Below, piece by piece: positions 1 to 49,441 of a stretch of 49,441 bases of DNA. The position numbers were made by a program, and so were the translations under genes. Source of the stretch: a virus. The notes under the pieces are model-generated. The model searched no databases. It was not told where the DNA came from and saw only the letters and a list, made by a program, of their open reading frames with translations. Positions within the stretch are counted from its first letter, which is position 1. Each line of letters begins with the position of its first letter. The stretch lies in the IMG/VR virus record IMGVR_UViG_3300037193_001025, positions 1-49,441 of that record, one strand, 5' to 3'.

Positions 1-141
1 GCGATCCCGATGGGCTTCCTGGTGAAGCGCCTGGGCAAGACCGGCATGAAGGAATTCCTCGCCAAGTTCGTCGGCGCGGAGCTGCCCACGGAGCAGGTCG
101 CCACGTTCCTGCAAGACGCCGTCGACACCGCCATCGCCAAC
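1..141. repeat. Left copy of 141-bp terminal direct repeat
   Basis: These 141 bases are identical to 49301-49441. Both copies lie inside one open reading frame. The length matches a typical assembler k-mer overlap, so the repeat is probably the signature of a circularly closing contig and not a biological terminal repeat. It implies a unique length of 49,300 bp. Confidence 0.97.
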
Positions 142-3100
142 CCCGACAAGACCTGGGGCGACTTCTGGGCCGAGCGCCCCGACGCCGCGTTCGACACCGC
201 CGTCGCCACCGCCGTCATGGCCGGTGGCATGGGCACGGTGCACGGGGTCCTGCGTTCGGTCGCCAAGCAGGACGCCAAGGCCGAAGCCGCACCGGATCAG
301 GTCGAGCGCTTCAACGAGGTGGTGAAGGCGACGGCGGCGCTGCCGCTGCGCGAGCGCGCGCCGGAAGCCTACGCCGGCTACATGCAGCAGATCGCCGAAG
401 GGGTCGACGTGCTGATCCCGAGCGAGGTGGTCAGCACGTATCTCCAGGGCCTGCCGCCGGAAGAGGCCCAGGGCTTCATCGCGGCGACCGGCATCGAGAG
501 CCAGCTCGCGGCGGCCACGACCGGCGCGGACATCGTGATCCCGGCGGCGACCTACCTGACGCACATCGGGCCGACCCCGGCGCACGCCACGTTCGAGCAG
601 GAGCTGAAGATCGGCCCAGGCGGCATGTCGCTGCGGGAGGCCGAAGAACACAAGGCCGACCGCGAGCGTCTGCTCAGCGAGGCGGCGGCCCGCGCCCTGG
701 GCAGCGGCGAGACCGAGGACCCGGTCGAGCGTGTACGCCAGCACTTCTACGAGAGCGCCGTCGCGGTGGGCGTGCCGGAAGAGCAGGCGCGTGCGAACGC
801 GGCGCTCCAGGCCAGCTATTACGCCCAGCGCGCCGCCCGCAACACGACGTTCAAGGACGCGTGGGAAGCCTACGCCGACGCGAACATCAGCATGAAGGGC
901 GCAGGCGTCACGACCGAAGGACCGGGTGGTCTGGCGGTCGGTGGTCCTGCGTTCGACTTGCAGCAGGAAGGCGACACGCTCTTCCACGGCACACGGCTCA
1001 AAGGGCTGAAGAAACTCAAGACCAGCTCGCGCGGCGCGCTTGGTCCCGGTGTGTATTTCACGCCGAACAAGAACGTGGCTGAACGCTACGGCGACGAAAT
1101 CTATGCTGCGCTCGAACCCGCCGGGGTCTTCAACGGCATGGGATCACGCGACAGCCGGATCAATCCCTACCAAGTGTGGCGAGACCAGACCGCTAAACTT
1201 GTCGCCGCAGCCGGCGAGCGCGGCGCGGAAGTGCAAGCTATCGCTGAACGGATGCAGCCGGCGGACGGCTATCCGTTCTTCAAGCGCCTCGCGCAGATGT
1301 ACGGATCGGAAACCGAAGCGCAGGACGTGTTCAAGCGCGCCGGGTTTGTGGGGGTGTCGGGCTTCGCTGACGGTCCCGAGATCGCGCTCTTCGACGACAC
1401 CGCAGTCGACGCGTACAGCGCAGCGGTGTTCGAGCAAGACCAGCCGAAAGCCAAAGGCCCCAGGGGTCAGGTCTCCTTCGCGCCACAAGGCGCGCTGATC
1501 GAGCTGTTCAAGAGCCGGAACGCCAGCACCCTCATCCACGAAGGCGCAGGGCACATCTGGCTGGAGAACCTTGCACGCGACGCCCAGGACCCGAACGCGA
1601 CGGATGAAGTGCGCGCCGACTTCCAGTTGATCAAGGACTGGTGGCTCGCGAACGTCGAGCAGGCGGCGAAGGAAAGCGGTCTGGGCGAGCGCAAGCTCAG
1701 GAACGCCGTCGAGGCGTTCGGCACTGGCAAAAAGGTCGACGTCGAAGCGATCCGGCCGTTCCATGAGATGTTCGCGCGGGCCGCCGAGCGCTACGTCATG
1801 GAGGGCAAGGCCCCGAACGACAGCCTGCGCGCGGCGTTCGCGAAGTTCCGGCAGTGGCTCGTCGCGATCTACAAGGATTTCACCGCGCTGCGCGTGCCCA
1901 TGACGGACGAGATCAGGGGCGTGTTCGACCGGCTCGCCGCCGGGCCGGTCGCCATCGATGACGCCATCGTCGAGCAGTCCCTCGAACCGCTGCCGCCCGA
2001 CACGCTCACCGAGCTGATGACGCCAGCCGAAATCGAGGCGTACCTGCGCGCCGTGCAGCTCGCCGACGCGGCGGCCGAGGACCGGCTGCTGGCGAAGCTG
2101 CTGGGCGACGTGCGGCGCAAGCACACCGAGGCGTGGAAGAGCGAGCGCGCGGCGCTGGTCGAGGACTTCCAGGCCCAGGTCGACGCGACGCCCGAGATGC
2201 AGGCGCTGACCTTGCTGGAGACCGGCGAAGTCCGCATCCAGCGCCAGTCGCTCACCGACGCCGGGGTCGACGAGGCGGCGCTCTACCGCCGGCGGCGGGC
2301 CTACGTGTTCGAGGAAGGTCTGCCCGTCGATGCTCTGGCCGAACAGGTCGGGCTCGACAACGGGCAGGAGCTGATCGCGTCCCTAGTGAAGATGAAGGAG
2401 GAACACGATGCACTTCGCGCTGATGGTGACAGCCGGACTGTGCGCGTCGCTCGCGCCGAGGCTCTGGCCGACCAGGAGATGCTGGCCCGGCACGGGGACA
2501 TCCTCAACGACGGGACCATCGGCGACGAGGCCATCGCAGCGCTGCAGGACGTCCGCCGCTCGGAAGTCCTCATGTCCGAGGTTCGAGCCCTGGTCCGTAA
2601 GGGCGGCGAGGCCACGACCCTCTGGACGCAAGAAGAGATGGCGGCGTGGGCCGCGCGACAACTGACGGGCCGTCCGCTCGCCCTCATCCGGCCGCACATC
2701 TACAAGGCGGCCGAGGCGAAGGCGGGCCGTGACGCCCTCAAGGCGCTGGTGAAGGACGACTTCGTCACAGCGCTCGACGCCAAGTTCAGGCAACTCCTGA
2801 ACATGCACCTGTACCGGGCGGCGCGCGATGCGCGCGAAACGATCACGAAGGGCAAGACGCTCTTCGACCGGATCGCCAAGGCTCGGAACGGCACGCTGGC
2901 CAAGACCCGCAACATGGACTTGGTCAGCGCTGCCCGCGCGATCATCGAGCCCTACGGCTACGGGGCCGCCGCGAACGACACCGACTACATGCGCAAGGTG
3001 CAGGCCTACGATCCCGAGCTGTGGGCCGACATCGCCCAGACGGTCGAGACCGCCATCGCCCAGGCCAAGCCGGTCGACGATCTGACGTTCGACGAGTTCA

Positions 3101-5313
3101 CCAGCCTGCATGAGACCGTGCAGCAGCTCTGGGTGAAGAGCCGCCGCACCCGGCAGATGGAAGTCGACTTCGAACTGCTGGAGACCGAGGACGTCGCCGC
3201 CGATCTGGCCGAGCGGCTGGTGCTGGCCCCGCCCGCCGCGCTGGAGCGCAACAGCGCCGAGATGATGCGGATGCTGTCGGGCCTGCGCGCCAGCGGCCGG
3301 CGCGTCGAGAGCTGGGTGACGGCGCTCGACGGCGGACCCAAGGGGCCGTGGCGCACCTACCTGTGGAACCCGGTGCGCGAGGCTGTGACCCGGTTCGATC
3401 TGGCGAAGCGCACGCACCTGACCGCCTTCATGGACGCGCTGAAGCCGGTCGAGAAGACGCTCAAGAAGAGCAAGATCGCCGCGCCCGAGATCGGCTACAC
3501 CTTCGGCGCGGACAACTCGGGCTACGGCAAGAGCGCCCTGCTGCACGCGATCCTGCACACCGGCAACGACAGCAACAAGCGCAAGCTGCTGCTGGGCCGG
3601 GGGTGGGCGGTCGAGCGCGAAGACGGCAGCGTCGACACCACGCAATGGGACGCCTTCGTGCAGCGGATGCACGACGAAGGCGTGCTGACGAAGGCCGACT
3701 ACGACTTCGCGCAGAACGTCTGGGACCTGCTGGAGCGGATCAAGCCCGAGGCGCAGAAGGCGCACCGGACGGTGTTCGGCCGCTACTTCGAAGAGATCAC
3801 CGCCCAGAGCTTCGACACGCCGTTCGGCACGTACCGGGGCGGCTACATGCCGGCGATCACCGACAGCTTCCTGGTGCAGGAGCAGGAGCTGAACCGGCAG
3901 GCCGAGCAGGTCTTCGACATCAACACGGTGAACATGTTCCCGAGCCCGAACCGGGGCTTCACCAAGAGCCGGGTCGAGTACAACGCCGCCCTGCTGCTGG
4001 ACCTGGGCTACCTGCCGCTGCACATCGACACGACGCTGAAGTTCGCCCACCTCGCCGTGCCCACGCGCGACGCCCTGCGGCTTCTCAACGAGAAGGCGTT
4101 GAAATCGAAGCTCGGCGCGGCCGATCCGACCGCGATGACCGATCTCCTGCTGCCGTGGTTGAACCGCACCTCGCGGCAGGTCGTGCAGACGCCGATGCAG
4201 GGCTGGGGCGGCAAGCTGGGCGACCGCATCTTCCGTGCGCTGCGGACCCGCACCGGCATGGGCATCATGATGGGCAATCTGTCGAACAGCGTGCAGCAGC
4301 TCACCGGCTGGTTCCCGGCGATGCTGCGCGTGCGCAAGCGGTTCCTGACGCGGGCGCTCTACGCCCACGCCCGCGATCCGTTCGGCTTCACCAACGACAT
4401 CGCTGCCATGTCACCCTTCATGCTGGCGCGGCTCGACAACAGCCTCGACGAAATCCGCTACGACATGGACAAGGTGTTGTTGAACCCGAACCCGGTGCAG
4501 CAGGCCGGGCAGTGGGTGACGCAGAACGCCTACTTCATGCAGCGCGCCTTCCAGAACTTCGTCGACAGCGTGACCTGGGCCGGCGCGTTCGAGCAGCAGA
4601 TGCAGGCCGATGGCGACTTCACCGAGGCCGTGCGCTACGCCGACAGCGCCGTGCGCGAGACGCAGGGCTCGCTGTCGCCCGTCGACATCTCCAAGCTGGA
4701 GACCGGCAGCTCGGTCGTGCGCGTGCTGACGCAGTTCTGGTCCTACTTCAACACCCAGGCGAACCTGCTGGGGACCGAGGGTAAGAACGCGCCGGGCGCA
4801 GCGCGGCTGGCCTACGTCGCCTTCATCGGCGGGCTGATGCCGGCCATCGCCGCCGACGCGATCAAGCGCAGCTTCGGCGCGGGCTGGGACGACGAGGACG
4901 ACGACGGCTACCTCGACCTGTTCCTCGACACGTTCCTCGGTGCGCCGTTCCGCTACGGCGTGGCGATGCTGCCCGGCGGACAGGTGCTGGCGGCTGCCGC
5001 GAACCAGTTCAACGACAAGCGCTACGACGACGTGATCGCGCCGTCGCCGGCTGCGTCCGCCCTGGGCGCGGCGGCCCGCGTGCCGAAGGACTTGGTCAAG
5101 GTGACGACCGAGGGCAAGGGACAGAAGGCGGCGGTGCGCGACACCGCGACGCTGATCACCCTGCTCACCGGCAACCCGCTGCCGATGCTGGCCGCGCGGC
5201 CGGCAGGGTATGCCGCCGACCTGAACGAAGGTAAGGTCGACCCCACCAGCGGTTGGGATTTGACGCGAGGGCTGCTGACCGGCACGGCCAGCGAAGAGAG
5301 CAAGGTGAACTGA
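1..5313 (+). CDS. Giant polyvalent internal virion protein, C-terminal part (residues 277-2046)
   Basis: This continues in frame from the gene starting at 48473, giving a joined protein of 2046 residues; the ATG at position 10 is internal. It lies directly after the transglycosylase gene and before the tail fibre, the place of T7 gp16, so it is probably an ejected internal virion protein. Residues about 600-740 look like an ADP-ribosyltransferase fold: FHGT with H605, GPGVYFTP with Y628, and PEIALF with E736, an H-Y-E triad. At 789-794 is HEGAGH followed by IWLE, resembling the zincin motif of phage polyvalent proteins but spaced HExxxH and not HExxH. The rest is mostly helical and charged. 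Near the C-terminus are a hydrophobic stretch (about residue 1880), an acidic patch (DDEDDDGYLD) and a tail resembling large polyvalent-protein-associated domains. Domain names rest on motif recognition only; the virion role rests on position. Confidence 0.85.
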   Translation, partial: AIPMGFLVKRLGKTGMKEFLAKFVGAELPTEQVATFLQDAVDTAIANPDKTWGDFWAERPDAAFDTAVATAVMAGGMGTVHGVLRSVAKQDAKAEAAPDQVERFNEVVKATAALPLRERAPEAYAGYMQQIAEGVDVLIPSEVVSTYLQGLPPEEAQGFIAATGIESQLAAATTGADIVIPAATYLTHIGPTPAHATFEQELKIGPGGMSLREAEEHKADRERLLSEAAARALGSGETEDPVERVRQHFYESAVAVGVPEEQARANAALQASYYAQRAARNTTFKDAWEAYADANISMKGAGVTTEGPGGLAVGGPAFDLQQEGDTLFHGTRLKGLKKLKTSSRGALGPGVYFTPNKNVAERYGDEIYAALEPAGVFNGMGSRDSRINPYQVWRDQTAKLVAAAGERGAEVQAIAERMQPADGYPFFKRLAQMYGSETEAQDVFKRAGFVGVSGFADGPEIALFDDTAVDAYSAAVFEQDQPKAKGPRGQVSFAPQGALIELFKSRNASTLIHEGAGHIWLENLARDAQDPNATDEVRADFQLIKDWWLANVEQAAKESGLGERKLRNAVEAFGTGKKVDVEAIRPFHEMFARAAERYVMEGKAPNDSLRAAFAKFRQWLVAIYKDFTALRVPMTDEIRGVFDRLAAGPVAIDDAIVEQSLEPLPPDTLTELMTPAEIEAYLRAVQLADAAAEDRLLAKLLGDVRRKHTEAWKSERAALVEDFQAQVDATPEMQALTLLETGEVRIQRQSLTDAGVDEAALYRRRRAYVFEEGLPVDALAEQVGLDNGQELIASLVKMKEEHDALRADGDSRTVRVARAEALADQEMLARHGDILNDGTIGDEAIAALQDVRRSEVLMSEVRALVRKGGEATTLWTQEEMAAWAARQLTGRPLALIRPHIYKAAEAKAGRDALKALVKDDFVTALDAKFRQLLNMHLYRAARDARETITKGKTLFDRIAKARNGTLAKTRNMDLVSAARAIIEPYGYGAAANDTDYMRKVQAYDPELWADIAQTVETAIAQAKPVDDLTFDEFTSLHETVQQLWVKSRRTRQMEVDFELLETEDVAADLAERLVLAPPAALERNSAEMMRMLSGLRASGRRVESWVTALDGGPKGPWRTYLWNPVREAVTRFDLAKRTHLTAFMDALKPVEKTLKKSKIAAPEIGYTFGADNSGYGKSALLHAILHTGNDSNKRKLLLGRGWAVEREDGSVDTTQWDAFVQRMHDEGVLTKADYDFAQNVWDLLERIKPEAQKAHRTVFGRYFEEITAQSFDTPFGTYRGGYMPAITDSFLVQEQELNRQAEQVFDINTVNMFPSPNRGFTKSRVEYNAALLLDLGYLPLHIDTTLKFAHLAVPTRDALRLLNEKALKSKLGAADPTAMTDLLLPWLNRTSRQVVQTPMQGWGGKLGDRIFRALRTRTGMGIMMGNLSNSVQQLTGWFPAMLRVRKRFLTRALYAHARDPFGFTNDIAAMSPFMLARLDNSLDEIRYDMDKVLLNPNPVQQAGQWVTQNAYFMQRAFQNFVDSVTWAGAFEQQMQADGDFTEAVRYADSAVRETQGSLSPVDISKLETGSSVVRVLTQFWSYFNTQANLLGTEGKNAPGAARLAYVAFIGGLMPAIAADAIKRSFGAGWDDEDDDGYLDLFLDTFLGAPFRYGVAMLPGGQVLAAAANQFNDKRYDDVIAPSPAASALGAAARVPKDLVKVTTEGKGQKAAVRDTATLITLLTGNPLPMLAARPAGYAADLNEGKVDPTSGWDLTRGLLTGTASEESKVN

Positions 5314-5314
5314 G

Positions 5315-7975
5315 ATGCCGTTCAGCTCCGAAGTCATCCAGACCGAGCCGTACACCCCGAACGGGACCACGACCGAATTCCCGTTCTTCTTCCTCGCGCT
5401 GAGCGAGGACGAAATCCAGGTCGTGCTGACGGACGTCGCGGGCACCGAGACCCTGCTATCGGACGGCTTCGACGTGCTGGGCATCGGCGATCCGGCCGGC
5501 GGGTCGATCAATTTCGCCATCGCGCCGAACTACAGCGGCCAGACGCTGACCATCCGCGCCGCGCCGCATTGGGGGCAGGAGAGCGATTTCGAGAACCAGG
5601 GCGCGTACAATCCGCGCGAGGTGAACAAGGCGCTCGACCGGCTGGCGCAGAAGCTGCTGGTGCTGCGCGACGTTGGCGGCACGGGCGGCGAGGGCAGCAT
5701 CGGCACCGTCACCTGGGCGTCGATCCAGGGCAAGCCGACCACCTTCACGCCGGCTGCGCACGTCCACGCCGCCGCCGACATCACGTCCGGCGTGCTGGCC
5801 GACGCCCGCATCCCCAACCTGGACGGCTCCAAGATCACCACCGGCAGTGTCGCGGCGGCGCGCGTCGCCAACCTCGACGCCAGCAAGATCACCTCGGGCG
5901 TGTTCGACCCGGCTCGCATTCCGCCCCAGGCGAGCGGCGTGGTGTCCTCGGGCGGTATCGCCGACCTGACCGCGCCGCAGCAGGCGCTGATCACCGAGGG
6001 GGTGATCGTCACCATTAGCACGGGCGAGCGCTACGTGTACGACGGTTCGGGCTCCAAGACCGACGTCGCGAACTACGTGCAGATCAGCGACGCCACGCCG
6101 GCTTGGGGCGACATCACCGGCGTGCCGCCCGAGATCGTCAGCTTCGCGGCGCTCAGCGGCATCGCCGACCGGCTGCCGTACTTCTCGGGCGCAGACACGC
6201 TCAGCCTGACCACGTTCACGGCCGAAGGGCGGACCATCGTAGGGCTGGCCAGCCAAGCGGCGCTCCAGGCGCGCGCCTCCCCGCTCACCACGAAGGGCGA
6301 TCTCTACACCTATACGAACGCGCCGGCCCGCCTGGGCGTGGGCACGGACGGGCAGACGCTCGTCGCCGACAGCACGCAGGCGACCGGCCTGCGCTGGGCG
6401 ACCCCGGCGGGGAGTTCGGGCGGCGTGCAGAACATGCCGTCGTTCGTGGCCGTGTTCTCGGGCAACGGCGACGGCGCGACCAACAACGACGCCGCGTTCA
6501 CGGCGGCCGAGGCCAGCGCCTACGATCGCATCTGGCTCCCCGAGGGGACTTACCTCACCACCAAGGCCCCCAACCAGCTCACGAAGTGGTACGAGGGACC
6601 CGGTCTGATCCGCACCGCCGGGCCGGGGATCATCCCGAACATCCGCTCGCAGGTCACGCCGATCACCCTGATCGACGGGACGTGGAACGGCACGCCCATC
6701 GATAGCGAGTACGGCGAGAGCAGCGGGCAGGCCGAGCTGTGCGAGATGGTCTACGAGTACGTCCGCCCAGGGACGCGCGAGAACATCAACCTCGACGCCT
6801 ACTTCCACGTCGGCGGCACGGCCAAGTTCTACCGCTTCAACAGCCTGTCGGGCAGCTCGGGCACGAACGCCCATCTGGTGTCGACGGCGGCGGCCGGCGC
6901 GACCACGATCCAAGTCAACTCGGCTGACGGGCTGGCCATCGGCAACACCATCGGCGTGCAGGTGAGTGACAACGCCACGCCGGGCGACATAGTCACGATC
7001 ACGAACATCCAGGTCAACACGCCGAGCGCAGGGCAGACACGCCTGACGGTCACGCCCGCGCTGGCGAACACCTACACGGTGGGCGGCCCCGACATCGCCG
7101 TGCCGTCGTTCCTGTCCGGCTACGCCATGACGCCCCAGGTGTCCAAGGGCCGGCGGACGAACAACAACCATGAGATGGTGATCCTGAGCGCCACCGCGCC
7201 AGGGGATCACTATTGCTGGGTCGGCCGCGTCGCCAACGCCTACCATCCGACCGCCGGGCAGCTCGACGTGTTCGACGGCGCGACGGTGGCGATCATCGGC
7301 GGCAACATCGACATGCTCACGCATGGCGGCATGGCGACCGGCTGGGAGTGCATCTACGACGACCACGGCACCTATGACGCCAACGGCAACCTGCTGGTGG
7401 CCGGGGCCGACGCCGCCGTGTTCGGCTTCGTCAACAGCTACGCCCGGTCGAACGGGACCGGCGACCGACGCGCGGTGTGGGTGCACGACTTCCCGAAGAG
7501 CCAGGGCGCGGCGGCCATCGACGTGTTCTGGTTGGCTGCCGGCAAGGGCATCGTGGGCCTGGACTTCGTCACCGCCGACTTCAGCGCGCATGGTGAGCGG
7601 GCGATCCAGCTCAAGCACAACCAGCGCATCTACTTCGACGCCGCCAGCAGCAACACGATAGGCGTCAAGGGCCGGGGCTACTACGGCAACAGCCAGGGCG
7701 ACACGTTCATCACCGCCATCAACGACGGCAGCGACCGGCTGGACTTCTATGCCGGTGGCGTCCGCGTGCTGGGCCTGCGTTCGACCAGCCTGAACATCCC
7801 GGCGGGGGTGCAGATTAACTCGGCCGGGGCGTTGGTGGTGTCGAACCAGATCGCCATTCCCGAGGGCCAGACCATTCGGCTGAACGGCCTGAACGGGAAC
7901 ACCTACTTCCAGGTCGTGGCCGGCGCGGTGCAGTTGGTCGTGAACGGCGTGGTGCGGGGGACTTGGGGACCGTGA
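5315..7975 (+). CDS. T7-type tail fibre protein
   Basis: This 886-residue protein starts one base after the giant gene. Its first ~115 residues (YTPNGTTTEFPFFF, GSINFA, LTIRAAPHW, YNPREVNKALDRL) match the virion-anchoring N-terminal domain of T7 gp17-like fibres. Residues about 131-150 carry a WASIQGKPTTFTP module that also occurs in the fibre at 40589. A run of RIPNLDGSKIT / RVANLDASKIT / DPARIP repeats follows, typical of a trimeric fibre shaft. The C-terminal half is Gly/Asn-rich, beta-type sequence and probably forms the receptor-binding part. No intramolecular chaperone domain or catalytic motif is recognisable. Confidence 0.88.
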   Translation: MPFSSEVIQTEPYTPNGTTTEFPFFFLALSEDEIQVVLTDVAGTETLLSDGFDVLGIGDPAGGSINFAIAPNYSGQTLTIRAAPHWGQESDFENQGAYNPREVNKALDRLAQKLLVLRDVGGTGGEGSIGTVTWASIQGKPTTFTPAAHVHAAADITSGVLADARIPNLDGSKITTGSVAAARVANLDASKITSGVFDPARIPPQASGVVSSGGIADLTAPQQALITEGVIVTISTGERYVYDGSGSKTDVANYVQISDATPAWGDITGVPPEIVSFAALSGIADRLPYFSGADTLSLTTFTAEGRTIVGLASQAALQARASPLTTKGDLYTYTNAPARLGVGTDGQTLVADSTQATGLRWATPAGSSGGVQNMPSFVAVFSGNGDGATNNDAAFTAAEASAYDRIWLPEGTYLTTKAPNQLTKWYEGPGLIRTAGPGIIPNIRSQVTPITLIDGTWNGTPIDSEYGESSGQAELCEMVYEYVRPGTRENINLDAYFHVGGTAKFYRFNSLSGSSGTNAHLVSTAAAGATTIQVNSADGLAIGNTIGVQVSDNATPGDIVTITNIQVNTPSAGQTRLTVTPALANTYTVGGPDIAVPSFLSGYAMTPQVSKGRRTNNNHEMVILSATAPGDHYCWVGRVANAYHPTAGQLDVFDGATVAIIGGNIDMLTHGGMATGWECIYDDHGTYDANGNLLVAGADAAVFGFVNSYARSNGTGDRRAVWVHDFPKSQGAAAIDVFWLAAGKGIVGLDFVTADFSAHGERAIQLKHNQRIYFDAASSNTIGVKGRGYYGNSQGDTFITAINDGSDRLDFYAGGVRVLGLRSTSLNIPAGVQINSAGALVVSNQIAIPEGQTIRLNGLNGNTYFQVVAGAVQLVVNGVVRGTWGP

Positions 7976-8021
7976 AAGCCGTGGTATAGAGGGCGGGCAG
8001 CACTATCGCTGTTTGGAGGAC
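7957..8021 (+). promoter_or_regulatory. Possible weak promoter and TTTGGAGGAC leader
   Basis: A TTGGGG box, a 16-base spacer and TATAGA (about 7985-7990) lie between the fibre gene and the gene at 8025. The strong leader TTTGGAGGAC at 8012-8021 sits just before the start codon. The promoter reading is weak; the ribosome binding site is clear. Confidence 0.4.
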
Positions 8022-8024
8022 CCT

Positions 8025-8399
8025 ATGACGGATACCCACGACATCAACGCCGAGATCAACGGCGAGGCCCATCGCCGCATGGTCGAGGCTCTGGGCACGC
8101 TGACGCTCAATGCGCTCCAGAACGGCGCGCGCGCCGACGTCACGCAGCGCGCGCTCGGCGGTATGCAGAACAGCTACGACGCGTTGGCCGCCGAGGTCGA
8201 GAAGCTGAAGGCGGCGGTCGAGCGGAAGGCTGACACGCAGAGCCTGATCGACGACCTGACCGTGCGCGGCTACGACGTGGTCAAGCGCGCCGAGACGCTG
8301 GAAGAAGCGTCGCCGATCAAAGAGACCGAGTACATCCCGCCGAGCACCGAGGACTACGACGCCGGCTACAAGCGCCGCAAGCCCGGCGTCGGTGACTGA
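8025..8399 (+). CDS. Hypothetical coiled-coil protein after the tail fibre
   Basis: This encodes 124 residues. The start is the ATG four bases after the TTTGGAGGAC leader; an upstream in-frame ATG would lie on the leader itself. The middle (YDALAAEVEKLKAAVERKAD) is a likely coiled coil and the C-terminus is Pro/Tyr/charge-rich. Position between the fibre and lysis genes would fit a fibre accessory or assembly protein, but nothing in the sequence proves it. It ends in a TGATG junction with the next gene. Confidence 0.7.
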   Translation: MTDTHDINAEINGEAHRRMVEALGTLTLNALQNGARADVTQRALGGMQNSYDALAAEVEKLKAAVERKADTQSLIDDLTVRGYDVVKRAETLEEASPIKETEYIPPSTEDYDAGYKRRKPGVGD

Positions 8400-8737
8400 T
8401 GCAGACGGTCCAGGCAGCAGTCCAGGCGACACCGGCAGCAGTGACCCTACTGCAATTCTACCCGGTGCTCGCCGCCATCGGCGGACTGCTGTTCTGGGCC
8501 GGCATCCTCACGCGGCGCGTCACCGAGCAGAGTGCGCGTATCACCAATTTGGAGAACGAGAGCAAGAACGACATCGCGGTCGCGGTCGAGATCGGCCGGA
8601 TCGACCAGCGGCTGAAAGCTTTGGAGAAGAGCACCGAGCACATCAGCCGGGACCTGTCGGGTATCCAACGCTCGCTCGCGAACATCGCAACGGGTAAGGT
8701 GGGGTCGATCACCAAGTTCGAGCAGGACGATGGCTGA
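8399..8737 (+). CDS. Membrane-anchored coiled-coil protein of the lysis cassette
   Basis: This encodes 112 residues with one transmembrane segment at about 17-37 (FYPVLAAIGGLLFWAGIL), then a long heptad-like coiled coil (RITNLENES, RIDQRLKALEKSTEHI). One N-terminal membrane anchor plus a periplasmic or cytoplasmic coil suits a holin-associated or i-spanin-like protein. It overlaps the previous gene by one base and the next by eight, so it is translationally coupled within the lysis block. No family is recognised with confidence. Confidence 0.7.
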   Translation: MQTVQAAVQATPAAVTLLQFYPVLAAIGGLLFWAGILTRRVTEQSARITNLENESKNDIAVAVEIGRIDQRLKALEKSTEHISRDLSGIQRSLANIATGKVGSITKFEQDDG

Positions 8738-9065
8738 GAACACCGGACAGGTTCAGTACAACGACCGCGCCGAGCGCGTGATCTTCGGCCTGCTGCTGAT
8801 CGGTGGCTACATCGGGCTTGTCGTGTTGGGCGCGGCCGGCGTCACGGACACCGACGCCCGGCAGTTGATCCGCGACGCCCTGCTGGTCCTTGGACCGGTC
8901 ATCGGCGGCATCGCCACCGCCATCTGGAAGACGAACAGCGTCGAGCGCCAGCAGGCTGCCACGCTCCAGACCCTGGCCGCGAGCGCGGCTGCGCCGGTCG
9001 CGACAACCACGACCACCAGAGTTGAGAAACCGGAGGACACATCACATGACGTTCGGCCTGAGTAA
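8730..9065 (+). CDS. Putative holin
   Basis: This encodes 111 residues with two hydrophobic segments, at about 18-37 (VIFGLLLIGGYIGLVVLG) and 49-66 (LLVLGPVIGGIATAIW). The tail is polar and Ala/Thr-rich and ends in charged residues. Two membrane segments directly before an endolysin gene is the usual class II holin arrangement. The 3' end overlaps the endolysin start by 20 bases in another frame. The holin call rests on topology and position, not on a family signature. Confidence 0.68.
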   Translation: MAENTGQVQYNDRAERVIFGLLLIGGYIGLVVLGAAGVTDTDARQLIRDALLVLGPVIGGIATAIWKTNSVERQQAATLQTLAASAAAPVATTTTTRVEKPEDTSHDVRPE

Positions 9066-9471
9066 GACATCGCTCGACCGGCTGAAGGGTGTCGACCCCC
9101 GGCTGGTCGCCGTCGTCGTCCTGGCGTTGCGCAAGCACGCGACCGTCGACTTCATGGTTCTGGAGGGCGTGCGTACACCCGAGCGGCAGCGCGAGCTGTA
9201 CGCCCAGGGCCGCACCAAGCCCGGCAACGTCGTCACTTGGACGCTGACCAGCAACCATTTCGTCGCGGCCGATGGCTTCGGCAAGGCGGTCGATCTGGTC
9301 CCTGCGCCGGTCGACTGGAACGACTTGAAGAAGTTCGACGCGATCAGCAAGGCGATGTTCGCCGCCGCCGACGACCTGGGTTTCGCGATCCGCTGGGGCG
9401 CGGATTGGGACAAGGACGGCCAGCCGCGCGAGCGCGGCGAGAGCGACAGCCCGCATTTCGAACTGGTCTAA
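9046..9471 (+). CDS. Endolysin, M15-family peptidase (VanY / L-Ala-D-Glu endopeptidase type)
   Basis: This 141-residue protein should cut peptide cross-links or stems in peptidoglycan at the end of infection. The M15 zinc site is visible: SNH with H71, GKAVDLVP with D83, and SPHFEL with H137. The GVRTPERQRELYAQGRTKPG stretch is the usual substrate-groove region of phage M15 enzymes. It has no signal peptide, so it needs the holin to reach its target. The start is the ATG preceded by GGAGGAC at 9032; the longer upstream frame would run through the holin gene. Confidence 0.9.
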   Translation: MTFGLSKTSLDRLKGVDPRLVAVVVLALRKHATVDFMVLEGVRTPERQRELYAQGRTKPGNVVTWTLTSNHFVAADGFGKAVDLVPAPVDWNDLKKFDAISKAMFAAADDLGFAIRWGADWDKDGQPRERGESDSPHFELV

Positions 9472-9484
9472 GGAGGGCCAACCC

Positions 9485-9877
9485 ATGAAGACCTTCGCCA
9501 TTGCCGGCGTTCTGGCGCTCAGCGTCCTGGCCGCCGGCTGCTCGGGCTGCCAGCCCATCACCGCGCTGACCGGCGACAAGCCGCTGGCGGGACAGACCGT
9601 CATCGACGAGAAGGCGCTCTACGCAGCCGAGGCAGCCATGCTCGGCGCGGACACGGCGGCTGCCGTGGCGGTGCGCCAGGGCCTGCTGAAGCCCGGTTCG
9701 CCGCAGTCGGTGCAGATCGCCGACTACCTTGCGCTGGCGAAAACCGGCCTCAACGCGGCGCGAGCTGCGTACCGGGTCGGTGACGCCACGTCGTTCAACA
9801 GCCGGCTGGCCTCCGTACAGGAGCTGGTCGGCAAGGCCTGGGCGATCATCCCGGCCGCATCCAAGGTGACGAAATGA
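9485..9877 (+). CDS. Phage lipoprotein of the lysis block
   Basis: This encodes 130 residues. The N-terminus is a lipoprotein signal with lipobox LAAGC, so C19 should be lipidated after cleavage by signal peptidase II. The mature part is Ala-rich and helical. Position after holin and endolysin suggests an outer-membrane spanin subunit or a superinfection-excluding lipoprotein; at over 100 mature residues it is longer than most o-spanins. AAGGAGG at 9470-9476 serves as ribosome binding site. It overlaps the next gene by ATGA. Confidence 0.75.
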   Translation: MKTFAIAGVLALSVLAAGCSGCQPITALTGDKPLAGQTVIDEKALYAAEAAMLGADTAAAVAVRQGLLKPGSPQSVQIADYLALAKTGLNAARAAYRVGDATSFNSRLASVQELVGKAWAIIPAASKVTK

Positions 9878-10065
9878 CCCCCGCTCTCGCGATCACCGGC
9901 CTCCAGGCCCTCGCCAAGCTGTTCGAGGCGCTGGCTCCGACCGTGCAGCAGGCCCTCGCGGTCGCCAACTCGGATGACGCCGCCGAGATCAAGGCGGCGC
10001 TCGACGACCTGCAAGCTAAGGTCGACGTGCAGCACGCCGAGACCCAGGCGCTGCTGCGGGGCTAA
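9874..10065 (+). CDS. Small helical hypothetical protein, end of the late operon
   Basis: This encodes 63 residues, predicted fully helical and Ala/Leu-rich (LFEALAPTVQQALAVAN, IKAALDDLQAKVDVQHAE), with no membrane segment or catalytic motif. It is coupled by ATGA to the lipoprotein, and is the last rightward gene before the convergent early operon, whose last stop overlaps its end by four bases. Function unknown. Confidence 0.65.
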   Translation: MTPALAITGLQALAKLFEALAPTVQQALAVANSDDAAEIKAALDDLQAKVDVQHAETQALLRG

Positions 10066-10074
10066 CGGCCCCGC
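10056..10074. terminator. Hairpin at the convergent operon ends
   Basis: GCGGGGC (10056-10062) pairs with GCCCCGC (10068-10074) around a 5-base loop that contains the rightward stop codon. The stops of both convergent genes lie within the stem-loop. It has no T-run on either side, so it may act as a bidirectional pause or mRNA 3'-end protector more than as a classical intrinsic terminator. Confidence 0.5.
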
Positions 10075-10268
10075 GCCCTGATCCGGCGCATCTCGCCTTC
10101 GTAGTCGTAGTCGAGCAGCCTGATCTCTTCCTTGATCGCCTGGATCAAGTCGTCGACATGGTCATAGGAACCGATGGCCTGGATGCGGTTAAGCATCCAG
10201 GTCCATTGGCCCTTGCGCCAGTTGTGCGCGCCGGCAGCGTGCGACGCGGCGGACTGCCGGCGCTTCAT
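10062..10268 (-). CDS. Hypothetical basic protein, last gene of the leftward operon
   Basis: This encodes 68 residues, basic at both ends (MKRRQSAASH; MRRIRARGR) with an acidic centre (DHVDDLIQAIKEEIRLLDYD). The ATG at 10268 is chosen because it overlaps the previous stop by ATGA; the longer frame reads through the upstream gene. No family recognised. Confidence 0.65.
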   Translation of the reverse strand: MKRRQSAASHAAGAHNWRKGQWTWMLNRIQAIGSYDHVDDLIQAIKEEIRLLDYDYEGEMRRIRARGR

Positions 10269-10603
10269 TGTGTCCTCTTCACCCTGATACCACCTCCGCA
10301 CACGACGATCCGCCAGTCGGCGTCGGCATCGCCCAGCACCTCGCGCCCGCGCTTGCGGTCGATGCCCTGTAGATACACGCCCCGCCCTATACGCTGGACC
10401 CCGTAGGGCCACGGCCGGCTCTCGCCGACCGCCAAGTCGGCGAGCAGCCGGGGGCGCTCATGGGTCTCCAGCACCGTGTTGCGGCACTCCTGCACGTAGC
10501 GCTCGATGATGCGGCGCACCAGCAGGGCCGGCGTGTGGTCGCTGGCGAGGACGGTCTTGCCGAGGGCGCGCTCGTTGACCGCCCGGCGGTTATGCTTCGC
10601 CAT
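10265..10603 (-). CDS. Hypothetical protein
   Basis: This encodes 112 residues, with a basic N-terminus (MAKHNRRAVNERALGKT), a helical centre (ALLVRRIIERYVQECRN) and a short beta-like C-terminus (DWRIVVCGGGIRVKR). It overlaps its upstream neighbour by 14 bases and its downstream neighbour by ATGA. Possibly nucleic-acid binding from its charge; no family recognised. Confidence 0.65.
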   Translation of the reverse strand: MAKHNRRAVNERALGKTVLASDHTPALLVRRIIERYVQECRNTVLETHERPRLLADLAVGESRPWPYGVQRIGRGVYLQGIDRKRGREVLGDADADWRIVVCGGGIRVKRTQ

Positions 10604-10922
10604 CGGGCACGATCAGGTGGGGCTTGCCCTCCACCTTCCTCCGCATGTTGCTGATCTGGTCGAGCTGCTGCTTCAGCCGGTCGCGCTCGGCGAACGTGGT
10701 CGGCTGCTCGTAGCTCTTCTCCAGCACCCAGAGCAGGGCGCTGCGGATCGCGCCGGTCCCCATGCTGGGCTGCATCACGTTCACCAGGACGTCGAACAGC
10801 ATCGACGCCGCGACCATCGGAGCCCGGCCTTCGGCCTGCATGGCGAGCAGCCACGCGTCGATGTGCTGGTGCAGCACGACCAGGGCTTCGTCCTCGGTGG
10901 CGGGTTCAGGGATGTCGGTCAT
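10590..10922 (-). CDS. Hypothetical helical protein
   Basis: The ATG at 10922 is taken as start, one base after the stop of the GapR-like gene, giving 110 residues (MTDIPEPATEDEALVVLHQH). It is mainly helical, with a charged coil near the C-terminus (AERDRLKQQLDQISNMRRK). It is translationally coupled to the GapR-like gene, so the two may be made in similar amounts. Function unknown. Confidence 0.65.
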   Translation of the reverse strand: MTDIPEPATEDEALVVLHQHIDAWLLAMQAEGRAPMVAASMLFDVLVNVMQPSMGTGAIRSALLWVLEKSYEQPTTFAERDRLKQQLDQISNMRRKVEGKPHLIVPDGEA

Positions 10923-10923
10923 C

Positions 10924-11247
10924 TCAGCACAGGTCCGCAAGAGAGGGATCGCCCAGGGCGTGGGCGTACAGTTCGAGGATGGCGCGGGTCTCGGCCCGCT
11001 TCGCCGGGTCCATCTTCCGTGCCCGTACGGCCTTACGGATGATCTTGACGTCGAAGCCGTTGCCCTTCGCCTCCGCGTACACCTCCTTGATCTGCTCGGC
11101 GATCTCGGCCTTCTCCACCTCCAGCCGCTCGACGCGTTCGACGATGCTCTTCAGTTGGCCCTGGGCCGTCTGGTTCAGCACGTCGCCGCTGTTGTGCCCT
11201 TGCCCGGCGGGGGCTTCCTCGCCCTCCACCTGTCCGATCTTAGCCAT
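10924..11247 (-). CDS. GapR/DUF2312-family DNA-binding protein
   Basis: This encodes 107 residues. The DUF2312 signature is clear: an N-terminal coiled-coil helix (IVERVERLEVEKAEIAEQIK), then DVYAEAKGNGFD-type sequence (here EVYAEAKGNGFDVKIIRKAV), then RARKMDP and a C-terminal helix ending in LELYAHALG. Cellular GapR of Alphaproteobacteria binds overtwisted DNA ahead of replication and transcription forks. A phage copy may aid fork progress or compete with the host protein. AGGAGGA lies just upstream of the ATG at 11247, which overlaps the helicase stop by one base. Confidence 0.85.
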   Translation of the reverse strand: MAKIGQVEGEEAPAGQGHNSGDVLNQTAQGQLKSIVERVERLEVEKAEIAEQIKEVYAEAKGNGFDVKIIRKAVRARKMDPAKRAETRAILELYAHALGDPSLADLC

Positions 11248-12620
11248 CACGTCCTCCTTTGGGTTGCTCGCTTCAGCGCTTCCTGCACGCTGATCTTCTC
11301 GATCCGGCGCTCGAACACCTCTTCGTCGATAGTGCCTTCCGCCAGGATGTAGTGCAGGTACACGGGCCGGTCGTAGCCGCTCTGCTTCTGCCGCATGGGG
11401 CCGATGCGTTCGAGCACCTGATCGTGGAATTCCAAGTTCCAGTCGCCCGAGAAGAACACGCCGATGTTCGTCCCATGCTCCATGTCGTTGATGCCGTGGC
11501 CGACCGAGGCCGGATGCGCGATGCCGATAGGTATCTTGCCGGCGGCGAAGTCGTCGATGTCCTTGTCGCTGCGGAGCTGCCGCGCTCGGCTGCCGAACGC
11601 GCGAATGATGTGCGGGGCCTCGAACTGGAAGTTCACCACCACCAGCACCGGCATGCCGGCGGCTTCCTCGATGATGCTTTCCAGCGCCTCGATCTTGGCG
11701 TCGTGCAGGTGGTGGGCGACGTGATCCTCGTCGTAGACATGGCCGCTGGCGATCTGGAGGAACTTGTTCATCTTGGTCGCGGCGTTGATCGCCTCGATCT
11801 GCCGATCCTTGATCTCGATCAGCGCCTCTTCCTCCATCCGCTTGTAGTCGCCGCGCACCTTGTCGGGCAGGTCGACGTAGACCTTGTTGACGATGGGTTT
11901 GTCGACCGGCACGGAGACCGAGAGGCAGATGTCAGTGAGCCGAGGGTGTATCTGGTCGGCCGAGTGGTCGAACGGGGTCCACTGCGCAAATTCGCTATTC
12001 CCCGGCTTGAACCACCGGTTGCGGTAGGCGGTGTAGCTCTGGCCCAGGCGCTTGCCCTGGTCGAGAAACCAGAGCTGGCCCCACAAGTCGAGCAGACCAT
12101 TCGGCGACGGCGTGCCGGTCAGCTCCCAGAACCGCTCGGCCTCCCACGCGGCGTCCTTGAACGCCTGCGTGCGCTTGCCGCCCTGCTTGATCCTGAACGA
12201 CTTGAGCTTCGTGCTTTCGTCGGCGATCACGGTGGCGAAGGGCCACGGCATCTTGAGATCGGTGAGGGCGTTCAGCAGCCAGACCAAGTTCTCGTAGTTG
12301 ATGGTGTAGAGGCGGCTGTTCCCCGCGCGGATGCCGCGCCGCAGGACGCCCAGGCGCTCGGCCGGCGAGCCCAGGATCGGCGTGCAGTCGCCGTCGATGT
12401 TGTCCCACTTTTCCACCTCGCGCGGCCACGTCCGCGACGCCACACGTTTCGGTGCGAGCACCAGCGCCGGGCGAGGGTCGAGCAAGTCCTGCACCATCTT
12501 CAACGCGATCAGCGCCGTGCCGGTCTTGCCCGTGCCTGTGCCGGCCCAGGTCGCGTTGCGCTCGATGTCGGTCATATGGTCGACCATCGGCGGCTGCCAG
12601 GGGCGGGGCGTCCAGATCAT
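11247..12620 (-). CDS. SNF2/DEAD-type SF2 helicase
   Basis: This encodes 457 residues from the ATG at 12620, which overlaps the previous stop by ATGA. Helicase motifs in order: motif I AGTGTGKT (26-33), motif II DEST in VIADESTKLKS, motif III LTGTP, an N-terminal/C-terminal lobe linker with FKPGNSEF, then the second RecA lobe with VLVVVNFQFEA, ASVGHGINDM and motif VI QVLERIGPMRQ. Phage SNF2-like ATPases of this small type often sit with VRR-NUC nucleases and remodel DNA-protein complexes during replication or recombination; both are in this operon. DEST in place of DEAH/DEGH is within the known range. Confidence 0.88.
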   Translation of the reverse strand: MIWTPRPWQPPMVDHMTDIERNATWAGTGTGKTGTALIALKMVQDLLDPRPALVLAPKRVASRTWPREVEKWDNIDGDCTPILGSPAERLGVLRRGIRAGNSRLYTINYENLVWLLNALTDLKMPWPFATVIADESTKLKSFRIKQGGKRTQAFKDAAWEAERFWELTGTPSPNGLLDLWGQLWFLDQGKRLGQSYTAYRNRWFKPGNSEFAQWTPFDHSADQIHPRLTDICLSVSVPVDKPIVNKVYVDLPDKVRGDYKRMEEEALIEIKDRQIEAINAATKMNKFLQIASGHVYDEDHVAHHLHDAKIEALESIIEEAAGMPVLVVVNFQFEAPHIIRAFGSRARQLRSDKDIDDFAAGKIPIGIAHPASVGHGINDMEHGTNIGVFFSGDWNLEFHDQVLERIGPMRQKQSGYDRPVYLHYILAEGTIDEEVFERRIEKISVQEALKRATQRRT

Positions 12621-12940
12621 CGCCAGTCGTTCAGCCGGTTCGCTGCGTAGACGCGACCGATCTCGCGTTGCAGGTCGGCTTCCGCCTTCGCTCTTGCCGG
12701 TTCGCTGATCGTCGACTTGAACGCGCTGGGGTCCGCCCACTGCTCAGGCTTGCGCAGCAACCGATAGACCCGGCCGTCGCTGTCCATGATCGGCAGCACA
12801 AGGCGCACCTCGTAGCGCACGCATTGGCCGAAGCCGTCGAACGCGGCGGTCGCCCAATGCACGAACGCCCAGCGCTTCACGCGCTCGACGCAGTTCGGCC
12901 TGTACTGGTAGGCGTAACCTACCATCGGGTTATCAGGCAT
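12617..12940 (-). CDS. Hypothetical protein upstream of the helicase
   Basis: This encodes 107 residues. It is aromatic-rich at the N-terminus (GYAYQYRPNC, RWAFVHWATAAF), has a beta-like centre (VRYEVRLVLPIMDSDGRVYR) and a helical basic C-terminus. It overlaps its upstream gene by eight bases and the helicase by ATGA. Tight coupling suggests a role in DNA metabolism, but no family is recognised. Confidence 0.62.
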   Translation of the reverse strand: MPDNPMVGYAYQYRPNCVERVKRWAFVHWATAAFDGFGQCVRYEVRLVLPIMDSDGRVYRLLRKPEQWADPSAFKSTISEPARAKAEADLQREIGRVYAANRLNDWR

Positions 12941-13265
12941 CGTCGTTCTCCATCACATCGAGCCCGGCGGCCAGGATGTCGCGCAAGGTCTGGGACATGT
13001 TCTGACCTGGGAGGCGCTGCGCCTCGATCCGGTCGCTCATCTCCTGCTCGATCCAGCAGCCGACGTTCCGATACCACATCGGCCCGCCGTGGCCGTTCAC
13101 CTCACGTCGCTTCGACACATGGGGGTGTTTCGCGCGCCAGACGATCCCGGCTACAGCCAGCCGCGACGGCAAGCCGAGACGCCGTGCGGTCTCGCCATAG
13201 GTGAGGCCGGACCACACCAGCGCCAGCACGGCGTCGTGCACCTCGGGCGGGTGCTTCTTAGGCAT
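12933..13265 (-). CDS. Putative regulator with HTH and ribbon-helix-helix-like parts
   Basis: This encodes 110 residues. The N-terminal part (GLTYGETARRLGLPSRLAV, then GIVWRAKHP) reads as a helix-turn-helix of the kind that scans DNA in GcrA-like and resolvase-like proteins. The last ~35 residues (MSDRIEAQRLPGQ, MSQTLRDILAAGL) look like a ribbon-helix-helix module. Between them is a short aromatic linker (GGPMWYRNVGCW). It is probably a small DNA-binding regulator. The start directly follows the previous stop. Both domain calls are by eye. Confidence 0.6.
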   Translation of the reverse strand: MPKKHPPEVHDAVLALVWSGLTYGETARRLGLPSRLAVAGIVWRAKHPHVSKRREVNGHGGPMWYRNVGCWIEQEMSDRIEAQRLPGQNMSQTLRDILAAGLDVMENDDA

Positions 13266-13511
13266 TCAGTCTTCCGCCGGCTGGTCGTGGTTGTCGTAGG
13301 CCGCGTCCAGCGTTTCGAAGAACGCCCGCGCGGCCGGCAGCACCAAGTCCTTGTCGAGCTGCCGCGCCATCTCGGCCAGCGCCGGGGCGTGCTCGCTGGG
13401 CGTGGCTTCGAAGTACATGGCGGCCAGCGCGAGGTGGTGCACCATCAGGCGCACGGCGTCGCTGGGGTGGACGCGCGGAGCGTCGACGGAAACGGTATGC
13501 TCTTCACTCAT
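13266..13511 (-). CDS. Small hypothetical helical protein
   Basis: This encodes 81 residues from the ATG at 13511 (MSEEHTVSVDAPRV), preceded by TTGGAGGAC. The sequence is helical with a His/Met-rich centre (LMVHHLALAAMYFEA) and an acidic end. The start overlaps the stop of the 50-residue gene upstream. No family recognised. Confidence 0.62.
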   Translation of the reverse strand: MSEEHTVSVDAPRVHPSDAVRLMVHHLALAAMYFEATPSEHAPALAEMARQLDKDLVLPAARAFFETLDAAYDNHDQPAED

Positions 13512-13656
13512 CGTCCAGTCCTCCAAGGATGACGTGTTGCTCGTAGGTGCGGTCGGGCGGCGGGCGCTCGGCCGGCGGCTGGGTCTCTTCCAGCGCCTGG
13601 GCGAGATGGTCTTCGAACCCTTCCCACTCGCGCTCGTATTCGGGCGGCTCGCTCAT
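13504..13656 (-). CDS. 50-residue acidic microprotein
   Basis: The frame runs MSEPPEYEREWEGFEDHLAQ and ends GGLDDE. Its ATG (13656) overlaps the VRR-NUC stop by ATGA and its stop overlaps the next start, so it fits the coupled chain of the operon. The ribosome binding site of the next gene is encoded inside it (ILGGL). It is strongly acidic and Pro-rich in the middle. The coupling at both ends is the main evidence that it is real. Confidence 0.6.
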   Translation of the reverse strand: MSEPPEYEREWEGFEDHLAQALEETQPPAERPPPDRTYEQHVILGGLDDE

Positions 13657-13976
13657 GCCCAATGCCAGTTGAACAGCTTGTCAACGTCCTCTCGGCTGCC
13701 GATCACCAGCACGTTCTGGCCGTGCGCTTTCAGCGCCGCGATCTCGCGCATCTGCTGCGATGTGGGCTTCTCGCCCGGCCGCTTCAACTCGACCCAGACC
13801 ACCGTGGCCTGTCGCCCCCTGTGCCAGGGCAACATGACCAGCTCGTCGGGCGCACCGTTGCGCCCGGTCCAGCGCACCTTGCGCAGCTCGCCGCCCAGCA
13901 CCTTCAGCCGGGCTTTAAGGTAGGCGCGCACGTCGCGTTCGCGATCCTCGGGGAAGGCGGTGTCTAGGGTTGGCAT
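13653..13976 (-). CDS. VRR-NUC domain nuclease
   Basis: This encodes 107 residues forming one stand-alone VRR-NUC fold of the PD-(D/E)XK superfamily. The active site reads GAPDELV with D44, VELKRPG with E63 and K65, then Q74/Q75 and the strand NVLVI. Stand-alone phage VRR-NUC proteins act as structure-specific endonucleases, for example on Holliday or replication-fork junctions. It has its own promoter-like sequence (13997-14025) and a CGGAGGAC ribosome binding site, unlike most genes in this operon. Confidence 0.88.
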   Translation of the reverse strand: MPTLDTAFPEDRERDVRAYLKARLKVLGGELRKVRWTGRNGAPDELVMLPWHRGRQATVVWVELKRPGEKPTSQQMREIAALKAHGQNVLVIGSREDVDKLFNWHWA

Positions 13977-13996
13977 GTCTAGTCCTCCGAAGAGGG

Positions 13997-14025
13997 TTGT
14001 AACCCTGCGCTAGACTAACGGTCAA
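13997..14025 (-). promoter_or_regulatory. Sigma70-like promoter for the VRR-NUC segment
   Basis: On the minus strand TTGACC (14020-14025), a 17-base spacer and TTACAA (13997-14002) lead after six bases into TCGGAGGAC before the VRR-NUC start. The -35 box overlaps the 3' end of the HNH gene. It would keep transcription of the distal operon going independently of the HNH gene. Confidence 0.6.
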
Positions 14026-14545
14026 GATGCTTCCAGAGGAACCGCGTGTGGATTTTGTGGATGAGCTGATGGCTGACGCCGTACTCGGCCGCAAGCTCGC
14101 GCTCTTTCTTGACGTAGCGTTGGGCGCGGATCGCGCGCACCTGATCGTCGGTGAGTTTCGCCGAGCCGTGGCTCGATCCTTGGCAGAGCGTACCGTGCTG
14201 CCGCGCGTCGTCGCTGTTCTGGAGCGACGTGCCGTATGCGATGTTGTCAACCGCGCAGTTCGCCTTCACGCCGTCTCGGTGGCGCACTACCTGCCCCGGC
14301 GGGCGCGGGCCGATGAAGGCTGCCGCAACGAGCCGATGGACGTGGAACGTCTTGCAGTGCCCGCCCCGGCTTAGTGTGACTTGGAGGTATCCTTGCGGCC
14401 CAGGGCACGGATTCAACAGCCGGCCGGGGCGCGTCCAAGTTGCGCCGTTAGGATGGCGCAGCGTCTTGTCGAGCGACCGCACCCGGCCCCGCGAGCTGAC
14501 CTCGTAGGCTCCCTCGTAGCCGACAACCGGCCGCCACTCTTCCAT
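14015..14545 (-). CDS. HNH homing endonuclease with NUMOD4 and HTH
   Basis: This encodes 176 residues from the ATG at 14545, which overlaps the polymerase stop (TGATG). Residues about 3-27 form a NUMOD4 DNA-binding motif (W-PV-GYEG-YEVSS-GRVRSL). The HNH nuclease core follows: HVHRLVAAAFIG with H70, RHRDG with H89 and D91, and N101 in VDNIAYGT. A C-terminal helix-turn-helix (LTDDQVRAIRAQ, ELAAEYGVSHQLIHKI) completes the usual free-standing homing endonuclease plan. It cuts a specific phage target to spread itself. Insertion after a polymerase gene is a common location. Confidence 0.9.
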   Translation of the reverse strand: MEEWRPVVGYEGAYEVSSRGRVRSLDKTLRHPNGATWTRPGRLLNPCPGPQGYLQVTLSRGGHCKTFHVHRLVAAAFIGPRPPGQVVRHRDGVKANCAVDNIAYGTSLQNSDDARQHGTLCQGSSHGSAKLTDDQVRAIRAQRYVKKERELAAEYGVSHQLIHKIHTRFLWKHLDR

Positions 14546-16641
14546 CAATCATCCTTGCGATAGCGTGCAGCTTCGAACCCGGCGGCCTTCAGCGGCATGC
14601 CTTGGTTCCACTGTTCACCAATACACATCAGGTGGGAGAGTTTGTCATGCGAAAATTCGGGGCTGTCGTCCGCTTCGCAGATCAGCTCGTCATGCGCACG
14701 TAGCAAAATATCAAAGCCTTCCGCTTCAATACGTGGGATAGAATAGAACAAGCAGTCACGCGCAAATGCTTGGCACGCGTTCTCGAATATCTTGCCGCCG
14801 TAAGTACCAATCCAACCCCAAGTGTGGGTGTATTGCGAAACTCCTTGATAATACACCTTCCCGTCGCGGACGTGGGCGCTGGGGTAGCAGACCGCCCGGC
14901 CCGAGGGCAGGATCATGCGCAGCCACACGCCGTCGCGACGGAAGGCCAGCTTGCGGCAGCGGAAGAGCTGCCCAGGGTTGGCGATGGCGCGCTTCGCGCA
15001 GTCCTCCAGGTCTTTCCAGTAGCTGGAGATCGCCGGGTGTGCCTCGCGCCAGAGGTGCTTCAGCGCCTCGCAGGCGATGAAGACGTCGTCGCTCAGGCCG
15101 TAGGTGCTCAGGCCCTTCTTACGACGCCATTCGAGCATGCCCAGGGCCTGCTTGTAGACGTCGGGAGCCAGGAGCGGAAGTACAGCAGCGGCCACGGCAG
15201 CCAAATCCATCCGGTAGGTGAGCACGAAGGTGACGAAAGCACCCACACCACCTTCATAGGCGAGCGCCAGTTCTTGAATTTTACCCAGTTGCCTCTGCGC
15301 TTTAGTGATGGACATGGGATCGACACCGAAGGATCGACCGTACGCCAATCGATACATGTCAGGTGCATCGGGATCGTCGAATTGGACACGGTAGGCCTCC
15401 AGCTTCCAATCCTCGCCCGCCAAGTAGGCGGCGCTCACGCCTTCGATGTTGCTCAGGTCCGAGACCACCAGCTTGCACCCAGGCGGGGCGATGATCGCGC
15501 CGCGCAGGGCGTTGCTCGCGGCCTTCGGCACGCTGCTGCACACCAGCGGGATCAGGTCATAATGCCGGTGCTTGAACAGCTCGATCCCGCTCATGATCTC
15601 CCACTCGCTCAGCGTCGGGCGGGGGAAGTTCTGCGGCTGGATGAGGCGACCGGCGTCGCGCCCGGTGCGCGAGGCCCCGTTGAACTGGATCAGGTTCCGC
15701 GCCCGGCCGTCGCGCGAGGCGACCTGCCGCATCTTCACGTACTTCGCATTGGACGGCGTCGCCGTCTCCATGCGCAGGGCCAGCAGGTCGCGCACGGCTT
15801 GCGGCAGGCTCTCATCCTTGGCCCGGCGCTCCAGCGTCGCGCCCTTCATGTCGGGCAGCTCGACACCGTACTCGGCCAGGATGTGGGCCAGCAGCGCGTC
15901 GCGCTGATTGGCGGACTGCACGTCGCCGCCGGTCTGCTCGTCGACCTGGGCATCCAGGTTGACCTTGTTCTGCGCCACGGCCTCGATGCAGGCGTCGGCC
16001 AGCTCCAGGTCGAGCAGCACGCCGCGCTGGTTCATCAGGTGCGTGCGCCGCCACAGGTCGCGCTCGACCGGGCCGAAGTTCCACACCGGCATCTTCTTGC
16101 GCAGGACCCGCATGGAGCGGATGTCCTTGACCGCGTAGTCGTTGAGGAATTCGGACCACTCTTCCGGGTGCGTGACCCGCGTGGCGCGGTAGTCTCTTTT
16201 CCTACCTTTCAAGGGGGCTTTGCAGAAAAGGGACATCAGCTCGCTGCCCCGCTTCGACTTGGCGTCGTCGTCGCTGAGCTTGAACACGACGCTGAGCTTG
16301 CCGAGCGCACCTTCCAGACCGTGGGCGAGGGCCTGGGCCATGGTGCACCAGACCTTCTCAAGCGGGATGGCGAGCCCCAGGCCGCGCGGATAGGGTAGCG
16401 CCATCATGGTCAGGTCGAACGGCGCATTGTGGAACACGATCTCGTCGGCGAACATCACGGCTTCTTCGAAGTCCGCCGGGGGTGTCGGATCGAGCGTGCG
16501 ATCCCAGGCCTTCACCTCGCCCTCGTCGATGGCGTAGGTGACGATCATCACCTCGGCGTCGTCGCTGTCCGCGTAGGCTCCGAGCCCGCATTTGAACAGG
16601 TCGACGGAACTGAACGTCTCGGTGTCGAGGTAGAGGATCAT
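14545..16641 (-). CDS. DNA polymerase I (family A) with 3'-5' exonuclease
   Basis: This encodes 698 residues from the ATG at 16641 (ATGA overlap with the methyltransferase). It is the replicative polymerase. The exonuclease residues are D6 and E8 (YLDTETF), FHNAPFD (70-76) and YAVKD (169-173), so proofreading looks intact. Polymerase motif A is VVSDLSNIEG (D395), motif B is R450-K454-Y462 (QRQLGKIQELALAYEGG), and motif C is HDEL (650-653). There is no 5'-3' exonuclease domain, as in T7 polymerase. Two patches, about 14620-14860 and 15200-15400, are visibly AT-richer than the rest, suggesting mosaic exchange. Confidence 0.95.
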   Translation of the reverse strand: MILYLDTETFSSVDLFKCGLGAYADSDDAEVMIVTYAIDEGEVKAWDRTLDPTPPADFEEAVMFADEIVFHNAPFDLTMMALPYPRGLGLAIPLEKVWCTMAQALAHGLEGALGKLSVVFKLSDDDAKSKRGSELMSLFCKAPLKGRKRDYRATRVTHPEEWSEFLNDYAVKDIRSMRVLRKKMPVWNFGPVERDLWRRTHLMNQRGVLLDLELADACIEAVAQNKVNLDAQVDEQTGGDVQSANQRDALLAHILAEYGVELPDMKGATLERRAKDESLPQAVRDLLALRMETATPSNAKYVKMRQVASRDGRARNLIQFNGASRTGRDAGRLIQPQNFPRPTLSEWEIMSGIELFKHRHYDLIPLVCSSVPKAASNALRGAIIAPPGCKLVVSDLSNIEGVSAAYLAGEDWKLEAYRVQFDDPDAPDMYRLAYGRSFGVDPMSITKAQRQLGKIQELALAYEGGVGAFVTFVLTYRMDLAAVAAAVLPLLAPDVYKQALGMLEWRRKKGLSTYGLSDDVFIACEALKHLWREAHPAISSYWKDLEDCAKRAIANPGQLFRCRKLAFRRDGVWLRMILPSGRAVCYPSAHVRDGKVYYQGVSQYTHTWGWIGTYGGKIFENACQAFARDCLFYSIPRIEAEGFDILLRAHDELICEADDSPEFSHDKLSHLMCIGEQWNQGMPLKAAGFEAARYRKDD

Positions 16642-17306
16642 GCGAGCGCCTGGATCGCGAGATGTTCCATAAGCTGGTCGCCGAGCCATTTAGTATAGGC
16701 TGGCGGGAGTGCTTCGACGAGATGTTCGTTATCCATCCAGTCGATCCCCATAGCTTTGCAACGTAGTTCGAATTCGCCGCTGTAATTTATATGGCCGTGA
16801 ACGCCGACGACGGTTGCCAGCTTCCCTGCGCGGTGCTTCGCGATGTTCAACGACCTAAAGCGTGGCGTTTGCCGATGATGCTGACATTTCGGCGGCGTAG
16901 GTGCGGACCAGCCACCAATTTCGAACAGCCGATGACGCTGTACATCGAGGTCGAAACTTGAGCCGCAAAGGCGAATGGGTTCATGCAGGGGCGCACCTTC
17001 TACATTTTCGATAATGTAAGGCAGACCAGTTGCGCGCAATAGTTCCCGTGTATGAGGAACCAAATCAACATGGTTCCCTCTGCTTTTGCCTGTTACAGAA
17101 CTGTGGACTTGGCACGGTGGCGACGCATGTACTGCATTAAAATTCAGACTAATCCAAAGAGGGTCCAATTCGAGAACGTCAGCCTGTTGAAATTCGAACG
17201 GATACTGCGATTGGGGTTCTTTATCTACCCCTATTACTTCAAAACCCGCGCGTGCGTAGCCCATCGCCGCACCCCCCGCGCAACAAAATAGATCGAGCAA
17301 ACGCAT
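16638..17306 (-). CDS. DNA (cytosine-5) methyltransferase
   Basis: This encodes 222 residues from the ATG at 17306, which follows TTTGGAGGAC. Motif I (LLDLFCCAGGAAMGYARAGF), motif IV with catalytic C65 (ASPPCQ), motif VI (IIENVEG, E100), motif VIII (QRHRLFEIGG) and a C-terminal ALPPAYTKWLGDQL are all present. It is shorter than restriction-type enzymes such as M.HhaI, with a small recognition domain, and matches the compact phage methylase type. It probably protects phage DNA from host restriction or marks phage DNA. Base composition is clearly AT-richer than its neighbours, pointing to recent acquisition. Confidence 0.9.
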   Translation of the reverse strand: MRLLDLFCCAGGAAMGYARAGFEVIGVDKEPQSQYPFEFQQADVLELDPLWISLNFNAVHASPPCQVHSSVTGKSRGNHVDLVPHTRELLRATGLPYIIENVEGAPLHEPIRLCGSSFDLDVQRHRLFEIGGWSAPTPPKCQHHRQTPRFRSLNIAKHRAGKLATVVGVHGHINYSGEFELRCKAMGIDWMDNEHLVEALPPAYTKWLGDQLMEHLAIQALA

Positions 17307-17349
17307 GCCCTGTCCTCCAAAGAAAGGTGGGAGGCCCTTCCCCTCCCTG

Positions 17350-17366
17350 GGTGACGTCGCGTCACC
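17350..17366. other. Hairpin between ssDNA-binding protein and methyltransferase genes
   Basis: GGTGACG (17350-17356) and CGTCACC (17360-17366) can form a 7-bp stem with a 3-base loop. It lies in the ~90-base gap between the two genes, upstream of the methyltransferase leader. It has no T-run. It could be an mRNA processing site or a protein-binding palindrome. Confidence 0.4.
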
Positions 17367-17394
17367 GTGCCCAGCACACCCTCCCGCCGAAGGC

Positions 17395-17988
17395 CTAGGC
17401 CAGACCCGCCAGCTCTTCGTCTTCCTCGCCCTGGTCGCCCAGGTTCTGGAAGGCCGAGCGGTCGGCCGGCTTGCCGCCGCCGAACGCGTCGCCGTCGCGG
17501 ACGAACTGGACGCCAAGCAGGGTGCAGTTCGAGCGCTTGTACTTCGCCCACTGGCCCCACAGCTCAACCTGGGCGTTGACGTAGCAGCCCGCGTAGGGTG
17601 CGCCGTCCTCGCCCTCGCCGACTTCCTTCGCCTGCCGGTTCAGGATCAACGGCGCGGCGTTCTTGCCTTCCGTCGCCCGACTGTTCAGGACCCAGCAGCC
17701 TTCGGCCGCGCCGGTCTCGTCGCCGTCCAGCATCCGGCGGTCGCGATCCGCGAGCTTGTCGAACAGCTTGCGCGCGTTCGGCTTCTCCTTCTCGGACATC
17801 TTCTGCTGGACTTCGTCGAATTCCGCCGCGAGCAGCGCCTCGATCTCCTTGGCGTGCTTCACCTTGTCCAGGTGGAACGCGGCGCTCCAGGCCCGCGAGC
17901 TGTTGACGTCGTCTTCGTCGAACCGCTTCGGGGTCCAGAGGACCGGATAGCTGAGCCGCACACCCGGCAGCATCATACGCGTAGCCAT
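17395..17988 (-). CDS. DUF2815 single-stranded DNA-binding protein
   Basis: This encodes 197 residues from the ATG at 17988, with GGAGAAG upstream. The N-terminal GVRLSYPVLWTPKRF, the WSAAFHLDK strand and later YAGCYVNAQVELWGQW match the DUF2815 family, an OB-fold type similar to T7 gp2.5. The C-terminal tail is acidic (GDQGEEDEELAGLA), the usual partner-binding feature of ssDNA-binding proteins. It likely coats single strands for the polymerase and nuclease encoded next to it. Confidence 0.85.
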   Translation of the reverse strand: MATRMMLPGVRLSYPVLWTPKRFDEDDVNSSRAWSAAFHLDKVKHAKEIEALLAAEFDEVQQKMSEKEKPNARKLFDKLADRDRRMLDGDETGAAEGCWVLNSRATEGKNAAPLILNRQAKEVGEGEDGAPYAGCYVNAQVELWGQWAKYKRSNCTLLGVQFVRDGDAFGGGKPADRSAFQNLGDQGEEDEELAGLA

Positions 17989-18029
17989 CTTCACTTCTCC
18001 GTCTTCACTTCTAGTGCGGCCTTGGTGAA

Positions 18030-18058
18030 CCCAGGCGACCGGCCGCGCGCCGCCTGGG
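18030..18058. other. Intergenic hairpin before the ssDNA-binding protein gene
   Basis: CCCAGGCG (18030-18037) and CGCCTGGG (18051-18058) form an 8-bp perfect stem with a 13-base GC-rich loop. It sits between the stop of the 18063 gene and the start at 17988. Without a T-run it is more likely an mRNA stabiliser, pause or processing site than a strong terminator. Confidence 0.4.
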
Positions 18059-18062
18059 AATT

Positions 18063-18284
18063 CTAGGCATCGAGCGCCCTACGCCCGGTGTCGGTAATTT
18101 CTACCGCTTTTCGGTCTCCGTAAGCGCCGCGTGCGACGACCACCCAGCCGTTCCGCTCGCAGATGTTGTGCGTCGACATCGTAATGCCGGGAGGGGCATT
18201 GTTCACATACCCCCAACTCGTCGTAATCTCGCCCTTGTTCACGGCATGCAGATACCGGCGTTGCGCATCTGTCGCGCGCTTCAT
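18063..18284 (-). CDS. Small winged-helix-like hypothetical protein
   Basis: This encodes 73 residues. A helical N-terminus (ATDAQRRYLHAVNKGEI) is followed by NICERNGWVVVARG and a closing VEITDTGRRAL, the pattern of a small winged helix where the wing is a beta hairpin. The product of 28588 ends the same way (TEITEAGRRAL). It overlaps the nuclease gene by ATGA. AT-richer than its neighbours. DNA binding is likely but unproven. Confidence 0.6.
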   Translation of the reverse strand: MKRATDAQRRYLHAVNKGEITTSWGYVNNAPPGITMSTHNICERNGWVVVARGAYGDRKAVEITDTGRRALDA

Positions 18285-19627
18285 GCCAGATGCGACAGGT
18301 CGTCGCCCTCCACGGCAGCGAACGCCGAGCGGTCAGGCCCGCAGGAGATCGCGGGACGCGGGTCGTCCTCGCGGGCGACGTGCCGGCCGCCTTCCTTCTG
18401 CGTGATCAGGTCTTCCAGGGCCGACCATTGACGCGCCGACAGCTTGCCCGCCTTGACGAACTTCTCGGCGGCGGTCGGGCTGATCGGCTTGGGCTCGGTC
18501 ATGGCGTCTTTCGTGCCGAGCACGCGCTTCAACGTCTTGGCCGCCTTCTCTTCGTCCGCCCAGGCGCGGCTGCCCTTCTTGCCCTGCACGATCTTGAAGC
18601 CGGGGACCGGCTGGCCGGCGAGCAGGCGCACCTCGACGGCCGAGCGCAGCTTGGTGAGGTAGTCCTCTAGGAAGTTCGCCATCTTCATGCGCTCGCCGAG
18701 CGCTTGGCCGTCAAGGTCGGCGAGGATCGGCACGCGGGCCGTGATCGCCTTCATGACTGTGCCCTCTTCCGGCGCGTCCAGGTCGACGAACCCGCCGGCC
18801 AGACTGTTCACCACCTCCTGGAAGCGGCCCTTGCACAGCGGGTTGCACCACTCGCACTGTTTCTCGCCCGGCGCGTACTCGCCGACCGGGATCGCATCGA
18901 GGCCCTGGGCGACCGCCACCTCGTAGTTGCGGACGCCGTGCTGCGCCGCCATCGCGGCTTCGGTGCGCGCCCACATGCGCAGATCGGCGACGCTCATCTC
19001 CTCGGACGTGATGCCGCTGTCGCCGTGCGGCGGCTGCACGATCATCATCTCGACCGTGTCGATCTCCCAGGCCATCTCGACTTCAGCGAGGCTGCCCAGG
19101 CCGTACAGACGGAGCTGCCCGTTGCCCATCGCCACGACCCGGCGGTAGCCGGTCTTCAGGTCGATCACGATGATCTTCTTGAGCGACGGGATCACGATGA
19201 TCGCGTCGGACGTGCCCCAGGCCAGCTTCTGTTCGACGCCGAGGTACTGCGCGTAGTTGACCTGCACCTCGACCATCAGCACCGCGTCGGGATGCTCCTT
19301 GTAGAGCCGCCAGACGAGGTCGACGTAGGACTGAAGCTCTTCGGCGAAGTCCTCCTTGATCTCGATCTCGTCGCCGTCGACGGCGACGCAGTCGCCGATG
19401 TAGTCCAGGCAGGAGAGCCGATTTGTTCCCAGATCGTCGGTGCTCGCTTCACGCCGCAGCAGGGCGTCCAGCACCTGGGCGACGACGTCGTGCCCGGCCG
19501 TGCCCTTCCGCGACGCCGGGTTCGAGCTGTTCGGCATGACCGCGCGCTGGGCGAGGTAACCGTAGCAGGCCAGCCAGCCGGGCGAGCCGCTGGCGCTGAG
19601 CAGTGAGTGTTCGGCTTGGTCGCCCAT
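18281..19627 (-). CDS. DUF2800 RecB/Cas4-like PD-(D/E)XK nuclease
   Basis: This encodes 448 residues. The nuclease core is recognisable: H46 in GTAGHDVVAQVLD, E120 in VEVQVNY, D141 in GTSDAIIV, D156-K158 in VIDLKTG and Q171 in NGQLRLYGLG. A Cys group (CEWCNPLC) resembles the metal or Fe-S binding part of Cas4/AddB-type nucleases. Phage DUF2800 proteins sit with DUF2815 proteins, as here, and are thought to act as recombination exonucleases. The ATG at 19627 has GGAGGAC upstream. Confidence 0.87.
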   Translation of the reverse strand: MGDQAEHSLLSASGSPGWLACYGYLAQRAVMPNSSNPASRKGTAGHDVVAQVLDALLRREASTDDLGTNRLSCLDYIGDCVAVDGDEIEIKEDFAEELQSYVDLVWRLYKEHPDAVLMVEVQVNYAQYLGVEQKLAWGTSDAIIVIPSLKKIIVIDLKTGYRRVVAMGNGQLRLYGLGSLAEVEMAWEIDTVEMMIVQPPHGDSGITSEEMSVADLRMWARTEAAMAAQHGVRNYEVAVAQGLDAIPVGEYAPGEKQCEWCNPLCKGRFQEVVNSLAGGFVDLDAPEEGTVMKAITARVPILADLDGQALGERMKMANFLEDYLTKLRSAVEVRLLAGQPVPGFKIVQGKKGSRAWADEEKAAKTLKRVLGTKDAMTEPKPISPTAAEKFVKAGKLSARQWSALEDLITQKEGGRHVAREDDPRPAISCGPDRSAFAAVEGDDLSHLA

Positions 19628-19630
19628 AGA

Positions 19631-19822
19631 TCAGTCCTCCAGATACGTCATGCTGCGGTGCCAGTCGTCGGCGCGGCGCGCCCACACCCGGCCGTTGCCG
19701 CCGATATACACGACGGTCTTGGGGTAACGCTCTTCGTCGAGCAAGTTCGCGACCAGCAACACCGTGTAGGTGTTGCCGTTGCGGTGCCGCCAGCGCTGTC
19801 CTGGTGAAGGCGCAGCTTCCAT
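19631..19822 (-). CDS. DUF1653-like small protein
   Basis: This encodes 63 residues: RWRHRNGNTYTVLLVANL, then TVVYIGGNGRVWARRADDW. The alternation of a G-N-x-Y strand, a VVY strand and a WxR(x)n-W end resembles the DUF1653 small beta fold common in phages. Role unknown. The start codon has GGAGGACGAC directly upstream. Confidence 0.62.
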   Translation of the reverse strand: MEAAPSPGQRWRHRNGNTYTVLLVANLLDEERYPKTVVYIGGNGRVWARRADDWHRSMTYLED

Positions 19823-19843
19823 GTCGTCCTCCTAGCTTTGGAT

Positions 19844-19867
19844 GAGGGCGTGGCGAACCGCGCCCTC
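19844..19867. other. Intergenic hairpin
   Basis: GAGGGCG (19844-19850) and CGCCCTC (19861-19867) form a 7-bp stem around a 10-base loop, in the 53-base gap between the genes at 19876 and 19822. No T-run is present. Function is unclear. Confidence 0.35.
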
Positions 19868-19875
19868 TGCCGAAA

Positions 19876-20265
19876 CTAGGCCAGCTTGGCTTCCTCGATC
19901 TTCTCCAGGAAGGCGTCGTAGTCGCTTTCCTGCACCTCGCCCAGCCGGGTGATCGGGCCACCGTCCTTGTTCTTGAAGTCGGCCCAGATTTCCTTCAGCT
20001 TCGCGCCCTGGTCGCCGCGCTCCTTGGCGAACGCCATGCCGATCTTGGCGAAGGCGGCGGCGTCGAGACCCTGGCTGTTGCCGTCAGCCTTTTGAGGCTC
20101 GGGTGTCGTAGCGGCGGGCGCGCTCGGCTCTTCGGGCGGCGACACGTTGCCAGAAGTCGTCTTCGTGGGCTTTGGGGCGGTCGTCTTCGGAGCCTCCCCG
20201 CCGAGCTGCGCGATCAGCGCCTGCAACTCGGTCAGCGACGCGCACTGGATGGTCACGGTGTACAT
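19876..20265 (-). CDS. Hypothetical protein with disordered linker
   Basis: This encodes 129 residues. A short N-terminal beta-alpha unit (MYTVTIQCASLTELQALIAQ) is followed by a Pro/Thr/Ala-rich disordered linker (about 27-60) and a helical C-terminal domain (KIGMAFAKERGDQGAKLKEI, DYDAFLEKIEEAKLA). The build suggests an adaptor or single-strand-binding accessory factor, but no family is recognised. It follows the structured leader at 20266-20436, which may control it. Confidence 0.65.
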   Translation of the reverse strand: MYTVTIQCASLTELQALIAQLGGEAPKTTAPKPTKTTSGNVSPPEEPSAPAATTPEPQKADGNSQGLDAAAFAKIGMAFAKERGDQGAKLKEIWADFKNKDGGPITRLGEVQESDYDAFLEKIEEAKLA

Positions 20266-20436
20266 GGTCAGTCGTCCTCTCTGGGGTTGTGGTCAAGAGC
20301 GTCGGGGCTCTTGGGTGAGATCGCGAGCTGCTGGTGCGCTCCGGCATACACCGGCCCAGCGGCCTAGGGGCCACGCCCCGTACCTGCTCGCGATCTCCCG
20401 AAGAGCCCTGGACACTAGCAGGCCCAGGGCGCTCGA
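20266..20436 (-). ncRNA. Structured non-coding leader with alternative hairpins
   Basis: This 171-base gap has no gene. A long imperfect inverted repeat pairs 20305-20328 with 20386-20408: GGGCTCTT and GAGATCGCGAGC against their complements, with only a short mismatch between the two blocks. Inside the 57-base loop are two further hairpins (GGGGC/GCCCC and CCGG/CCGG). On the minus strand the last part of the long stem (AAGAGC) can instead pair with GCTCTT six bases downstream, giving mutually exclusive folds before the ribosome binding site AGAGAGGA. This resembles an attenuator or riboswitch-type leader. No known class is recognised. Confidence 0.5.
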
Positions 20437-20664
20437 TCACTCGTCGATGTGGTCCGCCTCCCGCCGGACGAAGCGGCCGGTCTTCGGGTCGCGGTTGTCG
20501 TTCTTCCGGGCGAGCGCCAACTCGTCGCGTAGGTTGCGGTTCACGTCGACCAACAGGTTGCGGTCCGCGCGCACGTTCTGGAGCTGCTGCCGCACACGTT
20601 CGTTCTCGGCCTTCATCGCCTCGACGCGGTCGCGCAGTTGCCGGATCGTCGACCAGGGCCACAT
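20437..20664 (-). CDS. Small coiled-coil protein
   Basis: This encodes 75 residues from the ATG at 20664 (TGATG junction with the KGG gene). The N-terminus is MWPWSTIRQLRDRVEAMKAE, continuing as an uninterrupted coiled coil to about residue 55, then a KNDNRDPKTGRFVRR tail, a motif common in phage proteins. The Trp-rich start may touch the membrane. Function unknown. Confidence 0.62.
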   Translation of the reverse strand: MWPWSTIRQLRDRVEAMKAENERVRQQLQNVRADRNLLVDVNRNLRDELALARKNDNRDPKTGRFVRREADHIDE

Positions 20665-20867
20665 CACGCGGGGTCCTTCTTATAGTCCGCGTCCAGGCCC
20701 CGCGCGAGGCCGTTGGCCGAGCCGCCGAGGCGGCCGGCGCTGGCTGCCAGCTCGCGGTCGCGAGCGAAGCTGCGCTTCTCGCTCGGCACGCTGGCCCCGC
20801 CCTTGCGGGCGATCTCCCTGCGTCGCTCGGGGCTCATCGCGGCGAAGCCCTTGGGTTTCTTGGTCAC
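20664..20867 (-). CDS. KGG-motif protein
   Basis: This encodes 67 residues, starting with GTG at 20867 after AGGAGGAC. The sequence GFAAMSPERRREIARKGG, then SFARDRELAASAGRLGG is the repeated KGG motif of YciG/stress-induced small proteins, where each unit reads (R/K)-x-x-A-x-x-G-(G/R)-x-G-G. It is highly basic and probably disordered until bound. The role in phages is unknown; nucleic-acid binding is plausible. Confidence 0.72.
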   Translation of the reverse strand: MTKKPKGFAAMSPERRREIARKGGASVPSEKRSFARDRELAASAGRLGGSANGLARGLDADYKKDPA

Positions 20868-20871
20868 GGTT

Positions 20872-21066
20872 TCAGTCCTCCTTGGTGAAGTTGTAATAGG
20901 CCCACGCCGTCAGCAGACTGAGAGGGCCGAGCAGAAGCGCGCCCCAAAGAATGTTGTGGGCCGCGCCTTTGGTGTCGCCGAACCGGCTACGCCAGTGGCG
21001 CATGCACATGCCGTGGCCGAGCGCCCCGAAGCCGATCCAAAGCGCGACGCAGAATAACGGGGTCAT
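20872..21066 (-). CDS. Small membrane protein
   Basis: This encodes 64 residues with two likely membrane segments (LFCVALWIGFGALGHGM; NILWGALLLGPLSLLTAWAY) joined by a polar loop with HWRSRFGD. It is an inner-membrane early protein, which could serve in superinfection exclusion or host takeover; this is only a guess from timing and topology. It overlaps the first gene of the arm by ATGA. Confidence 0.62.
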   Translation of the reverse strand: MTPLFCVALWIGFGALGHGMCMRHWRSRFGDTKGAAHNILWGALLLGPLSLLTAWAYYNFTKED

Positions 21067-21269
21067 CGGTAGCCCGCTTCCATGAGGAAGTTGGACACGA
21101 CGCCCTCCACCTCGGCGAGGCGGTCGTCAGCCGGCAACGTGAAGCCCATCTTGTAGAGCTTGTCGGTCAGCGCCTTGACCGCTTCATCGACCGCGTACTT
21201 GTGCGCGTCGCTCGCGTCTTCGCGGGCGTCGAGCATGGCGCGGATGTTGGCGCTGCGTGCGATGGTCAT
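21063..21269 (-). CDS. First leftward early gene, hypothetical protein
   Basis: This encodes 68 residues, helical and charged (ASDAHKYAVDEAVKALTDKL, then DDRLAEVEGVVSNFLMEAGY). It is preceded by the strongest promoter in the window and a GTCAAGTTTGGAGGAC leader, so it should be made early and abundantly. No family recognised. Confidence 0.68.
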   Translation of the reverse strand: MTIARSANIRAMLDAREDASDAHKYAVDEAVKALTDKLYKMGFTLPADDRLAEVEGVVSNFLMEAGYR

Positions 21270-21274
21270 GTCTC

Positions 21275-21327
21275 GTCCTCCAAACTTGACAGCGCCGACC
21301 CTACGCTCGCCGCGTCGGGCCTGTCAA
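21275..21327 (-). promoter_or_regulatory. Leftward early promoter and leader
   Basis: On the minus strand TTGACA (21322-21327), an 18-base spacer and TAGGGT (21298-21303) are followed seven bases later by GTCAAGTTTGGAGGAC (to 21275), five bases ahead of the ATG. A consensus -35 and this strong ribosome binding site mark the main promoter of the replication arm. Confidence 0.75.
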
Positions 21328-21353
21328 CTGTGCAGTATGCATTTTTTGTTATG

Positions 21354-21402
21354 TTGACGGCGGGCCGATTTCGGGCGTAGGCCTGTGCGGTCATTGGAGG
21401 AC
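21354..21402 (+). promoter_or_regulatory. Rightward early promoter and leader
   Basis: TTGACG (21354-21359), an 18-base spacer and TAGGCC (21378-21383) precede ATTGGAGGAC (21393-21402) and the ATG at 21410. Its -35 box is back to back with that of the leftward promoter, 26 bases apart across an AT-rich core with ACTGTGCAGT and a T-tract. A regulator bound in the core would affect both. Confidence 0.68.
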
Positions 21403-21409
21403 AGGACAC

Positions 21410-21586
21410 ATGGCTCAGCTTACCGTAGGCGATCTGATCGCGAAGCTTCGAACGCTCGACCCGGCGCTGCCGGTGTTCGTGTTCAACGGTGTCGAAGAGC
21501 TGGATCGAGCGCAGGACATTGAGCTTGGGGAGTGGCAAACCGACCTTTCCCCGCCGGTCTTTGGCGTGCGCGTGGTGCCCTGGTGA
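21410..21586 (+). CDS. First rightward early gene, 58-residue protein
   Basis: The frame reads MAQLTVGDLIAKLRTLDPAL and continues through PVFVFNGVEE to GVRVVPW. The pattern TVGDLIxxLxxLDPxxPVFV resembles small phage proteins with a short beta-alpha-beta fold. The start follows ATTGGAGGAC. Its end overlaps the next start (GTGA). Function unknown. Confidence 0.7.
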   Translation: MAQLTVGDLIAKLRTLDPALPVFVFNGVEELDRAQDIELGEWQTDLSPPVFGVRVVPW

Positions 21587-21657
21587 TCCTCCCGATCCTG
21601 CTGGCCCTGGTCGGGCTGTTCGTCGTGGTGGATGTCCTGCGGAGGTGGAAGCGATGA
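21583..21657 (+). CDS. 24-residue single-span membrane microprotein
   Basis: The frame is GTG-ILPILLALVGLFVVVDV followed by LRRWKR, one transmembrane helix with a basic cytoplasmic end. Its GTG overlaps the previous stop (GTGA) and its stop overlaps the next ATG (ATGA). Coupling at both ends and the clean membrane-anchor pattern support it despite its size. Confidence 0.5.
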   Translation: MILPILLALVGLFVVVDVLRRWKR

Positions 21658-21944
21658 GCGTGTACGAGTGGCATGACCCCTGGGCGTGGGTCGCGAGGAA
21701 GCAGCGGGTCGAACCGCAGCCGCCAAGCGCGCCTGTGAGCCTGAAAAGCATCAACGACCCGGCTGCGGTCGCCGAGCTGATCGCGCTGGCGAAGCGCTAC
21801 GACGTCAACACCGCACGTGCTGCGATGATGCAGGTCGCGGGCGTGACGAAGCTGGTGCAAATCCCGCGCGCCGAGCAAGTGGTGTTCGTGCGTCAGGTCC
21901 GCGAGCGGATCGAGCGCGACCACCAGTACGACGATCAAGCATGA
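21654..21944 (+). CDS. Hypothetical early protein
   Basis: This encodes 96 residues from the ATG at 21654. The N-terminus is aromatic (VYEWHDPWAWVARK), then a helical domain (INDPAAVAELIALAKRYDVN, then RAEQVVFVRQVRERIE). Phage early genes with this layout are common but unnamed. It overlaps the HTH gene by ATGA, after GGAGGTGG upstream of its own start. Confidence 0.65.
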   Translation: MSVYEWHDPWAWVARKQRVEPQPPSAPVSLKSINDPAAVAELIALAKRYDVNTARAAMMQVAGVTKLVQIPRAEQVVFVRQVRERIERDHQYDDQA

Positions 21945-22138
21945 CCGGCATCGAGCGCGCGATCCAGGCCCTGGGCGGGCAGGCGGCGCTGGCGGCGGCG
22001 TGCGGCGTGACGCAGCCGGCGGTCAGCCGCTGGGTGCGACAGGGCTACGTGCCGCGCCGGCGCTGGACGCTGGTCGCCTACGCGACGGGCGTCGGAGTCG
22101 AGGACTTGGCTTTAGACATGGCTCGGGGAGGGAAGTGA
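21941..22138 (+). CDS. Cro/YdaS-like helix-turn-helix protein
   Basis: This encodes 65 residues. The HTH is clear: IERAIQALGGQAALAAACGV, then TQPAVSRWVRQGYVPRRR, the pattern of YdaS/Cro-type proteins. Phage YdaS/Cro proteins repress or switch early promoters. The divergent early promoter core at 21328-21353 is the obvious target. No partner CI-like repressor or integrase is present, so a lytic timing role is more likely than lysogeny control. Confidence 0.8.
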   Translation: MTGIERAIQALGGQAALAAACGVTQPAVSRWVRQGYVPRRRWTLVAYATGVGVEDLALDMARGGK

Positions 22139-22968
22139 TGGATCGCCACACATACATTTGCTTCAATAGTGGGGGCAACGACAGTATTGCGGTTCTACAA
22201 TACATGGTATCAAACGAGCTTCCGCAGAAAGCGCAGGTCTTCAGCTTGTATACCAACACCGGTTGGGCCGCAGAATACTGGCCCGAACGCATGCAACGCG
22301 TAGCCGCGTGGTGCGAAGAGCGGGGCATACAGCATGTAGAAATTGCTACTAAAGGTTTCGAACAACTGGTGCTCGACGGCGACGCGGGTACGATCCGCTT
22401 CCCGAACGGGATGCGCAAGACCTGCACAGAGCGTTTGAAAATTCTCCCGGCTGCGCGGTGGATGGACACGGTTGATCCTGACCGTGTCGCCATTTGCGTG
22501 CTTGGTGTTCGGCGTAGCGAGAGCCGGCGGCGCATGCACACACCGGTTTTTGAGGCGTCATCGGTAAACCACGGTGGGCGCGCCTTGTGGAAACCTCTCG
22601 CCGAGTACAGCGACGCTCAGCGCGATGCGATGCTTGCGGCGGCCGGCTTTGACCCACTACCGCACCGGTCTGACGAGTGCGAGGTGTGCATCCACGCCAA
22701 CCGTACGGATTTGCGTCGCGTGTCCGAGCGTGGCGTGGCGCGCGTGCGTGTGCTGGAAGCTGCCACCGGTAAGACGATGTTCCGACCAAAGGCGTACGCC
22801 GGCGCGGTGGGGATCGATGAAGTGCTGCGGTGGGCGCACAGCGAACGCGGAAAATTTGTCCCGGCGACGCCCATGCCTGACGCAGAACCCGAGCCTTTCG
22901 AAGACGCGTGCGAAGAAGGTTTCTGCGAAGCTCCGTCCCCCGACTTCGACTACGCGAGCCTTGCATGA
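22138..22968 (+). CDS. PAPS-reductase-like PP-loop protein
   Basis: This encodes 276 residues, starting at a TGATG junction. The PP-loop SGGNDS (11-16) within ICFNSGGNDSIAVLQYM marks the adenine-nucleotide alpha-hydrolase superfamily (PAPS reductase, DndC, tRNA thiolases). FSLYTNTGWAAEYWPERM, then RKTCTERLKI and a CEVC pair with WKPL fit phage PAPS-reductase-like proteins. It probably adenylates a substrate, perhaps to modify DNA or tRNA or to move sulfur; the substrate is unknown. The 5' half is AT-richer than its surroundings. Confidence 0.82.
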   Translation: MDRHTYICFNSGGNDSIAVLQYMVSNELPQKAQVFSLYTNTGWAAEYWPERMQRVAAWCEERGIQHVEIATKGFEQLVLDGDAGTIRFPNGMRKTCTERLKILPAARWMDTVDPDRVAICVLGVRRSESRRRMHTPVFEASSVNHGGRALWKPLAEYSDAQRDAMLAAAGFDPLPHRSDECEVCIHANRTDLRRVSERGVARVRVLEAATGKTMFRPKAYAGAVGIDEVLRWAHSERGKFVPATPMPDAEPEPFEDACEEGFCEAPSPDFDYASLA

Positions 22969-25241
22969 GCACGAACGTCGTCCCGCTGCGCCCGGTGTAT
23001 GGCGCGAGCCCCGAGGACTGGAGCCACCTGGAGATGGTGGTGGGCCACGCCGACTTGCTGCCGGTGGTGTCGAACCCGAACGCGGTGATCAGCGAGGACA
23101 GTACGCTGAAGGCCCTGGGCAAGACGCCCAGCGTCTACAACCGCAACCGGCGGGTGGTGGGCCTGCCGAAATGGACAGCCAAGCAAAGCACGGCGGCCGA
23201 GGTCGCCGCCTGGAGCCGGGAGCCCGACTATGGAATTTGCATTCAGACCCGACGCGTGCGCGGGCTTGACATTGATATCGCCGATCCCGGATTGGCACAG
23301 GAGCTTGAAGACGCTTGGACTAGAGCGTTGGCGGTTCAATGCCCTGCCCGAGTACGCCCAGCCACTGGCAAGCGGCTGCTGGCCTTCGAACTGGTCGGCG
23401 AATTCACCAAGCGGAGCTTCAAGGTCGAAGGCGGCCTCGTCGAATTCTTGGCTGGCGGTCAACAGTTCGTCGCGCTTGGAGCCCACACCAGCGGTCAGCG
23501 CTACGAGTGGCCCGGAGGTCTCCCTGATGCGTTCCCGGCAGTCAGCCAGCGAGATTTCGAGGCGGCGTGGGCTGTTCTGGTCGACCAGTTCGCGCTAGCG
23601 CCCGCCACGGAAGGCGCGGAGGGTGCGGACCGCAGCCGGGCCGATCTGGACGGTGTGCAGGACGAAGTTGCCGCCTACCTGGAGGAGCACGGGTTGGCCC
23701 TGGGCCATCAGGGCGAGAAGCTGTTCGTGGCCTGCCCATGGAAGGACGGGCACACCTCCGACAGCGGCATCTCCGAGAGCGCTTGGCTTGTCGCCGGGAC
23801 CAGGGGTTTCGAGCGTGGACATTACCAGTGCATGCACGCTTCCTGCCAGGGGCGCACCGATGAGCAGTTCCTCGATGCGGTCGGCTACCGGGTGTCGGCG
23901 TTCAGGAACCTGGATGAAGCCGGCGACGCGCAGACTGGAGGGAATGACGTCGCCGGCCCCGCGCAAACCACTCAGGAAACGCCCTCACGGGACCTGTTCA
24001 ACGTAACAGACCCGTGGCCGCGCCTCAAGCGCGACGGAACCGGGCGGATCGAGGCGGTGATCGAGAACGTCGAGGCGGCCTTGGCCCGGCCCGACATGTG
24101 CAAGGCGATCCTGCGGTTCGACACCTTCCGCGACGAGCTGATGATCCAGTGGGAGGGCGACGCAGCGCCGCGCCCGATCACGGATGCGGACGGTGTCGCG
24201 CTGCGCGTGGAACTGGCCGGGCGCGGCTTCAAGCCGGTGGGGCGCGAGCTGATCCGCGACGCCCTGCTGCTCCAGGCGCGCGACAACCAGTTCGACAGTG
24301 CCCAGGAGTGGCTGGCGTCGCTGCCGGCGTGGGATGGGGTCGAGCGGGTCGAGACGTCGTGCTCGACGTTCTTCGCGGTCGAGGACACGCCCTATAGCCG
24401 GGCGGTGGGGCGCTACCTCTGGACGGCGCTCGCCGGCCGGGTGATGGACCCCGGCTGCAAGGCCGACATGGCGCTGGTGCTCCAGGGCGCGCAAGGGATC
24501 AGGAAGTCGACCGCCGTCGCGGCGCTGGCCCCGATGCGCGAGATGTTCCGCGAGGTGTCGCTGCATGCCCTCGACGCGGACCTGTCGCGGAAGCTCAGGG
24601 GCTGTGTGGTCGCCGAGATGGCCGAGCTGCGCGGACTCAGGGGCCGGGAGAGCGAGGCGATCAAGGCCTGGATCGCGCAGCGCGAAGAGCGCTGGGTTCC
24701 GAAGTGGCAGGAGCGCGAGACGGCGTTCCAGCGCCGGTGCGTCCTCATCGGCACGTCGAACCCGCAAGGCATCCTCGACGACGAGACCGGCGAGCGCCGG
24801 TGGCTGCCGGTGGCCTGCCTGGGCCGGCTGGACGTCGAGGGGCTGGAGGCCGTCCGCGAGCAGCTCTGGGCCGAAGGGCTCTGGCGGTGGCGACTGATGG
24901 GCGTGGAGTGGCAGGACGCCGAGCGTCTGGCCGGCGGCGAGCACGTCAAATTCAAGGTCCGCGACGAGCGCTGCGCGGTGGTCGAGCGGTGGCTTCAGAT
25001 GCCCGCTGACGTGTCGGGTATTACGTGGGAAGAGCGTGGCTGGGTGCTGCTGGCGGACGTCGCGGACGGCGCTCTGGGGGTGCGCGGGCAAGGCCTTACC
25101 ATCCCTTACCAGCGGGACTTGGGAAAAGTGCTACGGACGCTCGGGTGGGAGCCCGGCACGAAAAAGGACGACGGACGTGTGTTCCATGCCTGGATCAAGC
25201 GAAAGGTAAGGGATGGTAAGGCCTCGGTAATGGATGGGTAA
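22965..25241 (+). CDS. Primase-helicase: prim-pol domain plus VapE-type helicase
   Basis: This encodes 758 residues from the ATG at 22965 (ATGA overlap). The N-terminal ~250 residues look like a bifunctional primase-polymerase fold (YGICIQTRRVRGLDIDIADP with the acidic pair, then VEFLAGGQQFVALGAHTSG). A middle Cys/His part (CPWKDGHTSD, HYQCMHASCQG) may bind zinc. The C-terminal half is a virulence-associated E (VapE) helicase: Walker A GAQGIRKST (508-516), then LSRKLRGCVVAEMAELRG, RRCVLIGTSNPQGILDDETG and RRWLPV. It should prime and unwind DNA for the family A polymerase. The 3' end carries the first iterons of the candidate origin. Confidence 0.9.
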   Translation: MSTNVVPLRPVYGASPEDWSHLEMVVGHADLLPVVSNPNAVISEDSTLKALGKTPSVYNRNRRVVGLPKWTAKQSTAAEVAAWSREPDYGICIQTRRVRGLDIDIADPGLAQELEDAWTRALAVQCPARVRPATGKRLLAFELVGEFTKRSFKVEGGLVEFLAGGQQFVALGAHTSGQRYEWPGGLPDAFPAVSQRDFEAAWAVLVDQFALAPATEGAEGADRSRADLDGVQDEVAAYLEEHGLALGHQGEKLFVACPWKDGHTSDSGISESAWLVAGTRGFERGHYQCMHASCQGRTDEQFLDAVGYRVSAFRNLDEAGDAQTGGNDVAGPAQTTQETPSRDLFNVTDPWPRLKRDGTGRIEAVIENVEAALARPDMCKAILRFDTFRDELMIQWEGDAAPRPITDADGVALRVELAGRGFKPVGRELIRDALLLQARDNQFDSAQEWLASLPAWDGVERVETSCSTFFAVEDTPYSRAVGRYLWTALAGRVMDPGCKADMALVLQGAQGIRKSTAVAALAPMREMFREVSLHALDADLSRKLRGCVVAEMAELRGLRGRESEAIKAWIAQREERWVPKWQERETAFQRRCVLIGTSNPQGILDDETGERRWLPVACLGRLDVEGLEAVREQLWAEGLWRWRLMGVEWQDAERLAGGEHVKFKVRDERCAVVERWLQMPADVSGITWEERGWVLLADVADGALGVRGQGLTIPYQRDLGKVLRTLGWEPGTKKDDGRVFHAWIKRKVRDGKASVMDG

Positions 25242-25368
25242 GGCCTAATTTTCTCAATAAAATCAGAATGGTAAGGTGAGTAAGGTCTATTTTCCTATTG
25301 TGGGTTGAAAATAAAAAGAAAAAACACTCAGGGGAAACAATAGGGATTTTTAGGCCTTACCCCTTACC
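25094..25368. repeat. GGTAAGG iteron cluster, candidate replication origin
   Basis: Eight exact copies of GGTAAGG occur in 275 bases. Plus-strand copies start at 25205, 25215, 25237 and 25270; inverted copies start at 25094, 25104, 25355 and 25362. Near-copies are at 25226 and 25279. Neighbouring copies are mostly 10-11 bases apart, one helical turn. They surround the most AT-rich stretch of the genome (about 25247-25350), next to the primase-helicase gene. Iterons on the same helix face plus an AT-rich unwinding element form a typical origin. The gap 25242-25449 holds no gene. Confidence 0.7.
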
Positions 25369-25392
25369 TCGAAATTGTAATACGGCTGGCGC

Positions 25393-25444
25393 TTGACCCG
25401 GCGATGCAACGGTGATACCGATACGAACGTCAAGTTTGGAGGAC
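25393..25444 (+). promoter_or_regulatory. Promoter and leader for the 25450 operon
   Basis: TTGACC (25393-25398), a 17-base spacer and TACCGA (25416-25421) are followed after seven bases by GTCAAGTTTGGAGGAC (25429-25444). This is the same geometry and the same leader as the leftward early promoter. Confidence 0.6.
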
Positions 25445-25449
25445 ATGAC

Positions 25450-25710
25450 ATGCGCTACGCCGCTTCCCAACTGAACCAGGAATGGGCTCCGAACCAAGCC
25501 GACGCCGAACCCAGCGTCGAAGACATGATCGAGCGCGCCAAGGCGAAGGGCTACACGCGTCCGGTCTTCGCGACGGGCGACGGGTACGATCTCGAATTGT
25601 GGGTGAAGCCCGATGTCGACCTGGACGGTACGTTCCGCGCCTACGACGAGGACGAAGACGAGTGGGTGAAAGTGAACGGCTGGCTCTTCGTGATCGAGGA
25701 CCGCGACTAG
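25450..25710 (+). CDS. Acidic hypothetical protein
   Basis: This encodes 86 residues. Residues 1-40 are helical (VEDMIERAKAKGYTRPVF), followed by a beta-rich, strongly acidic half (YDLELWVKPDVDLDGTFRA, then DEDEDEWVKVNGWLFVIED). The start is the ATG after TTTGGAGGAC. A small acidic early protein could be a DNA mimic or an inhibitor, but this is a guess. Confidence 0.65.
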   Translation: MRYAASQLNQEWAPNQADAEPSVEDMIERAKAKGYTRPVFATGDGYDLELWVKPDVDLDGTFRAYDEDEDEWVKVNGWLFVIEDRD

Positions 25711-25784
25711 CTCTGCGGCAAGGGCTCGACTACGGTCCAGCCCTCACCGCAGCGCTAGGCTGCTGTTCAGAGGAAACCAAACCA

Positions 25785-26777
25785 ATGCGTGTCTACATGC
25801 TCGCGCTGCTCGCCAGCGCTGCGCTCGCCGGGAGCGCCTACGCGACGCCCGGCAACAACGGAGGCGGCCAGGGCGGCTGCGGCGTCGGCCAGCAGACGAA
25901 CGGCTGCGGTGGCCAGGGTGGCGCTGGGGGCCAGGGCGGTCAGGGCGGCGACGCCCAGGCGCAAGCCGGCGCGGTGGGCGTCGGGATCGGCGTCGGCATC
26001 GGTCAGGGCGGCGACGCCAAGGCCCAGGCGGGCGCGAGCGCCACCAACACCCTGATCGCGCCGATCTCGAACGACGTGCGCAACACGAACACCAACGTGA
26101 ACGGGCAGGACCAAGGGCAACTGCAAGGGCAGCTCCAGGGCCAGCAGCAAGGGCAGGTCGCCCAGGGCGGCGCTGGCGGGGCCGGCGGCTCAGCGTCGTC
26201 CGACCAGGACCAGAGCCAGGGGCAGAGCCAGTCGAACGACGTGCGCAACGCCCAGGGCCAGACGCAGTCGGCCGCGTCGGACCAGCGCCAGGGGCAGAGC
26301 CTCGACAGCGACATCAGCGCCGTGGGCTCGGGCAACGAGACCGTCGTCGACATCGACGCCTCGGATCGCAGCGTCACGACCTACGAGGCGCAGAAGCGCA
26401 ACCCTGTGGCGAGCGCTTACGCAGCACCACTCTCGATTGGTGGTGGCGTGTGCGCCTACACGCCGGTCAGCGCCGCCGGCCAAGGCCTGACCATCGGCCT
26501 GTCGGGTAGCGTCGCCAAGATCGACAAGGGCTGCGAGACACGCGCCACCGCCGACATGTTCGCGCGGATGGGGCTCGGCTACGAGGCCTGCCTGATCATG
26601 GTGAGCCAGGACGCCGCCGTGCGCGTCGGGCTGAGCAACGAGGCGTGCCTGCGTCTGCTGCCGGTCGTGGCAGCTATCGCCCCGCCCTCGCCGCAACCCG
26701 CGCCGCACGTCCCCGCGACGATGCTGCCGATCCCCGACCCGGTGCTGCCGAAGCACGACGGCGAACGCGGTCGCTGA
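25785..26777 (+). CDS. Secreted Gly/Gln-rich repeat protein
   Basis: This encodes 330 residues. A Sec signal peptide (MRVYMLALLASAALAGSAYA) is followed by a low-complexity domain of GG, GQ and QGQ repeats (about 21-170) with two related SNDVRN blocks. The C-terminal domain has KRNPVASAYAAPLSI and conserved-looking Cys residues (GGGVCAYT, KGCETRAT, YEACLIM, NEACLRL). Similar secreted proteins with a Q/G-rich stretch and a terminal KNPVxSAY-type domain occur in other phages with unknown function. Its early position, away from virion genes, argues for action in the infected cell envelope. RBS is AGAGGAAA. Confidence 0.8.
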   Translation: MRVYMLALLASAALAGSAYATPGNNGGGQGGCGVGQQTNGCGGQGGAGGQGGQGGDAQAQAGAVGVGIGVGIGQGGDAKAQAGASATNTLIAPISNDVRNTNTNVNGQDQGQLQGQLQGQQQGQVAQGGAGGAGGSASSDQDQSQGQSQSNDVRNAQGQTQSAASDQRQGQSLDSDISAVGSGNETVVDIDASDRSVTTYEAQKRNPVASAYAAPLSIGGGVCAYTPVSAAGQGLTIGLSGSVAKIDKGCETRATADMFARMGLGYEACLIMVSQDAAVRVGLSNEACLRLLPVVAAIAPPSPQPAPHVPATMLPIPDPVLPKHDGERGR

Positions 26778-26789
26778 TCGCTTCAGCTT

Positions 26790-26816
26790 CTGGCCATAGG
26801 GAAATCCTATGGCCAG
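26790..26816. terminator. Perfect 11-bp hairpin after the secreted protein gene
   Basis: CTGGCCATAGG (26790-26800) pairs perfectly with CCTATGGCCAG (26806-26816) around GAAAT. It lies just after the stop codon and before the next leader. Only a short T-containing tail (TTGTG) follows, so it is either a weak terminator, an mRNA stabiliser or a symmetric operator. Confidence 0.5.
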
Positions 26817-26839
26817 TTGTGAAACGATTGGAGGACGCT

Positions 26840-27031
26840 ATGCCTAACAAGGACAGCTATTTGGCTAAGACGCGGTTGGTCGAAGAAGTGCCGGGCGTAC
26901 CACCGCACCTAGCGTATTACATCTGGCATGATCGACGCGTTGTGTGGCAAGGTGCTACCAAAGCTGAAGGCGAAGCCTGGGCGGATGCGAACTGCATCAC
27001 GATTGAGCAGTTCGAACCGTTTGAGTTCTAG
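26840..27031 (+). CDS. Small hypothetical protein
   Basis: This encodes 63 residues from the ATG four bases after ATTGGAGGAC. It has an aromatic core (HLAYYIWHDRRVVWQGATKA) and an acidic, Phe-rich end (IEQFEPFEF). It is AT-richer than the surrounding genes. No family recognised. Confidence 0.62.
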   Translation: MPNKDSYLAKTRLVEEVPGVPPHLAYYIWHDRRVVWQGATKAEGEAWADANCITIEQFEPFEF

Positions 27032-27043
27032 GGAGGGCCTGTG

Positions 27044-27163
27044 ATGGAAGAGAAGCACCCGAACCGAGGCGTGATCGTCGCCTCGCTCGCCGTCATCGCC
27101 TGGGGCGTGACGGGCGCGGGCGTGTACACCGCCTACCTGCTGCTGAAGTGGTGGGGCGTCTGA
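27044..27163 (+). CDS. 39-residue single-span membrane microprotein
   Basis: The frame is MEEKHPNRGVIVASLAVIAW and ends TAYLLLKWWGV. One transmembrane helix is predicted with an acidic/basic head. GGGAGGG lies six bases upstream of the ATG (a GTG three bases earlier is an alternative start). Its stop overlaps the next ATG (TGATG). Confidence 0.55.
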   Translation: MEEKHPNRGVIVASLAVIAWGVTGAGVYTAYLLLKWWGV

Positions 27164-27723
27164 TGCCGAAGGCCAAGACCACCGGCCGACACGCCTCGGT
27201 CAAGATCGCCGAGGGCAGCGCCCTGGACCGCCTGACGCGTGACAAGAGCTTCACTGTCGTGGTGCATGAGATCGCCGAAGCATACGAGGCCCAGGTGCTG
27301 GCGAAGGACGCTGCGCTGCGCGCGTTGAAGCACGCGCCACAGGGCAACTACGTGGCAGCTGTCACGGGTGGTGATCAGCCGATTGAGACGCCGATCAGCT
27401 TCGGCGGGCACGGCGGCACGCGAGAGCCAGAGGCGGTGAAGCCAGCCGCACCGCAGCGCCGGTTCAAGATGCTCGACACGGACGGCGTGACGGTGCTCGA
27501 TGTTGATGAGGCCGAGATGCTGCGGCTGGCCGCCGAGCAGTACCCGAGCGGGCTGGTCCCGATACTCGACGAGTACATGCTCGCCGACGAGAACGAAGTG
27601 CTACGCGAGATCGACGAACAGGCTGCGCGTGATACGGATGCTGGTGATACCGTGCTACGTGATACGGAGCATCTAGCCGCGCGTAGCACGCAGCAGGATT
27701 TCGATTACGCCGATCTGGCCTAG
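27163..27723 (+). CDS. Hypothetical protein upstream of terminase
   Basis: This encodes 186 residues. A basic start (MPKAKTTGRHASVKIAEGSA) leads into helices (VVVHEIAEAYEAQVLAKDAA), then a linker, an acidic helical part (DVDEAEMLRLAAEQYPSGL) and a tail ending DFDYADLA. The same tail, DFDYA(S/D)LA, ends the PP-loop protein at 22968, which may be a shared degron or docking peptide. No known family is recognised. Confidence 0.65.
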   Translation: MPKAKTTGRHASVKIAEGSALDRLTRDKSFTVVVHEIAEAYEAQVLAKDAALRALKHAPQGNYVAAVTGGDQPIETPISFGGHGGTREPEAVKPAAPQRRFKMLDTDGVTVLDVDEAEMLRLAAEQYPSGLVPILDEYMLADENEVLREIDEQAARDTDAGDTVLRDTEHLAARSTQQDFDYADLA

Positions 27724-27725
27724 CG

Positions 27726-28292
27726 ATGAACGCCGTAGCACCAATCGAAGATAGTCCCGAAAGTGGTCCACTTAGTGGACTGTCTTTTCAGCAAGAAGCC
27801 TTCGTGCTCGCCTTCATGGCGAATGGCGGAAAGGCCCAGGCCGCTGCAGCAGAGGCCGGCTACGCCCATGTGCACGTCACTGGCTATAAGCTCCTAGCGA
27901 ACAAGAAGATCGCGGCAGCAGTTGATGCACTACGTGCTGAGCGTAGAGCTGAGATTGACATGGCTCTGCGTGAGAAACACTTCAGCAAGGACAAGGTGCT
28001 TGCTGATTTGTGCGAGATGGCGGGCTTCGATCTTGGCGAGTTGCTTGACGAACGCGGCATCATCGACCGCTCAAAGCTTAAGGCGCACGCCAAACAACTT
28101 GGATCGGTCGAGATCGATGGCGCGAAGACTAAGATTAAAGCGCCTGACCGGCTGAAGGCCTACGGGATGCTCGCGGACCTGATGGGCTGGACGGCCCAGG
28201 CTCGGCAGACGAACCAGATCAACGTCCAGGTGAACGTAGGTTTTGCTGAGCGCATGGCGGCGCGGCGCAACCGTGCATTGGAGGACAGATGA
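27726..28292 (+). CDS. terS: Terminase small subunit
   Basis: This encodes 188 residues. The N-terminal HTH part (LSFQQEAFVLAFMANGGKAQ, then AAAEAGYAHVHVTGYKLLAN, IAAAVDALRAER) matches the Terminase_2 small subunit family. The C-terminal half has an oligomerisation region and a RQTNQINVQVNVGF segment. It recognises phage DNA and directs the large subunit. It lies three genes before the large subunit, with a candidate small RNA and a terminator hairpin between them. Confidence 0.85.
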   Translation: MNAVAPIEDSPESGPLSGLSFQQEAFVLAFMANGGKAQAAAAEAGYAHVHVTGYKLLANKKIAAAVDALRAERRAEIDMALREKHFSKDKVLADLCEMAGFDLGELLDERGIIDRSKLKAHAKQLGSVEIDGAKTKIKAPDRLKAYGMLADLMGWTAQARQTNQINVQVNVGFAERMAARRNRALEDR

Positions 28293-28591
28293 CCGTAGAA
28301 GCGGAACAGATGAAGCGGATCGCTGAAGTCGCGCGGGAACCACGCGGCGTGTTCGGCTGGTCGAACCAAGCCGCCGATGAGTTCGGAGACGATCTCCGCG
28401 CCCTCCTAGCCGAGGTGGAGAAGCTGAAGGGGGCGCTGAACTATACGGATCAGGTCGTGGCGATGCTTACCGGCGAAGCTGAGACCAGGCCTAACGGTCA
28501 CAGCAAACTTCTGTCGCTTAGTAGCAACCAATGGCGGTGCGTTCTTAAGGCGCAAGAGAAGGCCCGCGCCGCCCTAGGACCCTCCTCATGA
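28289..28591 (+). CDS. Hypothetical protein
   Basis: This encodes 100 residues. A helical N-terminus (QMKRIAEVAREPRGVFGWS), a coiled coil (DDLRALLAEVEKLKGALNYT) and a helical C-terminus (NQWRCVLKAQEKARAALG) are visible. It is translated from ATTGGAGGAC inside the end of terS, with an ATGA overlap at each end. No family recognised. Confidence 0.6.
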   Translation: MTVEAEQMKRIAEVAREPRGVFGWSNQAADEFGDDLRALLAEVEKLKGALNYTDQVVAMLTGEAETRPNGHSKLLSLSSNQWRCVLKAQEKARAALGPSS

Positions 28592-28791
28592 CCGATAGAG
28601 CCGTGAAGCTGACGGAACCGCAGCGGGCTTTGCTGTCGCGGCTGCTTGTCGGCCCCCAGTACGGGAGCGGCCCGGTTCAGAGCGCGCTGGTCCGCAAGGG
28701 CCTCGCCAAACACTTCGGCCATGGCGCGGGGACTGAGATCACCGAAGCCGGCCGCAGAGCCCTGGAGGGATTGACCCCGCCTACGCCCTAG
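28588..28791 (+). CDS. Small winged-helix-like protein
   Basis: This encodes 67 residues: a helix (LTEPQRALLSRLLVGPQYG), a second helix (SALVRKGLAKHF) and a closing hairpin TEITEAGRRALEGL. The fold pattern is that of a small winged helix, like the product of 18063. It is the last gene of the rightward early arm. DNA binding is likely but unproven. Confidence 0.6.
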   Translation: MTDRAVKLTEPQRALLSRLLVGPQYGSGPVQSALVRKGLAKHFGHGAGTEITEAGRRALEGLTPPTP

Positions 28792-28800
28792 GGCCATATG
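28771..28800 (+). promoter_or_regulatory. Possible promoter for the 28807-28889 RNA
   Basis: TTGACC (28771-28776), an 18-base spacer and CATATG (28795-28800) overlap the end of the 28588 gene. The -35 matches the other phage promoters; the -10 is poor. It would start a short transcript ending at the hairpin at 28887. Confidence 0.35.
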
Positions 28801-28806
28801 CCGTGT

Positions 28807-28889
28807 GCGCGCAGCTCCCAGCTTCCCGCGCAGTCAGTCCTCCAAACTGACGGAAGCCCGTCGACTGTCACTCGGTCGGCGGGCTTCTT
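28807..28889 (+). ncRNA. Candidate small RNA with anti-Shine-Dalgarno loop
   Basis: This gene-free stretch holds a hairpin GTCAGT-CCTCCAA-ACTGAC (28833-28851) whose loop is complementary to the phage's own TTGGAGG leaders, followed directly by a terminator-like hairpin (28853-28887). Promoter, pairing loop and terminator in ~85 bases is the layout of a trans-acting small RNA. The other reading is a relic minus-strand leader (GTCAGTTTGGAGGAC) whose gene has been lost. Confidence 0.35.
28853..28887. terminator. Terminator-like hairpin ahead of the late genes
   Basis: GAAGCCCGTCGAC (28853-28865) pairs with GTCGGCGGGCTTC (28875-28887), with one G-T wobble, around a nine-base loop. CTTCTTGCTAAGGG follows. 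It probably separates early and late rightward transcription. The downstream TTGCTAAGGG also follows the terminator at 36708. Confidence 0.6.
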
Positions 28890-28912
28890 GCTAAGGGTAG
28901 GAGGACCAGACC

Positions 28913-29164
28913 ATGACGAGCATCGTTGACGAACGCCGCCGGCTGCGTGAACAGGGCCACAGCCCGACCAGCCTTGCGGACCCGAACGAGACGCTGACCC
29001 GCGTCACGATGTGGCTGAGCGCTCGCGATCCCGAGAGCCTGATGCATCAGGTCGCCGCCTGCGCGCTGCACCAGCACCGCAAGGACGGCGGGCCTGATTG
29101 GGCCGACCTGCCGCGCAAGGACCGCGTACCGTTCTACAGCCTGACCGAGAGCCTGTTCGGGTAG
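28913..29164 (+). CDS. First late gene, hypothetical protein
   Basis: This encodes 83 residues: a basic N-terminus (SIVDERRRLREQGHSPTSL), a helical middle (ESLMHQVAACALHQHRKDGG) and DWADLPRKDRVPFYSLTES. The start follows AGGAGGAC. It sits immediately before the large terminase. No family recognised. Confidence 0.65.
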   Translation: MTSIVDERRRLREQGHSPTSLADPNETLTRVTMWLSARDPESLMHQVAACALHQHRKDGGPDWADLPRKDRVPFYSLTESLFG

Positions 29165-29230
29165 ATGTGGCGGCTGGCGGCCCTGATCGTGGTGTGGGTC
29201 TGCTGGACGTGGCCGAATAGTCGTGTCTGA
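29165..29230 (+). CDS. 21-residue hydrophobic microprotein (tentative)
   Basis: The frame reads MWRLAALIVVWVCWTWPNSR-V, one short Trp-rich hydrophobic span. Its stop overlaps the GTG start of the large terminase, so it may be a leader peptide that couples terminase translation. It starts at the stop of the upstream gene. Size makes it uncertain. Confidence 0.35.
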   Translation: MWRLAALIVVWVCWTWPNSRV

Positions 29231-30767
29231 CGCGACTGACCCGCTCGACATCCTGGCCGACGACCTGAACCGCTTCAGGGACGACCCGCTGGGCTTCGTG
29301 CTGTGGGCCTTCCCCTGGGGCGAGGCCGGCAGCGGGCTGGACAACGAGACCGGCCCCGATACGTGGCAGCGCGAACAGCTCATCCGCATCGGGCAGGCGC
29401 TGGCCGCCGATCCCGAGAACGGCCGGGTGCAGGAGATCACGACCAGCGGGCACGGCATCGGCAAGAGCTGCGAGGTGGCGTGGCTGATCATCTGGGCCGT
29501 GCTCACCTACCCCGACGCCAAGGCCGTCATCACGGCCAACACCGACACCCAGCTCCGCACGAAGACCTGGGCCGAGGTGTCGAAGTGGTACTACCTGCTC
29601 GACCCGCTGCTGCGCGAGCAGTTCGAGTGCACGGCCACGGCGCTCTACAGCAAGGACCCCGAGCACGAGAAGACGTGGCGGGCCGACGCGATCCCGAACA
29701 GTCCGACCAACCCGGCAGCCTTCGCCGGGGCGCACAACGCCGGCAAGCGCCTGCTGCTGGTCATGGACGAAGGCTCGGAGATCGACGAGGTGATCTACGA
29801 GACGATGGAAGGCGCGACCACCGACGCCGACACGCAGATCATCTTCATGGTGTACGGCAACCCGACGAAGCCCGTGGGCGCGTTCGCCGACCGGGCTGTC
29901 GGGCGCTTCCGCCACATGTGGCGCTTCAACAAGATCGACAGCCGCGACGTGAAGCGGACGGACAAGGAAGACCTGCAACGCAAGATCGACGCGCACGGCC
30001 TGGACAGCGACTACGTCCGCGTCCGCATCCGAGGCGAATTCCCGCGCGCCGGCTTCATGCAGCTCATCCCGAGCGATGTCGTCCAGGTCGCCCGCAAACG
30101 CGCACCGCTCTACCTGCCGAACGACCCGCTGATCCTAGGCGTGGACTGCGCCCGCTACGGCGACGACCAGAGCGTGCTGGCCCCCAGGCGTGGGCTGGAC
30201 GCCAAGACCATCCCGTGGCGCAAGCTGCGCAACGTCAGCACGATGATCCTGGTCGACAACATCGTGCAGATGCACAACCAGTGGGGCTTCGACGCGATCA
30301 TGATCGACGACGGCAGCTTCGGGGCCGCCATCATCGACCGGCTGTTGCAGATGAATATCCGCAACGTGTTCCCCGTGACGTTCGGCGGATCGGGCGGGCT
30401 TGTGCAGTACAACGACATGCAGATGAAGGTGCACAACAAGCGCACCGAAATCTGGGTCAAGATGCGCCACTGGCTCTACTCGGGCGGCGCGATCCCCGAC
30501 GACAACGAGCTGGAACAGGACTGTGTCGGGCCTCAGTACAGCTATGCGGGCGACCAGTCCTCGATTGTGCTGGAGCGCAAGGAGGACATGAAGAAACCCC
30601 CGCGCAACCTGCCCTCGCCGGACAACGGCGACGCGTTGGCCTGCACCTTCGCCTACGAGATCGCGCCCAGGGCCTGGAGCAACCCGAACATCCCCGGCTC
30701 TGGCATGGTTGGACCGCGACAGGAACCCATGGTAGGGGACTATGACCTTTACGCGGACTTGAGGTGA
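29223..30767 (+). CDS. terL: Terminase large subunit
   Basis: This encodes 514 residues, starting with GTG at 29223. It is the packaging motor and nuclease. The ATPase has Walker A GHGIGKS (about 76-82) and Walker B LLLVMDE with D182-E183. The RNase H-like nuclease has D308 (LGVDCARYGDD), the MIDDGS acidic pair (about 361-364) and D470 in DNGDALACTF. All catalytic residues are present. No SD is obvious for the GTG, which suggests coupling to the upstream microORF. Confidence 0.95.
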   Translation: MSDATDPLDILADDLNRFRDDPLGFVLWAFPWGEAGSGLDNETGPDTWQREQLIRIGQALAADPENGRVQEITTSGHGIGKSCEVAWLIIWAVLTYPDAKAVITANTDTQLRTKTWAEVSKWYYLLDPLLREQFECTATALYSKDPEHEKTWRADAIPNSPTNPAAFAGAHNAGKRLLLVMDEGSEIDEVIYETMEGATTDADTQIIFMVYGNPTKPVGAFADRAVGRFRHMWRFNKIDSRDVKRTDKEDLQRKIDAHGLDSDYVRVRIRGEFPRAGFMQLIPSDVVQVARKRAPLYLPNDPLILGVDCARYGDDQSVLAPRRGLDAKTIPWRKLRNVSTMILVDNIVQMHNQWGFDAIMIDDGSFGAAIIDRLLQMNIRNVFPVTFGGSGGLVQYNDMQMKVHNKRTEIWVKMRHWLYSGGAIPDDNELEQDCVGPQYSYAGDQSSIVLERKEDMKKPPRNLPSPDNGDALACTFAYEIAPRAWSNPNIPGSGMVGPRQEPMVGDYDLYADLR

Positions 30768-30771
30768 CGAG

Positions 30772-31053
30772 ATGAGCTTTTCGTTCAATGTGCGCGCGCC
30801 CAGCGCCGATGAGGCCAAGCGGCTCGTCGTGCTGAAGATGGACGAAGTCGTTTCGTCGCAGCCGGTGCACGCGCAGGATCGTCGGCTTGCCGAGGTAACA
30901 GCCGGTGCTCTGGCTGAATTCGTGAAGCTGGAAGAAGGCCAAGAGTTGAGCGTGTCGGTTTCGGGTTCGCTGGGCTGGCGCGGCCACGATGTCGAAGCCA
31001 ACTTCTCCAGCGCCAATCTCAACGTCCAGGTGAGCGCGGTTACGTCCACCTAA
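30772..31053 (+). CDS. Hypothetical protein between terminase and portal
   Basis: This encodes 93 residues with alternating beta and helix (SFSFNVRAPSADEAKRLVVL; GQELSVSVSGSLGWRG; SANLNVQVSAV), a small alpha/beta sandwich. It starts four bases after the terminase stop. Possibly a small head or packaging accessory; no family recognised. Confidence 0.65.
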   Translation: MSFSFNVRAPSADEAKRLVVLKMDEVVSSQPVHAQDRRLAEVTAGALAEFVKLEEGQELSVSVSGSLGWRGHDVEANFSSANLNVQVSAVTST

Positions 31054-31074
31054 GTCGTTCGGAGGATCGCCACA

Positions 31075-31278
31075 GTGTGTGCGCCCAAGGTGAAGACCCC
31101 GCCGGCCCCTGAGCCACTGCCCGAGCGCCAAGCGCCGAAGCCGCCGTCCGATGCGGCGATCCTCACGAACACCACCGAGCGCACCAAGCGCCGGCTGGGT
31201 TACGCCAACATGCAGTTCACGCCCATCGCCGCCCTCGCGCCTGCCGCGACGGCTGGCAAAACCCTACTCGGGATGTAG
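31075..31278 (+). CDS. Small Pro-rich portal-region protein
   Basis: This encodes 67 residues from GTG at 31075, after GGAGGATCG. It reads MCAPKVKTPPAPEPLPERQA, then RTKRRLGYANMQFTP. Podoviruses often encode such a small MC-start, Pro-rich protein next to the portal. Function unknown. The N-terminal Cys could be modified. Confidence 0.6.
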   Translation: MCAPKVKTPPAPEPLPERQAPKPPSDAAILTNTTERTKRRLGYANMQFTPIAALAPAATAGKTLLGM

Positions 31279-31281
31279 GAT

Positions 31282-31446
31282 ATGAGGGCCGAGGACGCAC
31301 GTCGGCAGAAGCTGCTCGATGACATCGTCAAGGCGGCTGAGCGTGCAAAGCAGCGTGCACTGCACGGCGACGCGGCGGCTGTCCTGGTGGACCTGATCGC
31401 CGACGTCGCCGCCCTGTTGGCCGAAGAAGCGAGGCACGACATCTGA
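31282..31446 (+). CDS. 54-residue helical protein before the portal
   Basis: The frame reads MRAEDARRQKLLDDIVKAAE, then RAKQRALHGDAAAVLVDL and ends AEEARHDI. It fits exactly between the upstream gene and the portal, whose ATG overlaps its stop (TGATG). It is predicted all-helical. No family recognised. Confidence 0.6.
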   Translation: MRAEDARRQKLLDDIVKAAERAKQRALHGDAAAVLVDLIADVAALLAEEARHDI

Positions 31447-33248
31447 TGGCCTATGACGGCGGGCTCGATGGCTTCGACAAGAACACCCGCGTCGGGCTGC
31501 GCAAACACGTCGAGACGCGGCTGAAGAGCCTGCGCTCGCAGCGACAGAACTACGAGGCCGGCTGGCTGGAGATCAGCCGCTTCTGCGATCCCGTCACCAA
31601 CCCCTACCTGCTGGGCTACACCGCAGCCGGCGTGTCGTCCGCGACGGAAGTCGTGAAGATCGGCCAGGGCATGCAGGTGAACACCAAGCTGCTCGACAGC
31701 CGCGCGGTGAAGGCCTCCGAAATCCTGGGCAACGGCACCTACTCGGGGCTCAGCGCGCCGTCCCGGCCTTGGTTCAAGCTGACCGTGAAGAACAAGGCGC
31801 TGGCGTCGACGGCCGGCGTCAAGGTGTGGCTCGATGAGGTGGAGCGCCGCATCTACGAGCTGCTGGGCGGCACGAACTTCTACACGGCGATCAAGAGCGG
31901 CTACCGCGAGCTGGGCCAGTACGGTGTCGAGGCCGGCATCATGGAGCGGCACTGGCAGTACGGGCTGGTCTGCCACCCGCTGAAGATCGGCGAATACTGG
32001 CTGGGTTCGGGTGACGCGCTGACCTGTGACACCGTCGCCCGGCGCGTCGACATGAGCGTGTTGACGATCTACCGGCGCTTCCTCAAGGGCCGCCGGGCGA
32101 GCGACGTCTTCCCGCGCCAGATCGTCGAGGCCTACGATCAGGGCAAGTACGACGCGCTGTTCTGCGTCTACCACCTGATCGAGCCCAACGACACGCAGGA
32201 GCTGGACAAGAAGGACGCGCGGGGCATGGCGTTCCGCAGCGTCTACTGGTCGCCCTACTGCTCGGACGTGGACAAGAAGGATGAGCAGAAGGCGCTGCTC
32301 GACGTGCAGGGCTTCCGGTCGAAGCCGTTCTGGTCGCCGCGCTGGGAGAACGGGTCGAGCAGCGACCCCTACAGCCCGGTCAGCCCAGGGCTCAACGGCC
32401 TCGCCGACGTGCGCCAACTCCAGCTCCAGGTGCTGCGCAAGCAGCAGGCGCTGGACTATCTGGTGAAGCCGCCGCTCGGCGCACCGGCCACGCTGACCAA
32501 CCTGCACGCCTCGCTGCAACCCGGCCGGATCACGGCCAGCGCGCAGATGGACCGCAACAGTTTCTTCCCGATCTGGGAAATCCCCGCCCAGGCGATCAGC
32601 GCGCTGCGCGAGGACGTGGACCTGCAACACCAAGCGGTCGACGAGGCCTTCTATGTCGACCTGTTCAAGGCGATCACCAACATGCAGGGCATCCAGCCCC
32701 GCAACATGGAAGAGATCGCCAAGCGCAACGAGGAACAGCTCACGCAGCTCGGGCCGGTGGTGGAGCGCGTGAACCAGGAGAAGCTGGAAGTCGCCATCGA
32801 CCGCGCCTTCGAAATCCTCTGGAGCAGCGGCGCGCTCAACGACCTGGACATGCCCGAGGAGCTGGAGGGCGAGAAGATCGAGGTGGAATTCATCTCGGTG
32901 CTCGCCCAGGCGCAGCGCCTGATCGGCCTCGGTGGGATCGAGCGGACCTTCGGCTTCGCGAACAGCGTGGGGCAGGCCTTCCCCGAGGTGATGGATCGCC
33001 TCGACGCCGACGCCGCCATGATCGAGTACGCGGATATCACCGGCATCCCGGCCAAGATCGTCCGCAGCGACGACGCCGTCGCCGAAATCCGCGCGGCGCG
33101 CGAGCAGGCGACCCAGGCCGCGCAGCAGGCCGAGATGGCAGCGACCGTAGCCCCGGCCGCCAAAGCCGGCGCTGAGACCGCCGAGCTGCTGTACAACACG
33201 CCGGGCAACGAGGGCCTGACGCTGGCGCAAAGGCTCATGGGCACGTAG
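31446..33248 (+). CDS. Portal (head-tail connector) protein, T7 gp8 type
   Basis: This encodes 600 residues. The N-terminus (RKHVETRLKSLRSQRQNYEA, then GWLEISRFCDPV) and the later LDSRAVKASEILGNGTYSGL, then SAPSRPWFKLTV and YLVKPPLGAPATL are typical of podovirus head-tail connector proteins (gp8-like). It forms the dodecameric ring at the packaging vertex. The C-terminus is Ala-rich and helical (IRAAREQATQAAQQAEMA), the usual barrel helix. It lies between terminase and scaffold, as expected. Confidence 0.93.
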   Translation: MAYDGGLDGFDKNTRVGLRKHVETRLKSLRSQRQNYEAGWLEISRFCDPVTNPYLLGYTAAGVSSATEVVKIGQGMQVNTKLLDSRAVKASEILGNGTYSGLSAPSRPWFKLTVKNKALASTAGVKVWLDEVERRIYELLGGTNFYTAIKSGYRELGQYGVEAGIMERHWQYGLVCHPLKIGEYWLGSGDALTCDTVARRVDMSVLTIYRRFLKGRRASDVFPRQIVEAYDQGKYDALFCVYHLIEPNDTQELDKKDARGMAFRSVYWSPYCSDVDKKDEQKALLDVQGFRSKPFWSPRWENGSSSDPYSPVSPGLNGLADVRQLQLQVLRKQQALDYLVKPPLGAPATLTNLHASLQPGRITASAQMDRNSFFPIWEIPAQAISALREDVDLQHQAVDEAFYVDLFKAITNMQGIQPRNMEEIAKRNEEQLTQLGPVVERVNQEKLEVAIDRAFEILWSSGALNDLDMPEELEGEKIEVEFISVLAQAQRLIGLGGIERTFGFANSVGQAFPEVMDRLDADAAMIEYADITGIPAKIVRSDDAVAEIRAAREQATQAAQQAEMAATVAPAAKAGAETAELLYNTPGNEGLTLAQRLMGT

Positions 33249-33269
33249 ACTGCCTGTCGTTTGGAGGAC
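33222..33269 (+). promoter_or_regulatory. Weak promoter-like site with TTTGGAGGAC leader
   Basis: CTGGCG (33222-33227), an 18-base spacer and TAGACT (33246-33251) precede TTTGGAGGAC (33260-33269) by eight bases. The -35 is poor, but spacing and leader match the other phage promoters. It may boost head-gene expression. Confidence 0.4.
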
Positions 33270-33275
33270 GACACG

Positions 33276-33476
33276 ATGATCGACTACGCACAACTTAAGC
33301 CCGGCCAACGTCTTCGGATTGTGGGTGCAGGCGCACCCGGCTTCGCCAAGCTGGGCGACATCGTCGAGGTGGTCTCGACGGACGGCCGGCAGCGCTGCGA
33401 TGTGAAGCGCGAGGACGGTGAACAAGCCTACTTCGCACTGACCTGCGGAGCCGCGAGACTAGAGCCCGCCGACTGA
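33276..33476 (+). CDS. Small SH3-like hypothetical protein
   Basis: This encodes 66 residues from the ATG after TTTGGAGGAC. The sequence is beta-rich (QLKPGQRLRIVGAGAPGFAK, then GDIVEVVSTDGRQRCDVK, GEQAYFALTCGAARLEPAD), a small SH3-like barrel pattern. It ends in TGATG with the next gene. Function unknown. Confidence 0.6.
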   Translation: MIDYAQLKPGQRLRIVGAGAPGFAKLGDIVEVVSTDGRQRCDVKREDGEQAYFALTCGAARLEPAD

Positions 33477-33829
33477 TGCCTCGCCTCAATAATTCCGACC
33501 TTCAACACCGCCTGATGCTCAAGGGCATCGAGGCGCTGCTAGGCGAGAGCCCGGCCTTCCGCAAATTCTTGTGGACATGGCTACGCGACCTAGGCATTTT
33601 CATCCCCGCAAACCCGCGCGGGACCGCACACGATCTTGCCTATGAGGTGGGACGTAGGTCTGCGGGGTTGGAAGTGCTGCATATGCTCAAGGATGTCAGA
33701 CCCGACATCCTCGGATTGCTCGAACGCGAGGGCAATCTCCTGAGTGCGGCGATACCCCAACCCCGAGAGGACCATGCGGACCTACAACACCCAGACCCTG
33801 ACGAGTTCGATCCCGACCTGGAGCCCTGA
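33476..33829 (+). CDS. Hypothetical protein before the scaffold
   Basis: This encodes 117 residues. A helical domain (RLMLKGIEALLGESPAFRKF, then LWTWLRDLGIF, EVGRRSAGLEVLHML) is followed by an acidic Pro-rich tail. The Bbp-type head cassette of BPP-1-like phages has a similar small gene here. The tail overlaps the scaffold start by 56 bases in another frame, long for this genome. Confidence 0.65.
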   Translation: MPRLNNSDLQHRLMLKGIEALLGESPAFRKFLWTWLRDLGIFIPANPRGTAHDLAYEVGRRSAGLEVLHMLKDVRPDILGLLEREGNLLSAAIPQPREDHADLQHPDPDEFDPDLEP

Positions 33830-34541
33830 CGAAGCGCCTCCGGTGACGCCGGGCGCAGTCGCGCCTCCGCTGCCGGGCGGCGAAGAGCCGAGTGTGCTCG
33901 GCGGCGCAAGCACCGAGGGCGGCGCGGACAGTAACAGCGACAGCGTGTCGGGCAACGACAGCCAGGACAGCGTCAGCGGCGGCGAGGGCAACGACAGCAT
34001 CTCGGGCGCGGACGGCAACGACAGCGTCGCCGCGTCCAGCGTCCCCGACGCCTACGAGCTGACCGTCAAGATCGACGGCAAGGACGTCGTGATGGACGCC
34101 GCGCTCGTCGAGCAGGCGACCCCGATCTTCAAGGAGCTGGGCTTCAGCAACGAGCAGGCCCAGGGCGTGGCGCAGTTCTACGCGACCCAGGTGCTGCCCG
34201 AGGTGTCCCAGGTCGTGCAGCAGCAGACCCTGGACCTGCTGGGCATGTCCGACATGGGCCAGTGGGCCGCGCAGATCAAAGCCGACAAGGAGATCGGCGG
34301 CGCGAACTACGAGCAGAACCTCACCTTGATCGCCGCCGGCCGCGACGCCTATGCGACGCCCGAGCTGGTGGCGCTGTTCGAGAAGTCGCGGCTCGGCAAC
34401 CATCCCGAGGTGGCGCGGCTGTTCCTCAAGCTGGGCAAGTCCCTGTCGGAAGGCGACGTCACCCGAGGCGACGGGCGCGGGGCGGGCGAGATGTCCGCCG
34501 CGCAAATTCTCTACGGCCAGGAGTATCAGAAGAAGTCCTGA
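33774..34541 (+). CDS. Capsid assembly scaffolding protein
   Basis: This encodes 255 residues from the ATG at 33774, after GAGAGGA. An acidic, Ser/Asp/Gly-rich N-terminal region (SDSVSGNDSQDSVSGGEGND) with short GNDS repeats is followed by a domain (AYELTVKIDGKDVVMDAALV, then QATPIFKELGFSNEQAQGV) and a helical, basic end (EMSAAQILYGQEYQKKS). This build and its place before the capsid gene are typical of T7-like scaffolds. A later start (GTG at 33844) is possible and would remove the long overlap with the previous gene. Confidence 0.85.
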   Translation: MRTYNTQTLTSSIPTWSPDEAPPVTPGAVAPPLPGGEEPSVLGGASTEGGADSNSDSVSGNDSQDSVSGGEGNDSISGADGNDSVAASSVPDAYELTVKIDGKDVVMDAALVEQATPIFKELGFSNEQAQGVAQFYATQVLPEVSQVVQQQTLDLLGMSDMGQWAAQIKADKEIGGANYEQNLTLIAAGRDAYATPELVALFEKSRLGNHPEVARLFLKLGKSLSEGDVTRGDGRGAGEMSAAQILYGQEYQKKS

Positions 34542-34565
34542 CCGAACTACCGCCCAGGGTCGGAG

Positions 34566-34615
34566 CGTCGTGAGACGGTAAACCCTGACAAATTCGACGC
34601 AGCGTCGCGAGACGC
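34566..34615 (+). promoter_or_regulatory. Twin GNRA-tetraloop hairpins in the capsid gene leader
   Basis: CGTC-GTGA-GACG (34566-34577) and GCGTC-GCGA-GACGC (34602-34615) form two near-identical hairpins with GNRA tetraloops, 36 bases apart, in the 98-base gap before the major capsid gene. They may stabilise the transcript or set capsid expression. No Shine-Dalgarno is masked; GGAACGGAG follows downstream. Confidence 0.5.
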
Positions 34616-34639
34616 CGCAGCCTAGGAACGGAGCTACGA

Positions 34640-35674
34640 ATGACCCTTCTCGCGACCCAGGTGCACACCCTGATCGACGTCGCCACGCGCCAGGACCCGC
34701 AAGGCCGCGCCGCCGTGATCGCCGAGCTGCTGAGCGCCAGCAACCCGATCCTGACCGACATGGCGTGGAAGGAAGGCAACCTGACGACCGGCGAGCGGAC
34801 CAGCGTCCGCACCGGCCTGCCCTCGGTCGCCTTCCGCCAGATCAACGCCGGTGTGCCGAAGAGCAAGAGCACGGTCGCCGCCGTCGATGAAGGCTCGGCC
34901 ATGCTGGAGGCCCAGAGCCAGATCGACCGCAAGCTGGCGATCCTCTCGGGCGACCCCGCGACCTACCGCATGAACGAAGCCCAGCCGTTCTTCGAAGCCA
35001 TGAACCAAGCCATGGCGACCACTCTCTTCTACGGCAATGCCAAGACGTCGCCGAAGGAGTTCACCGGCTTCGCGCCGCGCTACAACTCCAAGAGCGGGTT
35101 CAACGCGAACCAGATCGTGGACGCGGGCGGCACCGGCACGGACAACCGCTCGATCTGGCTGATCGCCTGGGGCCCGAACACCGTCACGGGCATCTACCCC
35201 AAGGGCACCAAAGCCGGGCTGATGCACATGGACACGACCGCCAACACGCGGCCGGCGGAAGACGGCTACCCCATCGGCGACTACGCCAAGGACGCCGACA
35301 ACAATGACTACCTCGTCTACCGCGACCATTTCGAATGGAACTGCGGCCTCGCGGTGAAGGACTACCGCTACATCGTCCGCATCGCCAACATCGACAAGTC
35401 GGAGCTGACCGCGTCCGGCTCGACCGGCGCGAACCTTCAGGACCTGATGATCCAGGCGACCGAGCTGATCCAGTCGACCGAGCGGGCCGACACCCGGCTA
35501 GTGTTCTACGCGCCGCGCCTGATCACCGGCTTCCTGCGTCGGCAGATGGTGTCGCAGAAGAACGCCGGGGTGCTCGGCTGGGACGAGATCGGCGGCAAGA
35601 AGATCGTGTCGTTCGACGGCATCCCGATCCGGCGCACCGATGCTCTGAACGTGGACGAAGCGCGCGTCGTCTAG
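34640..35674 (+). CDS. Major capsid protein
   Basis: This encodes 344 residues, the size and position of an HK97-fold podovirus shell protein of the BPP-1 Bbp17 type. Recognisable parts are the N-terminal helix (RQDPQGRAAVIAELLSASNP), the variable-loop region (GERTSVRTGLPSVAFRQI, then SKSTVAAVDEGSAMLEAQSQ), a glycine-rich E-loop/P-domain (GFAPRYNSKSGFN) and a C-terminal strand (GGKKIVSFDGIPIRRTDALN). It follows the scaffold and precedes the cement protein. Confidence 0.9.
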   Translation: MTLLATQVHTLIDVATRQDPQGRAAVIAELLSASNPILTDMAWKEGNLTTGERTSVRTGLPSVAFRQINAGVPKSKSTVAAVDEGSAMLEAQSQIDRKLAILSGDPATYRMNEAQPFFEAMNQAMATTLFYGNAKTSPKEFTGFAPRYNSKSGFNANQIVDAGGTGTDNRSIWLIAWGPNTVTGIYPKGTKAGLMHMDTTANTRPAEDGYPIGDYAKDADNNDYLVYRDHFEWNCGLAVKDYRYIVRIANIDKSELTASGSTGANLQDLMIQATELIQSTERADTRLVFYAPRLITGFLRRQMVSQKNAGVLGWDEIGGKKIVSFDGIPIRRTDALNVDEARVV

Positions 35675-35716
35675 GGCTTCGCGCGCCCAGCCCCTTCACT
35701 CTTCAAGGACCCCGAT

Positions 35717-36160
35717 ATGATCACCGACGCCCAACTCACCTTCGCCAGCAATCAGGCCGTCACGGTCGATGCGGCGAGCGCCAACCAGATCGACCTGACC
35801 ACGGCGCGCTACCTCCAGCGCTCCGGGGCACAGGGCCTGCGCTTCATCGCCCTGGTGACGACCACGTTCGCGACCCTGACGTCGCTCGCGGTCAGCATCC
35901 GGCAGTCGGCCGCCGCCAACATGGGCAGCCCCGACACCATCGTCACCGGTCCGACGATCACGCTCGCCTCGGGCGGTCTCGCCGCCGGCAAGGTGCTGCT
36001 CGACGTGCCGTGGCCGGCGGTCGAGCCGCTGGCCGCGAAGCGCTACCTCGACATGTTCTTCGACGTGACGGGCAGCGACGCCACGGCCGGCGCGATCTGG
36101 GCCGGCATCGTCATGAACACCGAGGGCGGTCAGCTCACGCTGGGCAACACCGGGTTCTAG
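35717..36160 (+). CDS. Bbp16-like capsid cement protein
   Basis: This encodes 147 residues. DAQLTFASNQAVTVDAASAN, then DLTTARYLQRSGAQGLRFIA and a beta-rich remainder (LTSLAVSIRQSA; TITLASGGLAAGKVLLDV) match the Bbp16 jelly-roll cement protein of Bordetella phage BPP-1, which clamps the capsid shell from outside. Location directly after the capsid gene agrees. It supports a BPP-1-like head joined to a T7-like tail. Confidence 0.8.
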   Translation: MITDAQLTFASNQAVTVDAASANQIDLTTARYLQRSGAQGLRFIALVTTTFATLTSLAVSIRQSAAANMGSPDTIVTGPTITLASGGLAAGKVLLDVPWPAVEPLAAKRYLDMFFDVTGSDATAGAIWAGIVMNTEGGQLTLGNTGF

Positions 36161-36202
36161 TCTCGGGCGTTAGCCTCGGACTGACCGCAACAGGAGGGCC
36201 AT

Positions 36203-36679
36203 ATGGCCACGAAAGCTTTCTTCGACGGCGTCAAGCTCACCGTCACCGAACTGCCCGACGCGCCGCTGCCTTCCGTGCTCAACGTGCGGAAGAACAGCCT
36301 CGACGCGATCATCAACCCGACCGGCGTCGACCCCGGCACGCTGCTGGTCGACGCCGCCGAGCTGCCCAACCTGCGGCCGACCGACGGGGCGCTGCCGCCG
36401 ACCAAGTTCCCCGACGAGCCGCCCGGCAACGGCGAGGGGCCGGGGATCGGGCAGCCCAGCGGCAGCACCGCACTGCGTGACCCCTGGGCGAACAACCCGA
36501 ACCGCGACAAGGGCACGGTTGAGAGCATGCAGTCGGGTGAGATCGGCTCGGCGCTGGAGGCCCAGGCGAAGCTGGAGGCCGAACGCACCGCGCTCAAGAT
36601 CGCCGCGCGGAACGGCGACAAGAGCGCCCAGCGCAAGCTGGAGAAGCTGGACGAGAGCGCCATCAGCGCGCTCGCCTAG
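36203..36679 (+). CDS. Hypothetical head-region protein
   Basis: This encodes 158 residues. A short beta part (FDGVKLTVTELPDAPLPSVL), a Pro/Gly-rich middle (GALPPTKFPDEPPGNGEGPG) and a helical charged C-terminus (SALEAQAKLEAERTALKIAA) are visible. GGAGGGCC lies before the ATG. Possibly a minor head protein; no family recognised. Confidence 0.6.
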   Translation: MATKAFFDGVKLTVTELPDAPLPSVLNVRKNSLDAIINPTGVDPGTLLVDAAELPNLRPTDGALPPTKFPDEPPGNGEGPGIGQPSGSTALRDPWANNPNRDKGTVESMQSGEIGSALEAQAKLEAERTALKIAARNGDKSAQRKLEKLDESAISALA

Positions 36680-36707
36680 TCGGCGGCGTCAAGGCCGTGT
36701 AGATCAG

Positions 36708-36736
36708 AGGGCGGGTGCTGAGCGCCCGCCCTTTTT
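36708..36736 (+). terminator. Intrinsic terminator after the head genes
   Basis: AGGGCGGGTGC (36708-36718) pairs with GCGCCCGCCCT (36722-36732), one G-T wobble, three-base loop, and runs into TTTTT (36732-36736). This is the best rho-independent terminator in the window, separating head from tail genes. GCTAAGGG follows. Confidence 0.85.
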
Positions 36737-36751
36737 GCTAAGGGAGCCGAG

Positions 36752-37057
36752 ATGGCCATCGTACCCTTTTCCGCCGCCAGCAGCGACACCGCGCGCAAGG
36801 CGGTGCTCACCGCTGCCGACGACACCTCGGACTTCCTGGGGCTCAACGGCCCCTGCAACATCATGGTGAGCGGCGGTTCGGCGTTCTCCGTCGAGGTCTA
36901 CCGGACGTTCGAGGCGGACAACAGCGTGGCGATCCTGGTCGGCTCGCAGGATGAGACCGAGCGCGCCGCCTACTACGACTTCGTCGGGCGCGGCCGGTTG
37001 CAGGTCAAGCTGGTCTCCGTGACCAGCGGCCCGGTCACGGTCTATCTGGCGGCGTAG
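36752..37057 (+). CDS. Hypothetical beta-rich protein
   Basis: This encodes 101 residues. It is beta-rich (MAIVPFSAASSDTARKAVLT; FLGLNGPCNIMVSGGSAFSV; GRGRLQVKLVSVTSGPVTVY), the composition of a small decoration or tail-attachment protein. It lies four bases ahead of the tailspike-like gene, after a strong terminator, and may have its own late promoter. No family recognised. Confidence 0.65.
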   Translation: MAIVPFSAASSDTARKAVLTAADDTSDFLGLNGPCNIMVSGGSAFSVEVYRTFEADNSVAILVGSQDETERAAYYDFVGRGRLQVKLVSVTSGPVTVYLAA

Positions 37058-37060
37058 TGC

Positions 37061-39919
37061 ATGGCGATCCTCCAGGTCACGTCCGACGCGGAGTTTGCCA
37101 GCGCCATCGCGTCGGCAACGGGCCTGGACACGGTCGAGCTGGCCAACGGCGCGGCGTTCACCACGCTCACGATCCCGAACACGGCGGCTGACGGCGTCAC
37201 CGTCGCGGCGCAGACCACACACAGCCACACGATCCAGCGGCTTGTGATCGGGGATGTCGGCGGCGGCGTCCAGGGCGTGACGCTGCAAGGCCTCAACATC
37301 CAGCTCGTCGACACCGACTACCACCCCGAGTTGTCGCAGAAGAAGTCGCCGCTGATCGGCACAGGGCACGGCGCGCTCAACGGCCTCGAAATCCGTTCGT
37401 GCAAGGTCCGCGTCGGCGATCACCTGAACAGCATGGCCGCGTGGGACACGGCCAACACCGGCGGGAAGTACGCGGAACTGTTCGGCGACGGCGCGACCGC
37501 GAATTGGGACGTGGCCGGTGGCGGCTTCAACATGTTCTATTCGATGCCGGACCTCATCAACCTCAGCAGCCTCAACGGCTCGGTGTTGATCGAGGACTGC
37601 GATCTTGAAGACAGCCTGCGCGGCATCGTCATCACGTCCGTCGGCGGCTATCCGCTCATCATCAACAAGAACCGCATGCGCCGCATGTACGGCGACAGCG
37701 TCACCATCGGTTTCACGGGCGCGTTCGCCGCGATCCCGCTGCTCGACGTCACGGCCAACCACTACTTCGACGTGGGCTGGTGTCAGCCGCAAGACAACGG
37801 CAACCCGCACGGCGACGCCATCATCCAGGCCTTCTCGACCGACACGGGCGGCCCTGGCGACAGCACGACGCGCATCGAGAACGGCCTCTGCGCGGGCAAC
37901 GTGCTGGAGTATTCGGCGGGTTGTCGGGGGCAGGTGCAACGCATCTTCCTGTCCGACACGCCGCTCGGCTACCCGCACACGGGCTGGATCATCAAGGAGA
38001 ATTGGGCGATCTCGCGCATCTCCTCCGTGGGCATCGGCCTGTCGAACGCCGACAACAGCGCCGGCCTCAACGCGCGCGGTTCCGCGTTCAACCTGATCGA
38101 GGGCAACACCCTCCTGACACGTCCGAACAAGAACACGCCGGTTCAGAACGAGCTGTTCACGAACCCGCACACGGGCGTCCCGGCCGCGTCACCCTCAGCC
38201 GCAGTGATCGCCGTGCAGAACGAGCCGTCGTTCCCTGGGCAGTCCCTCGTCAAGAACAACTTCGTCGAGGCCATTACGCTCAACCAGAGCATCAAGGCTG
38301 TCGGCAACGTCGTGACGGGCCGGGCGAACGCCGGCAGCTCCTACAACGCCTTCCTGGCGAGCCCGCCCGCGAACGACGCGGAATGGGACACGTTGAGCGG
38401 CGACGCCCTGTTCCAGGCGCTCCGTTGCTCGACGCCGGGTGTCGGGGCCGTTGAAGCCGGCATGACGATCCAGGACCTGATCGACCGCTGGGGCGGGTCG
38501 AGCAAGCCCTACGATACGGTGTCGTCCTGGCTCGGCTTCCCAACACTGCGCAACCAAGCCTTTGCAACGAAGGTCAGCAGCGGCTGGATACTCGCTCAAT
38601 GCGGCCGGCAGATGCGCGAGATGAGCGTCGGGCCCGGCGTCACGTATCGGACCAACTCGATCCCGAGTGCAACGGGCGCGAGCGCAGAGACCTCCGACAC
38701 GGCACCTATCGCGCACGGGACGTGGATCGAGTTCTTCGTCACCACGGGCAACGGCAGCGCGATCACGACGGTCGGCGCTGTGACGCTGGGCGGCGAGACG
38801 TTCGAGTGGCGCGCGAAGACGCTGGACCTTGTCCAGTATCCGCACAGCGTATGGCCCTCGCCGGCCGATGCGATCTGGCGGCAAACGGCGGCGCAGGCCA
38901 TCGGCACGGCCGAGAGCAAGATGCTCACGGGCCTCGTTGAGTTCCAGTTCCCTGCCGGCAACCCGGCGATCTCGCAAACCTTCTTGAACCGCTCGGCCGG
39001 CACGACCGACGTCTCGATTTCCGTCCTCACAACAGGCAAGTTGCGCCTCGTCCTGCGCAACAATGCAGGGACTGTCATCGCACAGTGCGACAGCAACACT
39101 GACGTCGCTGACGGCACGATGAAGCGCGCGATGTTCTCTATCGACACAGCGCTCACGAACGACACCGATGCACTCAAGCTCTACATCAACGACGTCCTCG
39201 ACCAGACCGGAACGACGGTCACACAGGATGCGCTGATCGACCTGGACGACGGCACCGCTTCCCAGCAGGTCGGTGGTGCAGCTTCCACACCCAGCTTCGT
39301 CTGCGATGCTCTCGGTCCAATCGTCCTCTGGCCCGGCGTGTGGATTGATCTCTCGGACGACGCACAGCGCGAGCGTTTCAGCCCGTCCAACGCCGGTCCG
39401 AACTTCGAAGCCCTGACCGGCACGTCGCCGCGTATCGCCCTCTGCGGTACGGCTGCGCAGATCAACGCCGGCCAATGGAATGTCGGCTCGGGGAACGAGT
39501 TCACGAAGCTCGTCGGCACGGACCTCGTCGCGTTCGACGCGCATGTCTGGCCGCCGGTCCTCACCCTGGCTGTCTCCGTCGTGACGGTCGGTCCCTACTA
39601 CGTCGGCCAACCGATCCAGATCGTGGTCCTGCCCTCGGGCTACGCGAAGTCGGGCGTGAACCTGACCACCAGCGCCGATCTCACGGGAGCCTGGGACGAC
39701 AACACGAAGGTGCTCCCCGCCGGCTTCGATGGGCAGACCTTCACGTTTACGCCCGACGCGCTGGGAACCTACACGTTCAGCGTCGCCAACGATGGCGGCT
39801 ACACCAACCCGGCGACCTTCGAACTGAACGTGGTCGAAGCGCCGACCGACGTGAAGATGCTCAAGCGGGCTATCGCGCGAGGGATCAAGCGCGCTATCAA
39901 GAGAGCGCTGTGGGAGTAG
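37061..39919 (+). CDS. Tailspike-like protein with beta-helix and lectin-like domains
   Basis: This encodes 952 residues. Residues about 1-480 have the rung pattern of a right-handed beta-helix (VELANGAAFTTLTIPNTAAD, then IQRLVIGDVGGGVQGVTLQG, NGSVLIEDCDLEDSLRGIVI). A long middle part follows, then a concanavalin A/LamG-like region at about 620-760 (NPAISQTFLNRSAGTTDVSI, DTDALKLYINDVLDQTGTTV), and a C-terminal Ig-like domain (PVLTLAVSVVTVGPYYVG) ending in a basic helix. It is likely a receptor-binding or polysaccharide-acting tailspike. No catalytic site is identified. An extra fibre-class protein in addition to those at 5315 and 40589. Confidence 0.78.
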   Translation: MAILQVTSDAEFASAIASATGLDTVELANGAAFTTLTIPNTAADGVTVAAQTTHSHTIQRLVIGDVGGGVQGVTLQGLNIQLVDTDYHPELSQKKSPLIGTGHGALNGLEIRSCKVRVGDHLNSMAAWDTANTGGKYAELFGDGATANWDVAGGGFNMFYSMPDLINLSSLNGSVLIEDCDLEDSLRGIVITSVGGYPLIINKNRMRRMYGDSVTIGFTGAFAAIPLLDVTANHYFDVGWCQPQDNGNPHGDAIIQAFSTDTGGPGDSTTRIENGLCAGNVLEYSAGCRGQVQRIFLSDTPLGYPHTGWIIKENWAISRISSVGIGLSNADNSAGLNARGSAFNLIEGNTLLTRPNKNTPVQNELFTNPHTGVPAASPSAAVIAVQNEPSFPGQSLVKNNFVEAITLNQSIKAVGNVVTGRANAGSSYNAFLASPPANDAEWDTLSGDALFQALRCSTPGVGAVEAGMTIQDLIDRWGGSSKPYDTVSSWLGFPTLRNQAFATKVSSGWILAQCGRQMREMSVGPGVTYRTNSIPSATGASAETSDTAPIAHGTWIEFFVTTGNGSAITTVGAVTLGGETFEWRAKTLDLVQYPHSVWPSPADAIWRQTAAQAIGTAESKMLTGLVEFQFPAGNPAISQTFLNRSAGTTDVSISVLTTGKLRLVLRNNAGTVIAQCDSNTDVADGTMKRAMFSIDTALTNDTDALKLYINDVLDQTGTTVTQDALIDLDDGTASQQVGGAASTPSFVCDALGPIVLWPGVWIDLSDDAQRERFSPSNAGPNFEALTGTSPRIALCGTAAQINAGQWNVGSGNEFTKLVGTDLVAFDAHVWPPVLTLAVSVVTVGPYYVGQPIQIVVLPSGYAKSGVNLTTSADLTGAWDDNTKVLPAGFDGQTFTFTPDALGTYTFSVANDGGYTNPATFELNVVEAPTDVKMLKRAIARGIKRAIKRALWE

Positions 39920-39923
39920 CGCC

Positions 39924-40589
39924 ATGACCCCGACCGAGATCAGTAACCTTGCGCTCAGTCAGCTCCCCGCCGGTCCCATCGTCGGGCTCGACGAGAACAG
40001 CGTCGCGGCGCGCGAGTGCAAGCGCTGGTATCGGCACGTCCTGGAGACGTTGCTTCAGCAGGGACCTTGGAGGTTCTCGCGCCGGCTGGCGGCGCTGGCC
40101 GGACTCGACGACAGCGACCGAGAGCCCTACTGGCTCTACCGCTACGCCGCGCCGGCCGACATGAGCTTCGTGCTCTGCGTCTACGACGAGACCATGTCGC
40201 TCAAGGTCGACTACGACTACGTCGGGGCCTACGTGTACACGAACGATCTGGCTCCACAGATCGAGTACATCAGCCGCAACGACCCGGTCGCACAGGCCGG
40301 TGCGCTCTTCCGCAGCGCGTTGATCGCGGCGCTCGCCGCACCGATCTGCATGCCGGTGATCAAGAGCCCCAAGCGGCAGCGCGAGCTGAGCGACGCCGCC
40401 GAGAGCGCGCTCCAGCGCGCCCAGGCGTTCAACCACAACGAGGCCGACAACCGCTACGGCGACTTTATCCCCGCAGCCATCCTGGCGCGCGCCGGCGCGA
40501 GCTGGGAGCACCTGCGGTTCCCTGGACCCGAGGCGGTCTACCCCGACTTCAACCCGCTCGGGGTCTATGAAGAGGCGCTGGACGACTGA
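39924..40589 (+). CDS. Tail tubular protein A (T7 gp11 type)
   Basis: This encodes 221 residues. MTPTEISNLALSQLPAGPIV, then NSVAARECKRWYRHVLETLL, then WRFSRRLAALAGL and YWLYRYAAPADM match the gp11 adaptor/gatekeeper family, which links portal and nozzle. It ends in a TGATG overlap with the next gene. Confidence 0.9.
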   Translation: MTPTEISNLALSQLPAGPIVGLDENSVAARECKRWYRHVLETLLQQGPWRFSRRLAALAGLDDSDREPYWLYRYAAPADMSFVLCVYDETMSLKVDYDYVGAYVYTNDLAPQIEYISRNDPVAQAGALFRSALIAALAAPICMPVIKSPKRQRELSDAAESALQRAQAFNHNEADNRYGDFIPAAILARAGASWEHLRFPGPEAVYPDFNPLGVYEEALDD

Positions 40590-41830
40590 TGGCGACCCTC
40601 ACCCAGATCGAACAGGCCATAGACAGCCTCGCGCGGACGGTTGGCGACGACATCCAGGAGCTGCGCAATCAGGTCGCGGCGCTGGGTGGCGGGGGCGCGG
40701 GCAGCGTCGAGTGGGCGAGCATCGCGAACAAGCCGCTGACGTTCGCGCCCAGCGCCCACACCCACACGGCGGCCGAGATCGTCGACTTCGAAGCCGAGGT
40801 CGACGCGCTGATCGCGGCGACGCCGTTCACCGCCGCCTGGGGCGACATCACGGGCAAGCCGGCGACCTTCACGCCCAGCGCGCACACCCACGTCGTGGCC
40901 GAGATCACCGATTTCGAGACCGAGGTGAACGCCCTGATCGCGGGCGCGGGGGTCGGCGACGGCAACGTGAGCGGCCCGGCGGGCGGCGTCGTGAACAACG
41001 AGATCGCGGTCTACAACGGGACCAGCGGGCTCGCGATCAAGGCCTCGGGCATCGTGCCCAGCGCAGACGGCATCTCGCTGATCGAGGCGGCCAATTTCGC
41101 CGCCATGGTCTCCTTGCTGGGCGTCTCGACCGGCGACGTGGCGGGGCCGGCGGGCGGCGTGGCCGACAACGAGATCGCGGTCTACAGCGGCACGGGCGGC
41201 AAGACGCTGAAGGCCTCGGGCATCGTGCCCACCGCCAACGGCATCGCGCTGATCGAGGCCAACTACGCCGGCATGAAGGCGCTGCTCGACCTGGAGATCG
41301 GGACTGACGTCCAGGCATGGGACGCGCAGCTCGATGCGCTCGCCGCCCAGACCTGGGCCGCCGACAAGCTGACCTACCAGACCGGCGCGAGCACGCTGGG
41401 CGTCACCGACCTGACCGCCTTCGGCCGCGCCTGGATCGCGGCCGGCGACAGCGATGCGGCCCGTGGGCAACTGGCGCTTAAGGAGCACTTCGCCATCGCG
41501 CTCAGCGACGAGACGACGGCGATCACCACCGGCGCGAACAAGGCGCGGCACCGCTTCCCCTACGCGATCAAGAACATCGAGGTGAGCGCCTATCTCAAGA
41601 CGGTCAGCAGCTCGGGTGTGGTGACGGTCGACGTCAACGAGGGTGGCGCGTCGATCCTGTCGACGAAGTGCACCATCGACGCAGGCGAGTTGACGTCGTC
41701 GACCGCCGCTACGTCGCCCGTGCTCAGCGACACAACCATTGCGGCCTACGCCGAAGTGACGTTCGACATCGACACGGCCGGGGCAGGCGCGGTCGCCCTT
41801 GTGGCGGTGCTGACCTACGAGCGTGCCTGA
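40589..41830 (+). CDS. Repeat-bearing tail fibre / attachment protein
   Basis: This encodes 413 residues. An N-terminal coiled coil (LTQIEQAIDSLARTVGDDIQ) leads into two copies of W(A/G)(S/D)I-(A/T)-(N/G)KP-x-TF-(A/T)PSAHTH with DF(E)(A/T)EV, then two copies of a ~57-residue repeat (GPAGGV-NEIAVY-G-SGIVP). The C-terminal part is a beta-rich domain. It is probably a minor fibre or baseplate attachment protein. The WxxIxGKPxTFxPxAH module is shared with the tail fibre at 5315. Confidence 0.8.
   Translation: MATLTQIEQAIDSLARTVGDDIQELRNQVAALGGGGAGSVEWASIANKPLTFAPSAHTHTAAEIVDFEAEVDALIAATPFTAAWGDITGKPATFTPSAHTHVVAEITDFETEVNALIAGAGVGDGNVSGPAGGVVNNEIAVYNGTSGLAIKASGIVPSADGISLIEAANFAAMVSLLGVSTGDVAGPAGGVADNEIAVYSGTGGKTLKASGIVPTANGIALIEANYAGMKALLDLEIGTDVQAWDAQLDALAAQTWAADKLTYQTGASTLGVTDLTAFGRAWIAAGDSDAARGQLALKEHFAIALSDETTAITTGANKARHRFPYAIKNIEVSAYLKTVSSSGVVTVDVNEGGASILSTKCTIDAGELTSSTAATSPVLSDTTIAAYAEVTFDIDTAGAGAVALVAVLTYERA
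40961..41299 (+). repeat. Two tandem 171-bp coding repeats
   Basis: The copies begin at 40961 and 41132, in the same frame, and encode a 57-residue unit with conserved blocks GPAGGV, NEIAVY, KASGIVP and LIEA. The nucleotide match is close in the conserved blocks and weaker between them. It is probably a duplicated shaft repeat. Confidence 0.75.
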
Positions 41831-42495
41831 TGCCCGGTTTGCTCAGCGCTTACCGTTTCACGCCGCCTTCAACGCTCGACGGCGGCTTCGTCGGCTATAG
41901 CCAGTATGGCAATCTCCCAGCGGCGACGAAGAGCGTTGCGATCTCGCTGCCATCCGGTACTGCCGCAGACGACTTCGTCATGGTGGCGATCTACCGCTCG
42001 GTGACGGGGCCGGCGGTGACGGGCTCTAGCGGCTGGACGACGGCCACGACCACGCTTGGCACGTTCAAGGTCTCGTACATCTACAAACGGGTCGACGCCG
42101 CCGATCTCTCGGCCTCGCTCAGCGCGGCGAACGACATCGGGACGGGCGGCTTCTGGGCGGCCGACGTCTGCGTCTGGCGCGGCCCATCCACGCTGGCCAT
42201 TCGCAACGAGGCGTCCAGCCCTACAGGCACCACGTTGGTGTTCTCGGGCTTCACCAAGGACGCGAAGTGCTTCGCCCTAGTGGGCAACTACATCGAGCGC
42301 GACATGACCGCGCCGACGTGGCCGGCGAATTGGGACGTGCGCGTTCCGGTCAGCCAGATCGTCGCCAGCGTCTTCCTGTCCGAGGTGCGACAGCAGAACC
42401 CGGCGGACTACACGAACGGCGCGACGATCACGGTGAGCAACTTCAGCAACGTCACAATCCAGAGCGGTTCCATCCTTGAGCTGATGACGCCATGA
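41830..42495 (+). CDS. Hypothetical tail-region beta-sandwich protein
   Basis: This encodes 221 residues from the ATG at 41830 (TGATG junction). It has LLSAYRFTPPSTLDGGFVGY, then ATKSVAISLPSGTAADDFVM, VSYIYKRVDAADLSASL and GATITVSNFSNVTIQSGSIL, which is beta-rich throughout. The pattern TAADDFVM-VAIYR resembles phage tail-associated carbohydrate- or receptor-contact domains. Its placement between the fibre and tail tubular B is unusual. It overlaps the next gene by ATGA. Confidence 0.68.
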   Translation: MPGLLSAYRFTPPSTLDGGFVGYSQYGNLPAATKSVAISLPSGTAADDFVMVAIYRSVTGPAVTGSSGWTTATTTLGTFKVSYIYKRVDAADLSASLSAANDIGTGGFWAADVCVWRGPSTLAIRNEASSPTGTTLVFSGFTKDAKCFALVGNYIERDMTAPTWPANWDVRVPVSQIVASVFLSEVRQQNPADYTNGATITVSNFSNVTIQSGSILELMTP

Positions 42496-43154
42496 AAGTC
42501 GACTGGCCCACGTTCTCGGGCGGCGAGATCGGCGACGATCTGCTGGCCCGCACCGACACGGCGAAGTACCGCACGGCGCTGCGGCGGGCGCGGAATGTCG
42601 TGGGACTGCCGGCGGGCGGGGTTGCGCGCCGCCCAGGCTGGCGTTTCGGCGACGAGGCGCACAACAGCGCCTATCCCGTGCGGGTCATCCCGTTCCAGTT
42701 CTCGGTGAACCAGGGCTACGCGATGGTCCTGGGCGACCACACCCTGCGGTTCATGTCCCGAGGCGGCTACGTGCTGCGCAAGGAACTGCTGGTCACGGAC
42801 ATCACGAACGGAAACCCGGCCGTCGTCACAGCCCCCGCGCACGGCTACGTGGTGGGATGGGATGTGGTGTTCGAGAACATCGAGGGCATGACCGAGATCA
42901 ACGGCGTGCAGGCGCGCGTGACGGCCGTCACGGCCAACACCATCACGATAGACCTGGACACGACCACCTTCGGCGTGTTCACCGGCTCGGGCGGCGGTGT
43001 GGCGGGCGACGCAGCCGGCGGCAGCGGTGGCGATCCGCCTCTGCCCCCGCCGCCGGCTCCGACCGATCCGCCGCCTCCGACCCCACCGTTCGAGGACGTG
43101 ATCGACTACCCGGCGGTGTACTTCGGCGGCGACTTCCACATCAACGCGCCATAG
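42492..43154 (+). CDS. Tail tubular protein B, N-terminal part (T7 gp12 type)
   Basis: This encodes 220 residues. WPTFSGGEIGDDLLARTDTA, then YRTALRRARNVVGLPAGGVA and RRPGWRFG are the start of a gp12 nozzle protein, where F-GE-p-l-gR-D-Y-----N-----G---RRPG is diagnostic. An inserted domain follows (TAPAHGYVVGWDVVFENIEG, then INGVQARVTAVTANTITI), as in many gp12 proteins, then a Pro-rich stretch (PPLPPPPAPTDPPPP). The frame ends at 43154, just before the conserved TPxxxxLLFDIxYEQAADV block, which is in the next frame. Confidence 0.85.
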   Translation: MKVDWPTFSGGEIGDDLLARTDTAKYRTALRRARNVVGLPAGGVARRPGWRFGDEAHNSAYPVRVIPFQFSVNQGYAMVLGDHTLRFMSRGGYVLRKELLVTDITNGNPAVVTAPAHGYVVGWDVVFENIEGMTEINGVQARVTAVTANTITIDLDTTTFGVFTGSGGGVAGDAAGGSGGDPPLPPPPAPTDPPPPTPPFEDVIDYPAVYFGGDFHINAP

Positions 43155-43161
43155 GTGGCTC

Positions 43162-44955
43162 ATGGGCGTCCGCGCCATCTTCCAGCTCGACACCCCGCTG
43201 CATCAGGAGCTGCTGTTCGACATCGGCTACGAGCAGGCCGCCGACGTGATGATCCTGACGCACCTGGACATCCTGCCGATGCGCTTGACCCGCTACGCGC
43301 ACGACAACTGGACCCTGGCGTACGCGAACTACGTGGCGACGGTCACGCCGCCGGCTGTCTACAACGGCACAGCCTTCACGCCCAACATGGGCACAGGCTA
43401 CGTCGCGACGAGCTACAGCTACGTCATCACCAGCATCGACGCGGCGACCGGCCAGGAGAGCCTGAACACGGGCGGCATCGCGCTCACCAACGACCTGACG
43501 CTGAAGGGCAACTACAACGAGATCGAGTGGACGGCCGTGCCGGGCGTCGAGCGCTACAACGTCTACAAGTTCGGCGCGGGAACCTACGGCTTCATCGGCA
43601 CGACGGACGGCGACAGCTTCGTCGACGACAACATCGCGCCCGACTTCAGCCAGTCCTACCCCCGGCCGCGCGACCCCTTCCAGCTTGAGAACGACCATCC
43701 GGCGGTGGTGACGTTCTGGCAGCAGCGCGCCATGTACGCGCGGACCTACAACAAGCCGAACGGGGTATGGGGCAGCCAGAGCGCGAACCTGTTCAACTTC
43801 AACGCCAGCCGCCCGGTGAACGACGCCGACGCGGTGACGTTCGCGGTTAGCGGCCGGCGTGTGAACGCGATCATGCATCTGGTTCCGCTGAAGAGCCTGA
43901 TCATCCTGACCACCGACACGATCTTCTCGATCAAGGGCGGCGACCAGACCGGCGCGCTGACGCCGACGTCCATCGATATCACGCCCGAGGGCTATCGCGG
44001 CGCGAGCCGGGTGCGGCCGGTCGTGATCGACGACATCGCGATGTACGTCACCGCCAAGGGCGGGCAGCTCCGCACGGTCGGCTATCAATTCGAGGCGGAC
44101 GGCTACAAGGGCAACGACCTGACGGTGTTCGCACCGCACTTCTTCCTCAACGTGACCGCCGTCGACATGGCCTGGGCGGAATTCCCGCTGAGCGTGGTGG
44201 CCGTGCCGATGACGGACGGCGACGTGCGGGTGCTGACGTGGCAGGCTGAGCAACAGGTCTGGGGCTGGACGAAATGGCAGACCGATGGCGAGGTCGAGAG
44301 CGTCTGCACGGTCAGCGAGGAAGGTGAGGACGTCCTCTACGCCGTGATCAAGCGGGGCGACAAGCGTTTCATCGAGTACATGGCGTCGCCGCGCTGGGAG
44401 GCGGTCGAGGACGCGGTCTACCTGGACAGCGCCCTGGTGTACGACGGCGATCCCCGCACGTCGTTCCGCGCGCCGCACCTCGCCGGCCGCACCATCGACG
44501 TGTTGGCGGACGGAGCCGCCTACCAGGGCATCGTGCTGGACAGCACGGGCGCGTTCGCGCTGACGCAGCCGGCGAGCAAGGTAGTGGCCGGGCTGCCCTA
44601 TGAGAGTTGGATCAGGACGCTGCCGCTGGGTGCGGCCGAGACCAAGGGCGAGCCGGTGAATATCGGCTCGGTGACGGCGCGGTTCCTCAAGACGCGTGGA
44701 GCCGAGATCGGCATCGGCAAGGACTTGCCACCCGGCCAGCTAGAGCCGGCGTCCAGCGACGACGAGATCGCGCAGATCGACGAAGTGAAGACCCGCGAGC
44801 TGGAGCCGATGGGCGAGCCGACCCGGCTGTTCTCAGGCGAGTTGCAGGTCGAGGTGGGCAACGGCGACTGGCGCGCCGCCGACATCGTCGTGCGGCAGAG
44901 GTATCCTTTGCCCATGACCGTGCTCGGATTGACGCCCGACTACCTTCCCGAGTAG
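43162..44955 (+). CDS. Tail tubular protein B, C-terminal part (T7 gp12 type)
   Basis: This encodes 597 residues, in the +1 frame relative to 42492-43154. FQLDTPLHQELLFDIGYEQA, then ADVMILTHLDILP and LTRYAHDNWTLAY is the middle block of gp12 nozzle proteins. An FN3-like insert (TSYSYVITSIDAATGQESLN), then RPVVIDDIAMYVTAKGGQLR and VWGWTKWQTDGEVESVCTV fit the gp12 beta-propeller. The two parts together total 817 residues, close to T7 gp12 (794). TAGGTGG lies just before the ATG, so reinitiation is possible. The two frames overlap openly from 43102, so a programmed +1 shift is also possible. Confidence 0.85.
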   Translation: MGVRAIFQLDTPLHQELLFDIGYEQAADVMILTHLDILPMRLTRYAHDNWTLAYANYVATVTPPAVYNGTAFTPNMGTGYVATSYSYVITSIDAATGQESLNTGGIALTNDLTLKGNYNEIEWTAVPGVERYNVYKFGAGTYGFIGTTDGDSFVDDNIAPDFSQSYPRPRDPFQLENDHPAVVTFWQQRAMYARTYNKPNGVWGSQSANLFNFNASRPVNDADAVTFAVSGRRVNAIMHLVPLKSLIILTTDTIFSIKGGDQTGALTPTSIDITPEGYRGASRVRPVVIDDIAMYVTAKGGQLRTVGYQFEADGYKGNDLTVFAPHFFLNVTAVDMAWAEFPLSVVAVPMTDGDVRVLTWQAEQQVWGWTKWQTDGEVESVCTVSEEGEDVLYAVIKRGDKRFIEYMASPRWEAVEDAVYLDSALVYDGDPRTSFRAPHLAGRTIDVLADGAAYQGIVLDSTGAFALTQPASKVVAGLPYESWIRTLPLGAAETKGEPVNIGSVTARFLKTRGAEIGIGKDLPPGQLEPASSDDEIAQIDEVKTRELEPMGEPTRLFSGELQVEVGNGDWRAADIVVRQRYPLPMTVLGLTPDYLPE

Positions 44956-44977
44956 GTTCGGCCGGTGTTTGGAGGAC
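44929..44977 (+). promoter_or_regulatory. Promoter and TTTGGAGGAC leader for 44985
   Basis: TTGACG (44929-44934), an 18-base spacer and TAGGTT (44953-44958) are followed by TTTGGAGGAC (44968-44977). It overlaps the end of the tail tubular B gene and would express the AT-rich insert gene on its own. Confidence 0.6.
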
Positions 44978-44984
44978 ACCGACC

Positions 44985-45287
44985 ATGACCCGACAGCTTC
45001 CAGCGAGCGCCTTTCTACGTAAACGTGCTGGCGGCAAAATGAATGCCGATGGGCGTCCTAAACCCGGTACGCGATTACGTGAAATATACGACGCGCTACG
45101 CCGAGGTGAAGACCTGCACGTTAAGAAAAACGACGGCCAAGCCTTTATAAAACTTCGCGATGAATACGGCATGGAGTTTGAAAGCCGTAAAGGTCCGCAT
45201 GGGTACATTCGTCTTATAGGCGAATGGGAAGGCGAGACCTTTGTTCGTCTCGAACAAATACTTCAAGAAGACCAGTGCAAGTCCTGA
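44985..45287 (+). CDS. AT-rich hypothetical protein, likely recent insertion
   Basis: This encodes 100 residues: MTRQLPASAFLRKRAGGKMN, then RLREIYDALRRGEDLHVK and HGYIRLIGEWEGETFVRLEQ. A basic helical part and a beta-like end suggest a small DNA- or RNA-binding fold, but no family is recognised. Base composition is clearly lower in GC than both neighbours, and it has its own promoter and leader. It looks like a moron gene inserted between two virion genes. Confidence 0.72.
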   Translation: MTRQLPASAFLRKRAGGKMNADGRPKPGTRLREIYDALRRGEDLHVKKNDGQAFIKLRDEYGMEFESRKGPHGYIRLIGEWEGETFVRLEQILQEDQCKS

Positions 45288-45727
45288 TCCGTGACCCGCA
45301 AGACCTGGATGTCGAGCGGGTCAGCGTGCTGATGCGTGAGATCGACAAAGCCGAATGCCGCGCCGCTGGCTATAGCCCCTGGGCGGCACTGACCGAAGCG
45401 TGCGAGACCAGCGTGCTGTGCTGGACTGGAGAGGTCGACGGCTGGCCGCACGCCATGTTTGGAGTTGCGCCGGTGAGCGTGATGGGCGGCGTCGGAGCGC
45501 CCTGGTTCCTCGGTTCTGAGCAGGCGCGCAGGGCGGCGAGATTGTTCCTGCGCGAAGCGCCGAAGTACATCGCAAGGATCGAGGCGGTCTTCCCCAAGCT
45601 GGAAGGCTACGTCTCCACTCGGAACCACTCGGCGAAGCGCTGGCTTGCGCGTATGGGCTTTCAGGTGGAAAACGAGTATCACGTCTTCAACGGTGAGCCG
45701 ATGAGCCACTTCACGAAGGGCTTCTGA
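45275..45727 (+). CDS. GNAT-like internal virion protein (T7 gp13 type)
   Basis: This encodes 150 residues from GTG at 45275, overlapping the insert gene. VLIRDPQDLDVERVSVLMRE, then WPHAMFGVAPVSVMGGVGAP, FLGSEQARRAARLFLREAP and ARMGFQVENEY form a GNAT acetyltransferase fold with the typical strand-helix ending. Podoviruses with T7-like virions often carry such a protein in the gp13 position. A virion assembly role is likely; enzymatic activity is uncertain. Confidence 0.75.
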   Translation: MQVLIRDPQDLDVERVSVLMREIDKAECRAAGYSPWAALTEACETSVLCWTGEVDGWPHAMFGVAPVSVMGGVGAPWFLGSEQARRAARLFLREAPKYIARIEAVFPKLEGYVSTRNHSAKRWLARMGFQVENEYHVFNGEPMSHFTKGF

Positions 45728-45731
45728 TCGC

Positions 45732-46301
45732 ATGTGTGGACCTGCTCTGGCTGCTGTCGGCGCTTTCCTCGCCACGAACGCAGGAGCCATCACCGCCGCG
45801 ACGACTGTCGCCGCGACAGCCACCACCGCCTACGGCCAAATCCAGCAGGGCAAGGCCGCCAGCGCCGCCGCGAAGTACCAAGCCAAGCTCTCGGACGTCA
45901 ACGCCATCAACGCCGACCGCGCCGCGCGCGAGGCGCTGGAGCGCGGCGAGCTGGACGCGTTGGAGCATGGACGCAAGGTCGCCGCCCTGCGCGGCCGGCA
46001 GACGGTCAGCGCGGCGGCCCAGGGCATCGAGCTGGGCTTCGGCTCACCGCTCGACGTGGCGCAGGACACCGACCTGCTGGCGGCCGAGGACACCCGCAAC
46101 ATCTACGAGAACGCCAACCGCGAGGCCGAGGGCTACCGGATCAACGCGGCGAACTACCGCGCCGACGCCGCCGGCTCACGCGCCCAGGCCGCGAACGCCC
46201 GCACGCAGAGGGTCATCGACGCCGGCTCGACGGTGCTCTCGGGCGCGACGCAGCTCGGTGGGGTGTGGAAGAAGTACGGTCGTCCGAAGTGGGGCGCGTA
46301 G
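45732..46301 (+). CDS. Internal virion protein B (T7 gp14 type)
   Basis: This encodes 189 residues. MCGPALAAVGAFLATNAGAI, then TTAYGQIQQGKAASAAAKYQ is the hydrophobic, Ala/Gly-rich N-terminus typical of gp14, followed by a long helical part (RAAREALERGELDALEHG; ARTQRVIDAGSTVLSGA). The first internal core protein to be ejected; it inserts in the outer membrane in T7. The place before the transglycosylase gene is as in T7. Confidence 0.8.
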   Translation: MCGPALAAVGAFLATNAGAITAATTVAATATTAYGQIQQGKAASAAAKYQAKLSDVNAINADRAAREALERGELDALEHGRKVAALRGRQTVSAAAQGIELGFGSPLDVAQDTDLLAAEDTRNIYENANREAEGYRINAANYRADAAGSRAQAANARTQRVIDAGSTVLSGATQLGGVWKKYGRPKWGA

Positions 46302-46304
46302 CGG

Positions 46305-48473
46305 ATGGTCACGATCCCTGTCTACGAGCCGGGTCAGGTCCGCCGTCGCGCGCTCGACACGACACGCCGCACCGGGCCTGGGGCTGAAGCCTTCGGCGGC
46401 AATGTCGGCCAGAGCATGCAGCGCCTGGGGCGCGCGGTGGAGGGCGTCGGCGACCTGACGCAGCGCATCGCCGACGAGCAGGCGAACATCCGCGCGCGCG
46501 AAGCCGACATCCACTTCTCGGCCCAGGTCCGCGAGCACCTGACCGGCGAAGACGGCCTGATGAAGCGGCAGGGGCAGGTCTACGTCGACAGCGCGCCCGA
46601 GTACGTGAAGCGGATCGAAAAGGCCGCCGAGCAGGCGCGTGCGATGGCGCGCAACGACGCCGAGCGCCAGATGATCGACATTCAGGTCAGCCAGCGCCTG
46701 GAGCAAACCCGTGCGCAGATCGCCAGCCAGGGCGTCCGCGAGAGCCAGTTCGCCAACCGCGCCAGCGCGGCGGCCCGCGTGTCGAACCAGACCACCAACG
46801 CGCAGATTTCCTACCGCGACCCGGCCGCCTATGCTCGCGAGCTGGCGGTGCTGGATGCCGCCATCGTCGACAGCGCCCAGGCGCAGGGCGTCGCCGACCC
46901 CGCCGTGCTCCAGGCGATGAAGCGCGAGAAGCTGAACGAGGTGAACACCTACGCCGTCAGCGACATGATCCAGCGCGGCGACACCGGCCCGGCGCAGGCG
47001 TGGCTGAACGACGCGCTGGCGAAGGGCTATCTCGCGCCGCCGACCGCCGTGCGCTTGCAGGAACAGCTCGACAAGACCGCCGAGGAAAACGAGATCGGCG
47101 CGCTGGTCGAGGGCGAGGCCCCGCCGACAGCAGTCGACGCGAAGCTGCCGCGCGCCACGTCCGCGCTGATCGCCGCCGTCGCCCATCAGGAGAGCCGGGG
47201 TAACGGCGCGGCGGTGAGCCCCAAGGGCGCGGCCGGCGTGATGCAGGTCATGCCCGCTACCGGCCCCGAGGCGGCCCGACTGGCGAACGTCTCCTGGCAG
47301 CCCGAGCGCATGGTCAGCAAGAAGCCCGAGGACGTCGCCTATCAGACGAAGCTGGGCGAGGCGTATCTCAACAAGCAGTTGCAGGACTTCGGCGGCAGCG
47401 TGGTCGTGGCGCTGGCCGCCTACAACGCCGGCCCCGGCGCGGCGCGCAAGTGGGTGAAGCAGTTCGGCGACCCGGCGAAGGGCGAGATCAGCGCGCGCGA
47501 GTGGGCCGAGAAAATCCCCTACGCCGAGACGAAGACCTACGTCGCCAACATCACGCGCGCGCTCGGCGGCAGCCAGAAGGCCCCGCTTCCGCAGGACGTC
47601 CGCACCATCGAGCAGGCCGAGGCCTGGGCGCAGCAGTTCGAGGACCCGAAGCAGCGTCGGGCGGCACGCGCCGCCGCGCTCAGCAAGGTGAACCTGAACC
47701 GCGCCGCCGAGAACCAGCGGCAGTCGGACGCCTGGGACGCGGCGCAGCCCTACATCCAGGCCGGGCAGTCCTGGACGGCGATCCCCAAGCCGATCTGGAG
47801 CGCCATGTCGCCGCAGCACCAGACGGCGATGATCGAGGCGCAGCGCAAGGGCGCGGATCGGCAGACGTCGCCCGAGACCCTGGACAGGCTCTACGGCCTG
47901 ATCGAGACCAACCCCGAGGCGTTCAAGCAGGCCGACCTGCTGGTGCTCGCACCCACCCTGTCGAAGTCCGACTTCGAGCAGTTCCGCCGCATGCAGAGCG
48001 ACGCGCGCCGGGGCACGGGCGACCAGTGGAAAGCGCCGGCCGCGCAGTACGCCGACATCAGCCAGCTTGCCGCCGACGTCGCGCCGCCGGACATGCTGAA
48101 GCCGAACGCCAAGGAGGAACTGGCGACGTTCAAGAGCCGGTGGTTCTCGGCCGTCGAGCTGGCGCAGCGCAACGCCGGCAAGCCGCTGACGCACGACGAG
48201 ATCAGGGCCATCGGCACGCGCATGCTGGCCGGCGTGGCGACGGGCGAGAAGGACTTCTTCGGCAGGCCGAAGAGCAAGCCGCTGTTCGAGGTGGGGGTCG
48301 AAGTCGACGAGAAGACCGGGCGTGCGACGGCGGCCGACATCCGCGCCATCCCGGCGCAGGAGTACGAGCGCGTCCGCGTGCGGCTGGCACAGACCTACGG
48401 CCGTGCGCCGACCAACCGTGAGGTGTTGGACACTTGGCGCGCGGCCAAGGCGGTCGGCGTAGGGACCGACTGA
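46305..48473 (+). CDS. Internal virion protein with lytic transglycosylase domain
   Basis: This encodes 722 residues. Residues about 285-425 are an SLT-type lytic transglycosylase: AAVAHQESRGNGAAVSPK with catalytic E296, GAAGVMQVMP, then YLNKQLQDFGGSVVVALAAY and NAGPGAARKW. The N-terminal helical part (RIEKAAEQARAMARNDAERQ) and C-terminal helices form a core protein. It opens peptidoglycan during DNA entry, as gp16 does in T7, though here the enzyme and the giant protein are separate genes. The last base of its stop is the first base of the giant gene's ATG. Confidence 0.9.
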   Translation: MVTIPVYEPGQVRRRALDTTRRTGPGAEAFGGNVGQSMQRLGRAVEGVGDLTQRIADEQANIRAREADIHFSAQVREHLTGEDGLMKRQGQVYVDSAPEYVKRIEKAAEQARAMARNDAERQMIDIQVSQRLEQTRAQIASQGVRESQFANRASAAARVSNQTTNAQISYRDPAAYARELAVLDAAIVDSAQAQGVADPAVLQAMKREKLNEVNTYAVSDMIQRGDTGPAQAWLNDALAKGYLAPPTAVRLQEQLDKTAEENEIGALVEGEAPPTAVDAKLPRATSALIAAVAHQESRGNGAAVSPKGAAGVMQVMPATGPEAARLANVSWQPERMVSKKPEDVAYQTKLGEAYLNKQLQDFGGSVVVALAAYNAGPGAARKWVKQFGDPAKGEISAREWAEKIPYAETKTYVANITRALGGSQKAPLPQDVRTIEQAEAWAQQFEDPKQRRAARAAALSKVNLNRAAENQRQSDAWDAAQPYIQAGQSWTAIPKPIWSAMSPQHQTAMIEAQRKGADRQTSPETLDRLYGLIETNPEAFKQADLLVLAPTLSKSDFEQFRRMQSDARRGTGDQWKAPAAQYADISQLAADVAPPDMLKPNAKEELATFKSRWFSAVELAQRNAGKPLTHDEIRAIGTRMLAGVATGEKDFFGRPKSKPLFEVGVEVDEKTGRATAADIRAIPAQEYERVRVRLAQTYGRAPTNREVLDTWRAAKAVGVGTD

Positions 48474-49441
48474 TGGCTGACGCCCTCGACGCCGGCCTCG
48501 ACGCGGTACTCGGCAAGCCGAAGCACACCAGCGCCGCGTTCGTGAACCTGCAACGCGCACGGGAGACCAACCCCGACGAGGCCGCCAAGCTGAGCGCGCT
48601 GGCCCAGGCGACCGGCGTCGGCCCGGCGACGGCCAAGGACCAGCAGGCGGCGCTTGAGGCCTCGGTGCGCAACCGCACCGACAGCGCGATCCTCGACACC
48701 GCGCCGAAGATGTCCGCGTGGCTGGCGCAGTCGCTGGGCAACGCCGCCGTCAGCCACGACAGCCTGCCGGACATGGCCCGCGTCGAGGGCCTGATGAAGC
48801 AGGGCTTCCCGCTGCTGACCGGCACGCAGGAGTACATGAAGAACGTGCTCAGCGCGCGCCCTGGGCCGTCCCTGCGCGTGCCGCGCGGGCCGCAGCCGAC
48901 TGTGGGGTCGTATCTCGGCGGGCTGTTCCATAACCACCTGAGCGACTGGGCGCTCGCCCGCGAGGGTGTGCGCGCCTACGTCGCCGACATGGTCGGGTTC
49001 GAGGACGTGGCCGAGAGCGCCAAGCGCAAGACCGGCCAGCTTCAGTTCAGCAAGGAGCTGGCGACACCCGACTTCAAGTCGCGCCTTGCGGGCTCGGTGT
49101 TCGGCGGCGTCGAGAGCCTGCTGAACGCCCTGCCGGCGATCAGCGCCGGGGTGGTGACGCGCAACCCTACGACGACCATCGGCCTGCTAGGCTCGCAGAC
49201 CGGGGTCACGGCCTACGGCAAGTACCGCGAGCGCGGCGCGACACCGAACGAAGCGTTGGTCGGTGGCGCAGCCGAAGGGACCATCGAGGCGGCGACCGAG
49301 GCGATCCCGATGGGCTTCCTGGTGAAGCGCCTGGGCAAGACCGGCATGAAGGAATTCCTCGCCAAGTTCGTCGGCGCGGAGCTGCCCACGGAGCAGGTCG
49401 CCACGTTCCTGCAAGACGCCGTCGACACCGCCATCGCCAAC
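48473..49441 (+). CDS. Giant polyvalent internal virion protein, N-terminal part
   Basis: This starts at ATG 48473 (TGATG junction with the transglycosylase gene) and is open to the window end. It continues in frame at position 1, with residue 277 beginning at 49301/1. Residues 1-276 are Ala-rich and helical (MADALDAGLDAVLGKPKHT; ATGVGPATAKDQQAALEASV) with a hydrophobic stretch near 215-240 (LLNALPAISAGVVTRN) that may enter the membrane. The full-length product is 2046 residues (828 + 5313 bases). Confidence 0.88.
   Translation, partial: MADALDAGLDAVLGKPKHTSAAFVNLQRARETNPDEAAKLSALAQATGVGPATAKDQQAALEASVRNRTDSAILDTAPKMSAWLAQSLGNAAVSHDSLPDMARVEGLMKQGFPLLTGTQEYMKNVLSARPGPSLRVPRGPQPTVGSYLGGLFHNHLSDWALAREGVRAYVADMVGFEDVAESAKRKTGQLQFSKELATPDFKSRLAGSVFGGVESLLNALPAISAGVVTRNPTTTIGLLGSQTGVTAYGKYRERGATPNEALVGGAAEGTIEAATEAIPMGFLVKRLGKTGMKEFLAKFVGAELPTEQVATFLQDAVDTAIAN
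49301..49441. repeat. Right copy of 141-bp terminal direct repeat
   Basis: Identical to positions 1-141. See the left copy for interpretation. Confidence 0.97.

Follow-up and report, generated by a model that had tools for sequence, protein, structure and literature searches.

A GC hairpin and a long sequence-variable stem before the early replication genes of a virus: a candidate operon-punctuation element

What role could a strongly folded, gene-free segment play between two small genes in the replication region of a virus? The question is raised by IMG/VR record IMGVR_UViG_3300037193_001025, a virus whose 49,441 bases, analyzed at full length, are here called the window. The segment had originally been predicted to be a leader with two mutually exclusive folds, resembling attenuation or a riboswitch. 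Our study leads to a different and tentative answer, to which we grant somewhat less than an even chance: the segment would be a sequence-agnostic hairpin that punctuates the operon by acting on RNA, whether through termination, processing (RNase III-type cleavage), or mRNA stability.

The long stem and the two small hairpins enclosed by it were recovered in the minimum-energy fold at exactly the predicted coordinates, and the stem consists of 22 Watson-Crick pairs, one C.C mismatch, and one bulged A (Table 1). Against 200 dinucleotide shuffles, the fold z-scores of the stem region are -3.7 on the plus strand and -3.35 on the minus strand, and a ranking of 4934 GC-corrected 120-nt windows across the record puts it first on each strand and third overall. 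A coding reading of 20266-20436 was ruled out by the codon score, which lies between -0.48 and -0.59 in the three minus frames as against +0.35 for true genes. The segment is therefore structured and non-coding, as proposed; it is not the largest gene-free one, since gaps of 192 nt (12741-12932, one frame of which scores well for coding) and 199 nt (10066-10264) are longer. It belongs to a leftward operon, whose genes run from 21269 down to 10265, and stands upstream of a BPP-1-like DUF2800/ssDNA-binding/PolA replication module, with the stop codon of the 76-aa gene just before the upstream GC hairpin. A boxA role for CGCTCTTGA, contained in the downstream hairpin, was considered and rejected, as the motif is no commoner than expected. 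Two further features of the record were observed: a small protein with a KGG motif (Pfam PF10685) at 20664-20867 in the early operon, and, at 25091-25362, inverted and repeated AGGCCTTACC and GGTAAGG motifs at the end of a VapE-like primase/helicase gene, which adjoin an AT-rich stretch (36% GC, 25261-25380) and mark a candidate replication origin.

Table 1. Features of the segment, its genomic surroundings, and the elements of two compared phages.
Feature	Coordinates	Strand	Basis or remarks
Non-coding intergenic segment (171 nt)	20266..20436	-	Between the 76-aa and 129-aa genes of the leftward operon; codon score and ORF layout
Long stem, 5' arm GGGCTCTTCGGGAGATCGCGAGC	20386..20408 (20408-20386)	-	Fold
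Long stem, 3' arm GCTCGCGATCTCACCCAAGAGCCC, with bulged A and C.C mismatch	20305..20328 (20328-20305)	-	Fold
Apical hairpin A, around GGGGC-GTG-GCCCC	20361..20384	-	Minimum-energy fold
Apical hairpin B, GCTGG to CCAGC, inner CCGG-TGTATG-CCGG	20330..20360	-	Minimum-energy fold
Upstream GC hairpin AGCGCCCTGG ... CCAGGGCTCT	20402..20433	-	Adjoins and partly overlaps the long stem; counterpart of the relatives' terminator-like hairpin
Downstream hairpin CAAGAGC-CCCGAC-GCTCTTG	20294..20313	-	Cannot form together with the long-stem base; holds boxA-like CGCTCTTGA
Ribosome-binding site AGAGAGGA of the 129-aa gene	20275..20282	-	Sequence
129-aa protein	19876..20265	-	By position and C-terminal motif, the protein usually preceding the DUF2800 exonuclease; weak similarity
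76-aa small protein, upstream of the element	20437..20667	-	ORF layout
DUF2800/exonuclease-type protein	18281-19627	leftward	
Enc34-like ssDNA-binding protein	17395-17994	leftward	
Family A DNA polymerase	14545-16689	leftward	About 49% identical to the BPP-1 polymerase
BPP-1 (NC_005357) element	L010:5728-5799		Between the ssDNA-binding gene bbp40 and bbp41; unannotated, not in Rfam
Caulobacter phage BL94 elements (two)	L011:1551-1638, 2220-2306		Upstream of the exonuclease, before two different genes

Direct searches for relatives of the element were negative. Its nucleotide similarity to phages and plasmids did not exceed chance, a two-arm pattern search of IMG/VR returned seven matches that were all judged to be chance, and a limited literature search found no description of such an element. 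In agreement with the prediction that it matches no known class, none of 4227 Rfam families reached its gathering threshold (best chance match, E 0.33), and the same search on eight related loci likewise gave nothing apart from a tRNA elsewhere. In collections that may omit records very near the window, close relatives of the module were not found through the exonuclease, the 129-aa protein, the polymerase, the terminase, or the capsid: the replication kin do not exceed about 50% identity (DNA polymerase), and the terminase and capsid kin, which reach 65% identity, do not have the replication module. The genome is thus a mosaic whose structural and replication kin differ. Directly upstream of the counterparts of the 129-aa gene, inverted repeats were not found in general, so that positional conservation at this site is not a rule. 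We therefore turned to a covariance model built from the sequence of this one element. When about 1.7 Mb of loci were searched, the four best non-self loci (L321, L090, L340, and L289, at 29.4 to 21.1 bits) all matched at one place in the same kind of module, namely between its ssDNA-binding gene and its polymerase gene. It is important to note that a single-sequence model gives rough E-values and rewards any long stem, and for this reason it is the location, not the score, that carries the argument.

The loci that carry such an element share a common design, in which a GC hairpin (e.g., CCCGGCCTTCGGGCCGGG) is followed directly by a stem that opens with a short T-tract (starts CGCTTTG, CTATTCGG, or CTCTTCGG), a variable apical part, and the complementary arm. 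Outside the window the stems have 14-21 bp and lie mostly between the ssDNA-binding and polymerase genes, BPP-1 included. In a survey of 139 dereplicated loci, 13.7% had a stem of at least 12 scored pairs after the ssDNA-binding gene, compared with 3.1%, 1.7%, and 0.8% at three control positions and 0.3% in shuffles. Relative to the direction of transcription, the hairpin of the tabulated members stands 5' of the stem, and the start codon of the next gene follows 9-22 nt past the stem in 14 of 23. The apical part is 7 to 130 nt long and lacks a conserved loop, unlike what would be expected of an aptamer. Many other loci have an ordinary terminator-like hairpin with a T-run at the same place and no long stem; the long stem therefore appears to be an optional addition. 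The pattern of constant feet was also run against 399 genomes from the order to which Achromobacter pestifer belongs; it gave no match and added no members. Taken as a whole, this looks like an uncatalogued family of elements whose stem pairing is kept while its sequence is swapped between close phage relatives.

Several loci show additional features around the element. In L289, L312, L340, L032, L318, L146, L035, and L037, an extra untranslated stretch that starts with GGGAGC or GGGGGC, often GGGGGCTTCC, continues past the stem, in several cases for up to about 170-195 nt before the next gene; it is possibly a second structured RNA. Xenorhabdus-type loci (L054, L102, L117, L119, L144, and L150) have a GC hairpin and then TATCAAAAAGCACA ... 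TGTGCTTTTTGATA, with conserved arms, just before a small gene upstream of the exonuclease. Reading frames resembling HNH/NUMOD proteins lie directly past the element in L082, L092, and L325, where the gap may serve as a landing site for homing endonucleases.

Special attention was given to compensatory changes, the absence of which in homologues had been named as grounds for abandoning the original prediction. We built an alignment from the arms of 22 distinct members, using the T-tract to position them manually and an artificial GAAA to connect the two arms; the bulged A of the window copy was removed. In this alignment of the wider family, whose members had been selected partly for pairing, 97.1% of the pairs are standard, 12 of 14 have changed on both sides, and the covariation score is 0.813 as against 0.175 in shuffles, an outcome that favors a real stem. 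Because of that selection, a separate test disregarded the stem interior and chose places only by the feet GCTTTG...CAAAGC. Ten places directly preceded by a GC hairpin have five or six of the six interior pairs, two more hairpin-preceded places (L021 and L029) have four, and the other places have zero to three. Comparison of close relatives is also informative: between L332 and L090, identity is 98.6% in the flank toward the ssDNA-binding gene and 96.9% in the flank toward the polymerase gene, but the interiors of the two stems, each perfectly paired, cannot be aligned. The same situation, at 92-98% flank identity, was observed for L332/L321, L332/L101, and L289/L312; L090 and L321 have their interior in common, and the feet are constant beside the unrelated interiors of L332, L090, L101, L289, and L312. 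Judged from these alignments, the interior looks as if it changes by replacement and not by drift.

Does the window copy belong to this family? Its GC hairpin lies on the 5' side and borders, at its 3' end, on a stem of 12 or more pairs, and the copy is intergenic within a DUF2800/ssDNA-binding/PolA module. Its location is not the usual, though not universal, one between the ssDNA-binding and polymerase genes: it lies in front of the gene upstream of the exonuclease, an exception that the BL94 copies share. It does not have the CGCTTTG foot; a GCTCTTCGG foot is common to it and L146, and CTTCGG/CACCCAAG to it and BL94. Only one hairpin-plus-stem place occurs on the minus strand of the window, where shuffles give 0.25 per strand, and the plus strand can also be read in the family orientation, as a second hairpin flanks the other side of the stem. 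From this architecture and these short motifs, we regard the window copy as a probable member by design, whose homology to the others would be a further step.

On the reading that we prefer, operon punctuation, a GC-rich terminator-like hairpin and then a long sequence-agnostic stem stand shortly before the next gene of an early replication operon, and action on nascent or mature mRNA would be most likely. The first hairpin may weaken read-through or mark a 3' end, the long stem could offer a duplex for cleavage by an enzyme of the RNase III type or a block that stabilizes the 5' or 3' side, and the genes on the two sides would consequently be expressed at different levels. The retention of the duplex while sequence, loop, and length vary suggests that the duplex itself is recognized, the lack of a conserved loop and the freely varying stem sequence suit a sequence-agnostic duplex, and a length of about 22 bp is compatible with an RNase III site. 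Several observations count against operon punctuation: the tract after the first hairpin is CTCTTC, a weak U-tract, and this hairpin does not appear in the terminator consensus scan; the pairing is almost purely Watson-Crick; the window copy is positioned before the exonuclease gene, not in the usual gap; and the search for close kin of its module gave nothing above about 50% identity in the DNA polymerase.

The second of these observations leads to the alternative that survives best, possible in our view though distinctly doubtful, namely that the inverted repeat works at the DNA level, where it would form a cruciform or a single-stranded hairpin and take part in replication or recombination (as an origin, a single-strand initiation site, or a swapped hairpin cassette). 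Across the family, 403 of 417 stem positions are Watson-Crick, and the remainder are 4 G.T, 7 C.A, and 3 others; as G.U pairs are not in excess on the transcribed strand, nothing here points to RNA in particular, and the strand data would fit either a need for a perfect duplex in RNA or a DNA-level role. The wholesale replacement of interiors between constant feet in phages with 97-99% identical flanks is what a swapped DNA cassette would produce, and the element is part of a replication module, with the GC-skew minimum of the record forming a plateau at about 19.4-21.2 kb. However, transcription changes direction at this same minimum, the AT-rich repeat stretch at 25.1-25.4 kb is a more usual candidate for an origin, two copies before two different genes in BL94 would be odd for an origin, and the small hairpin has a constant orientation with respect to transcription. 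A related proposal, which we consider unlikely, is that diversifying exchange acts on a hypervariable hairpin cassette in the replication operon of BPP-1-like phages, which might, for instance, be an origin or an exclusion determinant in competition between phages or between phages and satellites, and that the window carries one such cassette.

Next comes the regulatory leader switch (an attenuator, a riboswitch, or a protein-responsive element) that would operate through two exclusive folds. The folds themselves were confirmed. On the minus strand the closed fold has -85.6 kcal/mol and the open fold -83.7 kcal/mol, and a gap as small as these 1.9 kcal/mol occurred in only 0.6% (mononucleotide) and 1.1% (dinucleotide) of 1000 flank shuffles. 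The alternative AAGAGC/GCTCTT pairing is present at 20312-20295, and we identified a second competitor that had not been listed originally, the upstream hairpin; together, the upstream and downstream hairpins disrupt the 8-bp base of the long stem. When native flanks are added, the preferred fold shifts with the length folded, which means that the two folds are about equally stable. It is also conceivable that a ribosome terminating at the upstream stop codon, just before the upstream hairpin, could bias the choice of fold. The bistability is thus present, but gating of the ribosome-binding site is unsupported: its accessibility is about one half in either fold, and the small difference changes sign with the flank folded. 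The consensus scan gave no intrinsic terminator after the long stem, and neither a conserved loop nor an Rfam match above the gathering score accompanies it. What decides against a switch is that the hairpin and the stem coexist in 19 of 23 family members, with the stem base favored by 5-18 kcal/mol, so that switching is not a conserved property of the family; near-equal folds were found only in L037, one BL94 copy, and the window, while L146 loses the hairpin. The near-equal stability is real in the window copy and is probably a by-product of the overlap between hairpin and stem, and the attenuation or riboswitch interpretation now seems improbable.

The remaining explanations are weaker. The presence of two neighboring stem-loops within an early operon of a phage recalls the processive antitermination RNA put of HK022, which acts on RNA polymerase; put RNAs share their sequence (PMC9378689), while the stems described here are hypervariable, and the element lies mid-operon, at roughly 860 nt from what is likely the leftward promoter region, which makes this explanation quite improbable. 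Slightly less credible still are paired repressor operators around an internal promoter. L024 (at about 6587) and L037 (at about 5329) do carry inverted copies of AAGGNAATGCCTT, likely operators, around a sigma-70-like promoter with TTGACA-like and TAGAAT-like boxes before the same exonuclease-preceding gene, and each window arm contains the short palindromic core TCGCGA. On the other hand, positions 17500-22100 have no sigma-70-like promoter, no further copies of the arm motif occur near the divergent promoter region, and the pairing of the arms extends beyond the core, with a mismatch and a bulge. A chance or non-functional hairpin, for which one could cite the high GC content that makes stems common and the failure to find a homologue of the exact copy, is very improbable, given a segment that is best among 4934 windows and a design that is overrepresented in particular gaps of related modules.

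Should the family prove real, BPP-1, a well-studied phage, carries between its ssDNA-binding and polymerase genes a structured element that is unannotated and widely shared, and the stem is conserved as a duplex and not as a sequence. Drift is a poor explanation for unrelated, perfectly paired interiors between flanks that are 97-99% identical, and hairpin exchange could be examined in laboratory phages that already exist.

Among known systems, the put RNAs of HK022 measure about 70 nt, form two stem-loops, and follow early promoters, with putR about 270 nt past its promoter (PMC9378689). Their likeness to the window element is one of layout only, since put is conserved in sequence and promoter-near (PMC9378689). 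In short motifs, the closest elements are those of BL94 (CTTCGGCGAG/CTCACCCAAG) and L146 (GCTCTTCGG/CCGAAGAGC), although the rest of their stems is unrelated to that of the window. The BL94 pair, like the window copy, is upstream of the exonuclease; one of its copies also has near-equal folds, and the stem base of one reaches into the ribosome-binding site. The bbp40/bbp41 element of BPP-1 and its relatives present, as the window does, a GC hairpin followed directly by a long stem, a variable apical part, and a nearby next gene of the module. They differ in their feet (CGCTTTG/CAAAGCG in BPP-1, CTCTTCGG/CC-CAAGAG in the window), in their position after the ssDNA-binding gene instead of before the exonuclease, and in the coexistence of hairpin and stem. 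Integron attC sites are also hairpins with constant feet and a hypervariable interior; the feet of our element are unlike the attC core motifs, and as far as seen no integron integrase is involved. Finally, the early mRNA of phage T7 contains RNase III processing stems between its genes, at sites with common sequence features, and these stems and the window element are both duplexes placed between the genes of an early operon, with cleavage in the window put forward as a proposal only.

Follow-up and report, generated by a model that had tools for sequence, protein, structure and literature searches.

A probable iteron origin of replication at the 3' end of a VapE-type primase-helicase gene in a phage genome

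The iteron region at the 3' end of the primase-helicase gene is very probably the replication origin of this phage, an origin of the SaPI/PICI type with a VapE initiator that would load itself. Three lines of evidence argue for this reading: where the repeats lie, the layout conserved in relatives, and the way wing residues vary together with iteron bases. They lend strong comparative support to the initial annotation, which had suggested, from the sequence alone, an iteron origin recognised by the Prim-Pol/VapE protein. The annotation called this origin phage-specific, which is right for the iteron word, since it differs between elements. The origin type itself is common to VapE elements generally and is already known from SaPI/PICI islands. 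What is new is that such an origin occurs in this phage and extends to full-size phages and plasmids, that residues and bases co-vary as a code, and that this phage carries an atypical variant. We do not claim priority for these points; within our partial coverage of the literature, no published description of such an origin in VapE phages was found. For this phage the analysis predicts both an origin and its initiator, and the same rule serves many VapE phages, satellites and plasmids.

Results

The repeat cluster

The heptamer GGTAAGG occurs 10 times in the record, that is, the whole 49,441-bp stretch analysed, while 1.68 copies are expected and none of 100 shuffles reaches 10. Eight of the ten copies, four per strand, fall within 25094-25368, as the initial annotation had counted, and the cluster is unique in the record. 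It is the strongest 7-mer cluster of the record, the runner-up reaching 5 copies per 300-bp stretch. Two near-copies, GGTAATG at 25226-25232 (+) and AGTAAGG at 25279-25285 (+), complete the set. With these included, the start-to-start spacings are 10 / 101 / 10, 11, 11, 33, 9 / 76 / 7; an earlier description of most copies as 10-11 bp apart thus holds for some steps (10, 10, 11, 11) and not for the others (101, 33, 9, 76, 7).

The repeat search also reveals two features absent from the initial annotation. One is a perfect 20-bp inverted repeat. Its left arm (25091-25110, minus strand) carries two iterons, 25094-25100 and 25104-25110, within recognition-helix codons, and its right arm (25205-25224, plus strand) carries two more, 25205-25211 and 25215-25221, in codons past the wing. 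The other is the stop codon TAA of the primase-helicase gene (25239-25241), which lies inside the iteron at 25237-25243 (+). The overlap with coding sequence had been noticed for some copies; we find four exact iterons wholly within the gene and a fifth holding the stop codon. Further downstream, the plus-strand iteron 25270-25276 and the near-copy at 25279, 9 bp apart as in relatives, form the left flank of the core (25270-25285), and two minus-strand iterons (25355-25361 and 25362-25368) form the right flank. The AT-rich stretch 25245-25354 (GC 0.318, no strand) is a candidate unwinding element; it is broken by the iterons at 25270 and 25279, and the core between the opposed arms spans 25286-25354. 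The AT-rich gap had been singled out as unusual for this GC-rich genome, and indeed the 70 bp from 25246 have the lowest GC of the record (0.286; next lowest 0.40, mean 0.664).

The cumulative GC skew, a check proposed with the origin, has its minimum near 20 kb, where gene orientation also switches, and does not single out the iteron site. Neither a credible known RNA family nor a credible terminator was found in the region. A single strand of it folds far better than shuffled sequences (z -5.9), which is an automatic consequence of the inverted iterons.

The primase-helicase and its C-terminal domain

The primase-helicase gene (22965-25241, plus strand, with a possible alternative start at 22908) encodes a Prim-Pol domain (PF09250), a VapE-like AAA+ domain and a winged-helix C-terminal domain. 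The PF05272 match in the Pfam scan (E 6.8e-53) places the protein in the VapE/PriRep AAA+ family, and its sole PDB sequence match is 7PDS, PriRep1 of SaPI1. An AlphaFold2 model of residues 339-758, made with 76 loci, reaches a pLDDT of 92.4 (36.9 for a single-sequence prediction), and its nearest fold is again 7PDS, a structure with dsDNA (E 1e-26, TM-score 0.70). In this model the last ~80 residues form the winged helix. The codons of this domain, the predicted iteron reader by model and co-variation, lie at 24966-25199 (+, residues 668-745). They include those of the recognition helix, located by alignment and model at 25101-25139 (+, residues 713-725), and those of the wing hairpin at 25146-25199 (+, residues 728-745), with strands 728-735 and 738-745. 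The top co-varying columns fall in the wing.

A PAPS-reductase-like gene (22135-22968) lies immediately upstream of the primase-helicase gene. On the other side, an ORF at 25482-26777 (+), read from the Met of MRVYMLALL, encodes a Gly/Gln-rich repetitive protein (GGQGG, QGQLQGQ) with an apparent N-terminal signal peptide (MRVYMLALLASAALAGSAYA).

Conserved layout in relatives

A tblastn search with the primase-helicase detects relatives in phages and plasmids, and profile searches add 159 further loci. Scanning viral and genome contigs with one protein at a time yielded no relative, and in a megablast comparison of 20-44 kb with phages no near relative appeared. The first ten relatives fetched have short opposed repeats around an AT-rich stretch 3' of the gene, with several different words; two Caulobacter phages among them have three exact 8-mer copies only. 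In 95 of 165 loci the 8-mer repeat at the VapE 3' end tops all other windows of its own locus. At least five copies of one 8-mer are found at 88 of 134 VapE 3' ends, compared with 9 of 1,201 other ORF ends; this set of 134 is the group up to L141, mostly proteobacterial, and about one third of it falls below the five-copy threshold.

The more distant Firmicutes loci of the profile search show nothing clear by the 8-mer copy measure. By eye, VapE 3' repeats are seen in an S. aureus phage (GATGCAAC, 7 copies), a Streptococcus satellite (GGCTACAC, 6 copies), a Paenibacillus phage (CTGCAACA, 9 copies) and a Corynebacterium phage (GGAACAAC, 6 copies). The same inspection took in a second Streptococcus satellite, where the repeat picture is ambiguous, and a Bacteroides phage and ctHz2215, which have neither a gap nor repeats 3' of VapE. 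Since the four elements with repeats (L291, L292, L293 and L295) carry 6-9 copies of a short inverted repeat past VapE, the origin type reaches Gram-positive elements.

The core is resolved in 90 loci. About 48 distinct iteron consensus strings, this phage included and with register errors possible in a few, follow the family form TGTAACCACC, of which C6 is nearly invariant. Across these 48 words the copies keep fixed offsets and opposed orientation across the AT-rich core. Relative to the last left copy, same-strand copies in the 90 loci lie at -9 (75), -18 (33), -73/-74 (49) and -83/-84 (32); on the opposite strand they lie near -50 to -56 and +68 to +92. Copies start within coding sequence in 50 of the 90 loci and fall on the stop codon in 21. 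Counted from 25279, the copies of this phage lie at 0, -9, -42, -53, -64, -74, +76 and +83, close to the family grid; two further copies, at -175 and -185, form the extra pair.

VapE and a comparable iteron region also occur together on two circular plasmids (12.9 and 14.7 kb). A Pfam scan of most of their other proteins found no other initiator family in either, and a weak Toprim match in one. Two VapE elements with different words, CTAGACCACC and TGGAACCACC, have contig names sharing the genome id 2837389702 (L049 and L078); this is what one would predict if co-resident elements needed different words, and it is one pair only. Caulobacter phages BL94 and Jess A (L003, L004) have VapE and Bordetella phage BPP-1 (L301) has D5_N/PriCT_2, and all three are filed under Rauchvirus. 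The occurrence of different replication helicases among Rauchvirus members suggests module exchange.

The word itself is a poor guide to this origin type: only 1 of 119 viral loci with clustered GGTAAGG triples adjoins a VapE gene, so GGTAAGG alone is not diagnostic. Most of these clusters in viral contigs are direct-repeat arrays, some apparently coding Gly/Lys repeats. Arrays in both orientations were also seen beside other replication helicase or primase families (L174, L215, L197 and L246), which are DUF927 with a Cch helix-turn-helix, AAA_25 with a weak Toprim match, DUF3987 and Prim-Pol/PriCT. This suggests that the arrangement came about, or was spread, together with unrelated initiators as well. 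L177, L180, L182, L195 and many similar viral contigs share a recurrent direct-repeat element, ACAGGTAAGGTTAGGTAAGGATAGGTTAGGTAAGG, which is not near VapE by profile.

Co-variation of iterons and wing residues

The iteron sequence follows the winged-helix C-terminal domain to a degree that the AAA+ domain does not explain. The more two C-terminal domains differ, the more their iterons differ, also with AAA+ distance controlled (partial r 0.373, p 0.0005); for AAA+ distance itself the partial correlation is negative. When 334 protein columns are scored against iteron positions 2, 3, 4 and 7, the top six all fall in the wing, and the placement of the top five in helix or wing has a hypergeometric p of 2e-6. 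Specific residues go with specific bases: Arg at column 507 with G2 (59/59), Lys at 516 with C7 (33/33; Arg there mostly with A7) and Gln or Leu at 501 with A4 (43/44). Column 514 pairs Val or Met with T3 (29/29), Lys with G3 (10/11) and Gln with A3 (14/17). Because such counts are not independent of one another, the test used pairs separated on the AAA+ domain tree, which give 10:0 for R507-G2 (p 0.002), 8:0 for K/W516-C7 (p 0.008) and 6-7:0 for Q514-A3 (p about 0.03). The columns were picked after the scan, so these pairs test independence and are not blind. For K514-G3, M486-C9, R/K502-C10 and F518-A7 there are too few changes on the AAA+ tree for significance.

In a test that left out similar sequences, 81% of iteron bases were predicted by the code and 74% by the majority base, with the largest gain at positions 4 and 7. 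Natural variation reads as a protein-DNA recognition code, by which iteron words are partly predictable from protein sequence. If domain and origin were exchanged together as a cassette, part of the correlation could stem from this, but such exchange alone would not focus the signal in the wing. The co-variation in relatives supports the view that the C-terminal domain reads the iterons, with this phage an atypical case.

An atypical helix and iteron

Every listed relative of the code set has Arg at alignment column 487 in the recognition helix, and this phage has Asp718. Its iterons are similarly unusual. Read as GGTAAGG, they keep the family polarity and lack the near-invariant C6. Read as CCTTACC, they match the consensus better (+5.1 vs -5.5 bits; a random iteron does as well in 1.2% of draws) and also fit the wing code and the L105 iteron (CCTTACCACC) better; their arms then face away from the AT-rich core, unlike those of relatives. 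Converging polarity fits better in 87 of 91 rows. This phage is by far the strongest of the four exceptions; in L110 the core is misassigned, and L152 and L009 are weak. Under neither reading does the phage have both the consensus and the polarity of its family, which are features of the relatives and stand outside the published PICI definition. It has either lost the invariant iteron C or reversed the iteron polarity. The exact converging double pair of this record occurs in no contig found.

To be noted, the extra pair at 25094-25110 falls exactly where the recognition helix begins and encodes LTIPYQ, unlike the K/R-R-E-E type sequence usual at this point in relatives. Templated copying of 25205-25224 over the helix start is a hypothesis that would account for the oddities of helix and iteron alike.

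Discussion

Several other functions may be considered for the region. A packaging site (pac or cos) bound by the small terminase would suit the small terminase gene ~2.4 kb downstream, at 27726, and Caulobacter phage BL94, in which a single small gene separates the region from terS. We regard it as very improbable, because the same layout occurs without a terminase among the annotated neighbours in pE76_003, APSE phages and VapE plasmids, and because the iterons co-vary with the primase-helicase wing. Hardly more credible is a transcriptional operator array, serving a Cro/CI-type repressor or autoregulation of the replication gene. The repeats occupy the 3' end of a gene, some of them within it, and a scan for sigma-70-like promoters, the only type it covered, gave no credible one in 24900-25700. 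Furthermore, both the AT-rich core and the offsets are maintained in relatives, and the word changes together with the primase-helicase. In favour of an operator, short spaced inverted sites look operator-like and there is a Cro-like gene upstream, at about 21.9-22.1 kb.

An origin recognised by its secondary structure instead of its iteron sequence has a precedent in pRN1, whose origin needs a stem-loop 3' of the Prim-Pol/SF3 helicase gene (PMC4234260), and the folding z-score given above would agree with it. That fold follows from the inverted iterons, however, and no long stem-loop free of iterons is present here; tandem same-strand copies at 9-bp steps and base-by-residue co-variation indicate a reading of duplex sequence, which leaves the stem-loop very unlikely. 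Bordetella phage BIP-1 is a stem-loop parallel (PMC4234260); the near-identical BPP-1 has a D5_N/PriCT_2 helicase instead of VapE and so provides no test of a VapE origin. On comparative evidence, the terminase, operator and stem-loop readings account less well for the distribution and the co-variation than an origin does. Least probable of all is chance or a functionless coding repeat. Despite the four exact copies wholly in coding sequence, the fifth on the stop codon and the plain, sometimes apparently coding, direct repeats that GGTAAGG triples often form elsewhere, none of 3,000 simulated 300-bp stretches holds 8 copies, copies outside the gene lie on both strands, and the same layout in relatives contradicts this explanation.

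On the origin reading, the winged-helix C-terminal domain of the VapE-type primase-helicase would bind the 7-bp iterons, and hexamers would assemble on the arms next to the AT-rich segment. The strands would melt at this segment, the AAA+ ring would load itself as helicase, and the Prim-Pol domain would prime synthesis.

A wider proposal we hold tentatively, at a little less than an even chance. VapE initiators and their origins may form a widespread lock-and-key system that extends over phages, satellites and plasmids. A few residues of the wing would specify the word through a readable code, and the words would switch often, perhaps preventing cross-initiation between co-resident elements; in this phage an iteron pair would have been copied over the helix start, removing the invariant Arg and altering the iteron or its polarity. 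Which VapE elements can share a cell could be a matter of their differing words.

Comparison with known origins

Iteron plasmid origins of the RepA/RepE type similarly combine iterons and an AT-rich segment beside the initiator gene. Their initiators are not helicases and rely on host DnaB loading, whereas here the initiator itself is an AAA+ helicase and the arms flank both sides of the core. In phage P4, the alpha protein, as described in PMC4234260, unites primase, helicase and winged-helix iteron binding, although its primase is of the Toprim type; the likeness concerns the protein. ORF904 of pRN1 has Prim-Pol, an SF3-type helicase and a winged helix in one protein and an origin downstream of its gene, but the feature recognised is a stem-loop without iterons (PMC4234260). 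SCCmec Cch2 with its putative origin (PMC7581432) is also alike, as the C-terminal domain of this self-loading helicase binds direct repeats just 3' of the gene; it belongs to another helicase family (D5-like), and there are three iterons only.

The closest parallel is the rep-ori of SaPIs and PICIs (SaPI1 PriRep1, 7PDS; EcCICFT073), with a VapE-type AAA+ initiator, a C-terminal winged helix and an origin directly 3'. The C-terminal domain of SaPI Rep recognises iterons directly downstream of its own gene (PMC7581432), and PICI rep-ori segments replicate autonomously (PMC6092414). The position is the same here, with iterons at 25094-25368 around the stop codon at 25239-25241. The present element is not a PICI island, a small helper-dependent satellite, as the 49-kb record has large and small terminase genes. 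It differs in being a full-size tailed-phage genome, in its fused Prim-Pol and in iterons extending into the gene. Compared with the VapE relatives examined here, this phage departs in its iteron or in its polarity.
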